A stretch of DNA of 53,949 bases from Candidatus Poribacteria bacterium (GTDB lineage: Bacteria > Poribacteria > WGA-4E > WGA-3G), in the NCBI GenBank assembly GCA_012270795.1, contig JAAXHO010000031.1:1-53949 (forward strand), read 5' to 3'. Below are positions 1-53,949 of the stretch, one piece after another (position 1 is the stretch's first letter; each line of letters begins with the position of its first letter). The notes under the pieces are model-generated. The model saw nothing but the letters and a program-made list of their open reading frames with translations. It had not been told where the DNA came from and searched no databases. The position numbers were made by a program, and so were the translations under genes.

Positions 1-33
1 TGAATAGTAATTAGCACAAGTCGTAGATATAAT

Positions 34-136
34 AACGTTTCTATCAATTATTGTTTCATTAGATAGTTGTTATCGTAGTCATTCTTTTGGACACAAACTG
101 GAGGTTTGTGCTACAAAAAAGAGACATTAAAATGGT
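34..136. repeat. MITE-like repeat, family A (TTTGTGC-core type)
   Basis: Degenerate terminal inverted repeats (AACGTTTCTATCAATTATTG on the left, AAATGGT on the right) enclose a small palindrome, ACAAACTGGAGGTTTGTGC. It is flanked by ATAAT and ATAAG, a probable 5-bp target duplication with one mismatch. The rest of positions 1-197 shows no gene. Confidence 0.6.
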
Positions 137-197
137 ATAAGAGAAGAAATTGGATGTGTGCATTGTATGTACACATCCATTTTTTGTACTTGTATAT

Positions 198-1019
198 CTA
201 TGACGCTTTCTGTGCAGTGAAAGTCACTTCGGTTTTTCCGTCGAGTCCTGCTACGACAGGGAATGTGCGCTCTCCTCTACCGTCTTTGGTAACATATCGA
301 ACTTCTGGTGCAAAATATGCGTAAAGTGCGGTGTTTCTCGGATTCGGTGAAGCGTTTGGACCTGAACCGTGCACCATAAGACTGTGGAAGAACAGCGCGC
401 TGCCTGCTGAAAGTGGTACGTCCATCTGCTGTTTTGCAACATCCTTTCGATCGGTGAGTTCTGCATCTTGTTGTCGTGCGATTCCACCCCACTCCTGAAC
501 ACCCCACAGATGGCTACGTGGCACGACTTTGAAGCAGCCGTTTTCTGGCGTTGCATCGTTGAGGGCTATACTGACGGTTACCAATCTCGGCGGTTCCATT
601 GGCCAATATGCTGAATCTTGGTGTAGTCCGTGTGATGATCCGTGGTAAGCGGGTTTGAACATGAGTGTACTTCTAAAGAGGAGCAGGTCTTCTCCGATAA
701 GGTTTTGGAGTACTGCGATAAGGTTTGGGTGTTGTGCCAAATTCTTAAACACATCTGAGTATTGGCGCGTATTTTCTGCTTTTCGCAGGACAGGCAGTTT
801 GTCACCTTCTGTTTCGTCTTGTGCGAAAGGTTCACGCTGGACGTGTCTGCGTGCGACATCAGCGCGTTCCTTTTCTGCTTCCGATTCTTGCCCTGCGGCA
901 AACTCATGTAGCAGTTGAATCTCTGCTTGACATTCTTCCACCTCTGCGGGTGACAACAGATTTTCAACAACGAGATAGCCTTCTTTCTCAAAAAAGTTTT
1001 TTTGTGGGTTCTTATCCAT
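198..1019 (-). CDS. Phytanoyl-CoA dioxygenase (PhyH) family protein
   Basis: A 273-residue non-haem Fe(II)/2-oxoglutarate oxygenase of the PhyH family, cytosolic by its lack of a signal peptide. The metal-binding HxD lies in GLHQDSAYW, followed by the family signature NGCFKVVPRSHLWG. The distal His is in FHSLMVHGSGPN, and a nearby Arg (NPRNTALYAYF) probably binds 2-oxoglutarate. The ATG start has an excellent GGAGGAATAA Shine-Dalgarno. The Nramp remnant lies 81 bp upstream on the same strand, so the two may be co-transcribed. A second paralogue is at 50719-51462. The substrate cannot be read from the sequence. Confidence 0.9.
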   Translation of the reverse strand: MDKNPQKNFFEKEGYLVVENLLSPAEVEECQAEIQLLHEFAAGQESEAEKERADVARRHVQREPFAQDETEGDKLPVLRKAENTRQYSDVFKNLAQHPNLIAVLQNLIGEDLLLFRSTLMFKPAYHGSSHGLHQDSAYWPMEPPRLVTVSIALNDATPENGCFKVVPRSHLWGVQEWGGIARQQDAELTDRKDVAKQQMDVPLSAGSALFFHSLMVHGSGPNASPNPRNTALYAYFAPEVRYVTKDGRGERTFPVVAGLDGKTEVTFTAQKAS

Positions 1020-1100
1020 TTATTCCTCCAGTGAGTCGGTTAATTTCCCATACAATACTTGCAATAGCAAAACCGATATATACAGCAGAAGCGATCAACA

Positions 1101-2451
1101 TCATTGTCGTTGATATTTTTTTGGTTTGGCGAAACTCGGTAGATAACGTCTATTCATATATAACGTAAGTGGGACATAAATTGCCATAGCAAAACCACCC
1201 ATATATGCTGCGCTGAAAAGGAAACCGAGCTCGCTTACGTTTAGTTGTTCCATCACAAAAGTTATTACACATCCGGCGACGATCCATATACCTACTACAA
1301 GCAGATACCACCAGCTGAGAGTGCGTTTTTTTGCTCCCTTAAAGTTAGTATAGATTATATCAGATATAGACCGTCCGACACCATCAACGAGTGCAAGTTG
1401 TGTACCAAAAAGCGTTGCCACACCGACGAGTAAGAAGATATATTGTCCTGGCATTCCCCAGATGTCTTTTAGTATATTTGCTTCGTCATAGATGAGTTGT
1501 CCTGCTTGTGGTACAATGTTTTTAGGGTGCAAAACAGCGAGAGCTCCAAAGATGAATAGTAGCATAGTGACAGTATTGAGTGCCCAAAAGAATAGCATTT
1601 GGTCCTGTTTTATATATTTCCACCATGCAGCGAATCGTTGTCTGTTTTCTTTGGTTTCTGCACATAGGTATCCTGTTGTAAGGTAAAGTTTCGTCTCGTC
1701 CTCGTAGGGGATTTAAGAGTGATGGCAAGCGCGCGCCCATACCGATATCTTTATCTCGTAGATAGAAAGTATAAAATAGGTTTGCAGTCCCTCCTGCCCC
1801 AGCGAAAACCACTGCAATAAAAAGTGCCTTGATACTCATTCCTTCTGCTACATACCCAACGTTTATTAGTCCAGCTCCCAATTCTTTCCATGTATCAAGC
1901 GAACCTACAGCGATAACGACCAGGATCAGTCCAATTGTAACAATTGCGACTAGCAGTTCAACTGTTCTTTCTACAGATTTGTAAACCATTTTTGGACCGA
2001 GTAGAATTAGAGCGACAGCTGCGAAAGTAATAACTGTCCAGAAGGTATCTGAACCCCACCCACCGGGGCCAATGAGGAGTGCCTTGAGTGCGAGTCCTGA
2101 TGCGCGTGCCCAACCGGGTGCGATCCATCCAACAACAGTGAGCAAGATAAACAGTGGTGCAAAGCCTCGCCAAATACGACTGTAGCCTGTATATACTGTT
2201 TCGCCAGTTGCGATTGTCCATCTGCCGACTTCAAAGTTGATCCAGAGTTGTAGAAAAACACCGAGGACAGCTGCCCAGACCATGCTGCCCCCGTATTCAG
2301 CAGCGATTCGGGGCCATATCACAATTTCGCCTGCACCAATAGAGAGCCCGACTAAAATAGCACCGGGGCCAGCTATTTTCCAAAACGGTAGCTGCTTTTC
2401 GGGTAGATCAACAGTTTTAAAGTCTTCAAGTGGTTCAAATATTTTTGCCAT
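1101..2451 (-). pseudogene. Nramp-family divalent metal transporter, frameshifted
   Basis: Two overlapping reading frames together make one Nramp-like polytopic protein of about 450 residues. The N-terminal part (ATG at 2451) has the characteristic GPGAILVGLSIGAGEI first-helix region and several hydrophobic helices, and runs to GARLPSLLNPLRG. Homology then continues in another frame, as DETKLYLTTGYLCAETKEN and QDQMLFFWALN, down to the stop at 1101. The change of frame is at about 1698-1705, within a GA/CG-rich stretch, and is explained by one extra base (or two missing). Either the gene is a recent pseudogene or this is a sequencing or assembly error, because both halves look otherwise intact. 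The role would be metal-ion import across the inner membrane. PhyH follows 81 bp downstream. Confidence 0.8.
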
Positions 2452-2498
2452 ATTATTTTCCTTAGAATGAATGTCACAGATTACATTTTTTATATTGG

Positions 2499-2922
2499 CA
2501 GGACTTACGCATTTTCTCTTAAAGTCCCCTTGAATGAAGTTTAATTTATTTATTGGGTAATCTTAATTTTATCCTTTATATGCCAATTTGAAACAATAGA
2601 ACCTATTTTGGGTTGTGGTATTCTTTGTTGTCTGAACCAGGATTTTCAGGATTTTCAGATTTCCAGGATTTACCTTATCAAGGATTTTTGATGCGCGTTT
2701 AGGTTCTTTTTTGAATAGGATATGATGAGAAAAATCCTGGAAATCTGAAAATCCTGGTTCAGACAAAGACCAATTATACTACACAATAAGAACAAGACAT
2801 TACTCTATTTATTTTTTAATCTTCATATAAGGGACTTTAGGGGGTTAAAAAGACTAAAAATACTGAAATATCACACTATTTAACCCCTTACCCCCTTATC
2901 AAGGGGGAATGTGTAAGTCCTG
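2499..2922. repeat. MITE-like element B1 (CAGGACTTACGC ends), 424 bp
   Basis: Terminal inverted repeats CAGGACTTACGC and GTGTAAGTCCTG are flanked on both sides by ATTGG, a perfect 5-bp target duplication (2494-2498 and 2923-2927). Inside the ends are the family's CTTAAAGTCC and CCCTTATCAAGGGGG blocks. A family C inverted repeat (2626-2767) sits within it. The right end overlaps the 3' end of the oxidoreductase gene. No transposase is encoded. Confidence 0.85.
2626..2767. repeat. Inverted repeat, family C, nested in element B1
   Basis: Long imperfect inverted repeat with arms beginning TTGTCTGAACCAGGATTT and ending ATCCTGGTTCAGACAA. It could fold into a large cruciform or RNA hairpin. A second full copy is at 21327-21465 and a half copy at about 26963-27002. 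I see no target duplication. Confidence 0.75.
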
Positions 2923-5850
2923 ATTGGTTTTAATTGCTTCACTTAGCACTTCAATCGGGTGTTTTGGTAAGATACCGGTTCCATGTTCGATTTGATGTCG
3001 GCAGGAAAACCCTGATGCTGTCAGTGTATATTCTCCTGTTTTTTCGCGGATGTGTGGAAAAAGTCGCAGTTCACCAATATTCATTGAGATTTCGTAGTGT
3101 GACTTTTCGTAACCGAATGAACCCGCCATACCGCAACAACTGGAATCGATGACTGTGACATTGTGTGCCTTTGGTAATTCCAGCATTTTCAACACTGGGT
3201 TGATCCCTGACAGTGCTCGCTGGTGGCAGTGTCCGTGCAATAGAATATCGCGTGGTTCTGTTTCATAAGTGAGTGTGAGTTTGCCTTTTTCATGCTCTTG
3301 AAGTAGAAATTCCTCAAGAGGGTATGTAGATTCAGCAACGCGTTTTGCTTTTGCTGTTCCAATAAGATCAACATAATCATCGGTCAAGGCGGAGGTACAA
3401 CTCGGTTCACAACCTACAATTGGAATTCCTGCTTCAACGTAAGTATGGAGTTGTTCAATATTATGGTTGGCGTTTTCTACGGCTCTGTCGAGCATGCCTT
3501 CCGAGATAAGCGGTCTACCACAGCATTTTTTTTTCGGTAAGATGACTTCATAACCTGCTGATTCTAAAACGTGTGTGACTGCCTTACCGATATTTGGTTC
3601 ACTATAGTTCATAAATGTGTCGTGAAACAGCACAACTTTTTTATCGGAGGTTGGTGTTGATTTTCGTTTTCTGAACCATTTCTCAAAGGTTTGATGTACA
3701 AAGGTAGGCATATCTCTGCGTTGATCTATGCCCATCAGTTTTTCTGCCATCCACTTGGAAAACGGGTTGTTTGTTGCCCAATTTGAGACTGGCGCGAAAG
3801 TTGAACCTAAGACAGCAAGTGAACCGATTTCACCAAAAAGTCTATTGCGTAGGGGGAGGCCGTTTTCTTTTCGGTAATGTGCAAGTACTTCGTATTTTAT
3901 TTTCGCCATGTCAACATTAGAGGGACATTCTGCTTTGCATGCTTTGCAACCGAGGCACAAATCAAGGACATCATATAGACGTTGACTTGTAAAGTCAGTG
4001 TGGGGTAAAGCACCGGAAATCACCAACCGTAGTGCGTTTGCGCGCCCGCGTGTAGAGTGTTCCTCTTCGCGTGTTGCGATGAAGGAGGGACACATGGTAC
4101 CTGTCAATGTTTTTCGGCACGCCCCGACACCGTTGCACATCTCAATGGATCTGCCGAAACCGTCTTGTGATGAGAAATCAAAGTATGTATCAATTTTGAT
4201 GGTATTGTATTTTGCCCCGAAACGTAGGTTTTCTGTCATCGGTGGCGGATCAATGATTTTACCTGGGTTCATAATCCCGTCAGGGTCAAAAGCGTTTTTG
4301 ACTTCACGGAGTGCTTGGTAGATCTTAGGACCGAACATGCTTTCAATCCATTCACTTCGGACAAGTCCGTCTCCATGTTCTCCACTCATTGCGCCGTTTA
4401 GGTCCATTAGTAGGTCTCGTACCTCTCGTGCAATGCTATGCATTTTTTGGATATCTGATTCGGATTTGAGATTGATTACGGGTCTGTTGTGCAGTAATCC
4501 GACGCTTGCGTGTGCGTAGTAAGAGGCGGTTGTGTCATGGCGTGTGACGATTTCATCGAATCTGCGGACATATTCAGGCAAGTTTTTAATCGGGACAGCA
4601 GCATCTTCCACAAAGCCGATCGGTTTTGCATCGCCTTTCATTCCCATGAGTAAGCCGAGTCCTGCTTTTCGTGTTTCCCACACACGGGACTTTTCTTCAG
4701 CAGTAAAACATCTAACATAAGCGTATCCAAATCCGGTGCTTTTCAAAGTTTTTTCAAGGTGGTCTATCTGTTCGTGTAGTTCCGTTTCAGTTTCTCCGTA
4801 AAATTCAACGGCAAGTAGTGCTTCCGGTTCACCTTGAATAAAGTTTGTTAATCGTGAGAACTCCAAAGAACCTTGCGCCATTCCGAGAATTGTTTTGTCT
4901 ATGAGTTCAACTGCGGTTGGCTTGCAGTCTAAGATCGGTTGCATTGCCTCCATAGCAGCGATGAGCGACCTGAAATGGACAACGCACAAGCAGGTCATTT
5001 TTGGAATGGGAACGAGATTTACCTTTGCCTCAACGATTGATGCAAGTGTGCCTTCGGAACCGACGACAATTTTTGCAAGGCTAAAGGGACGATGTGCATC
5101 GCAACCATCTCTGCGGTAAGGCGTAACCTCTTTTGAGCCTGCATCTGTTACATATTCATCCAGATTATAGCCTGCGACTCTGCGTAGAATACGGGGATAG
5201 CGTTTTCGGATTTCTTCAGCGTTTTCATCACAAATTCGGCACAGCTCACGATAGATTTGTGCTTCTAATGAATTTCCTTCCTTTTTGGCTGCGACTTCTG
5301 GGAAGGATAGTGGGGCAGCTGTGATCTCATCTCCGTTTGCAAGCACAAGGTCTAACGACATTACATGATCAATTGTCTTACCGTAGATGAGAGAGTGAGA
5401 CCCTGCAGAGTTATTACCGATGGTGCCGCCGACATTGGCACGGCTGCTTGTCGCAACATCGGGGGCATACATGAGTCCGTGGGATTTGAGGTGGTGGTTT
5501 AATTCATCCAGAACGATTCCCGGTTCAACACGCGCCCAGTGTTCAGCTGCGTTTACTTCAATCAGCTGATTCATGTATTTGGACATGTCTATGACAATTG
5601 CTTTGCCGACACACTGTCCTGCAAGACTTGTTCCACCACCGCGAGGCAGTATTGGGATTTTGTGTTCAGCAGCGATCTGGATTGTCTTGATGACATCTTG
5701 TTTGTGTTTGGGAACAACGACACCGATGGGTTCTATTTGGTAGAGGCTTGCATCTGTGCTGTATAGTGCTTTTGAGTATGCATCAAAACGGACTTCTCCG
5801 TCGAGTGTATTGGTGAGAAGTTGTTCTAATGCGGGGTCAGGGTTTTGCAT
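2899..5850 (-). CDS. FAD-linked oxidase / Fe-S oxidoreductase fusion (GlcD-GlpC, YdiJ type)
   Basis: A 983-residue fusion of a GlcD-like flavoprotein and a GlpC-like Fe-S protein, probably oxidising a D-2-hydroxyacid such as D-lactate or D-2-hydroxyglutarate and passing electrons to quinone. The N-terminal FAD-binding (PCMH) domain has PRGGGTSLAGQ and VGSEGTLASI. The FAD-oxidase C-terminal domain has GEHGDGLVRSEW and MNPGKI. A ferredoxin-like region follows with CNGVGACRK and the 4Fe-4S motif CLGCKACKAECPSN. Two CCG cysteine modules come last (KKKCCGRPLIS, SSCCGMAGSFGYE). All expected cysteines are visible, so it should be functional. The substrate is inferred from family. The final residues (QDLHIPP) and the TGA stop are encoded by the end of repeat element B1, so the native C-terminus has been replaced or extended. 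Confidence 0.92.
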   Translation of the reverse strand: MQNPDPALEQLLTNTLDGEVRFDAYSKALYSTDASLYQIEPIGVVVPKHKQDVIKTIQIAAEHKIPILPRGGGTSLAGQCVGKAIVIDMSKYMNQLIEVNAAEHWARVEPGIVLDELNHHLKSHGLMYAPDVATSSRANVGGTIGNNSAGSHSLIYGKTIDHVMSLDLVLANGDEITAAPLSFPEVAAKKEGNSLEAQIYRELCRICDENAEEIRKRYPRILRRVAGYNLDEYVTDAGSKEVTPYRRDGCDAHRPFSLAKIVVGSEGTLASIVEAKVNLVPIPKMTCLCVVHFRSLIAAMEAMQPILDCKPTAVELIDKTILGMAQGSLEFSRLTNFIQGEPEALLAVEFYGETETELHEQIDHLEKTLKSTGFGYAYVRCFTAEEKSRVWETRKAGLGLLMGMKGDAKPIGFVEDAAVPIKNLPEYVRRFDEIVTRHDTTASYYAHASVGLLHNRPVINLKSESDIQKMHSIAREVRDLLMDLNGAMSGEHGDGLVRSEWIESMFGPKIYQALREVKNAFDPDGIMNPGKIIDPPPMTENLRFGAKYNTIKIDTYFDFSSQDGFGRSIEMCNGVGACRKTLTGTMCPSFIATREEEHSTRGRANALRLVISGALPHTDFTSQRLYDVLDLCLGCKACKAECPSNVDMAKIKYEVLAHYRKENGLPLRNRLFGEIGSLAVLGSTFAPVSNWATNNPFSKWMAEKLMGIDQRRDMPTFVHQTFEKWFRKRKSTPTSDKKVVLFHDTFMNYSEPNIGKAVTHVLESAGYEVILPKKKCCGRPLISEGMLDRAVENANHNIEQLHTYVEAGIPIVGCEPSCTSALTDDYVDLIGTAKAKRVAESTYPLEEFLLQEHEKGKLTLTYETEPRDILLHGHCHQRALSGINPVLKMLELPKAHNVTVIDSSCCGMAGSFGYEKSHYEISMNIGELRLFPHIREKTGEYTLTASGFSCRHQIEHGTGILPKHPIEVLSEAIKTNQDLHIPP

Positions 5851-5939
5851 CTGTTTTGTGTTCCTGTGCGTTTGATTCTAAGAGATATGGTATGTTAGAT
5901 GATAGTATGCCAAAAATTGTTCAAGAGGATATCCCCTAC

Positions 5940-6674
5940 TTAAATCTTTTCTCTAATCGCGATATGTTTTAGGTCAATGTCACGTCCCAGTAGGTCTTGG
6001 CATACCTCATCAACAACTTCTGAATAATCTATACTGACAATAAATAGGCGCAGCTGTGCTGTTGATGGATATTTCCTCATATAATCCAACCTATATTGTA
6101 GGATTTGACCGATGGATTTATGTATGAGATCGCTGCTGCTATCACCGGGATAATGAAAAGTGAATTTGACTTCAACAAGAACAGGACATTTCGATTTAGA
6201 TTTATCAATTCCGATAAAATCGGGGACGGATCTATTATTAGAAATACCTCGCACATTTGTCAGACTTATGTTTTCCTGCCAATCAATATCCTCACCAAAT
6301 ACCAGAGGCGTATTATCTGCTATCCATGGCGTTAGTATTATATCCTCTTTCGGTTCAGATTGAGGATTTTTGATCCGCGCCATTACGTTTATATCCGCTT
6401 TTTCTATCTTAGGGTTGTTGATAACTTCCAGAATTATACTATGTCTTTCCGATGACGTAAGATGAGAATTTATTTGTGCTGGCATATTTCTTACTCCCAA
6501 TAGCGACACCAAAATCCTAATTATTTCAGTTGCTAATAAAAGTTCAGGTTTTTCGTGTCCTTTCCACCAGTAGATTTTTTGGTGAATCCGAACGGTGTTG
6601 ATTAAAAAGATTGGCACCGTGATTGAACTTTTCTTGTGTCCAACCTCCTGCCAAGAATATAAGGATACTCCCAA
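5940..6674 (-). CDS. PD-(D/E)XK nuclease-like protein, 5' end uncertain
   Basis: No specific family recognised. The C-terminal half carries PDFIGID followed about 12 residues later by VLVEVKF. That fits the PD-(D/E)XK restriction-endonuclease-like core (acidic residue, hydrophobic strand, ExK), and the region after it contains a Q-rich helix (IGQILQYRLDYM), as in that superfamily. The open frame starts at 6674, but this ATG has no Shine-Dalgarno. An internal ATG (MPAQINSH, near 6483) has GGGAG eight bases upstream. Alternatively the true start is the small signal-peptide ORF at 6708 joined by a frameshift at the A6 run 6575-6580. DNA targeting or defence would be a guess. Confidence 0.55.
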   Translation of the reverse strand: MGVSLYSWQEVGHKKSSITVPIFLINTVRIHQKIYWWKGHEKPELLLATEIIRILVSLLGVRNMPAQINSHLTSSERHSIILEVINNPKIEKADINVMARIKNPQSEPKEDIILTPWIADNTPLVFGEDIDWQENISLTNVRGISNNRSVPDFIGIDKSKSKCPVLVEVKFTFHYPGDSSSDLIHKSIGQILQYRLDYMRKYPSTAQLRLFIVSIDYSEVVDEVCQDLLGRDIDLKHIAIREKI

Positions 6675-6708
6675 GTATTGTTAACAATACTCTATATCGT
6701 TTTTTCAT
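6544..6708 (-). CDS. Short ORF with membrane-anchor N-terminus; possible 5' part of the downstream gene
   Basis: A 54-codon frame with an excellent AAAGGAG Shine-Dalgarno begins MKKRYRVLLTILGSILIFLA, a textbook signal or anchor sequence, and ends in TGA. It overlaps the 5940-6674 frame by about 130 bp. At a run of six A (6575-6580) the neighbouring frame takes over with IYWWKGHEKPELLLATE. This suggests one ancestral gene with an indel in the homopolymer, or a separate small membrane peptide. Confidence 0.45.
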   Translation of the reverse strand: MKKRYRVLLTILGSILIFLAGGWTQEKFNHGANLFNQHRSDSPKNLLVERTRKT

Positions 6709-6879
6709 TGTGATTCTCCTTTGAAATATAACAGATATCGGACTAATCGCCAGTTTAAGTTTTCGTCAAGTAGAACGCGCATGTAGGGTTGTCTTCCGAC
6801 TTTATTGTGTTTTTCGCTCCAAAAAATCTTCTGACAATTTTTTAGACATCTGATCCACTATATTCCAAGAATGGATAAT

Positions 6880-7031
6880 ACCAATTCTAATAAATATTGT
6901 CTCATTAAGGAATTCCACTGTTATTGTTGATTGGAGGTCCTCTCTTCGGTAGGAGCGACCTCCAGGTCGCGACCAGAGGTCGCTCCTACCGGATCTCCGC
7001 AGCTAATGAGACATAATATATTAGAAATGGT
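6880..7031. repeat. MITE-like repeat A1 (GGTCGCGACC core)
   Basis: Ends ACCAATTCTAATAAATATTG and ATATATTAGAAATGGT are inverted, with a perfect ATAAT duplication on both sides (6875-6879, 7032-7036). The core is the palindrome GTAGGAGCGACCTCCAGGTC with its complement. Best-preserved example of family A. Confidence 0.85.
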
Positions 7032-7115
7032 ATAATCTACTTTTAGAATATGCTTCAGTTCATTGACAATAAAGGGGTTTTCGTGTAGTTTTTCCATTTT
7101 TTTTACCTAAGTTAT

Positions 7116-7267
7116 ACCAATTAGAATTAATAATGTGTCATTTAGGAATTCATAAGTTATTTTCAGATTAAAGACTTTTCTTTTGTAAGCTCAACCTCAC
7201 GGTCGCGACCAGAGGTCGCTCCTACCAAAACATTTCGCCAAATAGTATCTTATTTTATAGAAATGGT
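7116..7267. repeat. MITE-like repeat A2
   Basis: Same terminal sequences as A1 (ACCAATTAGAATTAATAATG ... AGAAATGGT) with GTTAT / ATTAT flanks (4 of 5 match). Part of the core palindrome (GGTCGCGACCAGAGGTCGC) is retained. Confidence 0.75.
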
Positions 7268-7279
7268 ATTATATATTGC

Positions 7280-7960
7280 TGTGCCAAAATAGTGAAATAG
7301 CGGCTAATTTGTTGATAGGGTTGATAAGTGCGATCGTCAATTTCTAAACGCAATTAGAGAATAACACCAATATGTCCAAATGTCAAGAAAATAACTACAG
7401 TACCAGGGTAAATTAGTATTGATCATTTTACACGTTTCCTGAGAAAATCGCGACCGGGAGGTCGCTCCTACCGTGGGTTTTCATTTATAAATCAAGATTT
7501 ACGCAATTTTCATGGTTTTATCAAGAATTGTGTTGAAATGTACTGTTTTAGTAGGTGTTTTCGACCACGTTTTTGCTTTCTTTTATAGGAAGGAAATGCA
7601 TCAATTTGTGGACCCAATCTCAATTTTGGAATTTTTTTAGTTGTTTTTTTGCGTTTTTTGTGATTTTTTCATAAGTGTTCTCGATCGTGTCGTGGTATGG
7701 GTTTATGTAGGTTTTTAAAATTTGCGAAATTTTAAAAAAAACAACTAAATGGGGTTTTTGTTGTTTTTTTGTTGTGTATTTTTGCTTCTGTTTTTGGACA
7801 AGTTTGTTGGTTTTTGTTGTGTGTTTTGATTTGTATATATAATAAGTGATTTTTGATAGGGTTTGTCGTTTTATTGGTGATTGTTTATTGGGATTTCCAA
7901 TAGATATCCAATGGGTTTGAGGGATAGTCTGTAGTCTTTTGGCTGGCTGATTGCTGACAG
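7280..7960. other. Non-coding, T/G-rich stretch
   Basis: No convincing gene on either strand. Positions 7435-7476 hold a solo copy of the GCGACCGGGAGGTCGCTCCTACC core. From about 7600 to 7860 the + strand is extremely rich in T and G with long T runs (for example TTTTTGTTGTTTTTTTGTTG), unlike the rest of the window. Confidence 0.5.
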
Positions 7961-7990
7961 TTGAGTGTTATACCAATTTCTGCAATAAAT

Positions 7991-8019
7991 TTGACTTTCT
8001 ACCTATTTAGAGGTATACT
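7991..8019 (+). promoter_or_regulatory. Sigma-70-type promoter for tRNA-Leu
   Basis: TTGACT (7991-7996), a 17-bp spacer and TATACT (8014-8019), 24 bp before the tRNA. Confidence 0.75.
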
Positions 8020-8043
8020 TAAAATAAGCGTTAGACGTTATAT

Positions 8044-8126
8044 GCCCCTGTGGTGGAATTGGTATACACAGCAGGTTAAGGACCTGTGCCTTAATTGGCA
8101 TGCTGGTTCGAGTCCAGTCGGGGGCA
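8044..8126 (+). tRNA. tRNA-Leu (AAG)
   Basis: Class II tRNA with acceptor stem GCCCCTG/CGGGGGC, Leu-type D arm (GGTGGAATTGGTATACAC) and a variable arm (TGCCTTAATTGGCA). The T arm is CTGGTTCGAGTCCAG and the discriminator is A. The anticodon stem GCAGG/CCTGT encloses loop TTAAGGA, giving anticodon AAG. CCA is not encoded. Confidence 0.92.
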
Positions 8127-8159
8127 TTCTTTCCAAGCTCATCTATTACCCCATATTAT

Positions 8160-8290
8160 ACCAATTCTTATTAATATTGTGTCTATCAGGAATTCATAAG
8201 TTCTTTTCAAATGAAGACCTTTCTTTTGTAGGTGCGACCTTACGGTCGCGACCGGGAGGTCGCACCTACCAGAACATTTCAATAAATGGT
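8160..8290. repeat. MITE-like repeat A3 beside tRNA-Leu
   Basis: ACCAATTCTTATTAATATTG ... AATAAATGGT with perfect ATTAT duplications (8155-8159, 8291-8295) and a GGTCGCGACCGGGAGGTCGC core. It starts 33 bp after the tRNA, and its right end is 38 bp from the glycosyltransferase stop. Confidence 0.85.
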
Positions 8291-8327
8291 ATTATTTCGC
8301 ATGTGATGCAATAGGCATAGTCAGTAG

Positions 8328-9458
8328 TTATTCTGCTAAAAGTTCTTGATACACTTCATAGGTGCGTTGTGCTATTGTTTCCCATGTAAAGTTCTGTACC
8401 CTTTCCAAACCACGTTTTTTGAGGGTGTGGCGAAGCGTTGGGTCGGATGCAATTTTGCTTATCTTTTCTGCTAAATCAGCTGCTTCTCCTTCTGGGAAGA
8501 CTAGGCCAGCATCACTTATGACTTGTGGGATTTCACCTGAATCTGACCCGATGACTGGTACTTCACACGCCATACCTTCTATCAAGACTCTGCCGAAAAA
8601 CTCTACCCATTCTGGTGTGGTGCGGGAAGGCAAAACAAGCGTATCCATGCAGTTGAGGTAATCGGGAACTTCTTCGGGAGGGACGACATCAATCCAAACA
8701 ATTTTATCTGCAATTTGATGTGTTTCTGCTAACTCAAGAAGTTTTGTTTTGTCTTCCCCCTGACCAACGATCAAGAGTTTATATGGGAAGTTGAGCGTTG
8801 CAGCCGCTTCAATAAGGGTATCAACGCCTTTCATCTGAATTAGTCTACCGATATAACCGATGACAAAACTATCAGCAAGTCCGAGAGATGTTTTGAGTTG
8901 GTTCATATCCTGTTTCTGAAATAACGATATGTCAACACCGTTTGGAAACGGAATTTGTGTACCGATATAACCTTTCTGTTTTAGGATTTTACCTGCATTT
9001 TCACTGAGCGGAAAAGCGATATCGGTTTCTCTATAAACTTGCTTTTCGATCCAAACAGGTAATGGTCCGAATCGTTGCTTAGATGGGATACTAAGAGATG
9101 TGCGGAAGATGAACTTGCTGTTTGGACAGTATTTGCGTTTCAGTCGAACAGTCTGTAATGCATTGAGGCTCCATGCTTCCTCTTCAAGATGGATAATATC
9201 GGGTTGGATATTCCTGAAGTGCTGTGCTATCCCGCGCCGATAGTAAAACCGACTTCCATACCCAGAAAACCGTATACGGCAAGGTATCTCTTCGCAGTGC
9301 GTGTCGGTCTCTGGTTCAAAGTTTATTTCTTGAATACTTTCGTACCAACGGTCAGGTGTAATTACGGACATATTTACATCTGGTTTTGCTGCGATAAGAT
9401 TAAACTTTCTCCGATACGGTTTCATGATATAGGAATGGGAAAGGACTAAGACTCGCAC
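8328..9458 (-). CDS. Glycosyltransferase family 4 protein
   Basis: A 376-residue GT-B glycosyltransferase, likely transferring a nucleotide-sugar residue to a surface polysaccharide or lipid acceptor on the cytoplasmic face. The N-terminal Rossmann domain starts MRVLVLSHSYI. The C-terminal donor domain contains FVIGYIGRLIQMKGVDTLIE and LLIVGQGEDK. It also has the EX7E-type segment FGRVLIEGMACEVPVIGSD with GEIPQVI. The family motif extends to the very first residues, so the GTG at 9458 is the likely start even though no Shine-Dalgarno is visible. Repeat A4 begins only 11 bp upstream and must have replaced the native leader. Confidence 0.9.
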   Translation of the reverse strand: MRVLVLSHSYIMKPYRRKFNLIAAKPDVNMSVITPDRWYESIQEINFEPETDTHCEEIPCRIRFSGYGSRFYYRRGIAQHFRNIQPDIIHLEEEAWSLNALQTVRLKRKYCPNSKFIFRTSLSIPSKQRFGPLPVWIEKQVYRETDIAFPLSENAGKILKQKGYIGTQIPFPNGVDISLFQKQDMNQLKTSLGLADSFVIGYIGRLIQMKGVDTLIEAAATLNFPYKLLIVGQGEDKTKLLELAETHQIADKIVWIDVVPPEEVPDYLNCMDTLVLPSRTTPEWVEFFGRVLIEGMACEVPVIGSDSGEIPQVISDAGLVFPEGEAADLAEKISKIASDPTLRHTLKKRGLERVQNFTWETIAQRTYEVYQELLAE

Positions 9459-9468
9459 AAGTTATAAT

Positions 9469-9578
9469 ACCATTTCTATTAAATTTTCTCTCATTTCGGG
9501 CTGTTAGAAATGAAACGGAATATGGCACAAACTAAAAGTTTGTGCTACAGAAAAGGAACATTTATTATTAGAAACGGT
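9469..9578. repeat. MITE-like repeat A4
   Basis: ACCATTTCTATTAAATTTTC ... TTATTAGAAACGGT, flanked by ATAAT / ATTAT, with the ACAAACTAAAAGTTTGTGC palindrome in its core. It is the upstream partner of a tandem pair with A5. Confidence 0.75.
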
Positions 9579-9586
9579 ATTATAAT

Positions 9587-9696
9587 ACCATTTCTATAAA
9601 TTATTGTCTCATTAGAACGGTTGTTATGATAGTCATTCTTTAGGCACAAACTGGAAGTTTATGCTCCATAAAGAGGCATTATCAATTAGAAATAGT
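9587..9696. repeat. MITE-like repeat A5, tandem to A4
   Basis: ACCATTTCTATAAATTATTG ... ATTAGAAATAGT, with ATAAT / ATTAG flanks. The core CACAAACTGGAAGTTTATGC is a degenerate palindrome. The right flank contains the stop codon (9698-9700) of the coiled-coil gene. Confidence 0.7.
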
Positions 9697-9697
9697 A

Positions 9698-10054
9698 TTA
9701 GTTTGTAGCCTTAAACAGGACTTCAGCCTCGGAAGTTTCTTCCGTATCATTTGTGCTTTCTGATGTTCCATCCGTTTCGGTGAGCCCTGCCATTAAGCCT
9801 TGGAGTTGCTTTCGGATGCCTTCACGTTCTTCTTCTGTGGCTAACCGTGCTAATTCGGATGCATCCTTCATTTCGCTTATGTTGTTTTCAAGTTCTTGAA
9901 TTTTTGCGTCACGTTGTATAACTTCACTGTTAAGACGTGCGATTTCAGTTTCATGTTGTACGATTTCATCTCTCAGTTTATTGACGGTGGAGATGGCGAG
10001 GTCAACATGTTCTTCTAAAAGAGATACTACATTTTTTCCGATGTTTTCAGACAT
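9698..10054 (-). CDS. Coiled-coil protein of unknown function
   Basis: A 118-residue, highly charged protein. Residues about 12-85 form a continuous heptad-like coiled coil (for example ETEIARLNSEVIQRDAKIQE), followed by an acidic Ser/Thr/Glu tail. It has no signal peptide or cysteine. A good AGGAGG site precedes the ATG. Small cytosolic coiled-coil proteins such as ZapB or SlyX look broadly alike, but no specific family is recognisable. The stop codon lies in the target duplication of repeat A5. Confidence 0.7.
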   Translation of the reverse strand: MSENIGKNVVSLLEEHVDLAISTVNKLRDEIVQHETEIARLNSEVIQRDAKIQELENNISEMKDASELARLATEEEREGIRKQLQGLMAGLTETDGTSESTNDTEETSEAEVLFKATN

Positions 10055-10344
10055 TGAATCCTCCTAAAAACAATTTAAAAATTTTATCTATGGTAGATTA
10101 TAGATTCTATTACACATTCAGTTATTGGTTAGGAAACCGCAAATCAAGAAATCAACGGTATGAATGCCATTTAGGCATTCCCCGGGTCGATCCTACAGAA
10201 AATGTGTATAATTATTTCAATAATTCACCATAATATAACACACCTTACAAATACCCTATTTTTTGTTGTTACATTGTGTATTTTTAGGTGTTGATTTTGA
10301 ATAATATTAATGGGTTTAGTTGAATCTAACCCCAACTTTCCGTT
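10055..10344. other. Intergenic region with dispersed short repeats
   Basis: Contains AATCAACGGTATGAATGCC followed by GGCATTCCCCGGGT, a hairpin unit also found at 21718-21748. It also contains GTGTATAATTATTTCAATAA, shared with 22016-22040 and, inverted, with the end of the window. No gene is evident. Confidence 0.5.
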
Positions 10345-11274
10345 TTATTGATAGTTATTTTTTTTGCTCAATGCCAGATGTTCATCATCTGCCCAGTTTG
10401 GTTGGTTTTGAGCGTAGTGAAATAGATATTGTTGAGCATATCCTACGTATTGTCCGAAATAGTTTCTTGCGAATTCTTGTATTTCACGGGACGATGCGCG
10501 TTTTTGAAGATATATCCGTTCAAAAATACGTTTTATCCACACATCAACAGGTAATGCTGTGAGATGTCCGAGCGAAAAGAGACTGATACAATCTGCAACC
10601 TTTTCACCAATGCCTTCAAGTTTTATCAATTCCTGTTTTGCCTCTTCGTATTTCATTTGTTTTAGGACATCAAGAACTAATACTCCATTGGCAATGTTGT
10701 TCGCAGCATTCCAAAGATACTTTGCGCGGTATCCTGTGCCGCATAAAAAGATCTCATCAATTCCAGCATCAGCAAGTATCTGTGGTGTTGGAAAAGTGTA
10801 GTCTATATAACCATCAAACGCTAATCTTTCACCGAAACGTTCAGCAAGTTTCCGGATAATTCCACGGATACGTGCCATGTTGTTGTTTTGTGAGATGATA
10901 AATGATGCTATCGTTTCCCATAGTTCTTGGTTCAGTAGACGCATTCCCCAGTATTTATTTACAGCGCGTTCAATATAGGCATCAACGTTGACCGCAGATA
11001 AAATCGTTGCCAATTCGCGTTGTAAATCAAGATAATGTATCAGGTGTGATCTGAATGATGATTCATCTTGTTCCTTAGAACTATAAATTATTAGGTTGTC
11101 ATTGCATTGATGTATTTTGAGTATTTGTCCTTCAACGACACCGTAATACGCATCCTCCATCCGATTCCATCTAAATGATTGTCCAGATTCTAAAGTCCAT
11201 TTCAGGTTAAAGTCCGAAACATCCTGTAGGTATAATTGATGTTTATTTGTGATTTTTGTTGTATTCATTGACAT
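10345..11274 (-). CDS. ogg: 8-oxoguanine DNA glycosylase (OGG1-like, HhH-GPD)
   Basis: A 309-residue bifunctional DNA glycosylase/AP lyase that removes 8-oxo-7,8-dihydroguanine in base-excision repair. It has the OGG1 N-terminal domain (FNLKWTLESGQSFRW...YYGVVEGQIL) followed by the HhH-GPD core. The helix-hairpin-helix LEGIGEKVADCISLFSLGH carries the catalytic Lys (GEKVADC). The conserved Asp lies in ALPVDVWIKRI, matching PVDVH of human OGG1. YGQ-type C-terminal residues (YFGQYVGYAQQYLFHY) are also present. Length and motifs are complete. The gene stands alone on the minus strand, diverging from the promoter at 11333. Confidence 0.93.
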   Translation of the reverse strand: MSMNTTKITNKHQLYLQDVSDFNLKWTLESGQSFRWNRMEDAYYGVVEGQILKIHQCNDNLIIYSSKEQDESSFRSHLIHYLDLQRELATILSAVNVDAYIERAVNKYWGMRLLNQELWETIASFIISQNNNMARIRGIIRKLAERFGERLAFDGYIDYTFPTPQILADAGIDEIFLCGTGYRAKYLWNAANNIANGVLVLDVLKQMKYEEAKQELIKLEGIGEKVADCISLFSLGHLTALPVDVWIKRIFERIYLQKRASSREIQEFARNYFGQYVGYAQQYLFHYAQNQPNWADDEHLALSKKNNYQ

Positions 11275-11332
11275 GCTTTCACAAATTATATGTTAAAACC
11301 GAATGAAATGCAAGTGTTTTACTAACTTTTTA

Positions 11333-11361
11333 TTGACTTTTTTCACACAATTTGCTATAAT
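11333..11361 (+). promoter_or_regulatory. Sigma-70-type promoter upstream of an IS630-like MITE
   Basis: TTGACT (11333-11338), 17 bp, TATAAT (11356-11361). It fires into the inverted-repeat element immediately downstream and may drive the small membrane-protein gene at 11701. Confidence 0.65.
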
Positions 11362-11363
11362 GA

Positions 11364-11646
11364 TACTATAGTTTGGACAGTTTTCGTTTGTATGGTTTTT
11401 TATATACCTTTCGCACCGCTGGTGCTGCCGAAATGGACAATAAAATTCTTTTTTCTGAGTTTCGGACAGTGTTGTAACTCAACGAAAATAAATCAGACAT
11501 CAAAGTGGCAGTCCCAGAGGGACAGAATGTGTATAGGTCATTTCCAGTCCCACTCCGAGCTCCAGAGGGGCGAAATGTGTTTTAGCACGAGATTTAAGAT
11601 GAAAATGAAAAGTATTACGACTCAAAAAACTGTCCAAACTATAGTA
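11364..11646. repeat. MITE-like element with 21-bp perfect inverted repeats
   Basis: TACTATAGTTTGGACAGTTTT at 11364-11384 is repeated exactly inverted at 11626-11646. A terminal TA at both ends suggests a TA target, as used by IS630/Tc1 elements. The interior has no transposase. It holds three short palindromic units (11413-11425, 11511-11530, 11559-11578) such as GTCCCAGAGGGACAGAATGT. Confidence 0.75.
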
Positions 11647-11700
11647 ATAAATACATTAAAGAAGAATAAGGTTAATGGAGGAAGGAATTTAAATTTAAAA

Positions 11701-11919
11701 ATGACACAAGAAACGTTTCAAGAACATGTCTTAAAAGAATTATCAGCAATAAAAGATTTGTTTATTACAAATGCAATAGAACATGGTGAGCTTTCTTCTA
11801 AGGTAGAATCTGTTAGAACAGAACTTCATAAATTAATAAATACTAATTTGTGGTGGTCTATAGGTGCGGTAATAAGTATTGCCGGTCTCGTTTTTTTAAT
11901 AGTTAAATATGTTTCATAA
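11701..11919 (+). CDS. Small coiled-coil/transmembrane protein (XhlA-like layout)
   Basis: A 72-residue protein beginning MTQETFQEHVLKELSAIKDL. An amphipathic N-terminal helix precedes a single C-terminal transmembrane segment (WWSIGAVISIAGLVFLIVKY). The arrangement resembles phage XhlA-type holin accessory proteins, but no diagnostic motif is present and no other phage genes are nearby. The open frame extends upstream through the MITE, but that part is clearly element sequence. The ATG at 11701 is chosen although its GGAGGAAGG lies somewhat far upstream (about 16 bases). Confidence 0.55.
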   Translation: MTQETFQEHVLKELSAIKDLFITNAIEHGELSSKVESVRTELHKLINTNLWWSIGAVISIAGLVFLIVKYVS

Positions 11920-11946
11920 AATATAAATCATCAAAAGGAAATTAGT

Positions 11947-12057
11947 CAGGACTTACACAAATTCGGATATTTGATATTTAGAATATTGTCGTTTCAAGGG
12001 TTTATCCCCTTTATCTCGACCCCAACTCCCTACAATTGGGGGAATGTGTTAGTCTTG
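11947..12057. repeat. MITE-like element B2, short version
   Basis: CAGGACTTACAC and GTGTTAGTCTTG ends with a perfect TTAGT duplication on each side (11942-11946, 12058-12062). At 111 bp it is the shortest copy of family B here. Confidence 0.8.
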
Positions 12058-12180
12058 TTAGTATAACATATTTATTTTGTATTAATACAAAAGTTTGCAT
12101 TCAAGAACATTAATTGATTTATTAAATGCAAAATCCCAAAACTGCTTATTGCGAAACAAATTGAGGAGAAGAAGTTACGT

Positions 12181-14175
12181 ATGATTATCTTTCTACGTGA
12201 AAAATTCATAGCACAAATCTTTATGTGGATAATTGCTGTTGTTTTCATTATTGGCACGATTATGCTTTACGGTGGTTCAGGCGGTCAACAGAATTCGGGA
12301 ACTGATGGTGAGGTTGTTGTCAAGATTGGGACATTGGAGGTGAGCAGAGGAATTTTTGAAGACCGTATTTCACAAGCAATGCGCCAACAGCAACAGAACC
12401 CAAGGTTTGGTGGGGAACCTGATCGGAAAGTAATAATAAAAAGTTTAATTAATGGTTATATTCAGCGTGTTATAGAAGGGAGTGCGAATATCACCGATGC
12501 AGAGGTAATGCATTATATCCGAAGTGATGAAAACCGAGTCAGCACATATAATCTATACGGTCCTGATGTGTTGGAATTCTATAGGTATCAACTTAGCGAG
12601 TCTTCACTACGAGATGGTATCCAAAACCTTGAATTAATTACTGACACAGAAGCTGAACAGGATTTTCAACTTAAGGCGAATAAGGCAAAGGTGAAATTCA
12701 TTGAATTTCGACACAGTGAATACGTAAAACTGAACAACGCACAGATAGAAGAGGTAGAAAAGTACTTCCAAGAAAACAAGCCAGAAATTGAAAAGTACTT
12801 CCAAGAAAACAAAGAAGACTATGCAACTGAAGAACAGGTGAACATCCGTTATATCAATATTAATCCTTCGGATTTTGTTACACAGACAGATATTGAACAG
12901 TATTACACAGATAATCAGAGTTTGTTCATGAACCCTGAGTTAGTCAAAGCGCGGCATATTTTGAAAAAGTTTCCAGACAGAAACAACGTCACCGATGAAG
13001 ATAGGACATCCACGAAAACCGCTGCAGAAGAATTGCTGAAAACTGTGAAAGAAGAGATGGCTGCTGGCACATCGTTTGCTGACCTTGCTGAGAAGCATTC
13101 GGAAGATACTGGGAGTGCGGTAGATGGAGGAGCGTTAGGTACAAGTTACGATCACCTACCTGAAGGCAAATATTTTGGACGTGGACAGATGGTCAAACCT
13201 TTTGAAGAGGCATGTTTTGATGTATTACAACCAGGAGAAGTTAGCGATCTCGTGGAAAGTATTTTCGGGTATCATATCATCCAATTGGAAGAAAAGCATC
13301 CACCTTCAGTGAAATCTTTCCCAGAGGTAGAAAGCGAAATTAGAGGTAAACTGGTCCAAATTGATGGTGTGGATGGAGCAGAAGCCGTTGCGAATGATTT
13401 GATTTTTGAGATTGAGGTTGCGGATTATGAGACTGCCATTGAACTTGATAAGTATAAGGATCTGTCGCTTGAATCAGGAGAAACGGGTTTTTTTAGTAAA
13501 GGTGAAAGAAATATACCGCAAATTGGATCAAGCGGATTTTACGGAGGATTAGCGGAAGAAGTTTTTGACATGGAGGTAGGGGTTACAAATACAATTGAGA
13601 CGAAAGGTTTCAGTAATGATGTATCCGCTATTTTTGTTGTGACAGTCCTTGGTAAGAAACCGCCAGGCATTCCTGAGCTTGAAGACGTTAAGGCACAAGT
13701 AATTGACGATATGGAGCGAAAGAAGGCGAAAGAACGTGCCTTTGCAGATGCGCAGAAGTTGTTAGATCAACGGGCAGAAGGTGGGTCATTGGAGGAGTTA
13801 ATCAAAAAGTATAAAGCACCTGAAGGCACATCAATCGCTGAAAAGACTGTTCAAGAGAGCAGCCTTTTTAATCTTGCGGCTGGAAGTACTTATGTTCCTG
13901 GTATGGGGGACGCAAAAGAGGCTATGTTTGCTGCGTTTGATATGTCTGAAGGGGATGTGAAAGGACCATTTGCAGGGGTTTCATCAACTTATGTTATAGA
14001 ATTAATTGAACGGATAGAACCGGATTTTGAAATTTACCAAACGGATCCTACCCAGAAGGTTGAACGTTACAAGACACTTCTTCAGAGTAAGAAAAGAGAT
14101 GCTTATGTTAATTGGTTGGGTGCAAGGAAGAAGGCGTTAGCTGCGAATGTTTGGATCCATGAAGACTATCGTTAA
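12181..14175 (+). CDS. PpiD/SurA-type peptidyl-prolyl cis-trans isomerase
   Basis: A 664-residue membrane-anchored periplasmic chaperone. Residues about 12-30 form one transmembrane helix (IFMWIIAVVFIIGTIMLYGG) after a short cytoplasmic start, as in PpiD. A SurA_N-like helical region follows. A parvulin domain lies at about residues 255-365, with KARHILKKF, FADLAEKHSED, GGALG, MVKPFEEACFDVLQPGEVS and FGYHIIQLEEK. The C-terminal 300 residues look like a second, diverged parvulin and helical tail. A direct repeat, EKYFQENK twice, occurs near residue 195. It would assist folding of exported proteins, which is relevant to the very large secreted proteins in this window. Its TAA stop is part of the B3 target duplication. 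Confidence 0.88.
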   Translation: MIIFLREKFIAQIFMWIIAVVFIIGTIMLYGGSGGQQNSGTDGEVVVKIGTLEVSRGIFEDRISQAMRQQQQNPRFGGEPDRKVIIKSLINGYIQRVIEGSANITDAEVMHYIRSDENRVSTYNLYGPDVLEFYRYQLSESSLRDGIQNLELITDTEAEQDFQLKANKAKVKFIEFRHSEYVKLNNAQIEEVEKYFQENKPEIEKYFQENKEDYATEEQVNIRYININPSDFVTQTDIEQYYTDNQSLFMNPELVKARHILKKFPDRNNVTDEDRTSTKTAAEELLKTVKEEMAAGTSFADLAEKHSEDTGSAVDGGALGTSYDHLPEGKYFGRGQMVKPFEEACFDVLQPGEVSDLVESIFGYHIIQLEEKHPPSVKSFPEVESEIRGKLVQIDGVDGAEAVANDLIFEIEVADYETAIELDKYKDLSLESGETGFFSKGERNIPQIGSSGFYGGLAEEVFDMEVGVTNTIETKGFSNDVSAIFVVTVLGKKPPGIPELEDVKAQVIDDMERKKAKERAFADAQKLLDQRAEGGSLEELIKKYKAPEGTSIAEKTVQESSLFNLAAGSTYVPGMGDAKEAMFAAFDMSEGDVKGPFAGVSSTYVIELIERIEPDFEIYQTDPTQKVERYKTLLQSKKRDAYVNWLGARKKALAANVWIHEDYR

Positions 14176-14452
14176 CAGGATTTACGTGAGCTTTTCCTCT
14201 TAAAGTCCTCTTGATAAGGGGATTTAGGGGGTTAATTATACCAATTCAAATTAATATTTTCCCATTAAGGAATTCCACTTTTATTGCTGGTTGGGGTGCC
14301 TCTCTTCGGTAGGAGCGACCTCCCGGTCGCGACCGGGAGGTCGCTCCTACCAGTACATTTTGACAAATGGCATCTTATTTTTTAGAAATGGTATTAAATA
14401 CCTGAAATAACGACTTTTTAACCCCCTTATCAAGGGGGATGCGTAAGTCCTG
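14176..14452. repeat. MITE-like element B3 between convergent genes
   Basis: CAGGATTTACGTG and GCGTAAGTCCTG ends with perfect GTTAA duplications (14171-14175, 14453-14457). The element fills the whole space between the isomerase and mqnC stop codons. It also contains the family's GATAAGGGGATTTAGGGGGTTAA and CCCCCTTATCAAGGGGG arms, and it is interrupted by repeat A6. Confidence 0.88.
14240..14392. repeat. MITE-like repeat A6 nested inside element B3
   Basis: ACCAATTCAAATTAATATTT ... TTTAGAAATGGT, flanked by ATTAT / ATTAA. The core is a long palindrome around GACCTCCCGGTCGCGACCGG. Because it splits B3 between its arms, A6 inserted after B3. Confidence 0.85.
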
Positions 14453-14453
14453 G

Positions 14454-15521
14454 TTAATTGAGTATGTCATAGAAAAAGTTTCTGCGTTTTGGCACATACC
14501 CTAGTTCTGTGATAGTTCGTTCTATTTCTTCTATCGGCATACAGTAGACCGTGCCTGCTTTGCTGACGACGTTTTCTTCAATCATGGTGCCGCCCATATC
14601 ATTGGCTCCGAACTTCAGTGAGAGTTGACCGATTTTGGGCCCTTGCGTTACCCACGACGATTGGAAGTTATCAATGTTATCCAGGAATATCCGTGAGATT
14701 GCTAATGTTTTGAGATATTCAAAGCTTCCTGCGGGTGGGATGTGTGCAAGTTCGGTGTTGCTGGGTTGAAATGACCAGCAGATAAACGCTGTGAATCCGC
14801 CAGTTTCATCTTGCAGGTCGCGCAGTTTCATTAGGTGTTCCACTCGTTCTGCATAACTTTCTACGTGTCCATACATCATAGTAGCACTGGATTTGAGTCC
14901 GACATAGTGTCCCTGCCGCATCACATCAAGCCACTCCTCTGCGGGGCATTTTTTTGGACTGATGATGTTTCGCGATCGGTCAGTCAAGATTTCTGCCCCA
15001 CCCCCAGGTATAGAATCCAGACCAGCGTCTCGTAAACGGGTTAGCATTTCTTGCAGAGACATGCGGTTTATTTTGGCGAACCAATCTAATTCTGGTGGCG
15101 AAAATCCGTGTATGTGAATTTTGTAGTTTGCTTTTATCCAACGGAGTAGGTCCTCATACCACTCCAATTTGAGTTTTGGGTGGAGTCCGCCTTGCATCAG
15201 TATAAGTTCGCCGCCTAAATCCAGTGTTTCTTGGATTTTTTGCCCGAGTTCATCGCGTTCCATCACATAAGCATCGGGGTCTTTTCTGTGACGGTAGAAG
15301 GCACAGAAATCACAATCAACATAACACCAGTTCGTATAGTTTATGTTCCTATCTATAATATAAGTAATGTATCCTTCTGGGTGTTTTCTGTGTCGGATAG
15401 TATCTGCGGCGTGTCCGAGAGCGAGTAGATCGTGGGACTTAAAAAGCGTTAGTGCATCATCAAAGTCTAAACGTTTCCCATCAAGTGCTTTCTCTAAGAT
15501 ATATTTTACGGAATTGTCCAT
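14454..15521 (-). CDS. mqnC: Cyclic dehypoxanthinyl futalosine synthase (MqnC)
   Basis: A 355-residue radical SAM enzyme of the futalosine route to menaquinone. It converts dehypoxanthine futalosine to its cyclic form. The radical SAM cluster motif is CYVDCDFC (CxxxCxxC) in the context NYTNWCYVDCDFCAFYRHR, which is characteristic of MqnC rather than MqnE. Conserved GGLHPKLKLEWYEDLLRWIK, SIPGGGAEIL and SATMMYGHVE segments follow. Full length. Its presence implies menaquinone-based respiration by the alternative pathway; other mqn genes are not in the window. Its TAA stop lies in the target duplication of element B3. Confidence 0.93.
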   Translation of the reverse strand: MDNSVKYILEKALDGKRLDFDDALTLFKSHDLLALGHAADTIRHRKHPEGYITYIIDRNINYTNWCYVDCDFCAFYRHRKDPDAYVMERDELGQKIQETLDLGGELILMQGGLHPKLKLEWYEDLLRWIKANYKIHIHGFSPPELDWFAKINRMSLQEMLTRLRDAGLDSIPGGGAEILTDRSRNIISPKKCPAEEWLDVMRQGHYVGLKSSATMMYGHVESYAERVEHLMKLRDLQDETGGFTAFICWSFQPSNTELAHIPPAGSFEYLKTLAISRIFLDNIDNFQSSWVTQGPKIGQLSLKFGANDMGGTMIEENVVSKAGTVYCMPIEEIERTITELGYVPKRRNFFYDILN

Positions 15522-15599
15522 TCGTGTTTATTTCCTTCTAATTGTGAAGTTATGGTCATAACAATTCTACCATTTTACCAAGAAGAAGTCAAAATTAAT

Positions 15600-15628
15600 T
15601 TGACTTCGCTGAAGAATTTGGATATAAT
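15600..15628 (+). promoter_or_regulatory. Promoter of rpoZ
   Basis: TTGACT (15600-15605), 17 bp, TATAAT (15623-15628), 37 bp before the rpoZ ATG. Confidence 0.75.
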
Positions 15629-15665
15629 TATAATTTGAGTCTTGAAAAAAAATGGAGAAAAAACG

Positions 15666-16133
15666 ATGGCGATTGTTTATCTTGAAGATTTGATAAAGCG
15701 TGTGCCGAATAAATATCTTGCGGTTAACGTTATCGCGAAACGTGCGCGTTCATTAAATGACGAACTTTTAGGCGCAGGTTTCGCACAGAACCAGAAACCG
15801 ATTTCAGTCGCAACGGATGAGTTGTCTTCAGGTGGATTGTCATACCAAGTCGTTGACCCGAAAGTTTCACAGGATGAGATACTACCATTCTTTGCCACTG
15901 AATCTGATGGGGAGGATCACTTAGTTGAGCTTTACGGTGAACCACCTGCTGAAGACAGTGAGGATGATGTTGACAAAGGTGAGACCGAAGCATTGCCAGA
16001 TCCGTTACGTGACGTGTTTGTAGAAAAGAATGATGCTGACAAAGGTGAGACGGAAGTGGTTGATGAGTCTGAAACTGATGAATCGGAAGAAGATAGTGGT
16101 GATTCTGCTCCCGAACCTACGGCATCTGAATAG
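15666..16133 (+). CDS. rpoZ: DNA-directed RNA polymerase omega subunit, with acidic tail
   Basis: A 155-residue protein. Residues 1-75 match RNA polymerase omega: MAIVYLEDLIKRVPNKYLAV, then NVIAKRARSL, then KPISVATDELSSG. Omega binds the beta-prime C-terminus and promotes core enzyme assembly. Typical omega is 70-90 residues. Here a further ~75 residues form a strongly acidic tail with two copies of DKGETE. The start at 15666 is preferred over an in-frame ATG 24 bases earlier because it matches the family start and has GGAG ten bases upstream. Confidence 0.85.
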   Translation: MAIVYLEDLIKRVPNKYLAVNVIAKRARSLNDELLGAGFAQNQKPISVATDELSSGGLSYQVVDPKVSQDEILPFFATESDGEDHLVELYGEPPAEDSEDDVDKGETEALPDPLRDVFVEKNDADKGETEVVDESETDESEEDSGDSAPEPTASE

Positions 16134-16191
16134 TTTTGCGGAACAATAAAACTGTTCCATAACTGCTAAAGACAATAAATTTCATATTTTT

Positions 16192-16220
16192 TTGACAATC
16201 GCGAATTTAGTTTGTATACT
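16192..16220 (+). promoter_or_regulatory. Promoter of the tRNA / ribosomal protein cluster
   Basis: TTGACA (16192-16197), 17 bp, TATACT (16215-16220), near-consensus, 82 bp before the first tRNA. Confidence 0.8.
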
Positions 16221-16301
16221 TAAAGGGGTGTATATATTTAGACCTCACGAAATTTAGAGGTATTGTACATTTCAAGATGCATTGAAGAGACAAAGTTGAA
16301 T

Positions 16302-16373
16302 GCTGACGTGGCTCAATGGTAGAGCGAGTGATTTGTAATCACTAGGTTGGAGGTTCGATTCCTCTCGTCAGCT
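16302..16373 (+). tRNA. tRNA-Thr (TGT)
   Basis: Acceptor GCTGACG/CGTCAGC, D arm GCTCAATGGTAGAGC and T arm GGAGGTTCGATTCCTCT. The anticodon loop TTTGTAA gives TGT. No CCA is encoded. Confidence 0.95.
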
Positions 16374-16381
16374 TCTATTTT

Positions 16382-16463
16382 GGGGGTGTGCTTGAGCGGT
16401 CAAAAAGGGCAGACTGTAAATCTGTTGGCTATGCCTACGGCGGTTCGAATCCGTCCGCCCCCA
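16382..16463 (+). tRNA. tRNA-Tyr (GTA)
   Basis: Class II tRNA. Acceptor GGGGGTG/CGCCCCC, anticodon stem CAGA/TCTG around CTGTAAA (GTA), a variable arm (TTGGCTATGCCTACGG) and T arm CGGTTCGAATCCG. Confidence 0.95.
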
Positions 16464-16474
16464 TCGTTTTTTGT

Positions 16475-16547
16475 GCGGGAGTAGCTCAGCTGGTAGAGCA
16501 TTGGCCTTCCAAGCCATGCGTCGCGGGTTCGAATCCCGTCTCCCGCT
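16475..16547 (+). tRNA. tRNA-Gly (TCC)
   Basis: Acceptor GCGGGAG/CTCCCGC, D arm GCTCAGCTGGTAGAGC. Anticodon loop CTTCCAA gives TCC. T arm CGGGTTCGAATCCCG. Confidence 0.95.
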
Positions 16548-16563
16548 TGTAGCTTAGGAGTTT

Positions 16564-16636
<73 letters not shown>

Positions 16637-16668
16637 TCACTGATATTAAGAAGGAGGGTAAAAAAACT

Positions 16669-16821
16669 ATGCCCAGAGACATTGTAACTTTAGCATGTGA
16701 CGTTTGCAAACAACGCAATTATGTAACCACGCGTAATCGGCGGACACAGCAGGATCGATATGAACGTAAGAAGTACTGCCGTTTCTGCCGGAAACATACA
16801 CTCCATAAGGAGACACGGTAA
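16669..16821 (+). CDS. rpmG: 50S ribosomal protein L33 (bL33)
   Basis: A 50-residue protein, [20 protein letters not shown]..., ending [10 protein letters not shown], diagnostic of L33. It keeps both CxxC pairs (CDVC and CRFC), so it is the zinc-binding (C+) form. AAGGAGGG precedes the ATG. It lies between tRNA-Thr and tRNA-Trp, as in many bacteria. Confidence 0.95.
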
Positions 16822-16832
16822 ATTTATACCAC

Positions 16833-16906
16833 AGGCCAGTAGCTCGAACTGGTAGAGTGCCGGTCTCCAAAACCGGATGTTGGGGGTTCGAATCCCTCCT
16901 GGCCTG
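16833..16906 (+). tRNA. tRNA-Trp (CCA)
   Basis: Acceptor AGGCCAG/CTGGCCT, anticodon stem CCGGT/ACCGG around CTCCAAA (CCA), T arm GGGGGTTCGAATCCCTC. It lies immediately before secE, its classical position. Confidence 0.95.
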
Positions 16907-16917
16907 CCTTAGTAAAC

Positions 16918-17292
16918 ATGATAACACGTATAAAAAACTATATTCGGAATATTCTCTTAGAATGGCAAAAAGTATCTAAACCTGACATGGAACAGGTGCG
17001 CGGTAGTACCATTGTTGTCTTAATTGCAAGTGCGATGTTAGGTGTGTTCCTCTGGTTAGTTGATGGGAGTCCTACCAGCCCGAAATGGGATTGGCCCGCA
17101 AATTTGATTCTGATCGTGATCCCTTTCGCAGTATACTTTCTTGGTAAAGATTTGGAAAACCGAAGGATACATTACACACTGATCGCTTGTATACCGATAG
17201 TTGTTGTGCTTGTAAGTACCTACATTATTAAACCTGATGAGACACTTAGCGGTTTTGGGATGTCCTTTTTAAGAGAACTTTTCCTACGTTAA
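16918..17292 (+). CDS. secE: Preprotein translocase subunit SecE, extended form
   Basis: A 124-residue inner-membrane subunit of the SecYEG channel. The conserved amphipathic helix and first transmembrane segment are clear (EWQKVSKPDMEQVRGST then VVLIASAMLGVFLWLVD). Position before nusG and after tRNA-Trp confirms identity. Most single-span SecE proteins end soon after this helix. This one continues for about 75 residues with two more hydrophobic helices (NLILIVIPFAVYFLG; YTLIACIPIVVVLVSTYII) and a SecE-like tail (GFGMSFLRELFL). No strong Shine-Dalgarno is seen. Confidence 0.85.
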   Translation: MITRIKNYIRNILLEWQKVSKPDMEQVRGSTIVVLIASAMLGVFLWLVDGSPTSPKWDWPANLILIVIPFAVYFLGKDLENRRIHYTLIACIPIVVVLVSTYIIKPDETLSGFGMSFLRELFLR

Positions 17293-17330
17293 TATATTTA
17301 CGCATTAGCCAAAAATACAGGAAATTTATC

Positions 17331-17903
17331 ATGGCTGGTTATTGGTACATTGTTCAGGTCTATACTGGACACGAGAAGAAAATACAGTCTACACTTGAGA
17401 GACGGCTTTCATCGGATGCTGATACCGATAAGGAACTGCAAGAGGAAATTTTGCAGGTATACGTTCCGATTTCAACGACTGTCAAGAATGAAGATGGTAA
17501 GCGTAAGGTGAGGAGTGGACCGACGTATCCAGGATATGTGCTCATCAACTCCATGCATCAAATTGGAGCGCATGTAGAAAATTCCATTGGTCAGAGGAGT
17601 TGGGCATTTATTCAGGAAACGCCGGGGGTTATGAATTTTCTGGGGAACGCGAACCCGAGTCCGCTCAGTGCAGAAGATGTAGAACGTATGTTAGAAAGTT
17701 CGACGGTTGAAGAAGATACACCGGTTCCTGAGGTAACTTATTCTGTTGGTGATAAAGTTCGCGTGATTGAAGGGCCGTTCAGTTCTTTCACAGCTGAGAT
17801 TCTCGGGATTGATACGCAACGTCAGCGATTGAGTCTCTCTATAACAATTTTTGGCCGTTCAACCCCTCTTGAATTAGGTTTCATGGGAGTTGAAAGGTTA
17901 TAG
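17331..17903 (+). CDS. nusG: Transcription termination/antitermination factor NusG
   Basis: A 190-residue NusG with both domains. The NGN domain carries YWYIVQVYTGHEKKIQ and SGPTYPGYVLINS. The C-terminal KOW domain carries VGDKVRVIEGPFSSFTAEI. NusG bridges RNA polymerase to Rho or ribosomal protein S10. The segment between VYVPIS and GPTYPGYV contains KNEDGKRKVR. Normal length and family position between secE and rplK. Confidence 0.95.
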   Translation: MAGYWYIVQVYTGHEKKIQSTLERRLSSDADTDKELQEEILQVYVPISTTVKNEDGKRKVRSGPTYPGYVLINSMHQIGAHVENSIGQRSWAFIQETPGVMNFLGNANPSPLSAEDVERMLESSTVEEDTPVPEVTYSVGDKVRVIEGPFSSFTAEILGIDTQRQRLSLSITIFGRSTPLELGFMGVERL

Positions 17904-17932
17904 TATTTTAGAAGATACGGAGTAGTAAACAC

Positions 17933-18355
17933 ATGGCAAAAAAAGTAGCAGGTGAAGTCAAACTTCAATTAGTGTCTGGACAAGCGACACCGCAACCACC
18001 GGTAGGACCGAGTCTTGCCCCTTATATGATTAACCTGCAGGAATTTATCAAATCCTTCAATGCTCAAACACAGCAGCAAAGCGGTATGGTTGTGACGACA
18101 ATCATTACCTGTTATAGTGATAGGTCCTTTACATTTGTAGTCAAATCTCCGCCGGCTGCGGTGTTGTTGAAATCAGCTGCGAAAATAGCAAAAGGTTCAG
18201 GAGAACCGAATCGGAATAAGGTTGCAACAATCAATAGAGATCAGATTCGAGAGATCGCTCAAACGAAATTACCGGATCTCAATACGACCGATATAGAAGC
18301 GGCGATGCGGATGGTTGAGGGAACAGCAAGAAGTATGGGTTTAACAATACAATAG
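17933..18355 (+). CDS. rplK: 50S ribosomal protein L11
   Basis: A 140-residue uL11. It has the diagnostic proline-rich N-terminal [20 protein letters not shown] and the RNA-binding C-terminal domain ending [10 protein letters not shown]. It binds the GTPase-associated centre of 23S rRNA with L10 and L12. Thirty bases after nusG, and 12 bases before rplA. Confidence 0.97.
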
Positions 18356-18367
18356 TTGGAGAGGAAA

Positions 18368-19066
18368 ATGGCGAAAAAAGGTAAACGATATGGTGAATTT
18401 CAAGAGCAGGTTGACAGAATGAGTTTATACACTGTTGATGAGGCTGTTTCACTATTGAAAAAAACAAGTACTGCAAAGTTTGATGAAACGGTTGATTTAG
18501 CCTCTCGTCTGGGTGTGGATCCGCGTAAAGCGGAGGAGAATATCCGTGGCACAGTCTCACTTCCGCACGGCACCGGCAAATCAGTTCGGGTTGCAGTGTT
18601 TGCAGAGGGAGAAAAAGCCCGTGAAGCGGAGGAAGCAGGGGCAGACTTCGTCGGAACGGATGACTTGGTAGATAGGATTGTTGAGGGGTGGCTTGATTTT
18701 GATGCGACAATTGCAACGCCTGACTTGATGCGGAGTATCATGCCAAAGTTGGGGAGAATCTTGGGACCCCGCGGGTTAATGCCTAATCCCAAAGCAGGCA
18801 CCGTCACAATGGATATTACTGAGACGTTACAGAACATAAAAGCAGGTCAGATTGAGTATCGCGTAGAACGTACATCGGGTATCGTTCATGTGCCGATTGG
18901 GAAAACCTCATTTGAAGATGGGCAAATTAAGGATAACCTTAACACTGTTATGGATACGCTGGTAAAAGCACGGCCCGCTTCTGCAAAAGGACGATATATT
19001 CGGAGTGTAGCGATTTCCGCGACGATGGGAGCTGGCATCCGAATTGATCCGCAGCAATTTTTATAA
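18368..19066 (+). CDS. rplA: 50S ribosomal protein L1
   Basis: A 232-residue uL1. Landmarks are [39 protein letters not shown] and [12 protein letters not shown]. It forms the L1 stalk and in many bacteria represses its own operon. ATG at 18368, with GGAGAGG just upstream, is chosen over an upstream TTG in the same frame. Confidence 0.97.
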
Positions 19067-19164
19067 GTTTTGGATTTAAACAATTAACAATTATGGTATC
19101 TCGCTATTCATAGCGAATGAAAATTAAAGGAACAACCGACAAATTCCATCCAACAGAATAGAGT

Positions 19165-19297
19165 TGAAGAAAGTAGGAGCTGTGGCTTAATTACCTACCG
19201 AGACTCGGATAGAGTTAGAAAGTGCTTCGTGCGATTGCAAGAGGTAAGTTTTGACTGCCGTAGTTAGGTCAGACCTCCAGTTTTCTGGGGGTTTTTC
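19165..19297 (+). promoter_or_regulatory. Ribosomal protein L10 leader
   Basis: The 273-bp rplA-rplJ gap holds the L10 leader core: GTAGGAGCT, then GGCTTAATTACCTACCGAG. These form the kink-turn-containing stem bound by the L10(L12)4 complex. Further helices lead to a terminator-like hairpin, giving autogenous control of rplJL. Assigned from motif order; no covariance model was run. Confidence 0.8.
19273..19296 (+). terminator. Attenuator hairpin in the L10 leader
   Basis: ACCTCCAG-TTTT-CTGGGGGT followed by five T: an intrinsic terminator placed 44 bp before rplJ, consistent with premature termination when L10 is in excess. Confidence 0.75.
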
Positions 19298-19339
19298 TAT
19301 TTCTGGACGGAGTTGTCATGATGTGAAAGGAGGTAACCT

Positions 19340-19900
19340 ATGCCGAATGAAGCGAATGTTCAGCAGGTTGGACAGATTCGCGAGCTTTTTGAAAACTCAG
19401 ACGTTATTCTTTTAGCTGACTTTCAAGGACTAAACGTGGCTGAGGTGAATGAATTGCGCCAGCAATTGCGTGCCGCGAATATTCAATATAAAGTCTTCAA
19501 AAATACGTTAATTAATGTTGTTGCACAAGAAAAAGAAATTGATGGACTTGCGCCATATCTAAAAGGTAACACCGCACTTGCGGCGAGTGATGATCCTGCG
19601 ACTATCACGAAAATACTCCTGGATTTTATTAAGGACCATGAGAGTTTACAGATCAAAGGTGGTATTCTGGGTTCACAAGTTGTTGACGCGAATGCAGTGA
19701 AAGCTCTCAAGGATATGCCTTCGCAAGAGGTATTGATTGGTCAAGTCGTTGGCGGAATCAGCGCGCCGTTGTATGGTCTCGTGGGTGTCTTAAAAAATGG
19801 TTCGCCAATGACAAGTTTTGTGAATGTACTTAGTAATACAATTGGTCAGGTGTCATCTGTGTTGACACAGATCGCTGAGCAGAAAAAAGCAGCCGAATAG
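19340..19900 (+). CDS. rplJ: 50S ribosomal protein L10
   Basis: A 186-residue uL10, the base of the ribosomal stalk. Landmarks are [32 protein letters not shown] and the C-terminal L12-binding helix ([20 protein letters not shown]). AAAGGAGGTAACCT gives a near-perfect Shine-Dalgarno. Regulated by the upstream leader. Confidence 0.97.
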
Positions 19901-19932
19901 GCAAAACTATTATAAATAAGAGAGGAAAAACA

Positions 19933-20331
19933 ATGGCAAATATAGAAAAAATGATTGATGAGATTGGTGAAATGACGGTTCTGGAACTCTCCGAGTTGGT
20001 AAAAGCACTGGAAGAAAAATTCGGTGTGAGTGCTTCCGCAATGCCTGCGATGGCAGTAGCCGGGGCAGTGCCAGCTGTTGGGGCAGCTCCTGAAGGGGAA
20101 GCAGGAGAAGCGGCTGAGAAGACCGAGTTTGATGTCCAACTCAAAGAGATCGGCGGACAGAAAATCCCTGTTATTAAAGAGGTACGTTCTATAACGGGGC
20201 TCGGTCTGAAGGAAGCAAAAGAGAAGGTTGAATCTGCACCTGTTGTCATCCAAGAGGGTGTCAGCAAAGAAGATGCTGAGAAAACCAAAGAGCAGCTTGA
20301 AGCCATCGGTGCCGTCGTAGAAATTCTATAG
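19933..20331 (+). CDS. rplL: 50S ribosomal protein L7/L12
   Basis: A 132-residue bL12. The N-terminal dimerisation helix ([20 protein letters not shown]) is followed by an Ala/Gly-rich hinge. The C-terminal domain has [20 protein letters not shown] and [14 protein letters not shown]. It recruits translational GTPases. Unlike in most bacteria, rpoB does not follow. Confidence 0.97.
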
Positions 20332-20381
20332 CATAACTATCCCCTTCATACAATGAAGTAAGATATGTTAAATACAAACAC

Positions 20382-20423
20382 ACAACCCCGTTATGGTCTT
20401 GAACTGTAATGGGGTTGTCTTAT
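20382..20423 (+). terminator. Terminator after rplL
   Basis: Inverted arms ACAACCCCGTTA and TAATGGGGTTGT, 13-nt loop, then CTTAT. It probably closes the ribosomal cluster. Confidence 0.65.
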
Positions 20424-20437
20424 AAATGACGTAAAAT

Positions 20438-21289
20438 ATGCATGAAGATTTCATCCTCGTAGAGATTTTTTACCTTGTTTTCAGTCAGCTTGCTGTAGGT
20501 GGGTTAGCGGTCTTGCTCCTCATACCGAAAGGTTTGGTAGGTGCTAACTTTTATCGGTTGATGGGGGGAATCTACCTGCTTGTGGGGGGATTAGCGCGTT
20601 GTGCTAATCTGTACCTGAATGAACAACCTATTACATTCTTGAATTTTTTTGGAGCCGGACCAAACTATGAATCTATATTCGTTTTAAGTTTCATATTTGC
20701 TATCATCGCTTATACAATAAGTTTGTGGTTTAAATACCATATAGTTACACAGATATTTTTCTATTTTGGTGTCATGAGTGGTGTTGTCGGGATTGTTGTC
20801 AGTGCTTTGTCTTACCTACCAATTGTCCAATTTCCATGGGCACAATTCCTATTACCTTTACAATTCCTTGTGTCTGCGATCTTATTGGGAGCAGTGCATA
20901 CTGGCATGTGGTTTGGTCACTGGTATCTTGTTACCCCTGAATTACCTGTGCATTATCTGAGAAGGTATAACACGCTCCTGCTATCTTCGCTGGTTGCTAT
21001 GGTAGTCTTATTCTGCATGAGTATGATTTTTAGGTTGCAAATACAAGATCCTACACCGTTTAGTTTCCACTATGAACTCGTTTTTTGGATACGATTAGGC
21101 GTTGGGTTTGCGACTACGCTGCTGGTATATTTTATTTCATGGGATTGTTTGCGTCCTAAATCAGTTGCGAAGGATGAAGTCGGGGCAACGCGTGCAGCAA
21201 CAGGTTTTCTTTTCATTGCGATCATCACGGTTTTTCTGGGTGAGTTTTGTGGTCGTTATCTGTTTTTGGCATTACATTTTATTTTTTGA
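20438..21289 (+). CDS. Polytopic integral membrane protein, unknown function
   Basis: A 283-residue protein with about eight predicted transmembrane helices (for example SQLAVGGLAVLLLIP, FIFAIIAYTISLW, GFLFIAIITVFLGEF). A distinctive GAVHTGMWFGHWYLVTPELP segment in the middle has two His and paired aromatics that could bind haem or quinone, but I cannot assign a family. The ATG follows the rplL terminator by 15 bp, with no clear Shine-Dalgarno. It is not obviously part of the ribosomal operon. Confidence 0.7.
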   Translation: MHEDFILVEIFYLVFSQLAVGGLAVLLLIPKGLVGANFYRLMGGIYLLVGGLARCANLYLNEQPITFLNFFGAGPNYESIFVLSFIFAIIAYTISLWFKYHIVTQIFFYFGVMSGVVGIVVSALSYLPIVQFPWAQFLLPLQFLVSAILLGAVHTGMWFGHWYLVTPELPVHYLRRYNTLLLSSLVAMVVLFCMSMIFRLQIQDPTPFSFHYELVFWIRLGVGFATTLLVYFISWDCLRPKSVAKDEVGATRAATGFLFIAIITVFLGEFCGRYLFLALHFIF

Positions 21290-21326
21290 ATCGGATTGGA
21301 GGAATAAAGGGTGTGTAGAATTTTTT

Positions 21327-21465
21327 TGTCTGAACCAGGATTTGCAGGATTACCAGATTTCCAGGATTTTCCTCAACAGGTTCTATTCCTAAAGTTGACA
21401 TCAAAGTGCATCAAAAATCCTTGATGAGGTAATCCTGGTAATCTTGTAAATCCTGGTTCAGACAG
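21327..21465. repeat. Inverted repeat, family C, second copy
   Basis: TGTCTGAACCAGGATTTGCA ... GTAAATCCTGGTTCAGAC; same arms as 2626-2767 with a different central part. It runs directly into a family D repeat. Confidence 0.75.
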
Positions 21466-21604
21466 AATCGCGGAATTCGCGGATGACACTGAAGACACGG
21501 AGAAGAGTACTGCAATAAAACGTCTTGATTAGGGTAATTTTATTTTAAGAAAAAATCCTGATGCAGCAGTCTTTTCCGCGTTTTCAGCGAATTCCGTGAT
21601 TCCG
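21466..21604. repeat. Inverted repeat, family D, first copy
   Basis: Left arm GAATCGCGGAATTCGCGGAT, then GAAGACACGGAGAAGA. Right arm CAGTCTTTTCCGCG, then GCGAATTCCGTGATTC. The second copy is at 51609-51746. Confidence 0.7.
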
Positions 21605-21645
21605 TACAAAAAGGGTGACATAAACTTTACACACCTCCTATTGAT

Positions 21646-21882
21646 CAGGGTTATTCAGTTTTAAGAATTATCAGTTGATATGTGTTACTTAAAGTTTATA
21701 TCGTAGGTCCAAATCAACGGTATGAATGCCTTATTGGCATTCCCCGGGTAGAGCGTAAGCGAAACCCGACACGTTGCGTTTTTGGTTGTCATGTCGGGTT
21801 TCGCTTCGCTCTACCCGACCTACGCATCTAATTCACGAATGTTATAAATATCTGCCAAAATACCTAAAACTGAATAACCCTG
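21646..21882. repeat. MITE-like element F with 9-bp flanking repeat
   Basis: CAGGGTTATTCAGTTTTA is repeated inverted at 21865-21882. The flanks CCTATTGAT (21637-21645) and CCTATCGAT (21883-21891) look like a 9-bp target duplication with one mismatch. The interior carries a long hairpin (arms 21746-21771 and 21792-21816, around GTAGAGCG...CGAAACCCGACA) and the GGTATGAATGCC/GGCATTCCCC unit. No transposase. Confidence 0.7.
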
Positions 21883-21899
21883 CCTATCGATTTGGTAAC

Positions 21900-21928
21900 T
21901 TGACAAGATCATATCAATAAGATATTCT
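21900..21928 (+). promoter_or_regulatory. Possible promoter of the cytochrome c/LRR gene
   Basis: TTGACA (21900-21905), 17 bp, TATTCT (21923-21928), about 160 bp before the ATG at 22087. Between them lies a GGAGCGAACT/AGTCGCTCC hairpin repeat. Confidence 0.45.
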
Positions 21929-22086
21929 ATAGATATCGTTTAAAATAGAAGATTATACATTCTGAGTTGTAGGAGCGAACTACGGTCACGACTAAAAGTC
22001 GCTCCTACAGAAGAGGTGTATAATTATTTCAATAATTCACAAAAAACAGAACAAAATTAAAAAACATCAGTGAAAAGGTAAAATAT

Positions 22087-25000
22087 ATGACGCAGATTCA
22101 AAAGGTAAAAATACTCTGTCCTCTATTGATTTTCATTCTTATAACAAACATCAATGCACAACAAAATTTATCACAAGAAGCATACACAATCTTTGAACAG
22201 TCCTGCCTAATATGCCACGGAGAAAACGGTTCTTATAGAGAATCCCTTATCATTGAACACACAGCACTCATAGAAGGTGGAACAGTCGTTCCCAATGATC
22301 CAGAAGCATCAGAATTCTATAAACGGTTACTCGGGGATACAGAAAATGGGCCGCGGATGCCACTCGGACAACCACCACTTGCCCCTGAAGCGATTGAGAC
22401 GATACGCCAATGGATTGCCGCAGGCGCGCCCGATTGGGACGCTATTCCCAAACCAAAACCCAGCTTCATTACAACTGATACGATGCTTGAGACGATTAAA
22501 AACCACGTCAATTCTCTTTCTGCGCGTGATAAATCGTTTGCACGCTATTTTACATTAACACATCTCTATAATGCGGGTGAGACAACTGAAGCACTCAACG
22601 CCTATCGGCGCGCCCTCTCAAAACTGATAAATAGCCTCTCTTGGGGACGCAACGTTGTCAAACCGCAACCTATTGATGCCGAACAAACCGTTTACTACAT
22701 TGACCTACGCGATTATGAATGGGATATTAGAAACGAAGCTTAGACACAGATTGAGCAAGCATACCTCTACAAAATGACATTCGACGCGCCGACACAAACA
22801 CACCTCCGTGAAAAACTGACAACGTTACAGCAAAATATGAACTGTGAAGTGCCGTTTGTGCATGTGGATTGGTTTCTTGCGACTGCTTCATTGCCACCCC
22901 TCTACAACGATATTCTCGATCTCCCCGAAACAGACCGTGAATTAGAGACAATTCTTAACGTCTCAGTTCTTGAAAACCTACAGAATGCCCCAGGAAAACG
23001 GGTCTGGCGCGCAGGTTTCAACGATTCTGGTGTTTCAAGGCATAACCGCGTCGTTGAACGTCACATCTCTCAGCATGGGGCATACTGGAAAAGTTATGAC
23101 TTTGCGGGGAGTGCCGATTCACAGAATATCTTTACACATCCGCTTGACTTTGCACATGACGGTGGTGAGATTATCTTTAACCTACCAAATGGCTTACAGG
23201 CATATTTTCTTGTAGATGGTGTCGGTACCCGGCTTGATGAAGCACCCACAAACATTGTCTCTAATCCAGCTGTAAGTGATCCGACAGTTCGCAACGGACT
23301 TTCCTGTATTGGGTGTCATACGGAAGGTATGAAGACATTTGAGGACGAAGTACGCGCTGTTGTTGAACAAGTTGATAACCCGCCCTTTAACAAAGAACAG
23401 GTGTTAGCAATCTATGTCAAAAAAATGGAGATGGATGCACTTATCACTCAAGATACGCAACGTTACAGGGAAGCACTTGAAGCAACAGGTGGAGTCTTCG
23501 GTGGTATTGAGCCGATACAACGTTTCCATGAAGTGTTTCAAGGTCCGCTGGATGCTGCACATGCAGCTGCTGCCCTTGGACTACAAACCGAGATTCTCCT
23601 GGAAAAAATTCAAGAAAATGTTGATCTGCAAAACTTTGGATTGCTGGTACTGGAAAACGGTACTATCAAACGGGATACATGGACAGAACAATGGACAGAC
23701 ATCGTTCACGCATTGAATTTCCCACAAGAAAGCATTGTAACACCCGTTGAACCGATCCTCGAACACACTCCCGGGACGATTGTTAACATCCCCGATCCTG
23801 CACTGCGTAAACATATCTTATTTAGGCTTGGGTATGAACGAATCATTGATCTTATACTAGATCCTGATTACCAAATTACAGTGGAGGATATGGCAAGATT
23901 GACAACATTGAGTATATATTGGAACATGGAAGATCTGGAAGGTCTCCAATTCGCAACGGGGTTAACATGGCTACATATAGACCATTATTTGTTGTCTGAC
24001 ATTTCATTCCTCGCTGAATTTGAAAATTTAGAAAGACTGACTATCAAAGTCCGCAACATATCAGATTTATCACCACTCGCAGAACTTGCGAAGTTAGAGC
24101 ATCTGGAGATCAATGGTGACTACAACATATCAGATTTATCATTCCTCGCTGGACTTACGAAGTTAGAGTGTCTGGAGATCACTGGAAACAACAACATCTC
24201 TGACATTTCACCACTCGCTGGACTTACGAAGTTAGAGCACCTTGAGATCTCTGGGGAAGTAACTATACTCTCTTCAGACATCAGCAAATCAGGACAGTAT
24301 AGATCGTTTGGTAGATCAGGGAACGAAATCTCAGATATTTCACCACTCACAGGACTTACGAATTTAGAAACGTTATCTCTCTGGGATAGCAACATATCCG
24401 ATCTATCACCCCTTGCGGGACTCACTGCGTTAAAATATCTGAATCTCAACAATAACAACATATCCGATCTATCACCCCTTGCGGGACTCACTAATTTGGT
24501 GTCTCTGTCTCTTGGGAATTATAGCTATACTGGGGAGACCTATAGTTCATATAACAACATATCTGATATTTCACCACTCACAGGACTCTTTGCGTTAAAG
24601 GCACTGGATCTCAGCGGTAACAACATATTCGATCTATCACCGCTTGAAGTGCTACCTAAATTTGAAAGACTGGAATTGGAAATACTGAATCTCAGCAGTT
24701 GCAATATAACGGATATTTCAGTACTTATAGGGGCGACATGGTTAAAAGAGCTGAACCTCAACAACAATAACATATCGGATATTTCACCACTCGCTGAACT
24801 CACTGCATTAGAAACACTGTATCTTGACGATAACAACATATCTGATCTGTCGCCACTTGCGGGACTCACAGGGTTATCGTATCTCTCGCTTGCACAAAAC
24901 AACATATCGGATGTTTCACCACTCGCTGAACACACTGCGTTAGAAAAACTTAATCTCTACGATAACAACATATCAGACATATCGCCGCTGAAGGCATTTT

Positions 25001-26616
25001 TCGTGCTTCATGGTGATCCTGGTGATAGGATAAGTAACATTGTTGCTTGGTCCTCCAATCCAGGATATAGGGATCCCAAAAAAGTTATACCAGGACCATG
25101 GTTGCAGGTGGTAGTGACCACGGAGGCATCTAATGCATGGTCAAATGGATGGAAACCGATGGCAAATGCAAGTGATGGTGCCGTAACAGAAGCAGACATC
25201 GCAGCTACAGGGGCAACAGAGGGTGCCTCAGTTGGTGCAAATGTATGGGAACGACAACAGTTCTTCGGAAGCAGTCTCGATGATCAACTGGAAAATTTAG
25301 GGATAGAAACACTTGACACGTTTAGTCTTATTGTTTATGGGTTTACCTTTCTGGATTCACCACGGGATCAGGAAACAACGTTATTCATTCCTGGCGCATA
25401 CTTTATAAAGGTCTGGCTAAATGGAGATCTTTTATACAGCAATTGGAACCGAACACAAGTCGTCCCTGTTACGTTGAAAAAAGGGAAAAATACCCTGTTA
25501 TTCGGTGTGAGTAGTCCACTTAGCGATAGAAATTTCAATTTTCGTTTTCCCGACAGCACAGAATTCACCTCATACATACCAGGTGTGACGTATACCCTCT
25601 CTCATTCTCCCATCAATACCGGCGATACGTTCACCCTTGACCTCAGCGCAAGAACTATCTTTGATCTCGCGGAGTGGCAATTTGATATTTCTTTTGATCC
25701 AACCGCACTTGAAGTGCTTGAAGTCAACGATGGGGATTTCATGAAACAGAATGGAGGTGCCTTCTTTCAGAAAGGAACGATTGATAACACAGCTGGAAAA
25801 ATAGAAGGATTCAGTTCTTCTATTTTGGGTTCAAACGGTGCTAACGGCACAGGGGGACTACTCTCTGTGACTCTCAAAGCAAAAACTGACGGTGACATCC
25901 AAGTAGCCCTACAGAACTTTCAACTCTTGACGACCTCATCAGATCCGATCCCCGCCGGCCCCCATAAGTTTATCTTCACAATAAAGGAATTACTCATCGG
26001 GGATGTGAACAGGGACGGAAAAGTGAGCATCCAGGATATGATCCTTGTCTCCCGTGTCTTTGGAGAGGAAGCATCGGACTACCCCCTTGCAGATATAAAT
26101 CAGGACAATATGATAAATATATTGGACCTTCTTATTGTCGCACAGCACATTGGTGAATCAACAGACTTTGCTGCACCTACGACATTTGCAGTAGACAGTG
26201 GAGAATTAACGCCTGAATTGGTACAAGCATGGATAGACCAAGCACAAGTTGAAAATGATGGATCAATTGCTTTCCAACAAGGAATTGCGAACCTTCAAAA
26301 ACTGTTAGCATCGTTGCTTCCTGAAAAGACAGTACTGCTTGCGAACTATCCGAATCCATTCAATCCTGAGACCTGGATACCGTATCACCTTGCGAAACCT
26401 GCGGATGTCACTTTGACGATCTACACAGCAAATGGTAATGTTGTGCGGACATTGGCATTAGGGCATCAAGCTGCAGGTATCTATCAGAATCGGAAACATG
26501 CGGTTTATTGGGATGGTAAAAACGAGGCAGGTGAGTCTGTTGCAAGCGGAATCTATTTCTATTCGTTAACCGCAGGTGATTTTTTTGCCACGCGGAAGAT
26601 GTTGATTTTGAAATAG
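22087..26616 (+). pseudogene. Secreted dihaem cytochrome c / LRR / cohesin / dockerin protein with in-frame TAG
   Basis: One frame of 1509 codons interrupted only by TAG at 22741-22743 (codon 219). The sequence continues in phase without a gap (TQIEQAYLYKMTFDAPTQTH). Order: signal peptide (residues 1-24); cytochrome c module with CLICH (40-44); TAG; a haem-associated region with CIGCH (407-411); about 15 internalin-type leucine-rich repeats (about 562-975) of the form NNISDISPLAGLTxLExLxL; a beta-sandwich (WLNGDLLY...VTLKKGKNTLLFGV); a cohesin-like domain (about 1164-1303); a type I dockerin with two Ca-binding loops (GDVNRDGKVSIQDM, ADINQDNMINILDLL); and a FlgD/type IX-like C-terminal signal (YPNPFNPETWIPYHL...SGIYFYSL). 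Probably exported and surface-attached. TAG also ends rplK and nusG, so it is normally a stop. A W (TGG) to stop mutation, a sequencing error or readthrough are the alternatives. Confidence 0.8.
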
Positions 26617-26716
26617 TATCATAAGACCTTATGATAACGTAGGTTTGACGCAATGATTTAAAGGAATCCAACGCGCTATATCACGCCTACCCAAATTTGA
26701 TGCCGAATCAATCGCA

Positions 26717-26869
26717 GCACTCCAGCGGAGTGTTATGTTTATAGAAAATCGGATTTTCAAGTTCTTGCACTCCAGCGGAGTGCTATGTGTGCTGAAACCA
26801 CATACCGCTCCTACGGAGCGGGGTGCTGTGTTGGACAGTTGCTATAAACATATTGCTCCTACGGAGCAA
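26717..26869. repeat. Cluster of short palindromic repeats (CTCC-GGAG type)
   Basis: Two copies of GCACTCCAGCGGAGTG followed by YTATGT (26717-26738, 26767-26788), then CCGCTCCTACGGAGCGG (26805-26821) and TTGCTCCTACGGAGCAA (26853-26869). Similar units occur inside the element at 11364-11646. Confidence 0.75.
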
Positions 26870-26962
26870 GGAGTTTGTTCTGGTTTCCAACCAAGATGAA
26901 CGTCGACGAAACACCACATTCAAAATTGAATTGTTTTATCAACTCACGTTATTGATAGTATA

Positions 26963-27002
26963 ATCCTGGAAATCTGGTAATCCTGCAAATCCTGGTTCAG
27001 AC
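26963..27002. repeat. Half copy of inverted-repeat family C
   Basis: AATCCTGGAAATCTGGTAAT through ATCCTGGTTCAGACAA matches the right arm of the copies at 2626 and 21327; no left arm is found here. Confidence 0.65.
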
Positions 27003-27061
27003 AAGTAACCAAACTTTATACGCCACATAACACTGGGGCATTCAATTATCACAAAGCATCA

Positions 27062-27134
27062 TTGTTGGAGGGGTTTCTAACCCCGATTTCTGCTGCTGTG
27101 TATTTCAAATCGGGGTTAGAAACCCCTCCAACAA
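27062..27134. repeat. Perfect 28-bp inverted repeat
   Basis: Arms 27062-27089 and 27107-27134 are exact reverse complements (TTGTTGGAGGGGTTTCTAAC... / ...AGAAACCCCTCCAACAA) around a 17-nt loop. It lies in the gap between the LRR gene and the dehydrogenase gene. It could terminate the LRR transcript, though no T run follows. Confidence 0.85.
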
Positions 27135-27242
27135 CAACGAAACCCGAAAATTGAATTCCTCTGGCCCAAAACACAAATTCCATTGTAAATTAAACGTGTC
27201 TGTGATAAACTAAAAGTATTCATATTGTTAAGGAGGTATATA

Positions 27243-28313
27243 ATGAAATCTCAAATTTTCTATGAACCTGAATCCATGACGCTTGAAGATCGCCCCGTGC
27301 CGACGGCAGGTGATAACGATCTGTTAGTTCAAGTTCGGTCAGTAGGTATCTGTGGTTCGGATGTAGCCTACTATTTCGGCTATAGTTCACTTGAAACGGA
27401 TGATGGGAAGGGACCACTTGTCCTCGGACACGAATTTACGGGTGAGGTAGTTGAAGTTGGAGGCGAGGCTGGAAAATCAGGCGGTTTTAAAGTCGGTGAT
27501 AGAGTTGTCGTCAATCCCGTTCAATCCAACCCCAATTCTTTCTGGAGCCAAAAAGGGTTGTCCAACTTGTGTCCAGAGAAACGTATCTTGGGCGTAAGTG
27601 TAGATGGTGGTTTCGCGGAATACGCTGTCTCTGATTACCGTTGGGCAGTCAAATTACCCGAAAATGTTACGTATGACCAAGGTGCGCTGACGGAACCGCT
27701 TGCATGCGGTTTATATGCCGTAAACAATCTTAATGCAGAAGAGGGACAGACTGCTGTTGTCTTCGGACCTGGTCCTATCGGTTTGATGATGGTGCAGGTT
27801 TTGAAAAGTCGCGGTTTGAAAAACGTTCTGCTTGTTGGCACGCGTGATTATCGTTTGGAATGCGGGAAGGAACTTGGGGCGGATGTGGTTGTCAACGTCA
27901 GTGATACCGATTCTCCACACTATGTTGAAGACCTTGGTGCAACTATACAGGAGTTGAACGATGGAGAATTAGCTGACCGGGCGATTACTGCAACAAGTTC
28001 GCTTGATGCGATTCACACTGCACTGGAAGTTACAGGACGGCATGCAACTGTGGTTATCTTTGGACTGCCTGGCGACAAAGATGTGATGCAGGTTCCCATC
28101 CTTGATACTATCCTTATGGACAAGACTATCAGGTTCTCATGGTTAGCACCGAATACATGGGAAGAGGCGGTTGACCTTATTTCCAGTGGTGATGTCAACA
28201 TGGACAAAATTATCAGTCACGAATTTCCACTTGAATCGCTTGTTGATGGTATTACAAAGGTGCGAAATCGGGAAGATAGTTGCACTAAAGGATTGATAAA
28301 GGTTTCTTCATAA
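27243..28313 (+). CDS. Zinc-type alcohol/sorbitol dehydrogenase family protein (MDR)
   Basis: A 356-residue NAD(P)-dependent medium-chain dehydrogenase, cytosolic. Catalytic zinc ligands are seen in VGICGSDVAYYFG (Cys) and LGHEFTGEVVEVG (His, Glu). The nucleotide-binding Rossmann motif is TAVVFGPGPIGLMMVQVLKSRG. The structural-zinc loop has lost three of the four usual cysteines (only NLCPEK remains), so structural zinc is probably absent. The ATG has a perfect AAGGAGGT site; an in-frame start 18 bases earlier is less likely. The substrate is unknown, probably a sugar or polyol. A small membrane-protein gene begins 13 bases after the stop. Confidence 0.88.
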   Translation: MKSQIFYEPESMTLEDRPVPTAGDNDLLVQVRSVGICGSDVAYYFGYSSLETDDGKGPLVLGHEFTGEVVEVGGEAGKSGGFKVGDRVVVNPVQSNPNSFWSQKGLSNLCPEKRILGVSVDGGFAEYAVSDYRWAVKLPENVTYDQGALTEPLACGLYAVNNLNAEEGQTAVVFGPGPIGLMMVQVLKSRGLKNVLLVGTRDYRLECGKELGADVVVNVSDTDSPHYVEDLGATIQELNDGELADRAITATSSLDAIHTALEVTGRHATVVIFGLPGDKDVMQVPILDTILMDKTIRFSWLAPNTWEEAVDLISSGDVNMDKIISHEFPLESLVDGITKVRNREDSCTKGLIKVSS

Positions 28314-28326
28314 GTCTGAATCTATC

Positions 28327-28695
28327 ATGGGTATCCCGTTTTTTTTAGTATTTGCTTTATCAATAGTATTTTTATCGCTTGGAATAACAGGTTGGGGTGA
28401 ATTTGTTTCAGTAGGTTGGCCTGATCAGAATCCTTTTGTTGAAAAGGTTGACGATATGACTGTCACCCCTTACCTGAGTTTAAACCTCAATTATCGGGCA
28501 ATGGCACAGTGTGCTATTGGGTTTCTGCTGTTTCTGGTGAGTCTATATGTTATGGGTTTTTTGCTCTATCTTGAGGAGCGGGAAAGCGGCAGAATTATGA
28601 AAAACGTAAAAAGTTTTGTGGTGTTACGACAGTTTATTGAACGTCGACGGAAGAAAGGAAAGGTTTATCTCGGTGAATCCTCTCGTAAAGTCTAG
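28327..28695 (+). CDS. Small membrane protein with two transmembrane helices
   Basis: A 122-residue protein with hydrophobic helices at about 3-25 (FFLVFALSIVFLSLGITGWG) and 60-84 (AQCAIGFLLFLVSLYVMGFLLYL), then a basic cytoplasmic tail (ERRRKKGK). No family recognised. It follows the dehydrogenase by 13 bases and may be in its operon. A 13-bp direct repeat (ACGTCATGTAAGA) lies shortly after its stop. Confidence 0.65.
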   Translation: MGIPFFLVFALSIVFLSLGITGWGEFVSVGWPDQNPFVEKVDDMTVTPYLSLNLNYRAMAQCAIGFLLFLVSLYVMGFLLYLEERESGRIMKNVKSFVVLRQFIERRRKKGKVYLGESSRKV

Positions 28696-28782
28696 AACTA
28701 AATTGTCTATACGTCATGTAAGAACGTCATGTAAGACACTTATGATGAGCTCACGAAACCTTTTGGATAGGAGGGACACCCG

Positions 28783-29526
28783 ATGGAAAGTTATCCAGAC
28801 GAGCGTCAAATGCCTTACGCACCGACAGAAACGGCATATCTCTACCCTGAATCGGATGGTAAACCTATGGCTGATACAGATCTCCACATTCAGTGGATAA
28901 TCTGGCTGCGTCAAGTTCTTGAGGGACATTTTGCGCCGAGACCGGAAGTTTACATCTCCGGAAATATCATGATGTACGACATTGAGGGCCCTCTTCGGAC
29001 TGCTGTGTCTCCCGATATTCTTGTTGCTATCGGGATAGGACAGAAACCCCGCCGCACCTACAAGGTGTGGGAGGAAGGCAAAGCACCAGATTTCGTAATG
29101 GAGTTTTCCAGCAGACGTACCTACCGAAATGATTTAAGGGGGAAAGTTGAGCATTATGCAGCAATGGGCATTCCAGAGTATTTCCTCTATGATGTTGATA
29201 GGCGTTATTTACCGGCACCTTTGATGGGATATCGGCTTGTTGAGGCTGCTTATATTGAAGTTCCCTTAGACGTTGATGGCGGATTACGTTCTGAAGTCCT
29301 AAATCTGCATTTTCATTTGCGTGATAATGGTCTTGGAGTGTACGATCCGGATGCGGAGAAATGGCTGCAGACCCCTGCTGAGGCAGCGACTGCGCGTGCC
29401 GAACAAGCTGAAACGCGTGCCGAACAAGCTGAAGCGCGTATCCAACATGAGGCGGAAGCGAGACAGAAGGCGGAAGCAGAAGCCTCACAACTCCGAGAGG
29501 AACTTGCTCGTTTAAAAACACAGTAA
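28783..29526 (+). CDS. Uma2-family (DUF820) putative restriction endonuclease-like protein
   Basis: A 247-residue Uma2 protein. The family core is seen in VSPDILVAIG, then APDFVMEFSSRRTYRNDLRGK, then YAAMGIPEYFLYDVDRRYL. It has a PD-(D/E)XK nuclease fold by family knowledge; E in VMEFSS would be the ExK-type acidic residue with variant spacing. The last 55 residues form a charged coiled coil with two AETRAEQ/AEARIQ-like heptad units, common in cyanobacterial and planctomycete Uma2 proteins. Strong AGGAGG site. Its biological role is unknown; the family is often multicopy. hemE starts 19 bases later. Confidence 0.88.
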   Translation: MESYPDERQMPYAPTETAYLYPESDGKPMADTDLHIQWIIWLRQVLEGHFAPRPEVYISGNIMMYDIEGPLRTAVSPDILVAIGIGQKPRRTYKVWEEGKAPDFVMEFSSRRTYRNDLRGKVEHYAAMGIPEYFLYDVDRRYLPAPLMGYRLVEAAYIEVPLDVDGGLRSEVLNLHFHLRDNGLGVYDPDAEKWLQTPAEAATARAEQAETRAEQAEARIQHEAEARQKAEAEASQLREELARLKTQ

Positions 29527-29545
29527 AGCGATTATCCCTTTTAAT

Positions 29546-30634
29546 ATGAAACAACAATTAAAAAATGACTTACTTCTTCGTGCGGCGAGATGTCTGCTAG
29601 TGGAACGCGTGCCAGTGTGGATGATGCGGCAGGCTGGTAGATCAGACCCACAGTACCGCGAGATTAGAGAAAAATGTAACCTTCCGTTAGAGCGTCTATT
29701 CCGAACCTGTCCTGCTCCGATGTCTGACACGGATGTAGAATTGGCAGTGAAAATTTCGCTCCTACCAAAGCGAATTGGGGTAGATGCCATAATTGTATAT
29801 AAGGATATTTTGACCCCGCTTGCACCGATGGGGGCTCAGTTCCGATTCCTACCCGGTCCCGTTTTAGACCCACCGATACGCACACAATCAAAAATAGATT
29901 CACTGTGTCCATTGGACAAACCACACGTACAATTAGAGTTCACTGGTTGCGTTATACGTTCATTACGCGAAACATTGAATTCGGAACTACCGCTGATCGG
30001 TTTTGCGGGTGCCCCCTTAACACTTGCTTTTTTTATGATAGCAGGTGAAAGTCCGATGAAACGGGGTGCTGGTATATCAGAAAAGGCAAAACCAGTTTTT
30101 GAAATGATGAATGAAGCACCGCAACTTTTACATCGTCTATTAGATAAATTGACTGACATGACGGTACAATATTTGAATTACCAAATCAGTCGAGGTGTTC
30201 AGATTGTCCAACTTTTTGAGTCAGTAGCGGATGTGTTATCTCAACATAAGTATGAAGAATTCGCACTTCCATACCATCAACGGATTTTCGCTGAACTCAA
30301 TTCAGATGTCCCAAGTATCATTTTTGCAAAGGAGTGTCCATACATTAATTTAATGCACCAAAGTGGTGCAGATGTGTTGAGCCTTGGGAAATGCGTAGAC
30401 ATTAGGAAAGCCAAAACGGTAATAGGGGATTCGGTAGCATTTCAAGGGAACGTTGATAACGATATTCTACGCGATGGGACATTCTCCGACATTACAGATG
30501 CAGTTCACACGTGTCTAAAACAGGGGCAGCAAACAGGACACATCTTAAATCTGAGTCATGGCCTCCATAGAGACACACCTTTTGAAAACGTCAAACATTT
30601 CGTCCATATCTCAAAAAAACTTCAGGAAAATTGA
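29546..30634 (+). CDS. hemE: Uroporphyrinogen decarboxylase
   Basis: A 362-residue UroD converting uroporphyrinogen III to coproporphyrinogen III by removing four carboxylates. The signature PVWMMRQAGRSDPQYREIR is present (substrate-binding Arg), with VDAIIVYKDILTPLAPMGA providing the catalytic Asp region. LIGFAGAPLTLAFFMI and SHGLHRDTPFENV follow. Usual signature RQAGRYLPEYR shows S-D here in place of Y-L. First of four consecutive genes with haem functions; its TGA overlaps the next ATG by one base. Confidence 0.95.
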   Translation: MKQQLKNDLLLRAARCLLVERVPVWMMRQAGRSDPQYREIREKCNLPLERLFRTCPAPMSDTDVELAVKISLLPKRIGVDAIIVYKDILTPLAPMGAQFRFLPGPVLDPPIRTQSKIDSLCPLDKPHVQLEFTGCVIRSLRETLNSELPLIGFAGAPLTLAFFMIAGESPMKRGAGISEKAKPVFEMMNEAPQLLHRLLDKLTDMTVQYLNYQISRGVQIVQLFESVADVLSQHKYEEFALPYHQRIFAELNSDVPSIIFAKECPYINLMHQSGADVLSLGKCVDIRKAKTVIGDSVAFQGNVDNDILRDGTFSDITDAVHTCLKQGQQTGHILNLSHGLHRDTPFENVKHFVHISKKLQEN

Positions 30635-32091
30635 TGCCAAACATGCAAGGAAACCCTTTCGCTCCACGCCAATACGGACAACTTGTTAAGGTAACAGATC
30701 GGGTTTATCTATTTCGTAATATCGTCAACTCATCTATAATAATCGGGGATGATGGTGTTGCAGTCATTGATACGCAAGTCAATCAGATGATGGGTAAACG
30801 GCTACTAAAGGCAATTCGTACTATTACCGATAAACCGATTCTATATGCAATCAACACGCACTATCATTGGGATCATACGAATGGGAACATAATTTTTCGT
30901 CAAGAAGGTGCAACTGTTGTTGCGCGCGAGATGACAAAGGATTTTATGGTGAACAGAGCACCACGGCAAGAGGATTTCCTACGTTCCCGTGGGTTCACAC
31001 TTTGTGATCCGCCATTTCTACCACAGCAGACGTTCACGTATGAGACTGAACTTGATTTAGGCAATCAGCCTTTGCACCTTGTTCACTTAGGAAAAGCGGA
31101 AACTGATGATGCAACTGCTATCAGGATACCTGGGGAGGGATGCGTCGTATCTGGTGATACAGTGATGACCGGTAGTTTTCCTATCTTTGGACAACCTGTC
31201 ATGAATGAGGGGCTTATGGCAAACCACGATTGGATAAACACGATCAAGGAATTGCGAACATTCAACCCAGACCATGTGCTACCCGGACACGGACCTTTAG
31301 CACACGATCCCGAAATGGATCTGTTACTCAAAATTGAGGATTACTTCTTAACTGAGGTCCGAAAACGTGTTGAACAGGGTATGACCTTAGCCGAATTGCT
31401 GGCAGACATGGAGTCAAACTATCCGAACTGGATTCGCGATATTGCTGAAGTTTGGGGCACACCCCGCTATGCCATTTTGCGTGTATATCGGGGGTTGATA
31501 GACGACCCGGAACCGGGTTGGCAGCACTTCAAGCCGTCTGCTATTCCAACAGCAGACACCATTGCTCTTAGCCAACGGACACAAGAACTGAAAGACTTTG
31601 AGGCATATCGTGAAACTGCAGAGGAGGTTGCGGAGGGGAACGATCTTGGATTGGCAGTTGCCATTTTGAAAACTGCAACTGAAAAATTTTCCAACCTACC
31701 AGCAGCATGGACAGAATACGCCAATCTACTGACAATGGCATCCCGCACCGTGTCAAGCGTACTTGAAAAAGGGGATTTTTTCCATGAAGCAAAAATTGCA
31801 CTCAATACGGCTATTGAATTAGACCCTGATTACGCGCCAGCACACTTGTTACGTGGTTACAACCACATATTATCTGCATTTCGAAATGGCGATGACCCTG
31901 TACCCGGTTTGGATTCAATATATAAGGCATTGGTGTGTGGACTTGAGGGTTCACAACTTGCACAAGCATACTTTTCCATCGGACTTGCACATCGCACGAA
32001 TGGTGATGAAAAAAACGCAAAGGCAGCGTTTACACAGGCGATTGAAGTTGATCCTGGCTTCATGCCTGCCCAATTTGCGAATATGGTATAG
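30634..32091 (+). CDS. MBL-fold metallohydrolase with C-terminal TPR domain
   Basis: A 485-residue protein. The N-terminal metallo-beta-lactamase fold has the dinuclear zinc motif NTHYHWDHTNGN (HxHxDH), VSGDTVM and LPGHGPLAHD. A middle helical region (IRDIAEVWGTPRYAILRVYRG) resembles the dimerisation part of alkylsulfatase-like hydrolases. The end holds two or three tetratricopeptide repeats (ALNTAIELDPDYAPAHLL; GDEKNAKAAFTQAIEVDPGF). The start overlaps hemE (TGATG), with AGGA just upstream, so translation is coupled. Substrate unknown. Its position between hemE and hemH suggests a link with haem metabolism, but that is only inferred. Confidence 0.85.
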   Translation: MPNMQGNPFAPRQYGQLVKVTDRVYLFRNIVNSSIIIGDDGVAVIDTQVNQMMGKRLLKAIRTITDKPILYAINTHYHWDHTNGNIIFRQEGATVVAREMTKDFMVNRAPRQEDFLRSRGFTLCDPPFLPQQTFTYETELDLGNQPLHLVHLGKAETDDATAIRIPGEGCVVSGDTVMTGSFPIFGQPVMNEGLMANHDWINTIKELRTFNPDHVLPGHGPLAHDPEMDLLLKIEDYFLTEVRKRVEQGMTLAELLADMESNYPNWIRDIAEVWGTPRYAILRVYRGLIDDPEPGWQHFKPSAIPTADTIALSQRTQELKDFEAYRETAEEVAEGNDLGLAVAILKTATEKFSNLPAAWTEYANLLTMASRTVSSVLEKGDFFHEAKIALNTAIELDPDYAPAHLLRGYNHILSAFRNGDDPVPGLDSIYKALVCGLEGSQLAQAYFSIGLAHRTNGDEKNAKAAFTQAIEVDPGFMPAQFANMV

Positions 32092-32100
32092 GAGATAATC

Positions 32101-33045
32101 ATGAAATATGATAGTGTTTTACTCGTGGCGTTTGGCGGACCTACGCCTGGATGTTGTAAAAAATACGATGCTGACAAGTGTCCCGGTGAAGCATACTGTT
32201 TTGTTGAAGGGATCGCCGGTGACGCAGAGTCGCAAAAAGAACGCGTCCAAGACATCTCTACACATTACATTAAATTAGGGGGATATTCACCGTTCAATGA
32301 CTTGACATTTAAACAAGGCATAGCATTACAAAACGAATTGCAAAATCGTAACTTGCCGCTACCAGTCTACGTTGGATTTCGGCATTGGGCACCGTACTTA
32401 AAGGACATCATTGCGGAAATGGCAGGTAAAGGACACCGGAGCATACTTGGCATTGTCATGGCTCCTCACAGAGCAAAAGTCAGTTATGAATGGTATCTAA
32501 ACACGGTCAAAAAAGGGATTGAAGCAGTTAAAGGTGAACAACCGACAATTGACTATATTGATCCTTGGTACACACATGAAGGATATGTCAATGCCATTGC
32601 AGAGAATATCAAAATCGCTTGTGGAGACAAATTAGAACATACCGAAGTCGTTTTCACTGCCCATGCAATTCCTCAAGTCGCTGCAGATACTTCGCCTTAT
32701 TCACAACAGTTTGAAGCAACGGGTGAAGCGGTAGCACAAATGCTTGACAAAAAAAAGTTCAGTTTTGCTTATCAAAGTGAAGTGGAGAATAGCCCTATCC
32801 CTTGGATACAACCTGATATCAATGATTGGCTAAAAGCAAAGAAAGAGGAAGGTGTTAACACTGTCGTTGCTTCACCGATTGGATTCCTCTGCGATCATGT
32901 TGAGGTTTTATACGATCTTGACATTGAGGCAAAGGAAACAGCGGAGAACCTCGGCATTGATTTTATTCGCGCAGGCACTGTTGGCGACCACCCAAAATTT
33001 ATCGGTATGTTGACAGATTTTGTCTGTGAGAAATTTCAGCAATAG
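32101..33045 (+). CDS. hemH: Ferrochelatase
   Basis: A 314-residue ferrochelatase inserting Fe(II) into porphyrin. Landmarks: VLLVAFGGPT, LGGYSPFNDLT, catalytic His in VVFTAHAIPQVAADTSPY, YQSEVENSPIPWIQPD, and DHVEVLYDLDIEAKE with the conserved Glu. An unusual cysteine group (Cys 18, 19, 27, 33 in GCCKKYDADKCPGEAYC) sits right after the first strand, where other ferrochelatases have a simple loop. Whether protoporphyrin or coproporphyrin is the substrate cannot be decided. It follows the MBL gene by 9 bases (TAGGAGATAATC before ATG). Confidence 0.93.
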   Translation: MKYDSVLLVAFGGPTPGCCKKYDADKCPGEAYCFVEGIAGDAESQKERVQDISTHYIKLGGYSPFNDLTFKQGIALQNELQNRNLPLPVYVGFRHWAPYLKDIIAEMAGKGHRSILGIVMAPHRAKVSYEWYLNTVKKGIEAVKGEQPTIDYIDPWYTHEGYVNAIAENIKIACGDKLEHTEVVFTAHAIPQVAADTSPYSQQFEATGEAVAQMLDKKKFSFAYQSEVENSPIPWIQPDINDWLKAKKEEGVNTVVASPIGFLCDHVEVLYDLDIEAKETAENLGIDFIRAGTVGDHPKFIGMLTDFVCEKFQQ

Positions 33046-33085
33046 CAAAGTTACATTTTAAAAACATGTTCTAAGGAATATTGTT

Positions 33086-34528
33086 ATGACACAAGTTCAT
33101 AAACGTGCTATTGTTATCGGTGGCGGTATCACAGGTTTATCGGCTGCTTATCGCTTGAAACGCGAATCGGAAATAAGAGACATGCCGCTTGAAGTAATTC
33201 TTCTTGAAGCAAGTGACAAGGTAGGAGGTGTAATTCGGACTGAACATAGAGATGGATTTATCATAGAACACGGACCTGATGCGTTTATTTCAACAAAACT
33301 TTGGGGGAAAGCACTTTGCGAAGAACTTGGTATTACAGATAAGTTGATCGACACCAACCCAAAGGTGAGACGTAGTTTTGTTGTTCGTAATGGTAAATTG
33401 CTACCGGTCCCAGAAGGTTTTTACATGATCGCACCAGGTTCGTTCATGCCTTTTTTGAAAAGTCCTATCTTTAGTCTGATGGGTAAACTCCGAATCGCTT
33501 GCGATATATTTATATCAAGAAAAACGGATGATGATGATGATGAATCTGTTGCAGATTTTGTCAGACGGAGACTCGGAAACGAAGCATTCGAACGGATGGC
33601 ACAACCGATGATAGGGGGTATCTACACATCCGACGCAGAGAACTTAAGCCTAAAGGCGACTTTTCCAAGGTTCTTGGAGATGGAACGTGAACACGGCAGC
33701 ATCATCAAGGCACTCTTAGCACAGAAACGGAATGCTAAGCAAACAAGTCAAGATACCAGTGGACCGCGTTATAGTCTGTTCCTGTCCTTTGCAGCAGGCA
33801 TGCAAACGTTAATAGATGCACTTGCAGAGAATCTCATCGGATGTATTCGTTTTCATTCCTGTGTTACATCCATTCAACAAAAAGAACAGCGAGAAGGTTG
33901 GCATGTTTGCTTGCAGGATGATGAAGTCTTGGATACCGACATGCTCTGCATCGCTCTCCCCGCACCACAAACATGCAAAATTTTGCACGCTGTTTCACCT
34001 ACGCTTGCAGAGAAACTCAATGCCATTCCTTATACCTCATCTGCGACAGTGAATCTTGCGTTCCGCCGTGAAGATATTGCACACCCACTCAACGGAATGG
34101 GTTTTGTGGTGCCTATCACAGAACGTCTTAACCTGATAGGATGTTCTTTTAGTAGCATGAAGTTTGAAAACCGCGCACCAGAAGAATATGTGTTATTGCG
34201 CGCTTTTGTAGGCAGAGCTGCAAATGTAATTGAAGAGAGACCTGTGGAAAAGAAGATTGTTGCTACTGTACTTAAAGAGGTAACGGAGCTACTTGGAATT
34301 ACAGCAAAACCTATTTTTTCAATTCTCAGTCAACATTCACAAGCGATGGCACAATATCAAGTTGGACACCAAACTCTCGTAAGTGAGATTGAAGAACATG
34401 CAGAAGGTCTAACTAACTTCGCATTGGCCGGGAACGCATACCATGGTATTGGTATACCTGATTGCGTACACAGCGGTGAGCGTGCAGCCTTTAAATTGCT
34501 TGATATATACAACAGTATGGAGAGATGA
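33086..34528 (+). CDS. hemY: Protoporphyrinogen/coproporphyrinogen oxidase (HemY/CgoX type)
   Basis: A 480-residue FAD-dependent oxidase. The dinucleotide-binding motif is AIVIGGGITGLSAAYRLKRE, with EVILLEASDKVGGVIRTEH next. The C-terminal FAD contact is NFALAGNAYHGIGIPDCVHSG. It oxidises protoporphyrinogen IX or coproporphyrinogen III with oxygen as acceptor, next to ferrochelatase as expected. The DDDDDES stretch near residue 150 is low-complexity. Last gene of the haem cluster, with AAGGAATATTGTT upstream of the ATG. Confidence 0.93.
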   Translation: MTQVHKRAIVIGGGITGLSAAYRLKRESEIRDMPLEVILLEASDKVGGVIRTEHRDGFIIEHGPDAFISTKLWGKALCEELGITDKLIDTNPKVRRSFVVRNGKLLPVPEGFYMIAPGSFMPFLKSPIFSLMGKLRIACDIFISRKTDDDDDESVADFVRRRLGNEAFERMAQPMIGGIYTSDAENLSLKATFPRFLEMEREHGSIIKALLAQKRNAKQTSQDTSGPRYSLFLSFAAGMQTLIDALAENLIGCIRFHSCVTSIQQKEQREGWHVCLQDDEVLDTDMLCIALPAPQTCKILHAVSPTLAEKLNAIPYTSSATVNLAFRREDIAHPLNGMGFVVPITERLNLIGCSFSSMKFENRAPEEYVLLRAFVGRAANVIEERPVEKKIVATVLKEVTELLGITAKPIFSILSQHSQAMAQYQVGHQTLVSEIEEHAEGLTNFALAGNAYHGIGIPDCVHSGERAAFKLLDIYNSMER

Positions 34529-34733
34529 AGTTTTCCAAGAGGAAACAATATTTTTGTAGATGAGAGGGTAATATGGGTTATGCCTCATGCTATTCTCATG
34601 TTAGGTATAGTTAATTGCCAAGATTACGTAAACGTATAAAGCGTTTTTGGCGTTTCAATTTTTGAATAAACCTTACCTAAAACAAGTACGTGTAAAAAAA
34701 ATGCAAATAATCTTTGCATATACCATTTATTTG

Positions 34734-34762
34734 TTGACAATTAAACTGTAAAATTGTAAGAT
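34734..34762 (+). promoter_or_regulatory. Promoter P1 upstream of the giant gene
   Basis: TTGACA (34734-34739), 17 bp, TAAGAT (34757-34762). Directly preceded by a TGCAAATAATCTTTGCA inverted repeat at 34702-34718, a possible operator. Confidence 0.55.
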
Positions 34763-34831
34763 TGCAAATAGAATTTATTATGATATGGTAAAAAAGCTTG
34801 TAATAATTAAACAGAATTATGATATTTTGAT

Positions 34832-34860
34832 TTGACATGTTTTCTTAATTATGGTATTAT
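34832..34860 (+). promoter_or_regulatory. Promoter P2 upstream of the giant gene
   Basis: TTGACA (34832-34837), 17 bp, TATTAT (34855-34860). About 450 bp ahead of the ATG. Confidence 0.65.
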
Positions 34861-35317
34861 ATTAAATACTGATCGCAATTTAATCGTAAAAATCAAAGAG
34901 GCACGGAAATTTATAGAATTTCTAAAAAAAACGCCACATGCCGATTAAAATGCTTGCTTAATTAAGGCACTTTTGTAAAAATGTCAGATGTCCTTATATT
35001 GTAGTCTGCTTTTAGTCAATTAAATATTATTTGCAAAATACCCTGGAACCTGTTATGTTAACCACTGAAAGAGATATTTGTGGGTCAAGAACAAAATTAT
35101 GGTGCCCAATTTTGCTTGCTTTTGGCCTTCATTAAGGTTATGCTAGGGTAATTTTTTGTGTATATTAGAAGAAAAAAATAACTTCTTGGTAGTAGGATGT
35201 TAGAATTGGATGGGCAACACCTACCTCCGGTCGTTTTTGTCGTGTTTCCCGCTTGCCCATCTAAAACTTCAGTATTTAGTCTATATTTTGTTTAGACTTA
35301 ACGAGGAGGAAGAGTTA

Positions 35318-38300
35318 ATGAAAAAACGAACACTTGTTTGTTTTTTGATTTTTATATTGTGTGTTTTTCACAGTACAATTATTCCAGACACTGTGTTTGG
35401 GCAGAGTGCGGATCCAACTCCTGAAGAATTCGCCCAACAGGTGTATGACGATTTTAGTGGAACGCTTGAGCGTGCGGATCTTCAGGATTTAGTTGTGCAA
35501 GTTCTCGCAGCACTAACCAATCCTGAAACTTTAAAGAATCCATTACTTGAAACAGTGGGAGGATTTGAAAGTGCCTTAAATTTGGTTCTTGCTTCTCCGT
35601 CACTTATTACACAGATTGTAGCGGACGAAGATGGTACTATTCAAGCGTTAATTAAAGATGACGCAGATGTTCGCGCATTTTTAATGGATGCAGATGCACG
35701 AGCTTTGATGCAGAGTACAGAAGCGGCTAAAGAACTTCTACGCTTGCTGTTCGCAAATGATACTTGGGTTTCATCCTTGAGTGAAACTAATTTGTCGACG
35801 CTTTCGGAGCTGCTTAGTGAACTGCCCGAGCCAACGGATATTAACTTTACATGGTCAGGTGATGGCGGTATTCTGACAGTAACGTGGACAGAACCGGATG
35901 ACCCGGATAACATTATTGCAGAATATAAAGTTATTTGGGAATGGAATCCAACGCGGTCGGTTACAGTACAGAAGGGAACTACGTCATACGATATTGAGGG
36001 TATTCCAGCCGATGCTACAAACCTAAAAGTGACTGTGGTATCTATACCGACAGCGGCTTCCGGAATTAATCCGCCAGATGATGAGATGGTCCTCGCCTCA
36101 CTCAGCCCTAATACAGAGCTGATAACGACCAGACCCACACAGGCGGAACCAGCACCACCAACGATAACCATTATAACCCCAAGCCCAACAACCGCGCAAA
36201 AGGGTTCATTTAATGTTGCTTTTACTACTGCGGATGCTAACGCAGATACAGTTACCGTAACAGGCACTCGTTCGGTGGTACCAGCTGAGGCAGCGAATTA
36301 TTACAGGATTCCAACCGGAACGCTCACTAGTCCGGTGACAATTACGCAGACTCGCGCCACAGCGGCAATGCCTACCATCCCTGGTGCAACAGTAACATTA
36401 ACGTTGGTAGCCAATGATGGCACGACAGATTCAACCCCTGCAACCATTGTGGTTTCATTTGATACAGAGGAGTTTACACCACCACCAGAACCTCCGCCAG
36501 GTGGAGAATTGCCAGCGGTTGAACTTGTTCGTTCAAACCTAAATGGAAAATCAAGACTTGGTGGCCTGTCAGTGCGTGGACTTCATGGCAGACAGTTTAT
36601 TCGTGACCTTATTGCGGCTGCTGGGCTTGGTGCTGTTACTGCAGACACATTGGTTGAACCTGCTGTTGAGGCCCTTATTGCACTAATACCGATAGAAGGT
36701 ATTCTACCTGAAGATCAGATCCGTAAATATTTGATTTCAGACGTAGCGGTACCTATTTTTGCTGATGATCCGGCAATTGAACCGGTTAATGAAGATGGAT
36801 TTCGTGTGTTAGATCCTGAGAACTTTGGCAACGGTATTACGCCTACATTATCTGAAGCCCTTTACACAGATGTAGATAATACTTCAAAATTCTCTACAAG
36901 AGATAATTTGAACGTTTACGTGCGTGTTCCATCAACACTTGATAGGGGGAGTGTTCAGTTTAGACTCAATGGTGTTGAGAAGGCACAAGGACAGCGGATT
37001 GGAACAGATGTATTCCAACAACCACATAGAATTCCTTATACCTTCCGTTTGGAAGAGACGCTTGCCGCCGCCAATTTACCTGCCTGGCCAGGGTTACCTC
37101 TAAGAGATGACGGTCAACCCCATCGGATCTTCTCAGCGGTCAAACTTATATATTCGCAACAAGGATTGGATCAACAGTTTATCGACGTTCAAATGAATCC
37201 AGTGCCGACTGATAAAGGGGTCGTTTGGGAATTTGATGTAGGTATCATTCCCGGACGTAATGTTTACTACTATTTTGAAGTCACACTGGAAGAATCTGTA
37301 AAGTTAGAAATTGTTAATCGTGAAGCTCTAGCAGAAGCCCTGTTTTCACCAGATGGGAAAGTTGTAGTTCCACCGGGTGTAGATCCAGAGGATTATATAC
37401 TCAGAGAATATCCCATCAACAGTTGGTCAATGCCTGACCCGCGCAACCTTCAACTTACAGATCGTGGTCTCTTTAAGGTATTGTTTGATGGTGATGTCCA
37501 AGGAGAAGTCGTAAGTTTATTACCGCTTCTTACCGCCGGACCAACAAATTTAAATATACAGGGACCGGAATTTCGCAGACTAAGAAATTTATTGTTGCGG
37601 AATATTAACAAGATAACCCAAGATTTTGAATCTAATTTCGATCCGGGGTTAGCTTCCGTTTTCACCGCACCAAAGATTGATACAACAACACAATCACTCT
37701 GGTATGCTAATCTTGATGAAATGGATGACAGTGAATATAATTTAGAAGCGGTTGTCTACAATGCAAATGGAGAAGCAGTAGACCATATTGCTGTTACGTT
37801 CAATACTGACACCTCCGCTCCAGAAGCAACAATTACTATTGGCCCAGCAAACGCTGACACAACAGGTTACTGGAACAAAGATGATGTGTTTGTTGCCACT
37901 GCTCCTAACAAAGGCACTTCGTCCTTGTTGAACATTACAAGTAGAACAGCTCCTGGCGAAGTCGGAGTTGATGAAGGTTTTCTCATTTATCAAATAATTG
38001 CTCTGGATGCAGATGGGAATCCAGAAGGCACTTGGTTACCTTTGACGATTGAGGCATCCCTTCTATCGTCTGATATCTGGGGCCTCGTCAAGGAAAGATT
38101 TCCATCTTCATTAGACGATAGTTTCAAGGTTGGCGTGCCCGGAGCAGACATTGAAATTGATATTCGTGATTTTGCACTTAGGTCAATTTTAGAGATTTTA
38201 ACGTCAGGGCTCCCGGGTATAATAGAAGCACAGGATATACAGGCATTAGTCGTAGATGGACTCAGAGGACTCTTAGGTGTAGAACTCACTAATGATCAAT

Positions 38301-41300
38301 ATACATTGCTAAGAGATCTTTTAGGTGCTGTCGTAGATGACATTGACCTATTTCCGTTCACCTTTGATCCTGAACGTACTTATAAGTTCGCCATTCAAGG
38401 CGAAGAGGATAAATTACCTCTATTAATCGGTGATTATGGTATTCGTGCAATGGGTATTGACCCACTCTTAAATGTCGGTTCCCATGTTGCACCGACACAA
38501 CTTAGAATTGTCCCATATCAATATGATCGCACAAGCATTACAATGGCAGCTCTTGGCGACATCAACCATAACGATAAAGATGATGCTTATGAATTCACTG
38601 GTACTTATGACGGTGTTATCTATGACGGTGTTATCTATGACAATGCCAGAGATGTAACATTGACGATTACGATTGATGAACGGACTATTCACCCACTCAA
38701 TCGTGGACCACAACATCCTAACGCATCAATTGTTGTCTATTATATGGACGCTGCTGGCGATTGGCAGCCTATTGGCGATATAGAATTAGTTGAAGGTGAA
38801 GGGACTGATGGTGACACACGGACGATCCTTTGGCAAGTTGGTGAGACATTTGAGGATTTATTGCAGGCAGGAAATACTGTGGAAATTCGCACCGTTACAA
38901 CCAACGCACTCCAACATCCAATCAACATAAATAATGTGGATTTTGCAAACTTGACAGCAGATCAAGACAAAAGGATATCAGCTCCGTTCACAGTCTATCT
39001 TGATGATGATGTTCATCCCGTTGATCCTGTGGTGTTAGTTGTTGATGTTGATCCAGATTCCATCATGATGACAAACCAGGATAGTGGTGCACCGCAAGGC
39101 ACAATCATGCTTGAGGGATACACACCACGTCGAACTGTTCCCGCAACAGATTCTATCCGAATCGAAGTTATGCGTCCAGGTGACGAAAAACCGATTAAGA
39201 TTGGTGAAGTTGCAGTAGACGGTGATCCTTTGGACGGTGGCATGACAGAAGCAATAATGTTTAAAGGTAAAACATTAGCAGAAGTCTATGCAGCAGATGA
39301 ACTCCATATTGATGCTACCAGTAGTTACCTCAAATGGGTAATTACTGTGGATACAACGCTACTGGATGATACCATTACTGTGGATAGTCCCGCAGCACGA
39401 GACGCATCACTTGATGAAAATCGTTATATGGTGCGTGCTTATGCTGTTGATGCGGAAGGTAATGATATTTCACCTGTCCTTATGGGTGAAGATTATACGG
39501 AACAGTTCTCAGTTGACAACGATGACGATGTCGCACCTCTCGGTCCGACAAAAGTTGTTGTAACTGGCGTTCACCCTGACACTACCGATCCTGTCTTCAT
39601 AGACAACGGTGACGGGACTTACACAGTTGGTGGTCTCGTTGACAAATACGATCCCAACGTCAAGTCTCCAGTCATTACACTAACGCTTACACCAACCGCT
39701 GACCGTCATACGTACAAAGATGGCGGCGTGAAGTTGTTAACAACACTGCCTGAAGGTGCTATTATCAGCGACATTGTTGAAACCGCTGAAGGTAGTGGTG
39801 TATTTACTGTAACGATTGATGTCGGTACTCTGATGGACGATGACGAGGAGGTCTACAATGACAAATATCTCCAAAATCATTCCAAAGATCCGCACGATTT
39901 AATGTATAATCCGACAGAAGCCGATGTTTATTCATTTCAAGTTCATGCATTAGCGTATGACAATGCAGAACCTTACGATGATGTTACCGCTGCTGATGAA
40001 ATGTTCCTTGAATATGGAAACATTCAAGCAGACGATTACGAAGATGATGAAATCACAATCAATGTTGAGAACACCTACAGACCCGATCCGGGTGTGTTAG
40101 CAATTGTAATTGAAAATTCGGATGGTATGGTAAATCCTGATAGTGGCGCACCGCAAGGTAGACTCACTTTTGATGTCTATACCTACGGTATTACTTCTGC
40201 CCCAACAGAAGGCATTCGTGTTGAGGTAAAACGTCCCGTTGATGACACATGGGAACGTATTACGGGTACTGCTGATCCGTCTGAAATTGTGAATGTATCC
40301 GAAGTACCAGTTGCCGATTTGTCAGATATCCTTACTGACGCTGCTAATGCCGGAATTATTAGTACTAGTGTTATCAGTGCCCTTGTTGATATTTCTGAGG
40401 CAGAAGGGGGAAGCCCCGTAAGTCTCATGAAATGGTCTTATGAGGTGGATACACGTAAGTTAGCACTTGAAGATACATTTACTGAAGATGATGAACCTAT
40501 CAACAGACTTGAAGACACCATTTCACGCGGTGATGATTCTCAACGTGCTGTTTCTTCAGATAAAAACATGTATGTGGTGCGAGCAATTTCGCTCACGCCT
40601 AAGAATAAGGCACACCCTGAATACATGCAACGGGACGGTGTAGAAGCGTCATTCTCATTAGACAATGATGATGATGTACCGCCACTCGGTCCAACAAACA
40701 TCATAGATGTTGCTGATGTCGCAGGTTTTATCGCTCCGAATGAAGAAGATGGCAGCTACACTGTCAGTTTAATCGATGATGATCCAGCTCTGTCAACGGA
40801 TGTTACCTTTACCATTAAAATTGACGAAATAGTCAAGCCGCTAACCTATGCTGGTGGAAAGGTAAGGTTGGTTCGAGCAGATGATCCTGACAACAAAGAA
40901 CCTAAAAATTACGGATCTCTAAACGCTGATGGGATAGCGAAGGTAACGGTTGATGTCGGTGATCTTGACAATGGAACTTATGAATTCCATGCACTGGTTA
41001 TTGATGAGTTTGGCAATGAACAAGAACAAGGTGAAGGTGGAGATATGCATCTTTCACCAATTTATACCGTTCATGTGCAAAACTTCCGTTTAAGTGACAT
41101 TAGCAACGTGATGGTTACGGCAGTTGATGGTGAATCGCCAGACAGACTTCCACTCCAAGAAACTGTTGAAGGACTTCAAGGAAGGTTCCCTCTCAAAGAA
41201 TCAATCGCTGTGAGTTTCAATGTTGCTGACACTTCATTCTTAGAAAAGGACGACCTTACCGCTGTTCTCATTGATGCACATGAAGTCGCATTTGAGCCAG

Positions 41301-44300
41301 ATGGTGAAGGTAGTTCTTTCTCACTGATGGCAAGTGAACTCTCAAAAGTTGCAGACGGATGGTATACACCATACGGACAGGTAACTAAACGGAACGGTTC
41401 AGTAACCTTCGCATTAGCCACGATTAACTTGGACAACACCGGTCCGATGATCACTATTGAAACACCTACGGAAGGGGCTACAGTCAATGACTTGCCAACG
41501 CTTCTCGCAAGTTTTGACGATAATGTACACCCTAATGTCGTAGGTAGTGGTGTCAGTGATGGTAGTGGTGTCAGTGAGGCAGACACAGCCGTTGTGTTGT
41601 TAGATCGCCTCCGTCCAAAAGAAGTCGTACAGGACGCAGAGTCAATTGTTGTTGATCAAAAAATGGTTGAAGAAGATCTCGACTCTGTTGTCTATACCCG
41701 TATTGACAAACTCGCTGGTGGCGCATATCAATTCACAGTTAAGGTTTCAGATAAACTTGGCAATGAGGGCGAAGCATCAGTGAACTTTGCTGTTGAAGGA
41801 ATAGACCCGACAGTCGTCATTACCGCACCTTATTCCGGACAAAAATTGGACACAAGTCCAGAAAATGTCACTGGTTTCTTTGCTGGTGGCGGTGAGGTAA
41901 AACCAACCAAGTTTACCGTAAATGGTGATAATGTTGATGTGTCTCCTGAATCAGAGGTATTTAAGGTTGAGGGAAACAACTTTACTTATACACCTACCGA
42001 AGCATTCGATCAAGGTGATCATAAGGTCGAAGTTGAAGTGACAGATGGCAGCGGTTTAACTGCACAAACGTCGTTGACCTTTACAGTTGATACACCAGGA
42101 CCAACAGTTGCTATTTATGCAGTTGAAATGTATGATATTAGCCAACCTACCATCAAAGGTGAGTTCTCAGGTGATGCAGATCCAGTATCATTAAGTCTAA
42201 CTTTAGATGGTGATGAAGTCTTGAAAATTGAAGAAGGTGAGGAAGGTGAAAATTCGTTTGAGTTTAAACCTGAAAACCCGTTAGATGATGGCCAATACAC
42301 ACTTGTTGCTGTAGTCACTGATACTAACGGCAAGACAGCAAAAGCAACATCTGTATTCACTATCAGATTGCCTGTTCCAGCGGTCTCCATATCTTCTCCT
42401 GTAGAAGGTGGCACTTATGATCACACGTTCCGTCATATTTCAGGTGAGTTTACCGGTGTCGGTGATGTGACTGTTATGCTAACGGTGGATGAGGATGATC
42501 CTATAGAACTTGAACCAGATGGTAATGAGTTTACGCACACACTACCTGGTAAGTTATCAGAGGGTCCCCACACAGTATCAGTGTCTGTGAAGGATGCAAA
42601 TGACGAAACGGCTGATGCAACAACAACATTCTCCGTTGTTTATCCTGAACCAACAATAACCATTCAATCACCTGTTGCTGGTCATATTTATGACAACGGC
42701 TCAATAATTGTCAATGGTGAATTTACTGGTGTTGGTGATAATGTGGATGATTTTGAAGTAACACTGACAATTGGCACAGACAAGGTTGAATTGACTAAAG
42801 GTGACGGTAACCAATTCAGCGGTAAAGTTGAACTACCACATGGTCCATATACCGCAACTGCAGAAGTGGTAGATGCCAATAAGCAATCAGCGAAGACTTC
42901 AGTTGATTTCATCGTTGATATACCAGGACCATCAGTTGCTATCCTTTCACCTGCTCCAGGTCAAACCTACTATCACGGTAAACCAACTATCAGAGGTCAT
43001 TTTGCTGGTATGCCTACCGGTCTGACTGAAGAGGATATGACTGAGACTAAGGTTGAAGTTACAACATTCACCATTAACGGCGAAGATAAAGATGTAAAAG
43101 TAGAAGAAAATCAATTTACTTATACACCTACAGACGACATGGCTACTGATGAATATGTTGTAATGGTTGAGGTAACTGATGAAAACGGCAAGACTGCACA
43201 AGCAACAGTCGTTTTCAACATCAAGTTAGATACAACCCCACCTGTCATCTCAGAGGTAGGTCCATCTGGTATCGTCAAGGATAGTTGGGTAAACATTTCT
43301 GCTGTAATTACCGACGAACAGTCTGATATCATCAGCGTTGAATTCTATATTAGAGATGAAAGCGACGTGAATAAAGCGTTTATCCCGTTTGTCAGTAGTG
43401 TTGATCCTGGACCAGCAAATCATAGGATTACAGCTGACAAAATTAAAAATGGACAAATTGAGATTTCAGATAGTTTTGAACCCGGCACACACACTATGCA
43501 AGTAATTGCAGAAAGTTTGGGTGGCAAAACGGTTCATTCCTGGTCATTCACAGTAGTTATTGATAACATCCCACCTATTATCACTTCAATCACCCCTTCG
43601 GGAACTATTCATAGAGGACTTCCGACTATTTCGGTAAGTGCTAACGATGAATCCGGAGTAAAAGAAATCCTTATCACCGTGATGGATGATAGTGGTGAAG
43701 AAGTTACAGGTGTTGTTGTGGATGAGGATAATCCGATGAACGATACTGAACCAGATGTTACAGGTATCACTCGTCAAGATTTCATACCAGAGAACCCGCT
43801 TGATGAAGGCTCTTATACAATTGAAGTCCGGGCAACTGATACAAATGGTAACTCTTCTACAGCGAAAGGTGTATTTTCGGTTGACTTTGATACCGCTGCA
43901 CCTATCATCACATCGTCATCACCTCAGGACGGTGCACGTTTGACCTATAAGCAAACGTTCAATAAGCAAACTGGAAACGATGATAAAGAAAATGCCAGAC
44001 CTACTATATCCCTAACTTATGGTGATACAGAAACTGGTGTAAATGTCGGTTCCATAAAACTGGTTATAGAAGCACCCAAACAGGGTGGCGGAACATTGAT
44101 TGCTCCAATCGATCTTACTGATGATCAGAAGTCAGCAACACAAGTTCTATATACACTTTCTTCACCTGTATTCCCTGATGATCAACCACTTGAACCAGGA
44201 GAATACAAGGTCAAGTTGGAAGTTTCTGACAATGCACATCAACAAGGGAATGTACCCGAAGATAATGACGGTGCACGCAAAGCAAACACCGCTGTTTATC

Positions 44301-44641
44301 ATTTCAGTTTCTTCGTTGAATATTCGGATGCGCCAATATTAGCAGTGAAGCCGTATAATCATCCTAATCCGTTTAAGGATAATACACGGATTTCCTTCAC
44401 ACTCAACAGGTCATCCACTGTCAGTATTGTCATCTATGATGTAACCCTCCGCCCAGTCCGAGTCCTAAAGGACAATGAAGTCATGCCTGCAGGAAATTAC
44501 ATCGGTAGGCACGGAACGCAATGGGACGGAAAAACAAGCAGTGGCGAAAACTTAGCTCGCGGCATCTATTTCTGCGAAATCGTAGTCAATGATGGTATCG
44601 AGCCCGAATACGCCATTCTAAAGCTCGCTCTGACGCGCTAA
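35318..44641 (+). CDS. Giant secreted multidomain surface protein with type IX-like C-terminal signal
   Basis: 3107 residues. MKKRTLVCFLIFILCVFHST begins a signal peptide ending near VFGQSA. An FN3-like domain (about 170-245, VTWTEPDDPDNIIAEYKVIW) is followed by a Pro/Glu linker. A large central part includes LGDINHNDKDDAYEF, like a Ca-binding loop. Two homologous ~350-residue modules follow (about 1230-1920), each carrying SGAPQG, IRVEV-RP and ending DNDDDVxPLGPT. Then come about eight Ig-like repeats of 90 residues (about 2030-2880; pattern PTITIQSPVxGxxYD...GEFTGVGD...VTDxNGKTAxAT). The end (about 3010-3107) is a FlgD-like sorting domain (NHPNPFKDNTRISF...ARGIYFCEI). Very acidic and nearly cysteine-free after the signal. 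ATG at 35318 has GAGGAGGAAGAG upstream. Probably an adhesin or surface-layer protein; the precise role is unknown. Confidence 0.85.
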   Translation: MKKRTLVCFLIFILCVFHSTIIPDTVFGQSADPTPEEFAQQVYDDFSGTLERADLQDLVVQVLAALTNPETLKNPLLETVGGFESALNLVLASPSLITQIVADEDGTIQALIKDDADVRAFLMDADARALMQSTEAAKELLRLLFANDTWVSSLSETNLSTLSELLSELPEPTDINFTWSGDGGILTVTWTEPDDPDNIIAEYKVIWEWNPTRSVTVQKGTTSYDIEGIPADATNLKVTVVSIPTAASGINPPDDEMVLASLSPNTELITTRPTQAEPAPPTITIITPSPTTAQKGSFNVAFTTADANADTVTVTGTRSVVPAEAANYYRIPTGTLTSPVTITQTRATAAMPTIPGATVTLTLVANDGTTDSTPATIVVSFDTEEFTPPPEPPPGGELPAVELVRSNLNGKSRLGGLSVRGLHGRQFIRDLIAAAGLGAVTADTLVEPAVEALIALIPIEGILPEDQIRKYLISDVAVPIFADDPAIEPVNEDGFRVLDPENFGNGITPTLSEALYTDVDNTSKFSTRDNLNVYVRVPSTLDRGSVQFRLNGVEKAQGQRIGTDVFQQPHRIPYTFRLEETLAAANLPAWPGLPLRDDGQPHRIFSAVKLIYSQQGLDQQFIDVQMNPVPTDKGVVWEFDVGIIPGRNVYYYFEVTLEESVKLEIVNREALAEALFSPDGKVVVPPGVDPEDYILREYPINSWSMPDPRNLQLTDRGLFKVLFDGDVQGEVVSLLPLLTAGPTNLNIQGPEFRRLRNLLLRNINKITQDFESNFDPGLASVFTAPKIDTTTQSLWYANLDEMDDSEYNLEAVVYNANGEAVDHIAVTFNTDTSAPEATITIGPANADTTGYWNKDDVFVATAPNKGTSSLLNITSRTAPGEVGVDEGFLIYQIIALDADGNPEGTWLPLTIEASLLSSDIWGLVKERFPSSLDDSFKVGVPGADIEIDIRDFALRSILEILTSGLPGIIEAQDIQALVVDGLRGLLGVELTNDQYTLLRDLLGAVVDDIDLFPFTFDPERTYKFAIQGEEDKLPLLIGDYGIRAMGIDPLLNVGSHVAPTQLRIVPYQYDRTSITMAALGDINHNDKDDAYEFTGTYDGVIYDGVIYDNARDVTLTITIDERTIHPLNRGPQHPNASIVVYYMDAAGDWQPIGDIELVEGEGTDGDTRTILWQVGETFEDLLQAGNTVEIRTVTTNALQHPININNVDFANLTADQDKRISAPFTVYLDDDVHPVDPVVLVVDVDPDSIMMTNQDSGAPQGTIMLEGYTPRRTVPATDSIRIEVMRPGDEKPIKIGEVAVDGDPLDGGMTEAIMFKGKTLAEVYAADELHIDATSSYLKWVITVDTTLLDDTITVDSPAARDASLDENRYMVRAYAVDAEGNDISPVLMGEDYTEQFSVDNDDDVAPLGPTKVVVTGVHPDTTDPVFIDNGDGTYTVGGLVDKYDPNVKSPVITLTLTPTADRHTYKDGGVKLLTTLPEGAIISDIVETAEGSGVFTVTIDVGTLMDDDEEVYNDKYLQNHSKDPHDLMYNPTEADVYSFQVHALAYDNAEPYDDVTAADEMFLEYGNIQADDYEDDEITINVENTYRPDPGVLAIVIENSDGMVNPDSGAPQGRLTFDVYTYGITSAPTEGIRVEVKRPVDDTWERITGTADPSEIVNVSEVPVADLSDILTDAANAGIISTSVISALVDISEAEGGSPVSLMKWSYEVDTRKLALEDTFTEDDEPINRLEDTISRGDDSQRAVSSDKNMYVVRAISLTPKNKAHPEYMQRDGVEASFSLDNDDDVPPLGPTNIIDVADVAGFIAPNEEDGSYTVSLIDDDPALSTDVTFTIKIDEIVKPLTYAGGKVRLVRADDPDNKEPKNYGSLNADGIAKVTVDVGDLDNGTYEFHALVIDEFGNEQEQGEGGDMHLSPIYTVHVQNFRLSDISNVMVTAVDGESPDRLPLQETVEGLQGRFPLKESIAVSFNVADTSFLEKDDLTAVLIDAHEVAFEPDGEGSSFSLMASELSKVADGWYTPYGQVTKRNGSVTFALATINLDNTGPMITIETPTEGATVNDLPTLLASFDDNVHPNVVGSGVSDGSGVSEADTAVVLLDRLRPKEVVQDAESIVVDQKMVEEDLDSVVYTRIDKLAGGAYQFTVKVSDKLGNEGEASVNFAVEGIDPTVVITAPYSGQKLDTSPENVTGFFAGGGEVKPTKFTVNGDNVDVSPESEVFKVEGNNFTYTPTEAFDQGDHKVEVEVTDGSGLTAQTSLTFTVDTPGPTVAIYAVEMYDISQPTIKGEFSGDADPVSLSLTLDGDEVLKIEEGEEGENSFEFKPENPLDDGQYTLVAVVTDTNGKTAKATSVFTIRLPVPAVSISSPVEGGTYDHTFRHISGEFTGVGDVTVMLTVDEDDPIELEPDGNEFTHTLPGKLSEGPHTVSVSVKDANDETADATTTFSVVYPEPTITIQSPVAGHIYDNGSIIVNGEFTGVGDNVDDFEVTLTIGTDKVELTKGDGNQFSGKVELPHGPYTATAEVVDANKQSAKTSVDFIVDIPGPSVAILSPAPGQTYYHGKPTIRGHFAGMPTGLTEEDMTETKVEVTTFTINGEDKDVKVEENQFTYTPTDDMATDEYVVMVEVTDENGKTAQATVVFNIKLDTTPPVISEVGPSGIVKDSWVNISAVITDEQSDIISVEFYIRDESDVNKAFIPFVSSVDPGPANHRITADKIKNGQIEISDSFEPGTHTMQVIAESLGGKTVHSWSFTVVIDNIPPIITSITPSGTIHRGLPTISVSANDESGVKEILITVMDDSGEEVTGVVVDEDNPMNDTEPDVTGITRQDFIPENPLDEGSYTIEVRATDTNGNSSTAKGVFSVDFDTAAPIITSSSPQDGARLTYKQTFNKQTGNDDKENARPTISLTYGDTETGVNVGSIKLVIEAPKQGGGTLIAPIDLTDDQKSATQVLYTLSSPVFPDDQPLEPGEYKVKLEVSDNAHQQGNVPEDNDGARKANTAVYHFSFFVEYSDAPILAVKPYNHPNPFKDNTRISFTLNRSSTVSIVIYDVTLRPVRVLKDNEVMPAGNYIGRHGTQWDGKTSSGENLARGIYFCEIVVNDGIEPEYAILKLALTR

Positions 44642-44660
44642 GTAATCAGTCGTTCGCAAA

Positions 44661-44690
44661 TCGGAAATTGGGACACACCCCAATTTCCGA
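44661..44690 (+). promoter_or_regulatory. Intercistronic 12-bp hairpin
   Basis: TCGGAAATTGGG (44661-44672) and CCCAATTTCCGA (44679-44690) form a perfect stem in the 75-bp gap between the giant gene and the PorV-like gene. No T run, so more likely an mRNA processing or stability element than a terminator. Confidence 0.6.
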
Positions 44691-44716
44691 CAGCGCGACT
44701 ACGAAGGAGGATATAA

Positions 44717-45766
44717 ATGTCTCTCACAAAGCAAAAATTGCTATGCGGTTCAATCGCCGCACTATTTCTTATTCTTGCTGTGTCCCCTCTCAGCTTTGCC
44801 CAAGATGATGCGGAACAAAGTTATGTAAACTTAATGCCACATCTACGTCTTGGTGCCGGGGCTCGTTCAATTGGCTTAGGCGGCGCATTCACAGCAATAG
44901 CAGAAGATGCTACAGCCACTGTCTGGAACCCAGCAGGACTCGGTTCATCGGCAGACCTTAGCCTAAATTTCTCTACACAGAGATTATCACTCGACAGAAG
45001 CCATAATTTCATCGCTATCACAAAAATGCTTGGAGATTACGGTTCTATCGGATTAGCTGCTACGAATTTTGGTGTCTCTGATTACGATTTATCTGATGCA
45101 GCTGGTGTTCATGGCGGCACTGCAGATTATAGTACAAATGCTTATTCACTTTCTTACGGTATTGCATTCGGCAACTTTAACATCGGCCTAACAGGACGTA
45201 TGTTAATGGATAGTTTCGGTATTGATGATGTCGACAACCAGAGCGGTTTCGGTGGAGTTGATATCGGTTTGATGGGACATGCCCTACACATCGATGTTGC
45301 TGAAAGAATGAAGGGACAAGCACTCCACACACATTCAAACGAAATGAGTGACGGAAATATACAAGTTCCTACATTCCATTACGGTATTGTGGCTAAATAC
45401 CTCGGTTCTTCATTTGGTGACGGTGGTGCAACCGTCCCCATGGTTGTCAATGCTGGAGTCGCTTACGACCTCTATATGGGCAACGTTGTAACATTTGCTG
45501 CTGATATAGAGCATGAATTCGTCAACCTTGAAAGAAGTGCGTTTAGCATGCGGGGTGGTGTTGAATACACAATTATAACGAGCAAATCAACCGAATTCTC
45601 ACTACGCGCAGGAATGAGAGCATCGCGCGATGCTCGGAATCTATTCGGTGGATTCGGTGTTAACATTGCTGGACTACAAGTTGACTACGCTATACAGGAC
45701 GGCTTGGAAACTGAAATTGAAGGCGCAGGAACAACCCAATACGTTTCCGTGTCTTATGAATTTTAG
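44717..45766 (+). CDS. PorV/PorQ-family outer-membrane beta-barrel protein
   Basis: A 349-residue protein. Signal peptide to about residue 28 (LILAVSPLSFAQ). The family hallmark is LRLGAGARSIGLGGAFTAIAEDATATVWNPAGLG at the start of the mature chain, followed by alternating amphipathic strands and a C-terminal aromatic (VSVSYEF). This is the FadL-like PorV/PorQ group. In Bacteroidetes type IX secretion, PorV binds C-terminal signals of cargo at the outer membrane. Here it sits 75 bp after a cargo-like giant gene, which supports that job by inference. Strong GAAGGAGGATATAA start site. Confidence 0.85.
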   Translation: MSLTKQKLLCGSIAALFLILAVSPLSFAQDDAEQSYVNLMPHLRLGAGARSIGLGGAFTAIAEDATATVWNPAGLGSSADLSLNFSTQRLSLDRSHNFIAITKMLGDYGSIGLAATNFGVSDYDLSDAAGVHGGTADYSTNAYSLSYGIAFGNFNIGLTGRMLMDSFGIDDVDNQSGFGGVDIGLMGHALHIDVAERMKGQALHTHSNEMSDGNIQVPTFHYGIVAKYLGSSFGDGGATVPMVVNAGVAYDLYMGNVVTFAADIEHEFVNLERSAFSMRGGVEYTIITSKSTEFSLRAGMRASRDARNLFGGFGVNIAGLQVDYAIQDGLETEIEGAGTTQYVSVSYEF

Positions 45767-45787
45767 CACTTAATGAGGAGAATACTG

Positions 45788-46657
45788 ATGAATATGATAA
45801 AATCCACACTCAAATTAACATTCATTCTTTATCTCTGTGTCGCCATAAGCGGTGTCTATGTGTTCACGGCATCAGCAAGAATTACACCAAAGGACACTGT
45901 AGACGATACCGAGACAACCCTGATTACCATCAAGAAAGGGGATACCCTTTGGGATCTATGCCAAGAACATCTGAAAGATCCAACACGCTGGCGGGAATTG
46001 AGTAAGTATAACGACTTTACCGATCCGCATTGGATTTATCCAGGTGAAAAATTGCGTATTCCTGTCGCTATGATGGAAAACATAAAGGAAGAGGTTGAAG
46101 ACAAAGTTGAAATTGACCAAGAAGAATTAGAGAAATTGCAATCAGAACTTGCCGAATCCGAAGGTGCCCGGAAAAAATTGATGGCTGAAATTGAGGACCT
46201 GAAAGGGAACACAAAGAAACTTGAGGATCAAATTAAAGAACTTGAAAAAAGTTTAAAATCCCAAGATGAAACACTTGAAGCTATCAAGAAGGCAAACAGT
46301 GATTCAACTGCTGACCTAACAAAAGTAATTAGAAATAGCAGAAACGCACTCCAGAAAAATATTGAAGAAGTTAAGGGGCAACTTGAAAAGTCAGACGAGA
46401 TGCTTGCTACTCTACAAAAGGATTTGAAAGCAGCCCAAGATAGTATTAATGCTCTTCAAGGAGACGTGAAAACTGCTTTGGCTAATATTGAAGCAAATCA
46501 AAAAGCTCTCAGTGAACTGCAGATGATGATAAAGGACGCACAAGGTGTACATGAAGAGGTCTCCACAGTAAAACGCTCACTCGTCGTTATCACTACAGTC
46601 GCTGCAGGTATCGGATGGTTTGTTCTTAACGCAATCGGGGGTCGTAGCGGAGAGTAA
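45788..46657 (+). CDS. LysM-domain coiled-coil membrane protein
   Basis: A 289-residue protein with signal or anchor (LTFILYLCVAISGVYVFTA). A LysM domain, about 45-95 (TLITIKKGDTLWDLCQEHLK...HWIYPGEKLRIP), binds peptidoglycan. A long coiled coil follows (about 98-265, EELEKLQSELAESEGARKKL...), then a C-terminal transmembrane helix (LVVITTVAAGIGWFVLNAIGG). The shape suggests a periplasm-spanning tether. ATG 45788 is chosen over the one at 45773 because GAGGAG lies seven bases upstream. 21 bases after the PorV-like gene, and last before a terminator. Confidence 0.85.
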   Translation: MNMIKSTLKLTFILYLCVAISGVYVFTASARITPKDTVDDTETTLITIKKGDTLWDLCQEHLKDPTRWRELSKYNDFTDPHWIYPGEKLRIPVAMMENIKEEVEDKVEIDQEELEKLQSELAESEGARKKLMAEIEDLKGNTKKLEDQIKELEKSLKSQDETLEAIKKANSDSTADLTKVIRNSRNALQKNIEEVKGQLEKSDEMLATLQKDLKAAQDSINALQGDVKTALANIEANQKALSELQMMIKDAQGVHEEVSTVKRSLVVITTVAAGIGWFVLNAIGGRSGE

Positions 46658-46678
46658 ATCCTATACACCCATTCATTC

Positions 46679-46719
46679 AGGCAGGGAAGGTGTGAAACAT
46701 CACCTCCCTGCTTTTTTTA
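46679..46719 (+). terminator. Strong intrinsic terminator of the surface-protein operon
   Basis: GCAGGG-A-AGGTG ... CACCTCCCTGC (one bulged A) followed by TTTTTTT. It closes the operon 22 bp after the LysM gene. Confidence 0.9.
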
Positions 46720-46733
46720 TAGCAGTTAGTCAA

Positions 46734-47324
46734 ATGAAACCTATCAATTCTAATTTTAAAATAATACCACCATTTAACAAAACTATTCAACTTTATGGAG
46801 ACAGATCAGGTGGACAAGGCAATTTTGAATTCGCGGGTTTAGCTGAAATCCAAGAAAAAAAGGTCGTCCTGTTGAAAGGAAATGACGAAAGCCTCAAAAA
46901 TCCCTCCGATTGGAGACGACTTGTCCGGTTGATCCTACTTGCTCAACGCATTAAAAAACCTGTCTTATTATGGAATCTTCCACTGACTCACATGGCAAAC
47001 AATCAACACCCAATACCATTGGTTTTAGGGGCAGCAATACAAAACGCAAAAATACAACTAATAAAATTACAACAACCGATAGTCAAAGTTTTTGATGAGA
47101 ATATTGAATGGAACGATGCTATGCAAGAACTGGAATTAGGGGATGGCGTGATAATCGTGAAACCTGAAAAAACAAACTCAATACCATCAGAAAAACTGGA
47201 ACGAAAGAAACTGAAAATTGTTAGTAAACAAACTGAAATCACTAATGAAATAATAAATCTCTTGCAAGAATTAACAACAGGACCTATAGTAGAATTAGTA
47301 AATAACCGATTACAAACTCTTTGA
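46734..47324 (+). CDS. Uncharacterised protein, carboxyltransferase-alpha-like fold
   Basis: A 196-residue protein without signal peptide. NPSDWRRLVRLILLAQRIKK, then PVLLWNLPLTH and IPLVLGAAIQNAKIQL resemble the crotonase-type core of acetyl-CoA carboxylase carboxyltransferase alpha (AccA: GYRKALRLMKLAEKF, then PVITFIDTPGA). The catalytic oxyanion glycines are not conserved, so it is probably not a working AccA. The start at 46734 lies just after the terminator; the upstream extension of the frame overlaps the terminator and the LysM gene and is rejected. It would need its own promoter, which I cannot see. Confidence 0.5.
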   Translation: MKPINSNFKIIPPFNKTIQLYGDRSGGQGNFEFAGLAEIQEKKVVLLKGNDESLKNPSDWRRLVRLILLAQRIKKPVLLWNLPLTHMANNQHPIPLVLGAAIQNAKIQLIKLQQPIVKVFDENIEWNDAMQELELGDGVIIVKPEKTNSIPSEKLERKKLKIVSKQTEITNEIINLLQELTTGPIVELVNNRLQTL

Positions 47325-47387
47325 TATACCACCTGGAAAATCTGTTATTTTTGTGAACTACTTATCAAATAAGGTATTTCGGTAATT

Positions 47388-48260
47388 TTAGAATTTAAAG
47401 GTATCCCAAAGAAGTTTGGTTACAGAAGCAATTACCGCAATCACCAACACGACTTTTATCCACTTATCCCCCATCTTAACAGCAAAATGGCTACCTATCC
47501 ATGCCCCTGTAGCGTTCCCTGTTGCAAGTGTTAACCCTAACACCCAATTGACCTGCCCTTTGCTAACAAAAATAACTAAAGCAATAATTGTGTAAAAGAA
47601 AATTATAAACACTTTGTGGGCGTTGGTAATAACCAGATCCTCGCCATCAAGAATCTGCAAAGTTGCTATAATCAGTAAACCTGTCCCTATTTGAATAAAC
47701 CCACCATAAATTCCTACAATGAAAAGAACAATGGAAGTGATAATTTTATATTGGGTACCACTGGGATTAATTTTTTGGTGTAGCCACTCAGTCGGATTAA
47801 AAAATGTTAAAAATAGTATTGTCATCATGACAACAGCGAGAATGGGCTTGAATGCCCTATCAGGTGTTTCAGTTCCGATGAATGCTCCAATACCTGCCCC
47901 TACAACTGCTGGAATTGTAAGCACTATAGCGTGTCGAAAATTTGAAACACCTTTGCGTCTATACCCCAAAATTGCACTCAAATTTTGAAAAAAAATCGCC
48001 ACTCTATTTGTTCCATTTGCTAAATTTGTTGTTAGAGATGAGATATTAAGAGCCTGAGGAATCTGCGTTGGAGAGTATATATGAATAATGGCGAATGGGA
48101 TAGATGAGATATTAAGAGCATAAGGTATTAGGTAAATAAGGGTGGGGACAGTTAACATTGACCCTCCAAATGCCATTGCGTTTATAAAACCTGCACACAT
48201 CCCTACCCCCATAAGCATAAGGAGGTATAATACATCAAGACCGAAAATATCAATTCCCAT
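47388..48260 (-). CDS. TauE/SafE-family (DUF81) membrane transporter
   Basis: A 290-residue polytopic protein with about eight helices in two repeated halves. Family signatures are GVGMCAGFINAMAFGGSMLTVPTLI in the first half and GIYGGFIQIGTGLLIIATLQ in the second. The family exports sulfite, sulfoacetate or similar anions; the substrate here is unknown. It overlaps the end of the upstream small membrane protein gene by 11 bases, so the two are translationally linked. It converges with the AccA-like gene. Confidence 0.88.
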   Translation of the reverse strand: MGIDIFGLDVLYLLMLMGVGMCAGFINAMAFGGSMLTVPTLIYLIPYALNISSIPFAIIHIYSPTQIPQALNISSLTTNLANGTNRVAIFFQNLSAILGYRRKGVSNFRHAIVLTIPAVVGAGIGAFIGTETPDRAFKPILAVVMMTILFLTFFNPTEWLHQKINPSGTQYKIITSIVLFIVGIYGGFIQIGTGLLIIATLQILDGEDLVITNAHKVFIIFFYTIIALVIFVSKGQVNWVLGLTLATGNATGAWIGSHFAVKMGDKWIKVVLVIAVIASVTKLLWDTFKF

Positions 48261-48543
48261 CTATGTCTCCTGTTTTTTTAGGTGTTTTTTGTGAAGAGTG
48301 TCGGAACTTTGCTATTCTGACCAATATAAATGCTGCCAGATTTCCTAAGACCATTGCACTGATCAATCCTGTGAGTGCTAAGAAACTAACTGTCTGAAGA
48401 ATACCATTTCCAAATGGACATTGCCAATTCCACACAAGTATACCAATACCTGGAATAATTATTCCAAGGCAGAACCCTATCCCCCCAGCAATACCTGCAA
48501 TATTCTGATATCTTTTTAGTGAAGGTAGATGAATTTCAAACAT
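48250..48543 (-). CDS. Small membrane protein upstream of the TauE-like gene
   Basis: A 97-residue protein with two hydrophobic segments (IAGIAGGIGFCLGIIIPGIGILVW; VSFLALTGLISAMVLGNLAAFIL) and a basic tail (SSQKTPKKTG). No family recognised. The 11-base overlap with the transporter indicates an operon. Confidence 0.6.
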   Translation of the reverse strand: MFEIHLPSLKRYQNIAGIAGGIGFCLGIIIPGIGILVWNWQCPFGNGILQTVSFLALTGLISAMVLGNLAAFILVRIAKFRHSSQKTPKKTGDIDGN

Positions 48544-48673
48544 ATCTATCCTCTGTAATTCTAATGAAAAAGGCAGTGCATGTCAGAAAGCACACACCAC
48601 CGATGAAGATGAGCACACCTAATTTGGATATATTTCTATTATTGAAATCATGTATCGTATTTTGATATTTTCC

Positions 48674-49693
48674 CTACGCGATACCTAAATACCTGTTTCT
48701 GCCTTTCACGAGAACTTCTATCTTGCGGTCAACTACGGATCGTTGTAACATCCAGAAACCGCAATCGGGATGTACCCATCCGATTCGTCCTGGACCCAAT
48801 ACCTGTTCTGCTTTTTCGATACTTGCTGCGATATCATCTGGTGTTTCAACGGGATTGACTTTCACATCAATTACACCGATACCAAGGCGGATGTTTGATG
48901 ACACGTCTTTGAGTGCTTCCAGATCAGCCTCCGGACGATGTTTCAACTCTAATACAAGATGGTCACACCTGAGCGTATTAAGAAAGTCAATCAGTGCTTT
49001 CCAACTCCCCTTCTGGATGACCTGCCCACCATAATTACCGAAGCAAAAATGAACTGCTTTCTCTCCATCAAAGGCATCAAGCACAATATTAATTGCAGCG
49101 GCTGCACGCGGTCCGTCTTCAGGATTACCGGGAATATTCGCTTCATCTATTTGGAGGCAGTCGCAGTCTAAGTCTTGAACCTGTGCAGCTAACACTTCCG
49201 ACAAGTTAGTGAGTAACGCGTCAAAGTCACCATAATGTTTGTCTAACAGGGTCCGCGCAAGCATATATGGACTTGTCACAGTAAATTTGATATGTTTACC
49301 TGCTACTTTCACAGCACGTGAACAGTCTGAAACCAGATTTAGTGTGCCTTCACCTAAGTCGTGCTCAACAACGCCAGCGGGTTTTGCACGGAACGACATC
49401 GTCTGCTTCTGTCGAAATTCATACCACTCCTGCCGTCCTACTTCAGCGCGGACTCCCGATAGAGGGCGAATAAAATAGTCAATCATACCATTCGTTTCGG
49501 GGTGGTTAATGTCAAAGCGATAGAGTTCGCCATCAGTCGGTAGGTCAATACCGTTTTGTTTTTGTATATCAACAACTACACGGGTCGCATCAATCAGTGC
49601 TTGCTCTGTTGGCATAGACTGAAGCCACATAGGAACTGGATACGATCCGACTGTTGTGGTGAGTATCTCCAGATTGTTTTCCGTTTCTTTCAA
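48674..49693 (-). CDS. MetE C-terminal-like (cobalamin-independent methionine synthase family) protein
   Basis: A 339-residue TIM-barrel protein resembling the catalytic half of methionine synthase MetE. It starts TTTVGSYPVP, the typical entry to the family. CLQIDEAN holds a conserved substrate-binding Asp-Glu. Zinc-ligand candidates are His/Cys in VHFCFGNYGG, Glu in LVLELKHRPE and Cys in GWVHPDCGFW. The long MetE N-terminal half is missing, as in archaeal-type and MetE-like methyltransferases, so the methyl donor may not be folate. The Shine-Dalgarno is weak. Confidence 0.82.
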   Translation of the reverse strand: MKETENNLEILTTTVGSYPVPMWLQSMPTEQALIDATRVVVDIQKQNGIDLPTDGELYRFDINHPETNGMIDYFIRPLSGVRAEVGRQEWYEFRQKQTMSFRAKPAGVVEHDLGEGTLNLVSDCSRAVKVAGKHIKFTVTSPYMLARTLLDKHYGDFDALLTNLSEVLAAQVQDLDCDCLQIDEANIPGNPEDGPRAAAAINIVLDAFDGEKAVHFCFGNYGGQVIQKGSWKALIDFLNTLRCDHLVLELKHRPEADLEALKDVSSNIRLGIGVIDVKVNPVETPDDIAASIEKAEQVLGPGRIGWVHPDCGFWMLQRSVVDRKIEVLVKGRNRYLGIA

Positions 49694-49711
49694 TGCATAA
49701 ATCCTTATGTA

Positions 49712-50722
49712 CTACCTTGAATTACTAACAAGTTCGTAAGATTCAAGTTCAAATTCAGATTCAACCGGAACATCGTTTCTGATTTGCGTCTGTGTAAATT
49801 TTATGAGACCTATATTAGGGGCAAGCCACTTTTTTGTGACGGTAGTGTCAAGAGTAATTTTGGCAGTATCAAAGTCCATTCCCCATGTAAACGACTCTTG
49901 AACCTGAAACACATCATCATAAGTTCCGGCGGGAACAGTAACCGTTTCAATGGACAGGACCTCAAATTTGTCTGTACCTCTTCCTAATGGAAAAAGTTCT
50001 GGTACTAATTCTGCTTCAAATCTAACTTCCCATTTTTTACATGGATAGAGTGGAAACTGATACAGTGGCAGGTAGGGGGTGAATGTCATTGTGTCTTCAG
50101 GACCAGAAGTGATGTTTTGTGCATGCTGGATAATACCTGACACTTCCCCGTTTTCATCATAACTGTGTCCGAGATATGTATAGTTTACAATGTCCTCGGT
50201 TCCCTGTTCGTTGCTTGATTTCTGTAGGACGAAACTGTCTAAAGTCTCACCATCCTCAAGTTGGATTTGTATTGTGTCTATGACTTCAAACGTAATGATT
50301 ATGCCTTTGGCATTTCGGTATCTCCAAATATTTCCTTCAGCTAAAGGGTAATAATTACCTTCTCGTCCGAGGAATACGACGATATCTAATGTACTTGTCG
50401 TTGTTTTTTCACCATCACTCACAGTGACCTGGATGTGGTATTTCTGTTCTGTTTCAGGTGCGGTCCATATAGCACCGTTTGCGTCTCCTTCAATATCTCC
50501 ATAGTTTGCAGCCCATGAGTATGTCAGTATGTCGTTATTGTAATCTACGGCTTTCAGTTGGATAGGGACCTGTGTGCCTGGAAGGACTACTTCCGATTCT
50601 GCTTCAAACACCGCGATGATTGGCGCGTCATTACCCCTTGCTGTTTCGTCGTTTCCACAACCTAACGTAGTGACAATAAGTAAGATGCTAAAGAATATCC
50701 AAATGGGTTTTGGAGTTATCAA
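49712..50722 (-). CDS. Lipoprotein with an Ig/PKD-like domain
   Basis: A 336-residue lipoprotein. Residues 1-21 form a signal peptide with lipobox TTLGC (acylated Cys about 22). An Ig/PKD-like domain follows (about 32-115, PIQLKAVDYNNDILTYSWAA, IQVTVSDGEKTTTSTLDI). The C-terminal two thirds begin YYPLAEGNIWRYRNA and continue as beta-rich sequence (FEVLSIETVTVPAGTYDDVF), a pattern common in secreted proteins of unknown function. The ATG overlaps the PhyH stop (ATGA), so translation is coupled. Confidence 0.8.
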   Translation of the reverse strand: MITPKPIWIFFSILLIVTTLGCGNDETARGNDAPIIAVFEAESEVVLPGTQVPIQLKAVDYNNDILTYSWAANYGDIEGDANGAIWTAPETEQKYHIQVTVSDGEKTTTSTLDIVVFLGREGNYYPLAEGNIWRYRNAKGIIITFEVIDTIQIQLEDGETLDSFVLQKSSNEQGTEDIVNYTYLGHSYDENGEVSGIIQHAQNITSGPEDTMTFTPYLPLYQFPLYPCKKWEVRFEAELVPELFPLGRGTDKFEVLSIETVTVPAGTYDDVFQVQESFTWGMDFDTAKITLDTTVTKKWLAPNIGLIKFTQTQIRNDVPVESEFELESYELVSNSR

Positions 50723-51462
50723 GAGACAATCTCCTTGCCGCGTAATATTTCACGTGAGCGTGATGTGCCGTTGCCTGTAACATTATATGCGAAGGTATTC
50801 ATTAACCTATCCGTTTTGGATACATTGGGGGCAGAACCGTGTATCACGAGAGCGTTAAAAAAGACTGCGTCTCCCGCTTCCATTTCTACAGCGACCGCGT
50901 CTTCACGTTCCTGATAATGTCCGGGTAGAAAAACCCCAAAGGTCTGTTGTTTGCGTTCATGCTCTTGCAAACCCCAGTTATGGCTTCCCGGTATGAATTG
51001 GATACATCCATTCTCAAGTGTTGCTGCATTAATAGCAAGTTGGCAGTTTATCATTACAGGTTTGTTGCTATCGTTTTTCCAGTAAGCATAATCTTGGTGC
51101 CAAGGGATGGCAGTGCCATCACCACCCGCTTTGGGAAGTAGTTTGCTGTGGAATAGCGAGATGTCAGGTCCCATCATAGCTTCAAGGACATCAAGCACTG
51201 CATCTGATCGTAGAATACGGTTTAGTGTTGGACTGACTAACTCACTATGCATGAGCTGCTTTATCAGTGGCGGATGGTCTGGATCGTCTTCATAGACCTC
51301 CCAAGAGATACCTATACCTGGGGTGGGATTTTCTGCCATACGGTTATGGATATCATCAATTTCTGTCATAATGCTTGCGATGTCTTCCGATGAAACGATG
51401 CCCTTTTTGAGCAGAAACCCATTTGCTTCATAAGATTGCAATTCTTTATCTGTAATTCCCAT
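50719..51462 (-). CDS. Phytanoyl-CoA dioxygenase (PhyH) family protein, second paralogue
   Basis: A 247-residue Fe(II)/2-oxoglutarate oxygenase. The iron-binding HxD lies in PWHQDYAYWKND, then NGCIQFIPGSHNWG and the distal His in FFNALVIHGSAPNVS, followed by the 2-oxoglutarate Arg (DRLMNTFAYN). Similar to the protein at 198-1019 in layout but clearly diverged, so they probably act on different substrates. It shares an ATGA junction with a lipoprotein gene. AGAGGAATTTTAC precedes the start. Confidence 0.9.
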   Translation of the reverse strand: MGITDKELQSYEANGFLLKKGIVSSEDIASIMTEIDDIHNRMAENPTPGIGISWEVYEDDPDHPPLIKQLMHSELVSPTLNRILRSDAVLDVLEAMMGPDISLFHSKLLPKAGGDGTAIPWHQDYAYWKNDSNKPVMINCQLAINAATLENGCIQFIPGSHNWGLQEHERKQQTFGVFLPGHYQEREDAVAVEMEAGDAVFFNALVIHGSAPNVSKTDRLMNTFAYNVTGNGTSRSREILRGKEIVS

Positions 51463-51608
51463 GTAAAATTCCTCTTTATAGAATAAGAATATGCTTTAAA
51501 GTATACAATTTATTCCCAAAAATATCAAGGGATGTGTGAAGTTTTCAGGGGGTATGTAAAGTTTTTGTCACTATAAGTGTCAATTTAGGAATTTCATATT
51601 TCCTTTGT

Positions 51609-51746
51609 GTGTGGAATGCGCGGAGTACATGGAAGACGCGGAAAAGACTCCCCCATGAACATTTATTGCAAAGAATAACCCATAACTAAGCAAGACGATC
51701 CGTGGCATCGGTCTTTTCCGTGTACTCCGCGCATTCCGTGATTCTG
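51609..51746. repeat. Inverted repeat, family D, second copy
   Basis: Arms GGAATGCGCGGAGTACATGG, then GAAGACGCGGAAAAGA, and their counterparts TCTTTTCCGTGTACTCCGCG, then CATTCCGTGATTC. Same family as 21466-21604. It lies between the divergent PhyH and lactonase genes. Confidence 0.75.
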
Positions 51747-51863
51747 AAGCACCCCGTAACCAACGAAAAATATTCATCACATCAGACCGAAAAAATGATA
51801 TAATAATGATTAGGAATTCTTTATACCAAATATTAGTCGCACCCAACAAGGAGAACATCAGTT

Positions 51864-52961
51864 ATGGCTCAAGAAAACAAACAAGACTATTATGTATATA
51901 TCGGCACCTATACGCACGGAGATAGCGAAGGCATCTATGTCTATCGCTTAGATAATGAAACTGGCGCATTAGAATATTCCAGTAAGATAACAGGCGTTGT
52001 AAATCCTTCGTTTCTGGACATCCATCCAAGTGGACGTTATCTATACGCTGTCAATGAAATCGGAGAATATGAAGGCAAAGCAAGTGGTGCTGTCACAGCA
52101 TTTTTCATACATCAAAGTACAGGGGAAATCAGTTATCTAAACCAACGCGCAACCGGGGGCGGCGCACCATGCCATGTAAGCGTTGACACAACGGGCAAGT
52201 ATCTACTCGTCGCAAATTACGGAGGCGGAAGTGTAGCAGCACTTCCTATCGGAAAAGATGGAAGGCTTGGTGAAGCATCCGATTTCGTCCAGCACCAAGG
52301 TTCCAGTGTCAACCCAAGAAGGCAATCCGAACCCCATGCACATGCAATCATGATTGATCCAGAAAACCGCTTTGCTTTCTCACCTGACCTCGGACTTGAC
52401 AAAATACTCATCTACCAACTGGACTTAGAAAATGGGAAACTCATACCTAACATACAACCCTGGGCAAAAGTTCATCCAGGTGCCGGTCCACGACATCTCG
52501 ATTTCCATCCAAACGGCAAATTCGCTTATCTCATAAACGAATTGGATTCTACTTTTACAGCATTTCAATATGACGCAAAAGCGGGAACACTTACTGAAAT
52601 CCAAACAATTTCCACACTACTAGAAGACTTTGACGGAACCAGCCATTGTGCTGATGTTCACGTTCATCCTTCAGGCAAGTTCCTTTATGGTTCCAACCGT
52701 GGACACGACAGCATCGTTATCTGTGCAATTGACGAAAACACTGGAATGCTAAGCTATATCGATTGCGAATCAACGCAGGGACAATCACCACGCAACTTCG
52801 GTCTAAATCCTGAGGGCACACTGCTCTTAGCAGCAAATCAGCAAACGAACAACATTGTTACGTTTGCTGTTGATATAGAAACAGGAAAATTAACACCAAC
52901 CGGAAACGTTACCGAAGTACCAACACCTGTCTGTTTGAAAATGCTTGCCTGCAGTGCATAA
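51864..52961 (+). CDS. Lactonase family protein (6-phosphogluconolactonase-like seven-bladed propeller)
   Basis: A 365-residue beta-propeller of the YbhE/Pgl type, cytosolic. Repeated blade motifs are visible: NPSFLDIHPSGRYLYAVNE, PCHVSVDTTGKYLLVANYGG, PRHLDFHPNGKFAYLINEL, DVHVHPSGKFLYGSNRGHDS and PRNFGLNPEGTLLLAANQ. Members hydrolyse 6-phosphogluconolactone or other sugar lactones. No signal peptide. The start AACAAGGAGAACATCAGTT-ATG is clear. Confidence 0.92.
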   Translation: MAQENKQDYYVYIGTYTHGDSEGIYVYRLDNETGALEYSSKITGVVNPSFLDIHPSGRYLYAVNEIGEYEGKASGAVTAFFIHQSTGEISYLNQRATGGGAPCHVSVDTTGKYLLVANYGGGSVAALPIGKDGRLGEASDFVQHQGSSVNPRRQSEPHAHAIMIDPENRFAFSPDLGLDKILIYQLDLENGKLIPNIQPWAKVHPGAGPRHLDFHPNGKFAYLINELDSTFTAFQYDAKAGTLTEIQTISTLLEDFDGTSHCADVHVHPSGKFLYGSNRGHDSIVICAIDENTGMLSYIDCESTQGQSPRNFGLNPEGTLLLAANQQTNNIVTFAVDIETGKLTPTGNVTEVPTPVCLKMLACSA

Positions 52962-52978
52962 CAAAAAATTCAGTAGTT

Positions 52979-52994
52979 GAATTAGAAATGGTAT
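52979..52994. repeat. Solo right end of repeat family A
   Basis: TTGAATTAGAAATGGT matches only the right terminus of family A, followed by ATAAC; no left end is found. Confidence 0.5.
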
Positions 52995-53004
52995 AACATT
53001 AATA

Positions 53005-53040
53005 GCACATGCAGATAACTCACACATTACCTGCATGTGC
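53005..53040. terminator. Hairpin between convergent genes
   Basis: GCACATGCAG (53005-53014) and CTGCATGTGC (53031-53040) form a 10-bp stem in the short space between the stops of the lactonase and the DUF3223-like gene. A possible bidirectional terminator; there is no strong T run. Confidence 0.5.
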
Positions 53041-53049
53041 CTACTCTCC

Positions 53050-53550
53050 TTACCCCTTCGACTCATCTGCTAACACTTTCTGTATCTGTTCTATCTCTTT
53101 ACCGAGTTCAGCGTGAAGTGCTACCACCCGTTGAAACCTGTCCAGAAGTCCAGATATCCCCGGTGCGTAAACTGCTTGCTCTACATTAGTATGCCGTTTA
53201 GGTGCAGCTTTTTTGCTGGGACCAGGTTTTGATTGAGTCTTATCTACACCGGTTTCTCGCACCCATCCTGAAACACACTTTTTCATACTGAACGTGTCTT
53301 CAACACCATCAGAAAGCACAACACAGAACGCACATGCACCCGCTTGTGGATGAAGTCCAACCTTAAAATGGTCAACTTCTTGACCATCCAATTTCTCCTC
53401 CGCTTCTGGATGGTGTAAAAAAAGTTCATGCATAATTTCACCATCTATTCCTGTTAATGGTTCATTCAAAGGAGTTTCGGTTAATAAATTGTGAACATGC
53501 TGTCGTACATCCGCAATTGAAGCGAATGTTTGACCTCCTATTTCAAACAT
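53050..53550 (-). CDS. DUF3223 (DeCL-like) domain protein
   Basis: A 166-residue protein. Residues about 30-95 match the DUF3223 / DeCL pattern: LHHPEAEEKLDG, then GLHPQAGACAFCVVLSDGVEDTFSMKKCVSGW. That has the conserved HPE, a Cys pair and the DG-DF/KC ending also found in plant polymerase IV/V tails. A basic linker (KPGPSKKAAPKRH) and a C-terminal coiled coil (VVALHAELGKEIEQIQKVLA) follow. The function of the bacterial family is not established. It may bind nucleic acid, but that is inference. An AGGAG site lies upstream of the ATG. Confidence 0.72.
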   Translation of the reverse strand: MFEIGGQTFASIADVRQHVHNLLTETPLNEPLTGIDGEIMHELFLHHPEAEEKLDGQEVDHFKVGLHPQAGACAFCVVLSDGVEDTFSMKKCVSGWVRETGVDKTQSKPGPSKKAAPKRHTNVEQAVYAPGISGLLDRFQRVVALHAELGKEIEQIQKVLADESKG

Positions 53551-53615
53551 CGTTTTTTCTCTCCTATTTCATTTTATAGTTTTACAATTTTGGTTAACAA
53601 ATTCTGTATTATCAT

Positions 53616-53792
53616 AACTCAAGTTGCTACTATGTAACCTAAGCTGCCACATAGTAGCACAATCTGCCAGATTGCGCATCTTTGCACACAAACTGGCAGT
53701 TTGTTGTGCTACAAAAACTTCCGAGAAGTGTATTATACTCTATTAAAAATGGTGTCTGTAGGTCTAAAATCCTATAAGTAGCAACTTGGGTT
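53616..53792. repeat. MITE-like element with AACYCAAGTTGCTACT ends
   Basis: Inverted ends AACTCAAGTTGCTACT and AGTAGCAACTTGGGTT, with perfect ATCAT duplications (53611-53615, 53793-53797). The interior contains several small palindromes (TGCTACTATGT/ACATAGTAGCA; ACAAACTGGCAGTTTGT). The remaining bases to the end of the window hold no gene. The last 26 nt are the inverse of the GTGTATAATTATTTC motif seen at 22016. Confidence 0.8.
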
Positions 53793-53949
53793 ATCATAGG
53801 GGTTAATCTCAACATAAACATCTTTTGTAGGAGGGAGGGTTTTTCAGTTCCAATATAACAACTTGAAACTTAAAAAACGGATTTACAAGATCTCTCTCCC
53901 ACAACAGAAAACTATGGTGCGTTATAGAAATAATTATACACCTCTTCTG

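Follow-up and report, generated by a model that had tools for sequence, protein, structure and literature searches.

In prokaryotes, MITEs are described as short elements that are non-autonomous, bear terminal inverted repeats, make target duplications and occur in many copies; in Streptococcus pneumoniae elements of the BOX, RUP and SPRITE families are found inserted into one another (PMC10969869). The loss of gene overlaps, in turn, has been described as the movement of a start or stop codon by point mutation, which alters the end of a protein (PMC4161906). The words transposition and insertion are absent from that paper, and the models there consider only codon movement.

The locus analyzed here lies on contig C137 of the 5.18-Mb draft genome of a sponge-associated Candidatus Poribacteria bacterium; this contig is the window, 53,949 nucleotides in length. 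Close matches to its mqnC come from Candidatus Poribacteria alone. It contains two nested elements, B3 and A6, between two convergent genes (Table 1). The families A and B to which they belong resemble the described MITEs in being short and multicopy, in having inverted repeats and target duplications, and in their nesting. They differ in that here both stops of a convergent gene pair lie in the duplicated target, an arrangement that a search of PMC10969869 did not bring up. Compared with codon movement (PMC4161906) the outcome is equal, the loss of a convergent overlap, but here the overlap has been duplicated and both proteins are unchanged. Our literature search returned nothing on point for stops inside target duplications or for MITEs at overlapping convergent genes. 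We regard A and B as new families in Poribacteria, of a known kind (MITEs), and the junction as an ordinary mobile-element event; what makes it instructive is that overlapping stops were duplicated, and this twice at one junction.

Table 1. Features of the convergent junction, with coordinates in the window
Feature	Position	Strand	Basis
PPIC-type peptidyl-prolyl isomerase gene, SurA-like N-terminus	12181..14175	+	ORF; Pfam Rotamase_3 3.8e-22, SurA_N_3 1.8e-6
Left copy of 5-bp target-site duplication GTTAA	14171..14175		Sequence; empty site in relatives
Element B3, MITE, ends CAGGAYTTACG, interrupted by A6	14176..14452		Copies with exact 5-6 bp duplications
Left copy of 3-bp target duplication TTA of A6	14236..14238		Sequence; family duplications
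Element A6, 155-bp MITE, TACC...GGTA, inside B3	14239..14393	+	At least 40 copies, inverted-repeat ends
Near-perfect 44-nt palindrome in A6, 20-bp stem, 4-nt loop	14308..14351		Fold; most copies
Right copy of 3-bp target duplication TTA of A6	14394..14396		Sequence; family duplications
Right copy of 5-bp target-site duplication GTTAA	14453..14457		Sequence; empty site in relatives
mqnC, cyclic dehypoxanthinyl futalosine synthase	14454..15521	-	ORF; TIGR03699 505.9 bits, cut-off 428.1

The empty site in related genomes

The initial annotation had placed a copy of GTTAA on each side of B3, and both copies are read at those borders. ORF coordinates agree with its further claim that each copy holds a stop: the isomerase TAA (14173-14175) falls inside the left duplication and the mqnC stop (14454-14456) inside the right one. 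From this arrangement it had been proposed that the two stops once overlapped in a single TTAA, and that an orthologous locus free of the insertion would display the overlap. From 17 other genomes of the genus, plus named records, we took the mqnC orthologues together with the sequence at their downstream ends. The predicted empty site, with stops overlapping by exactly four bases, was located in 15 of the 17; the exceptions are G009 and G015 (see below). The overlap was read directly from the sequence in G012, and the remaining overlaps were also measured. The overlap tetramer in these 15 genomes is TTAA, TTAG or CTAA, all of them among the four tetramers with which stops can overlap in this way (PMC2174442).

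The nearest genome, G013 (mqnC 97% and isomerase about 87% identical), has the junction CTCAATTAACGATAG. Its core, ctcaat-TAA-cgatag, is the exact product of deleting B3 and one GTTAA. The last residues of the isomerase and of mqnC are identical to those in G013 and therefore neither gene has changed, as had been claimed of the insertion from the outset.

GTTAA is short and AT-rich, and the pair could in principle be a coincidence around an old unrelated spacer, with the overlap in relatives arising by later compaction. We give this reading next to no probability: the element borders fall exactly on both GTTAA copies, identical ends occur with other duplications at many further sites, and the overlap itself is present in 15 of the 17 relatives, these empty sites refuting the coincidence.

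MITE family B and its presumed autonomous partner

B3 is 277 bp long, begins with CAGGATTTACG and finishes with CGTAAGTCCTG; its left end is decayed. The genome has 88 occurrences of the end motif CAGGAYTTACG, compared with one of the reversed control pattern, and CAGGACTTACGCA is present in 17 of 18 genus genomes. About 50 paired-end candidates were found in the genome, most of them about 110-135 bp, non-coding and AT-rich. Exact duplications flank 33 copies by one count (26 of 5 bp, 7 of 6 bp) and 36 by a recount (27 of 5 bp, 9 of 6 bp); with 33 more copies from relatives (26 of 5 bp, 7 of 6 bp), the total with exact 5- or 6-bp duplications comes to 69 across several genomes. B3 is thus a MITE, since its family is short, non-coding and multicopy, and has terminal inverted repeats, a duplication of fixed length and an autonomous partner. 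One small local irregularity is unexplained: beside A6, B3 has four extra bases, reading GGGGGTTAATTA, then A6, then TTAAATACC, as against GTTAAATACC in L009 and L010, two copies that lack an A.

B3 is the only one of the 69 copies whose duplication holds two stops, and a few of the others have one stop wholly inside the duplication. When the 33 copies of this genome are sorted by ORF context, 16 lie between tandem, about 6 between convergent and 6 between divergent ORFs, these counts being rough because the ORF calls are simple and length-based. The initial annotation had looked to a genome-wide survey of both families at convergent gene ends: the families are indeed recovered in many copies, but by ORF context in this genome B has no excess of convergent sites and gives no indication of being directed to convergent ends. 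Another B-type element, with duplication TTAGT, is located in the window upstream of the isomerase gene (11947-12057).

The presumed autonomous partner of B is a 1,090-bp insertion sequence in G004, which has the same ends as B and encodes a 348-residue transposase. It is also seen in G009 and G003, where related copies have 5-6 bp duplications. The duplications of this partner are ACAGA, TCATT, TTAGA, TTGAG, CATAT, TCTGT, CCTAG and TAACTC (5 bp, n=7; 6 bp, n=1). The G004 transposase passes the NCBIfam model NF049921 IS701_2 (373 bits, cut-off 250) and stays below the cut-off of the older model NF033540 (96 bits, cut-off 150).

Neither published family accommodates the partner fully. It shares with IS701 the match of its transposase to the IS701_2 model, but IS701 elements are 1,400-1,550 bp long with 4-bp duplications (De Palmenaer 2008, PMC2266710), as against 1,090 bp and 5-6 bp here. 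Its 5-6 bp duplications and its CAGGACTT ends, which fit C-----YT, are those of the IS1634 family, whose published length is however 1,500-2,000 bp (PMC2266710), and no IS1634 model is among the NCBIfam matches of the partner transposase at E 0.001. Since the IS701_2 model is passed and the size and duplication length are off, we refer to the partner as IS701_2-type and not as canonical IS701. The assembly that carries B3 has only a 131-residue remnant of this transposase, and the enzyme that would have moved B3 is accordingly deduced from relatives. In addition, no match to DDE_Tnp_1 was found in the same genome, which fits the absence of an intact partner.

MITE family A and the order of insertion

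At least 40 A6-like copies are present in the genome, with up to 98% identity over A6. A duplication of TTA or TAA flanks at least 40 A copies, and the ends are TACC/GGTA. With inverted-repeat ends, many copies and a fixed target duplication, A6 represents a second MITE family, separate from B, each family having its own duplication length. Because the duplication of A is always TWA, an inserted A has TAA on one strand at each of its ends.

TNA/TWA targets are used by IS5-group and PIF/Harbinger-like elements, which A resembles in its 3-bp TTA/TAA duplication and its terminal inverted repeats. The duplication of PIF/Harbinger is 3 bp (PMC2213677). A differs from these elements in that no transposase partner was found for it: the PF13586 and PF13359 loci in the genus lack an A-like end pair around the transposase together with a TWA duplication.

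The 44-nt palindrome of A6 is exact or almost exact in most of the A copies (among the at least 40 listed). Other genomes of the genus match a palindrome of the form GTAGGAGCGACC...GGTCGC at 94-100% over about 42-50 nt, whereas the remainder of A reaches only 75-80% identity there or is unmatched; the palindrome looks like a REP-like module. The window also includes a further inverted-repeat family with ends TTGTCTGAACCAGGATTT (2608-2786, 21322-21467 and 26957-27004), which also turns up close to A or B copies in other parts of the genome, and tandem 66-69 nt repeats in an apparent leucine-rich-repeat gene (23995-25024).

The order in which the two elements arrived, B first and A6 later, is supported by their nesting, by their divergence and by the near-absence of A from G013. 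A6 lies inside B with a duplication of its own, and that B copy therefore predates the entry of A6. Against a consensus of its 15 nearest copies, A6 shows 98.1% identity. For B3 with A6 taken out, identity to the B copies compared does not exceed 82%, although the decayed left end of B3 makes divergence only a rough clock. Family B is abundant both in this genome and in G013, whereas A-like elements are abundant here and nearly absent from G013 (three weak matches).

The nesting could also have arisen elsewhere, with A6 already inside B and the composite B(A) moving to the locus in a single event as one 277-bp unit. Composites of this kind do exist in the genome, at C166:14801-15075, which has intact ends and the duplication TTATAA, and at C276:22269-22487. 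In both, A sits at the same TAA of B, in opposite orientations, and both the position of A and the B subfamily differ from those in B3(A6). At C166 the A shares 98.7% identity with another stand-alone A and 80% with A6, which places it in another A subfamily. Judged by A subfamily, A position, B subfamily and orientation, none of the composites is a copy of another; those at C166 and C276 arose from separate insertions, and the AT-rich center of B has been targeted by A repeatedly. Among the matches listed, the best full-length match to B3 and A6 together is at most 79%. We consider transfer as a single unit unlikely, and separate entry of A6 into B3 is the preferred course. Of the earlier proposal that the two events can be dated relative to each other, the order stands; A6 probably entered at this very locus, a donor copy being the other possible place.

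Folding of the insert

On either strand the insert has a very stable fold (z about -8.3). The palindrome of A6 is terminator-like on the + strand, and a rho-independent terminator is often missing from convergent genes that overlap (PMC2174442). It might accordingly be asked whether the insert has taken on a role as a bidirectional terminator or insulator and separates the convergent transcripts. Such a role seems improbable. A strong fold is expected for MITEs because of their inverted repeats, and the palindrome is the one terminator-like site, a weak one: the T-tail 3' of it is poor (AGTACATTTT) and is absent on the minus strand. Moreover, 15 relatives do without any insert, and the B insertions of this genome are between convergent ORFs in about 6 of 33 cases against 16 of 33 between tandem ones. 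In view of the weak site and the 15 insert-free relatives, no regulatory role is claimed. The junction gave no Rfam match.

Other events at the same junction

The two genomes that lack the empty site are also instructive. In G015 (G015:C63:1263-1420) the stops are separated by 145 nt, and the insert belongs to a third repeat family, an unrelated MITE (139-bp match, at least 40 copies in G015), whose copies start near ACGTGAGTTTGAT, end near ACGT and mostly have 7-8 bp duplications. The duplicated flank at the junction is TCAATTAG, in which the overlap TTAG is present in full. The shared stops have thus been duplicated by two unrelated MITEs, independently and in different genomes. With a 4-bp overlap, a 5-bp duplication keeps both stops at two positions only and an 8-bp duplication at five; selection would explain why stop-preserving positions are the ones seen.

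In G009 the stops abut without overlapping, in a tandem TAAC TAAC (TTAACTAACGG). This bare tandem is possibly the footprint of an excised element, or perhaps a product of slippage. With at least two independent cases here (B3 and G015) and perhaps a third (G009), target-site duplication may be a recurrent, damage-free resolution of convergent overlaps, a generalization that we put forward tentatively and do not yet hold to be the probable one.

Implications for convergent gene overlaps

The course of events proposed for this locus is very probably correct as a whole. The ancestor would have had two convergent genes sharing a 4-bp stop overlap, TTAA. B3, non-autonomous, would have been mobilized by the DDE transposase of a 1,090-bp IS701_2-type insertion sequence, either by cut-and-paste or by copying, and inserted at GTTAA through a staggered cut of 5 bp. 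Repair of the gaps would then have doubled GTTAA, giving each gene a complete stop and leaving the proteins unchanged. Later, A6, an unrelated MITE with a 3-bp TWA target, would have entered the AT-rich middle of B3.

The survival of the insertion does not need a function of the insert to explain it, because only a duplication that spans the whole overlap leaves both genes intact. On this scheme, an insertion at overlapping stops should persist only if its target duplication takes in the entire overlap. The locus adds to codon movement another route by which a convergent overlap may be lost, in which the duplication made by an element spans the overlap and gives each gene a stop of its own.
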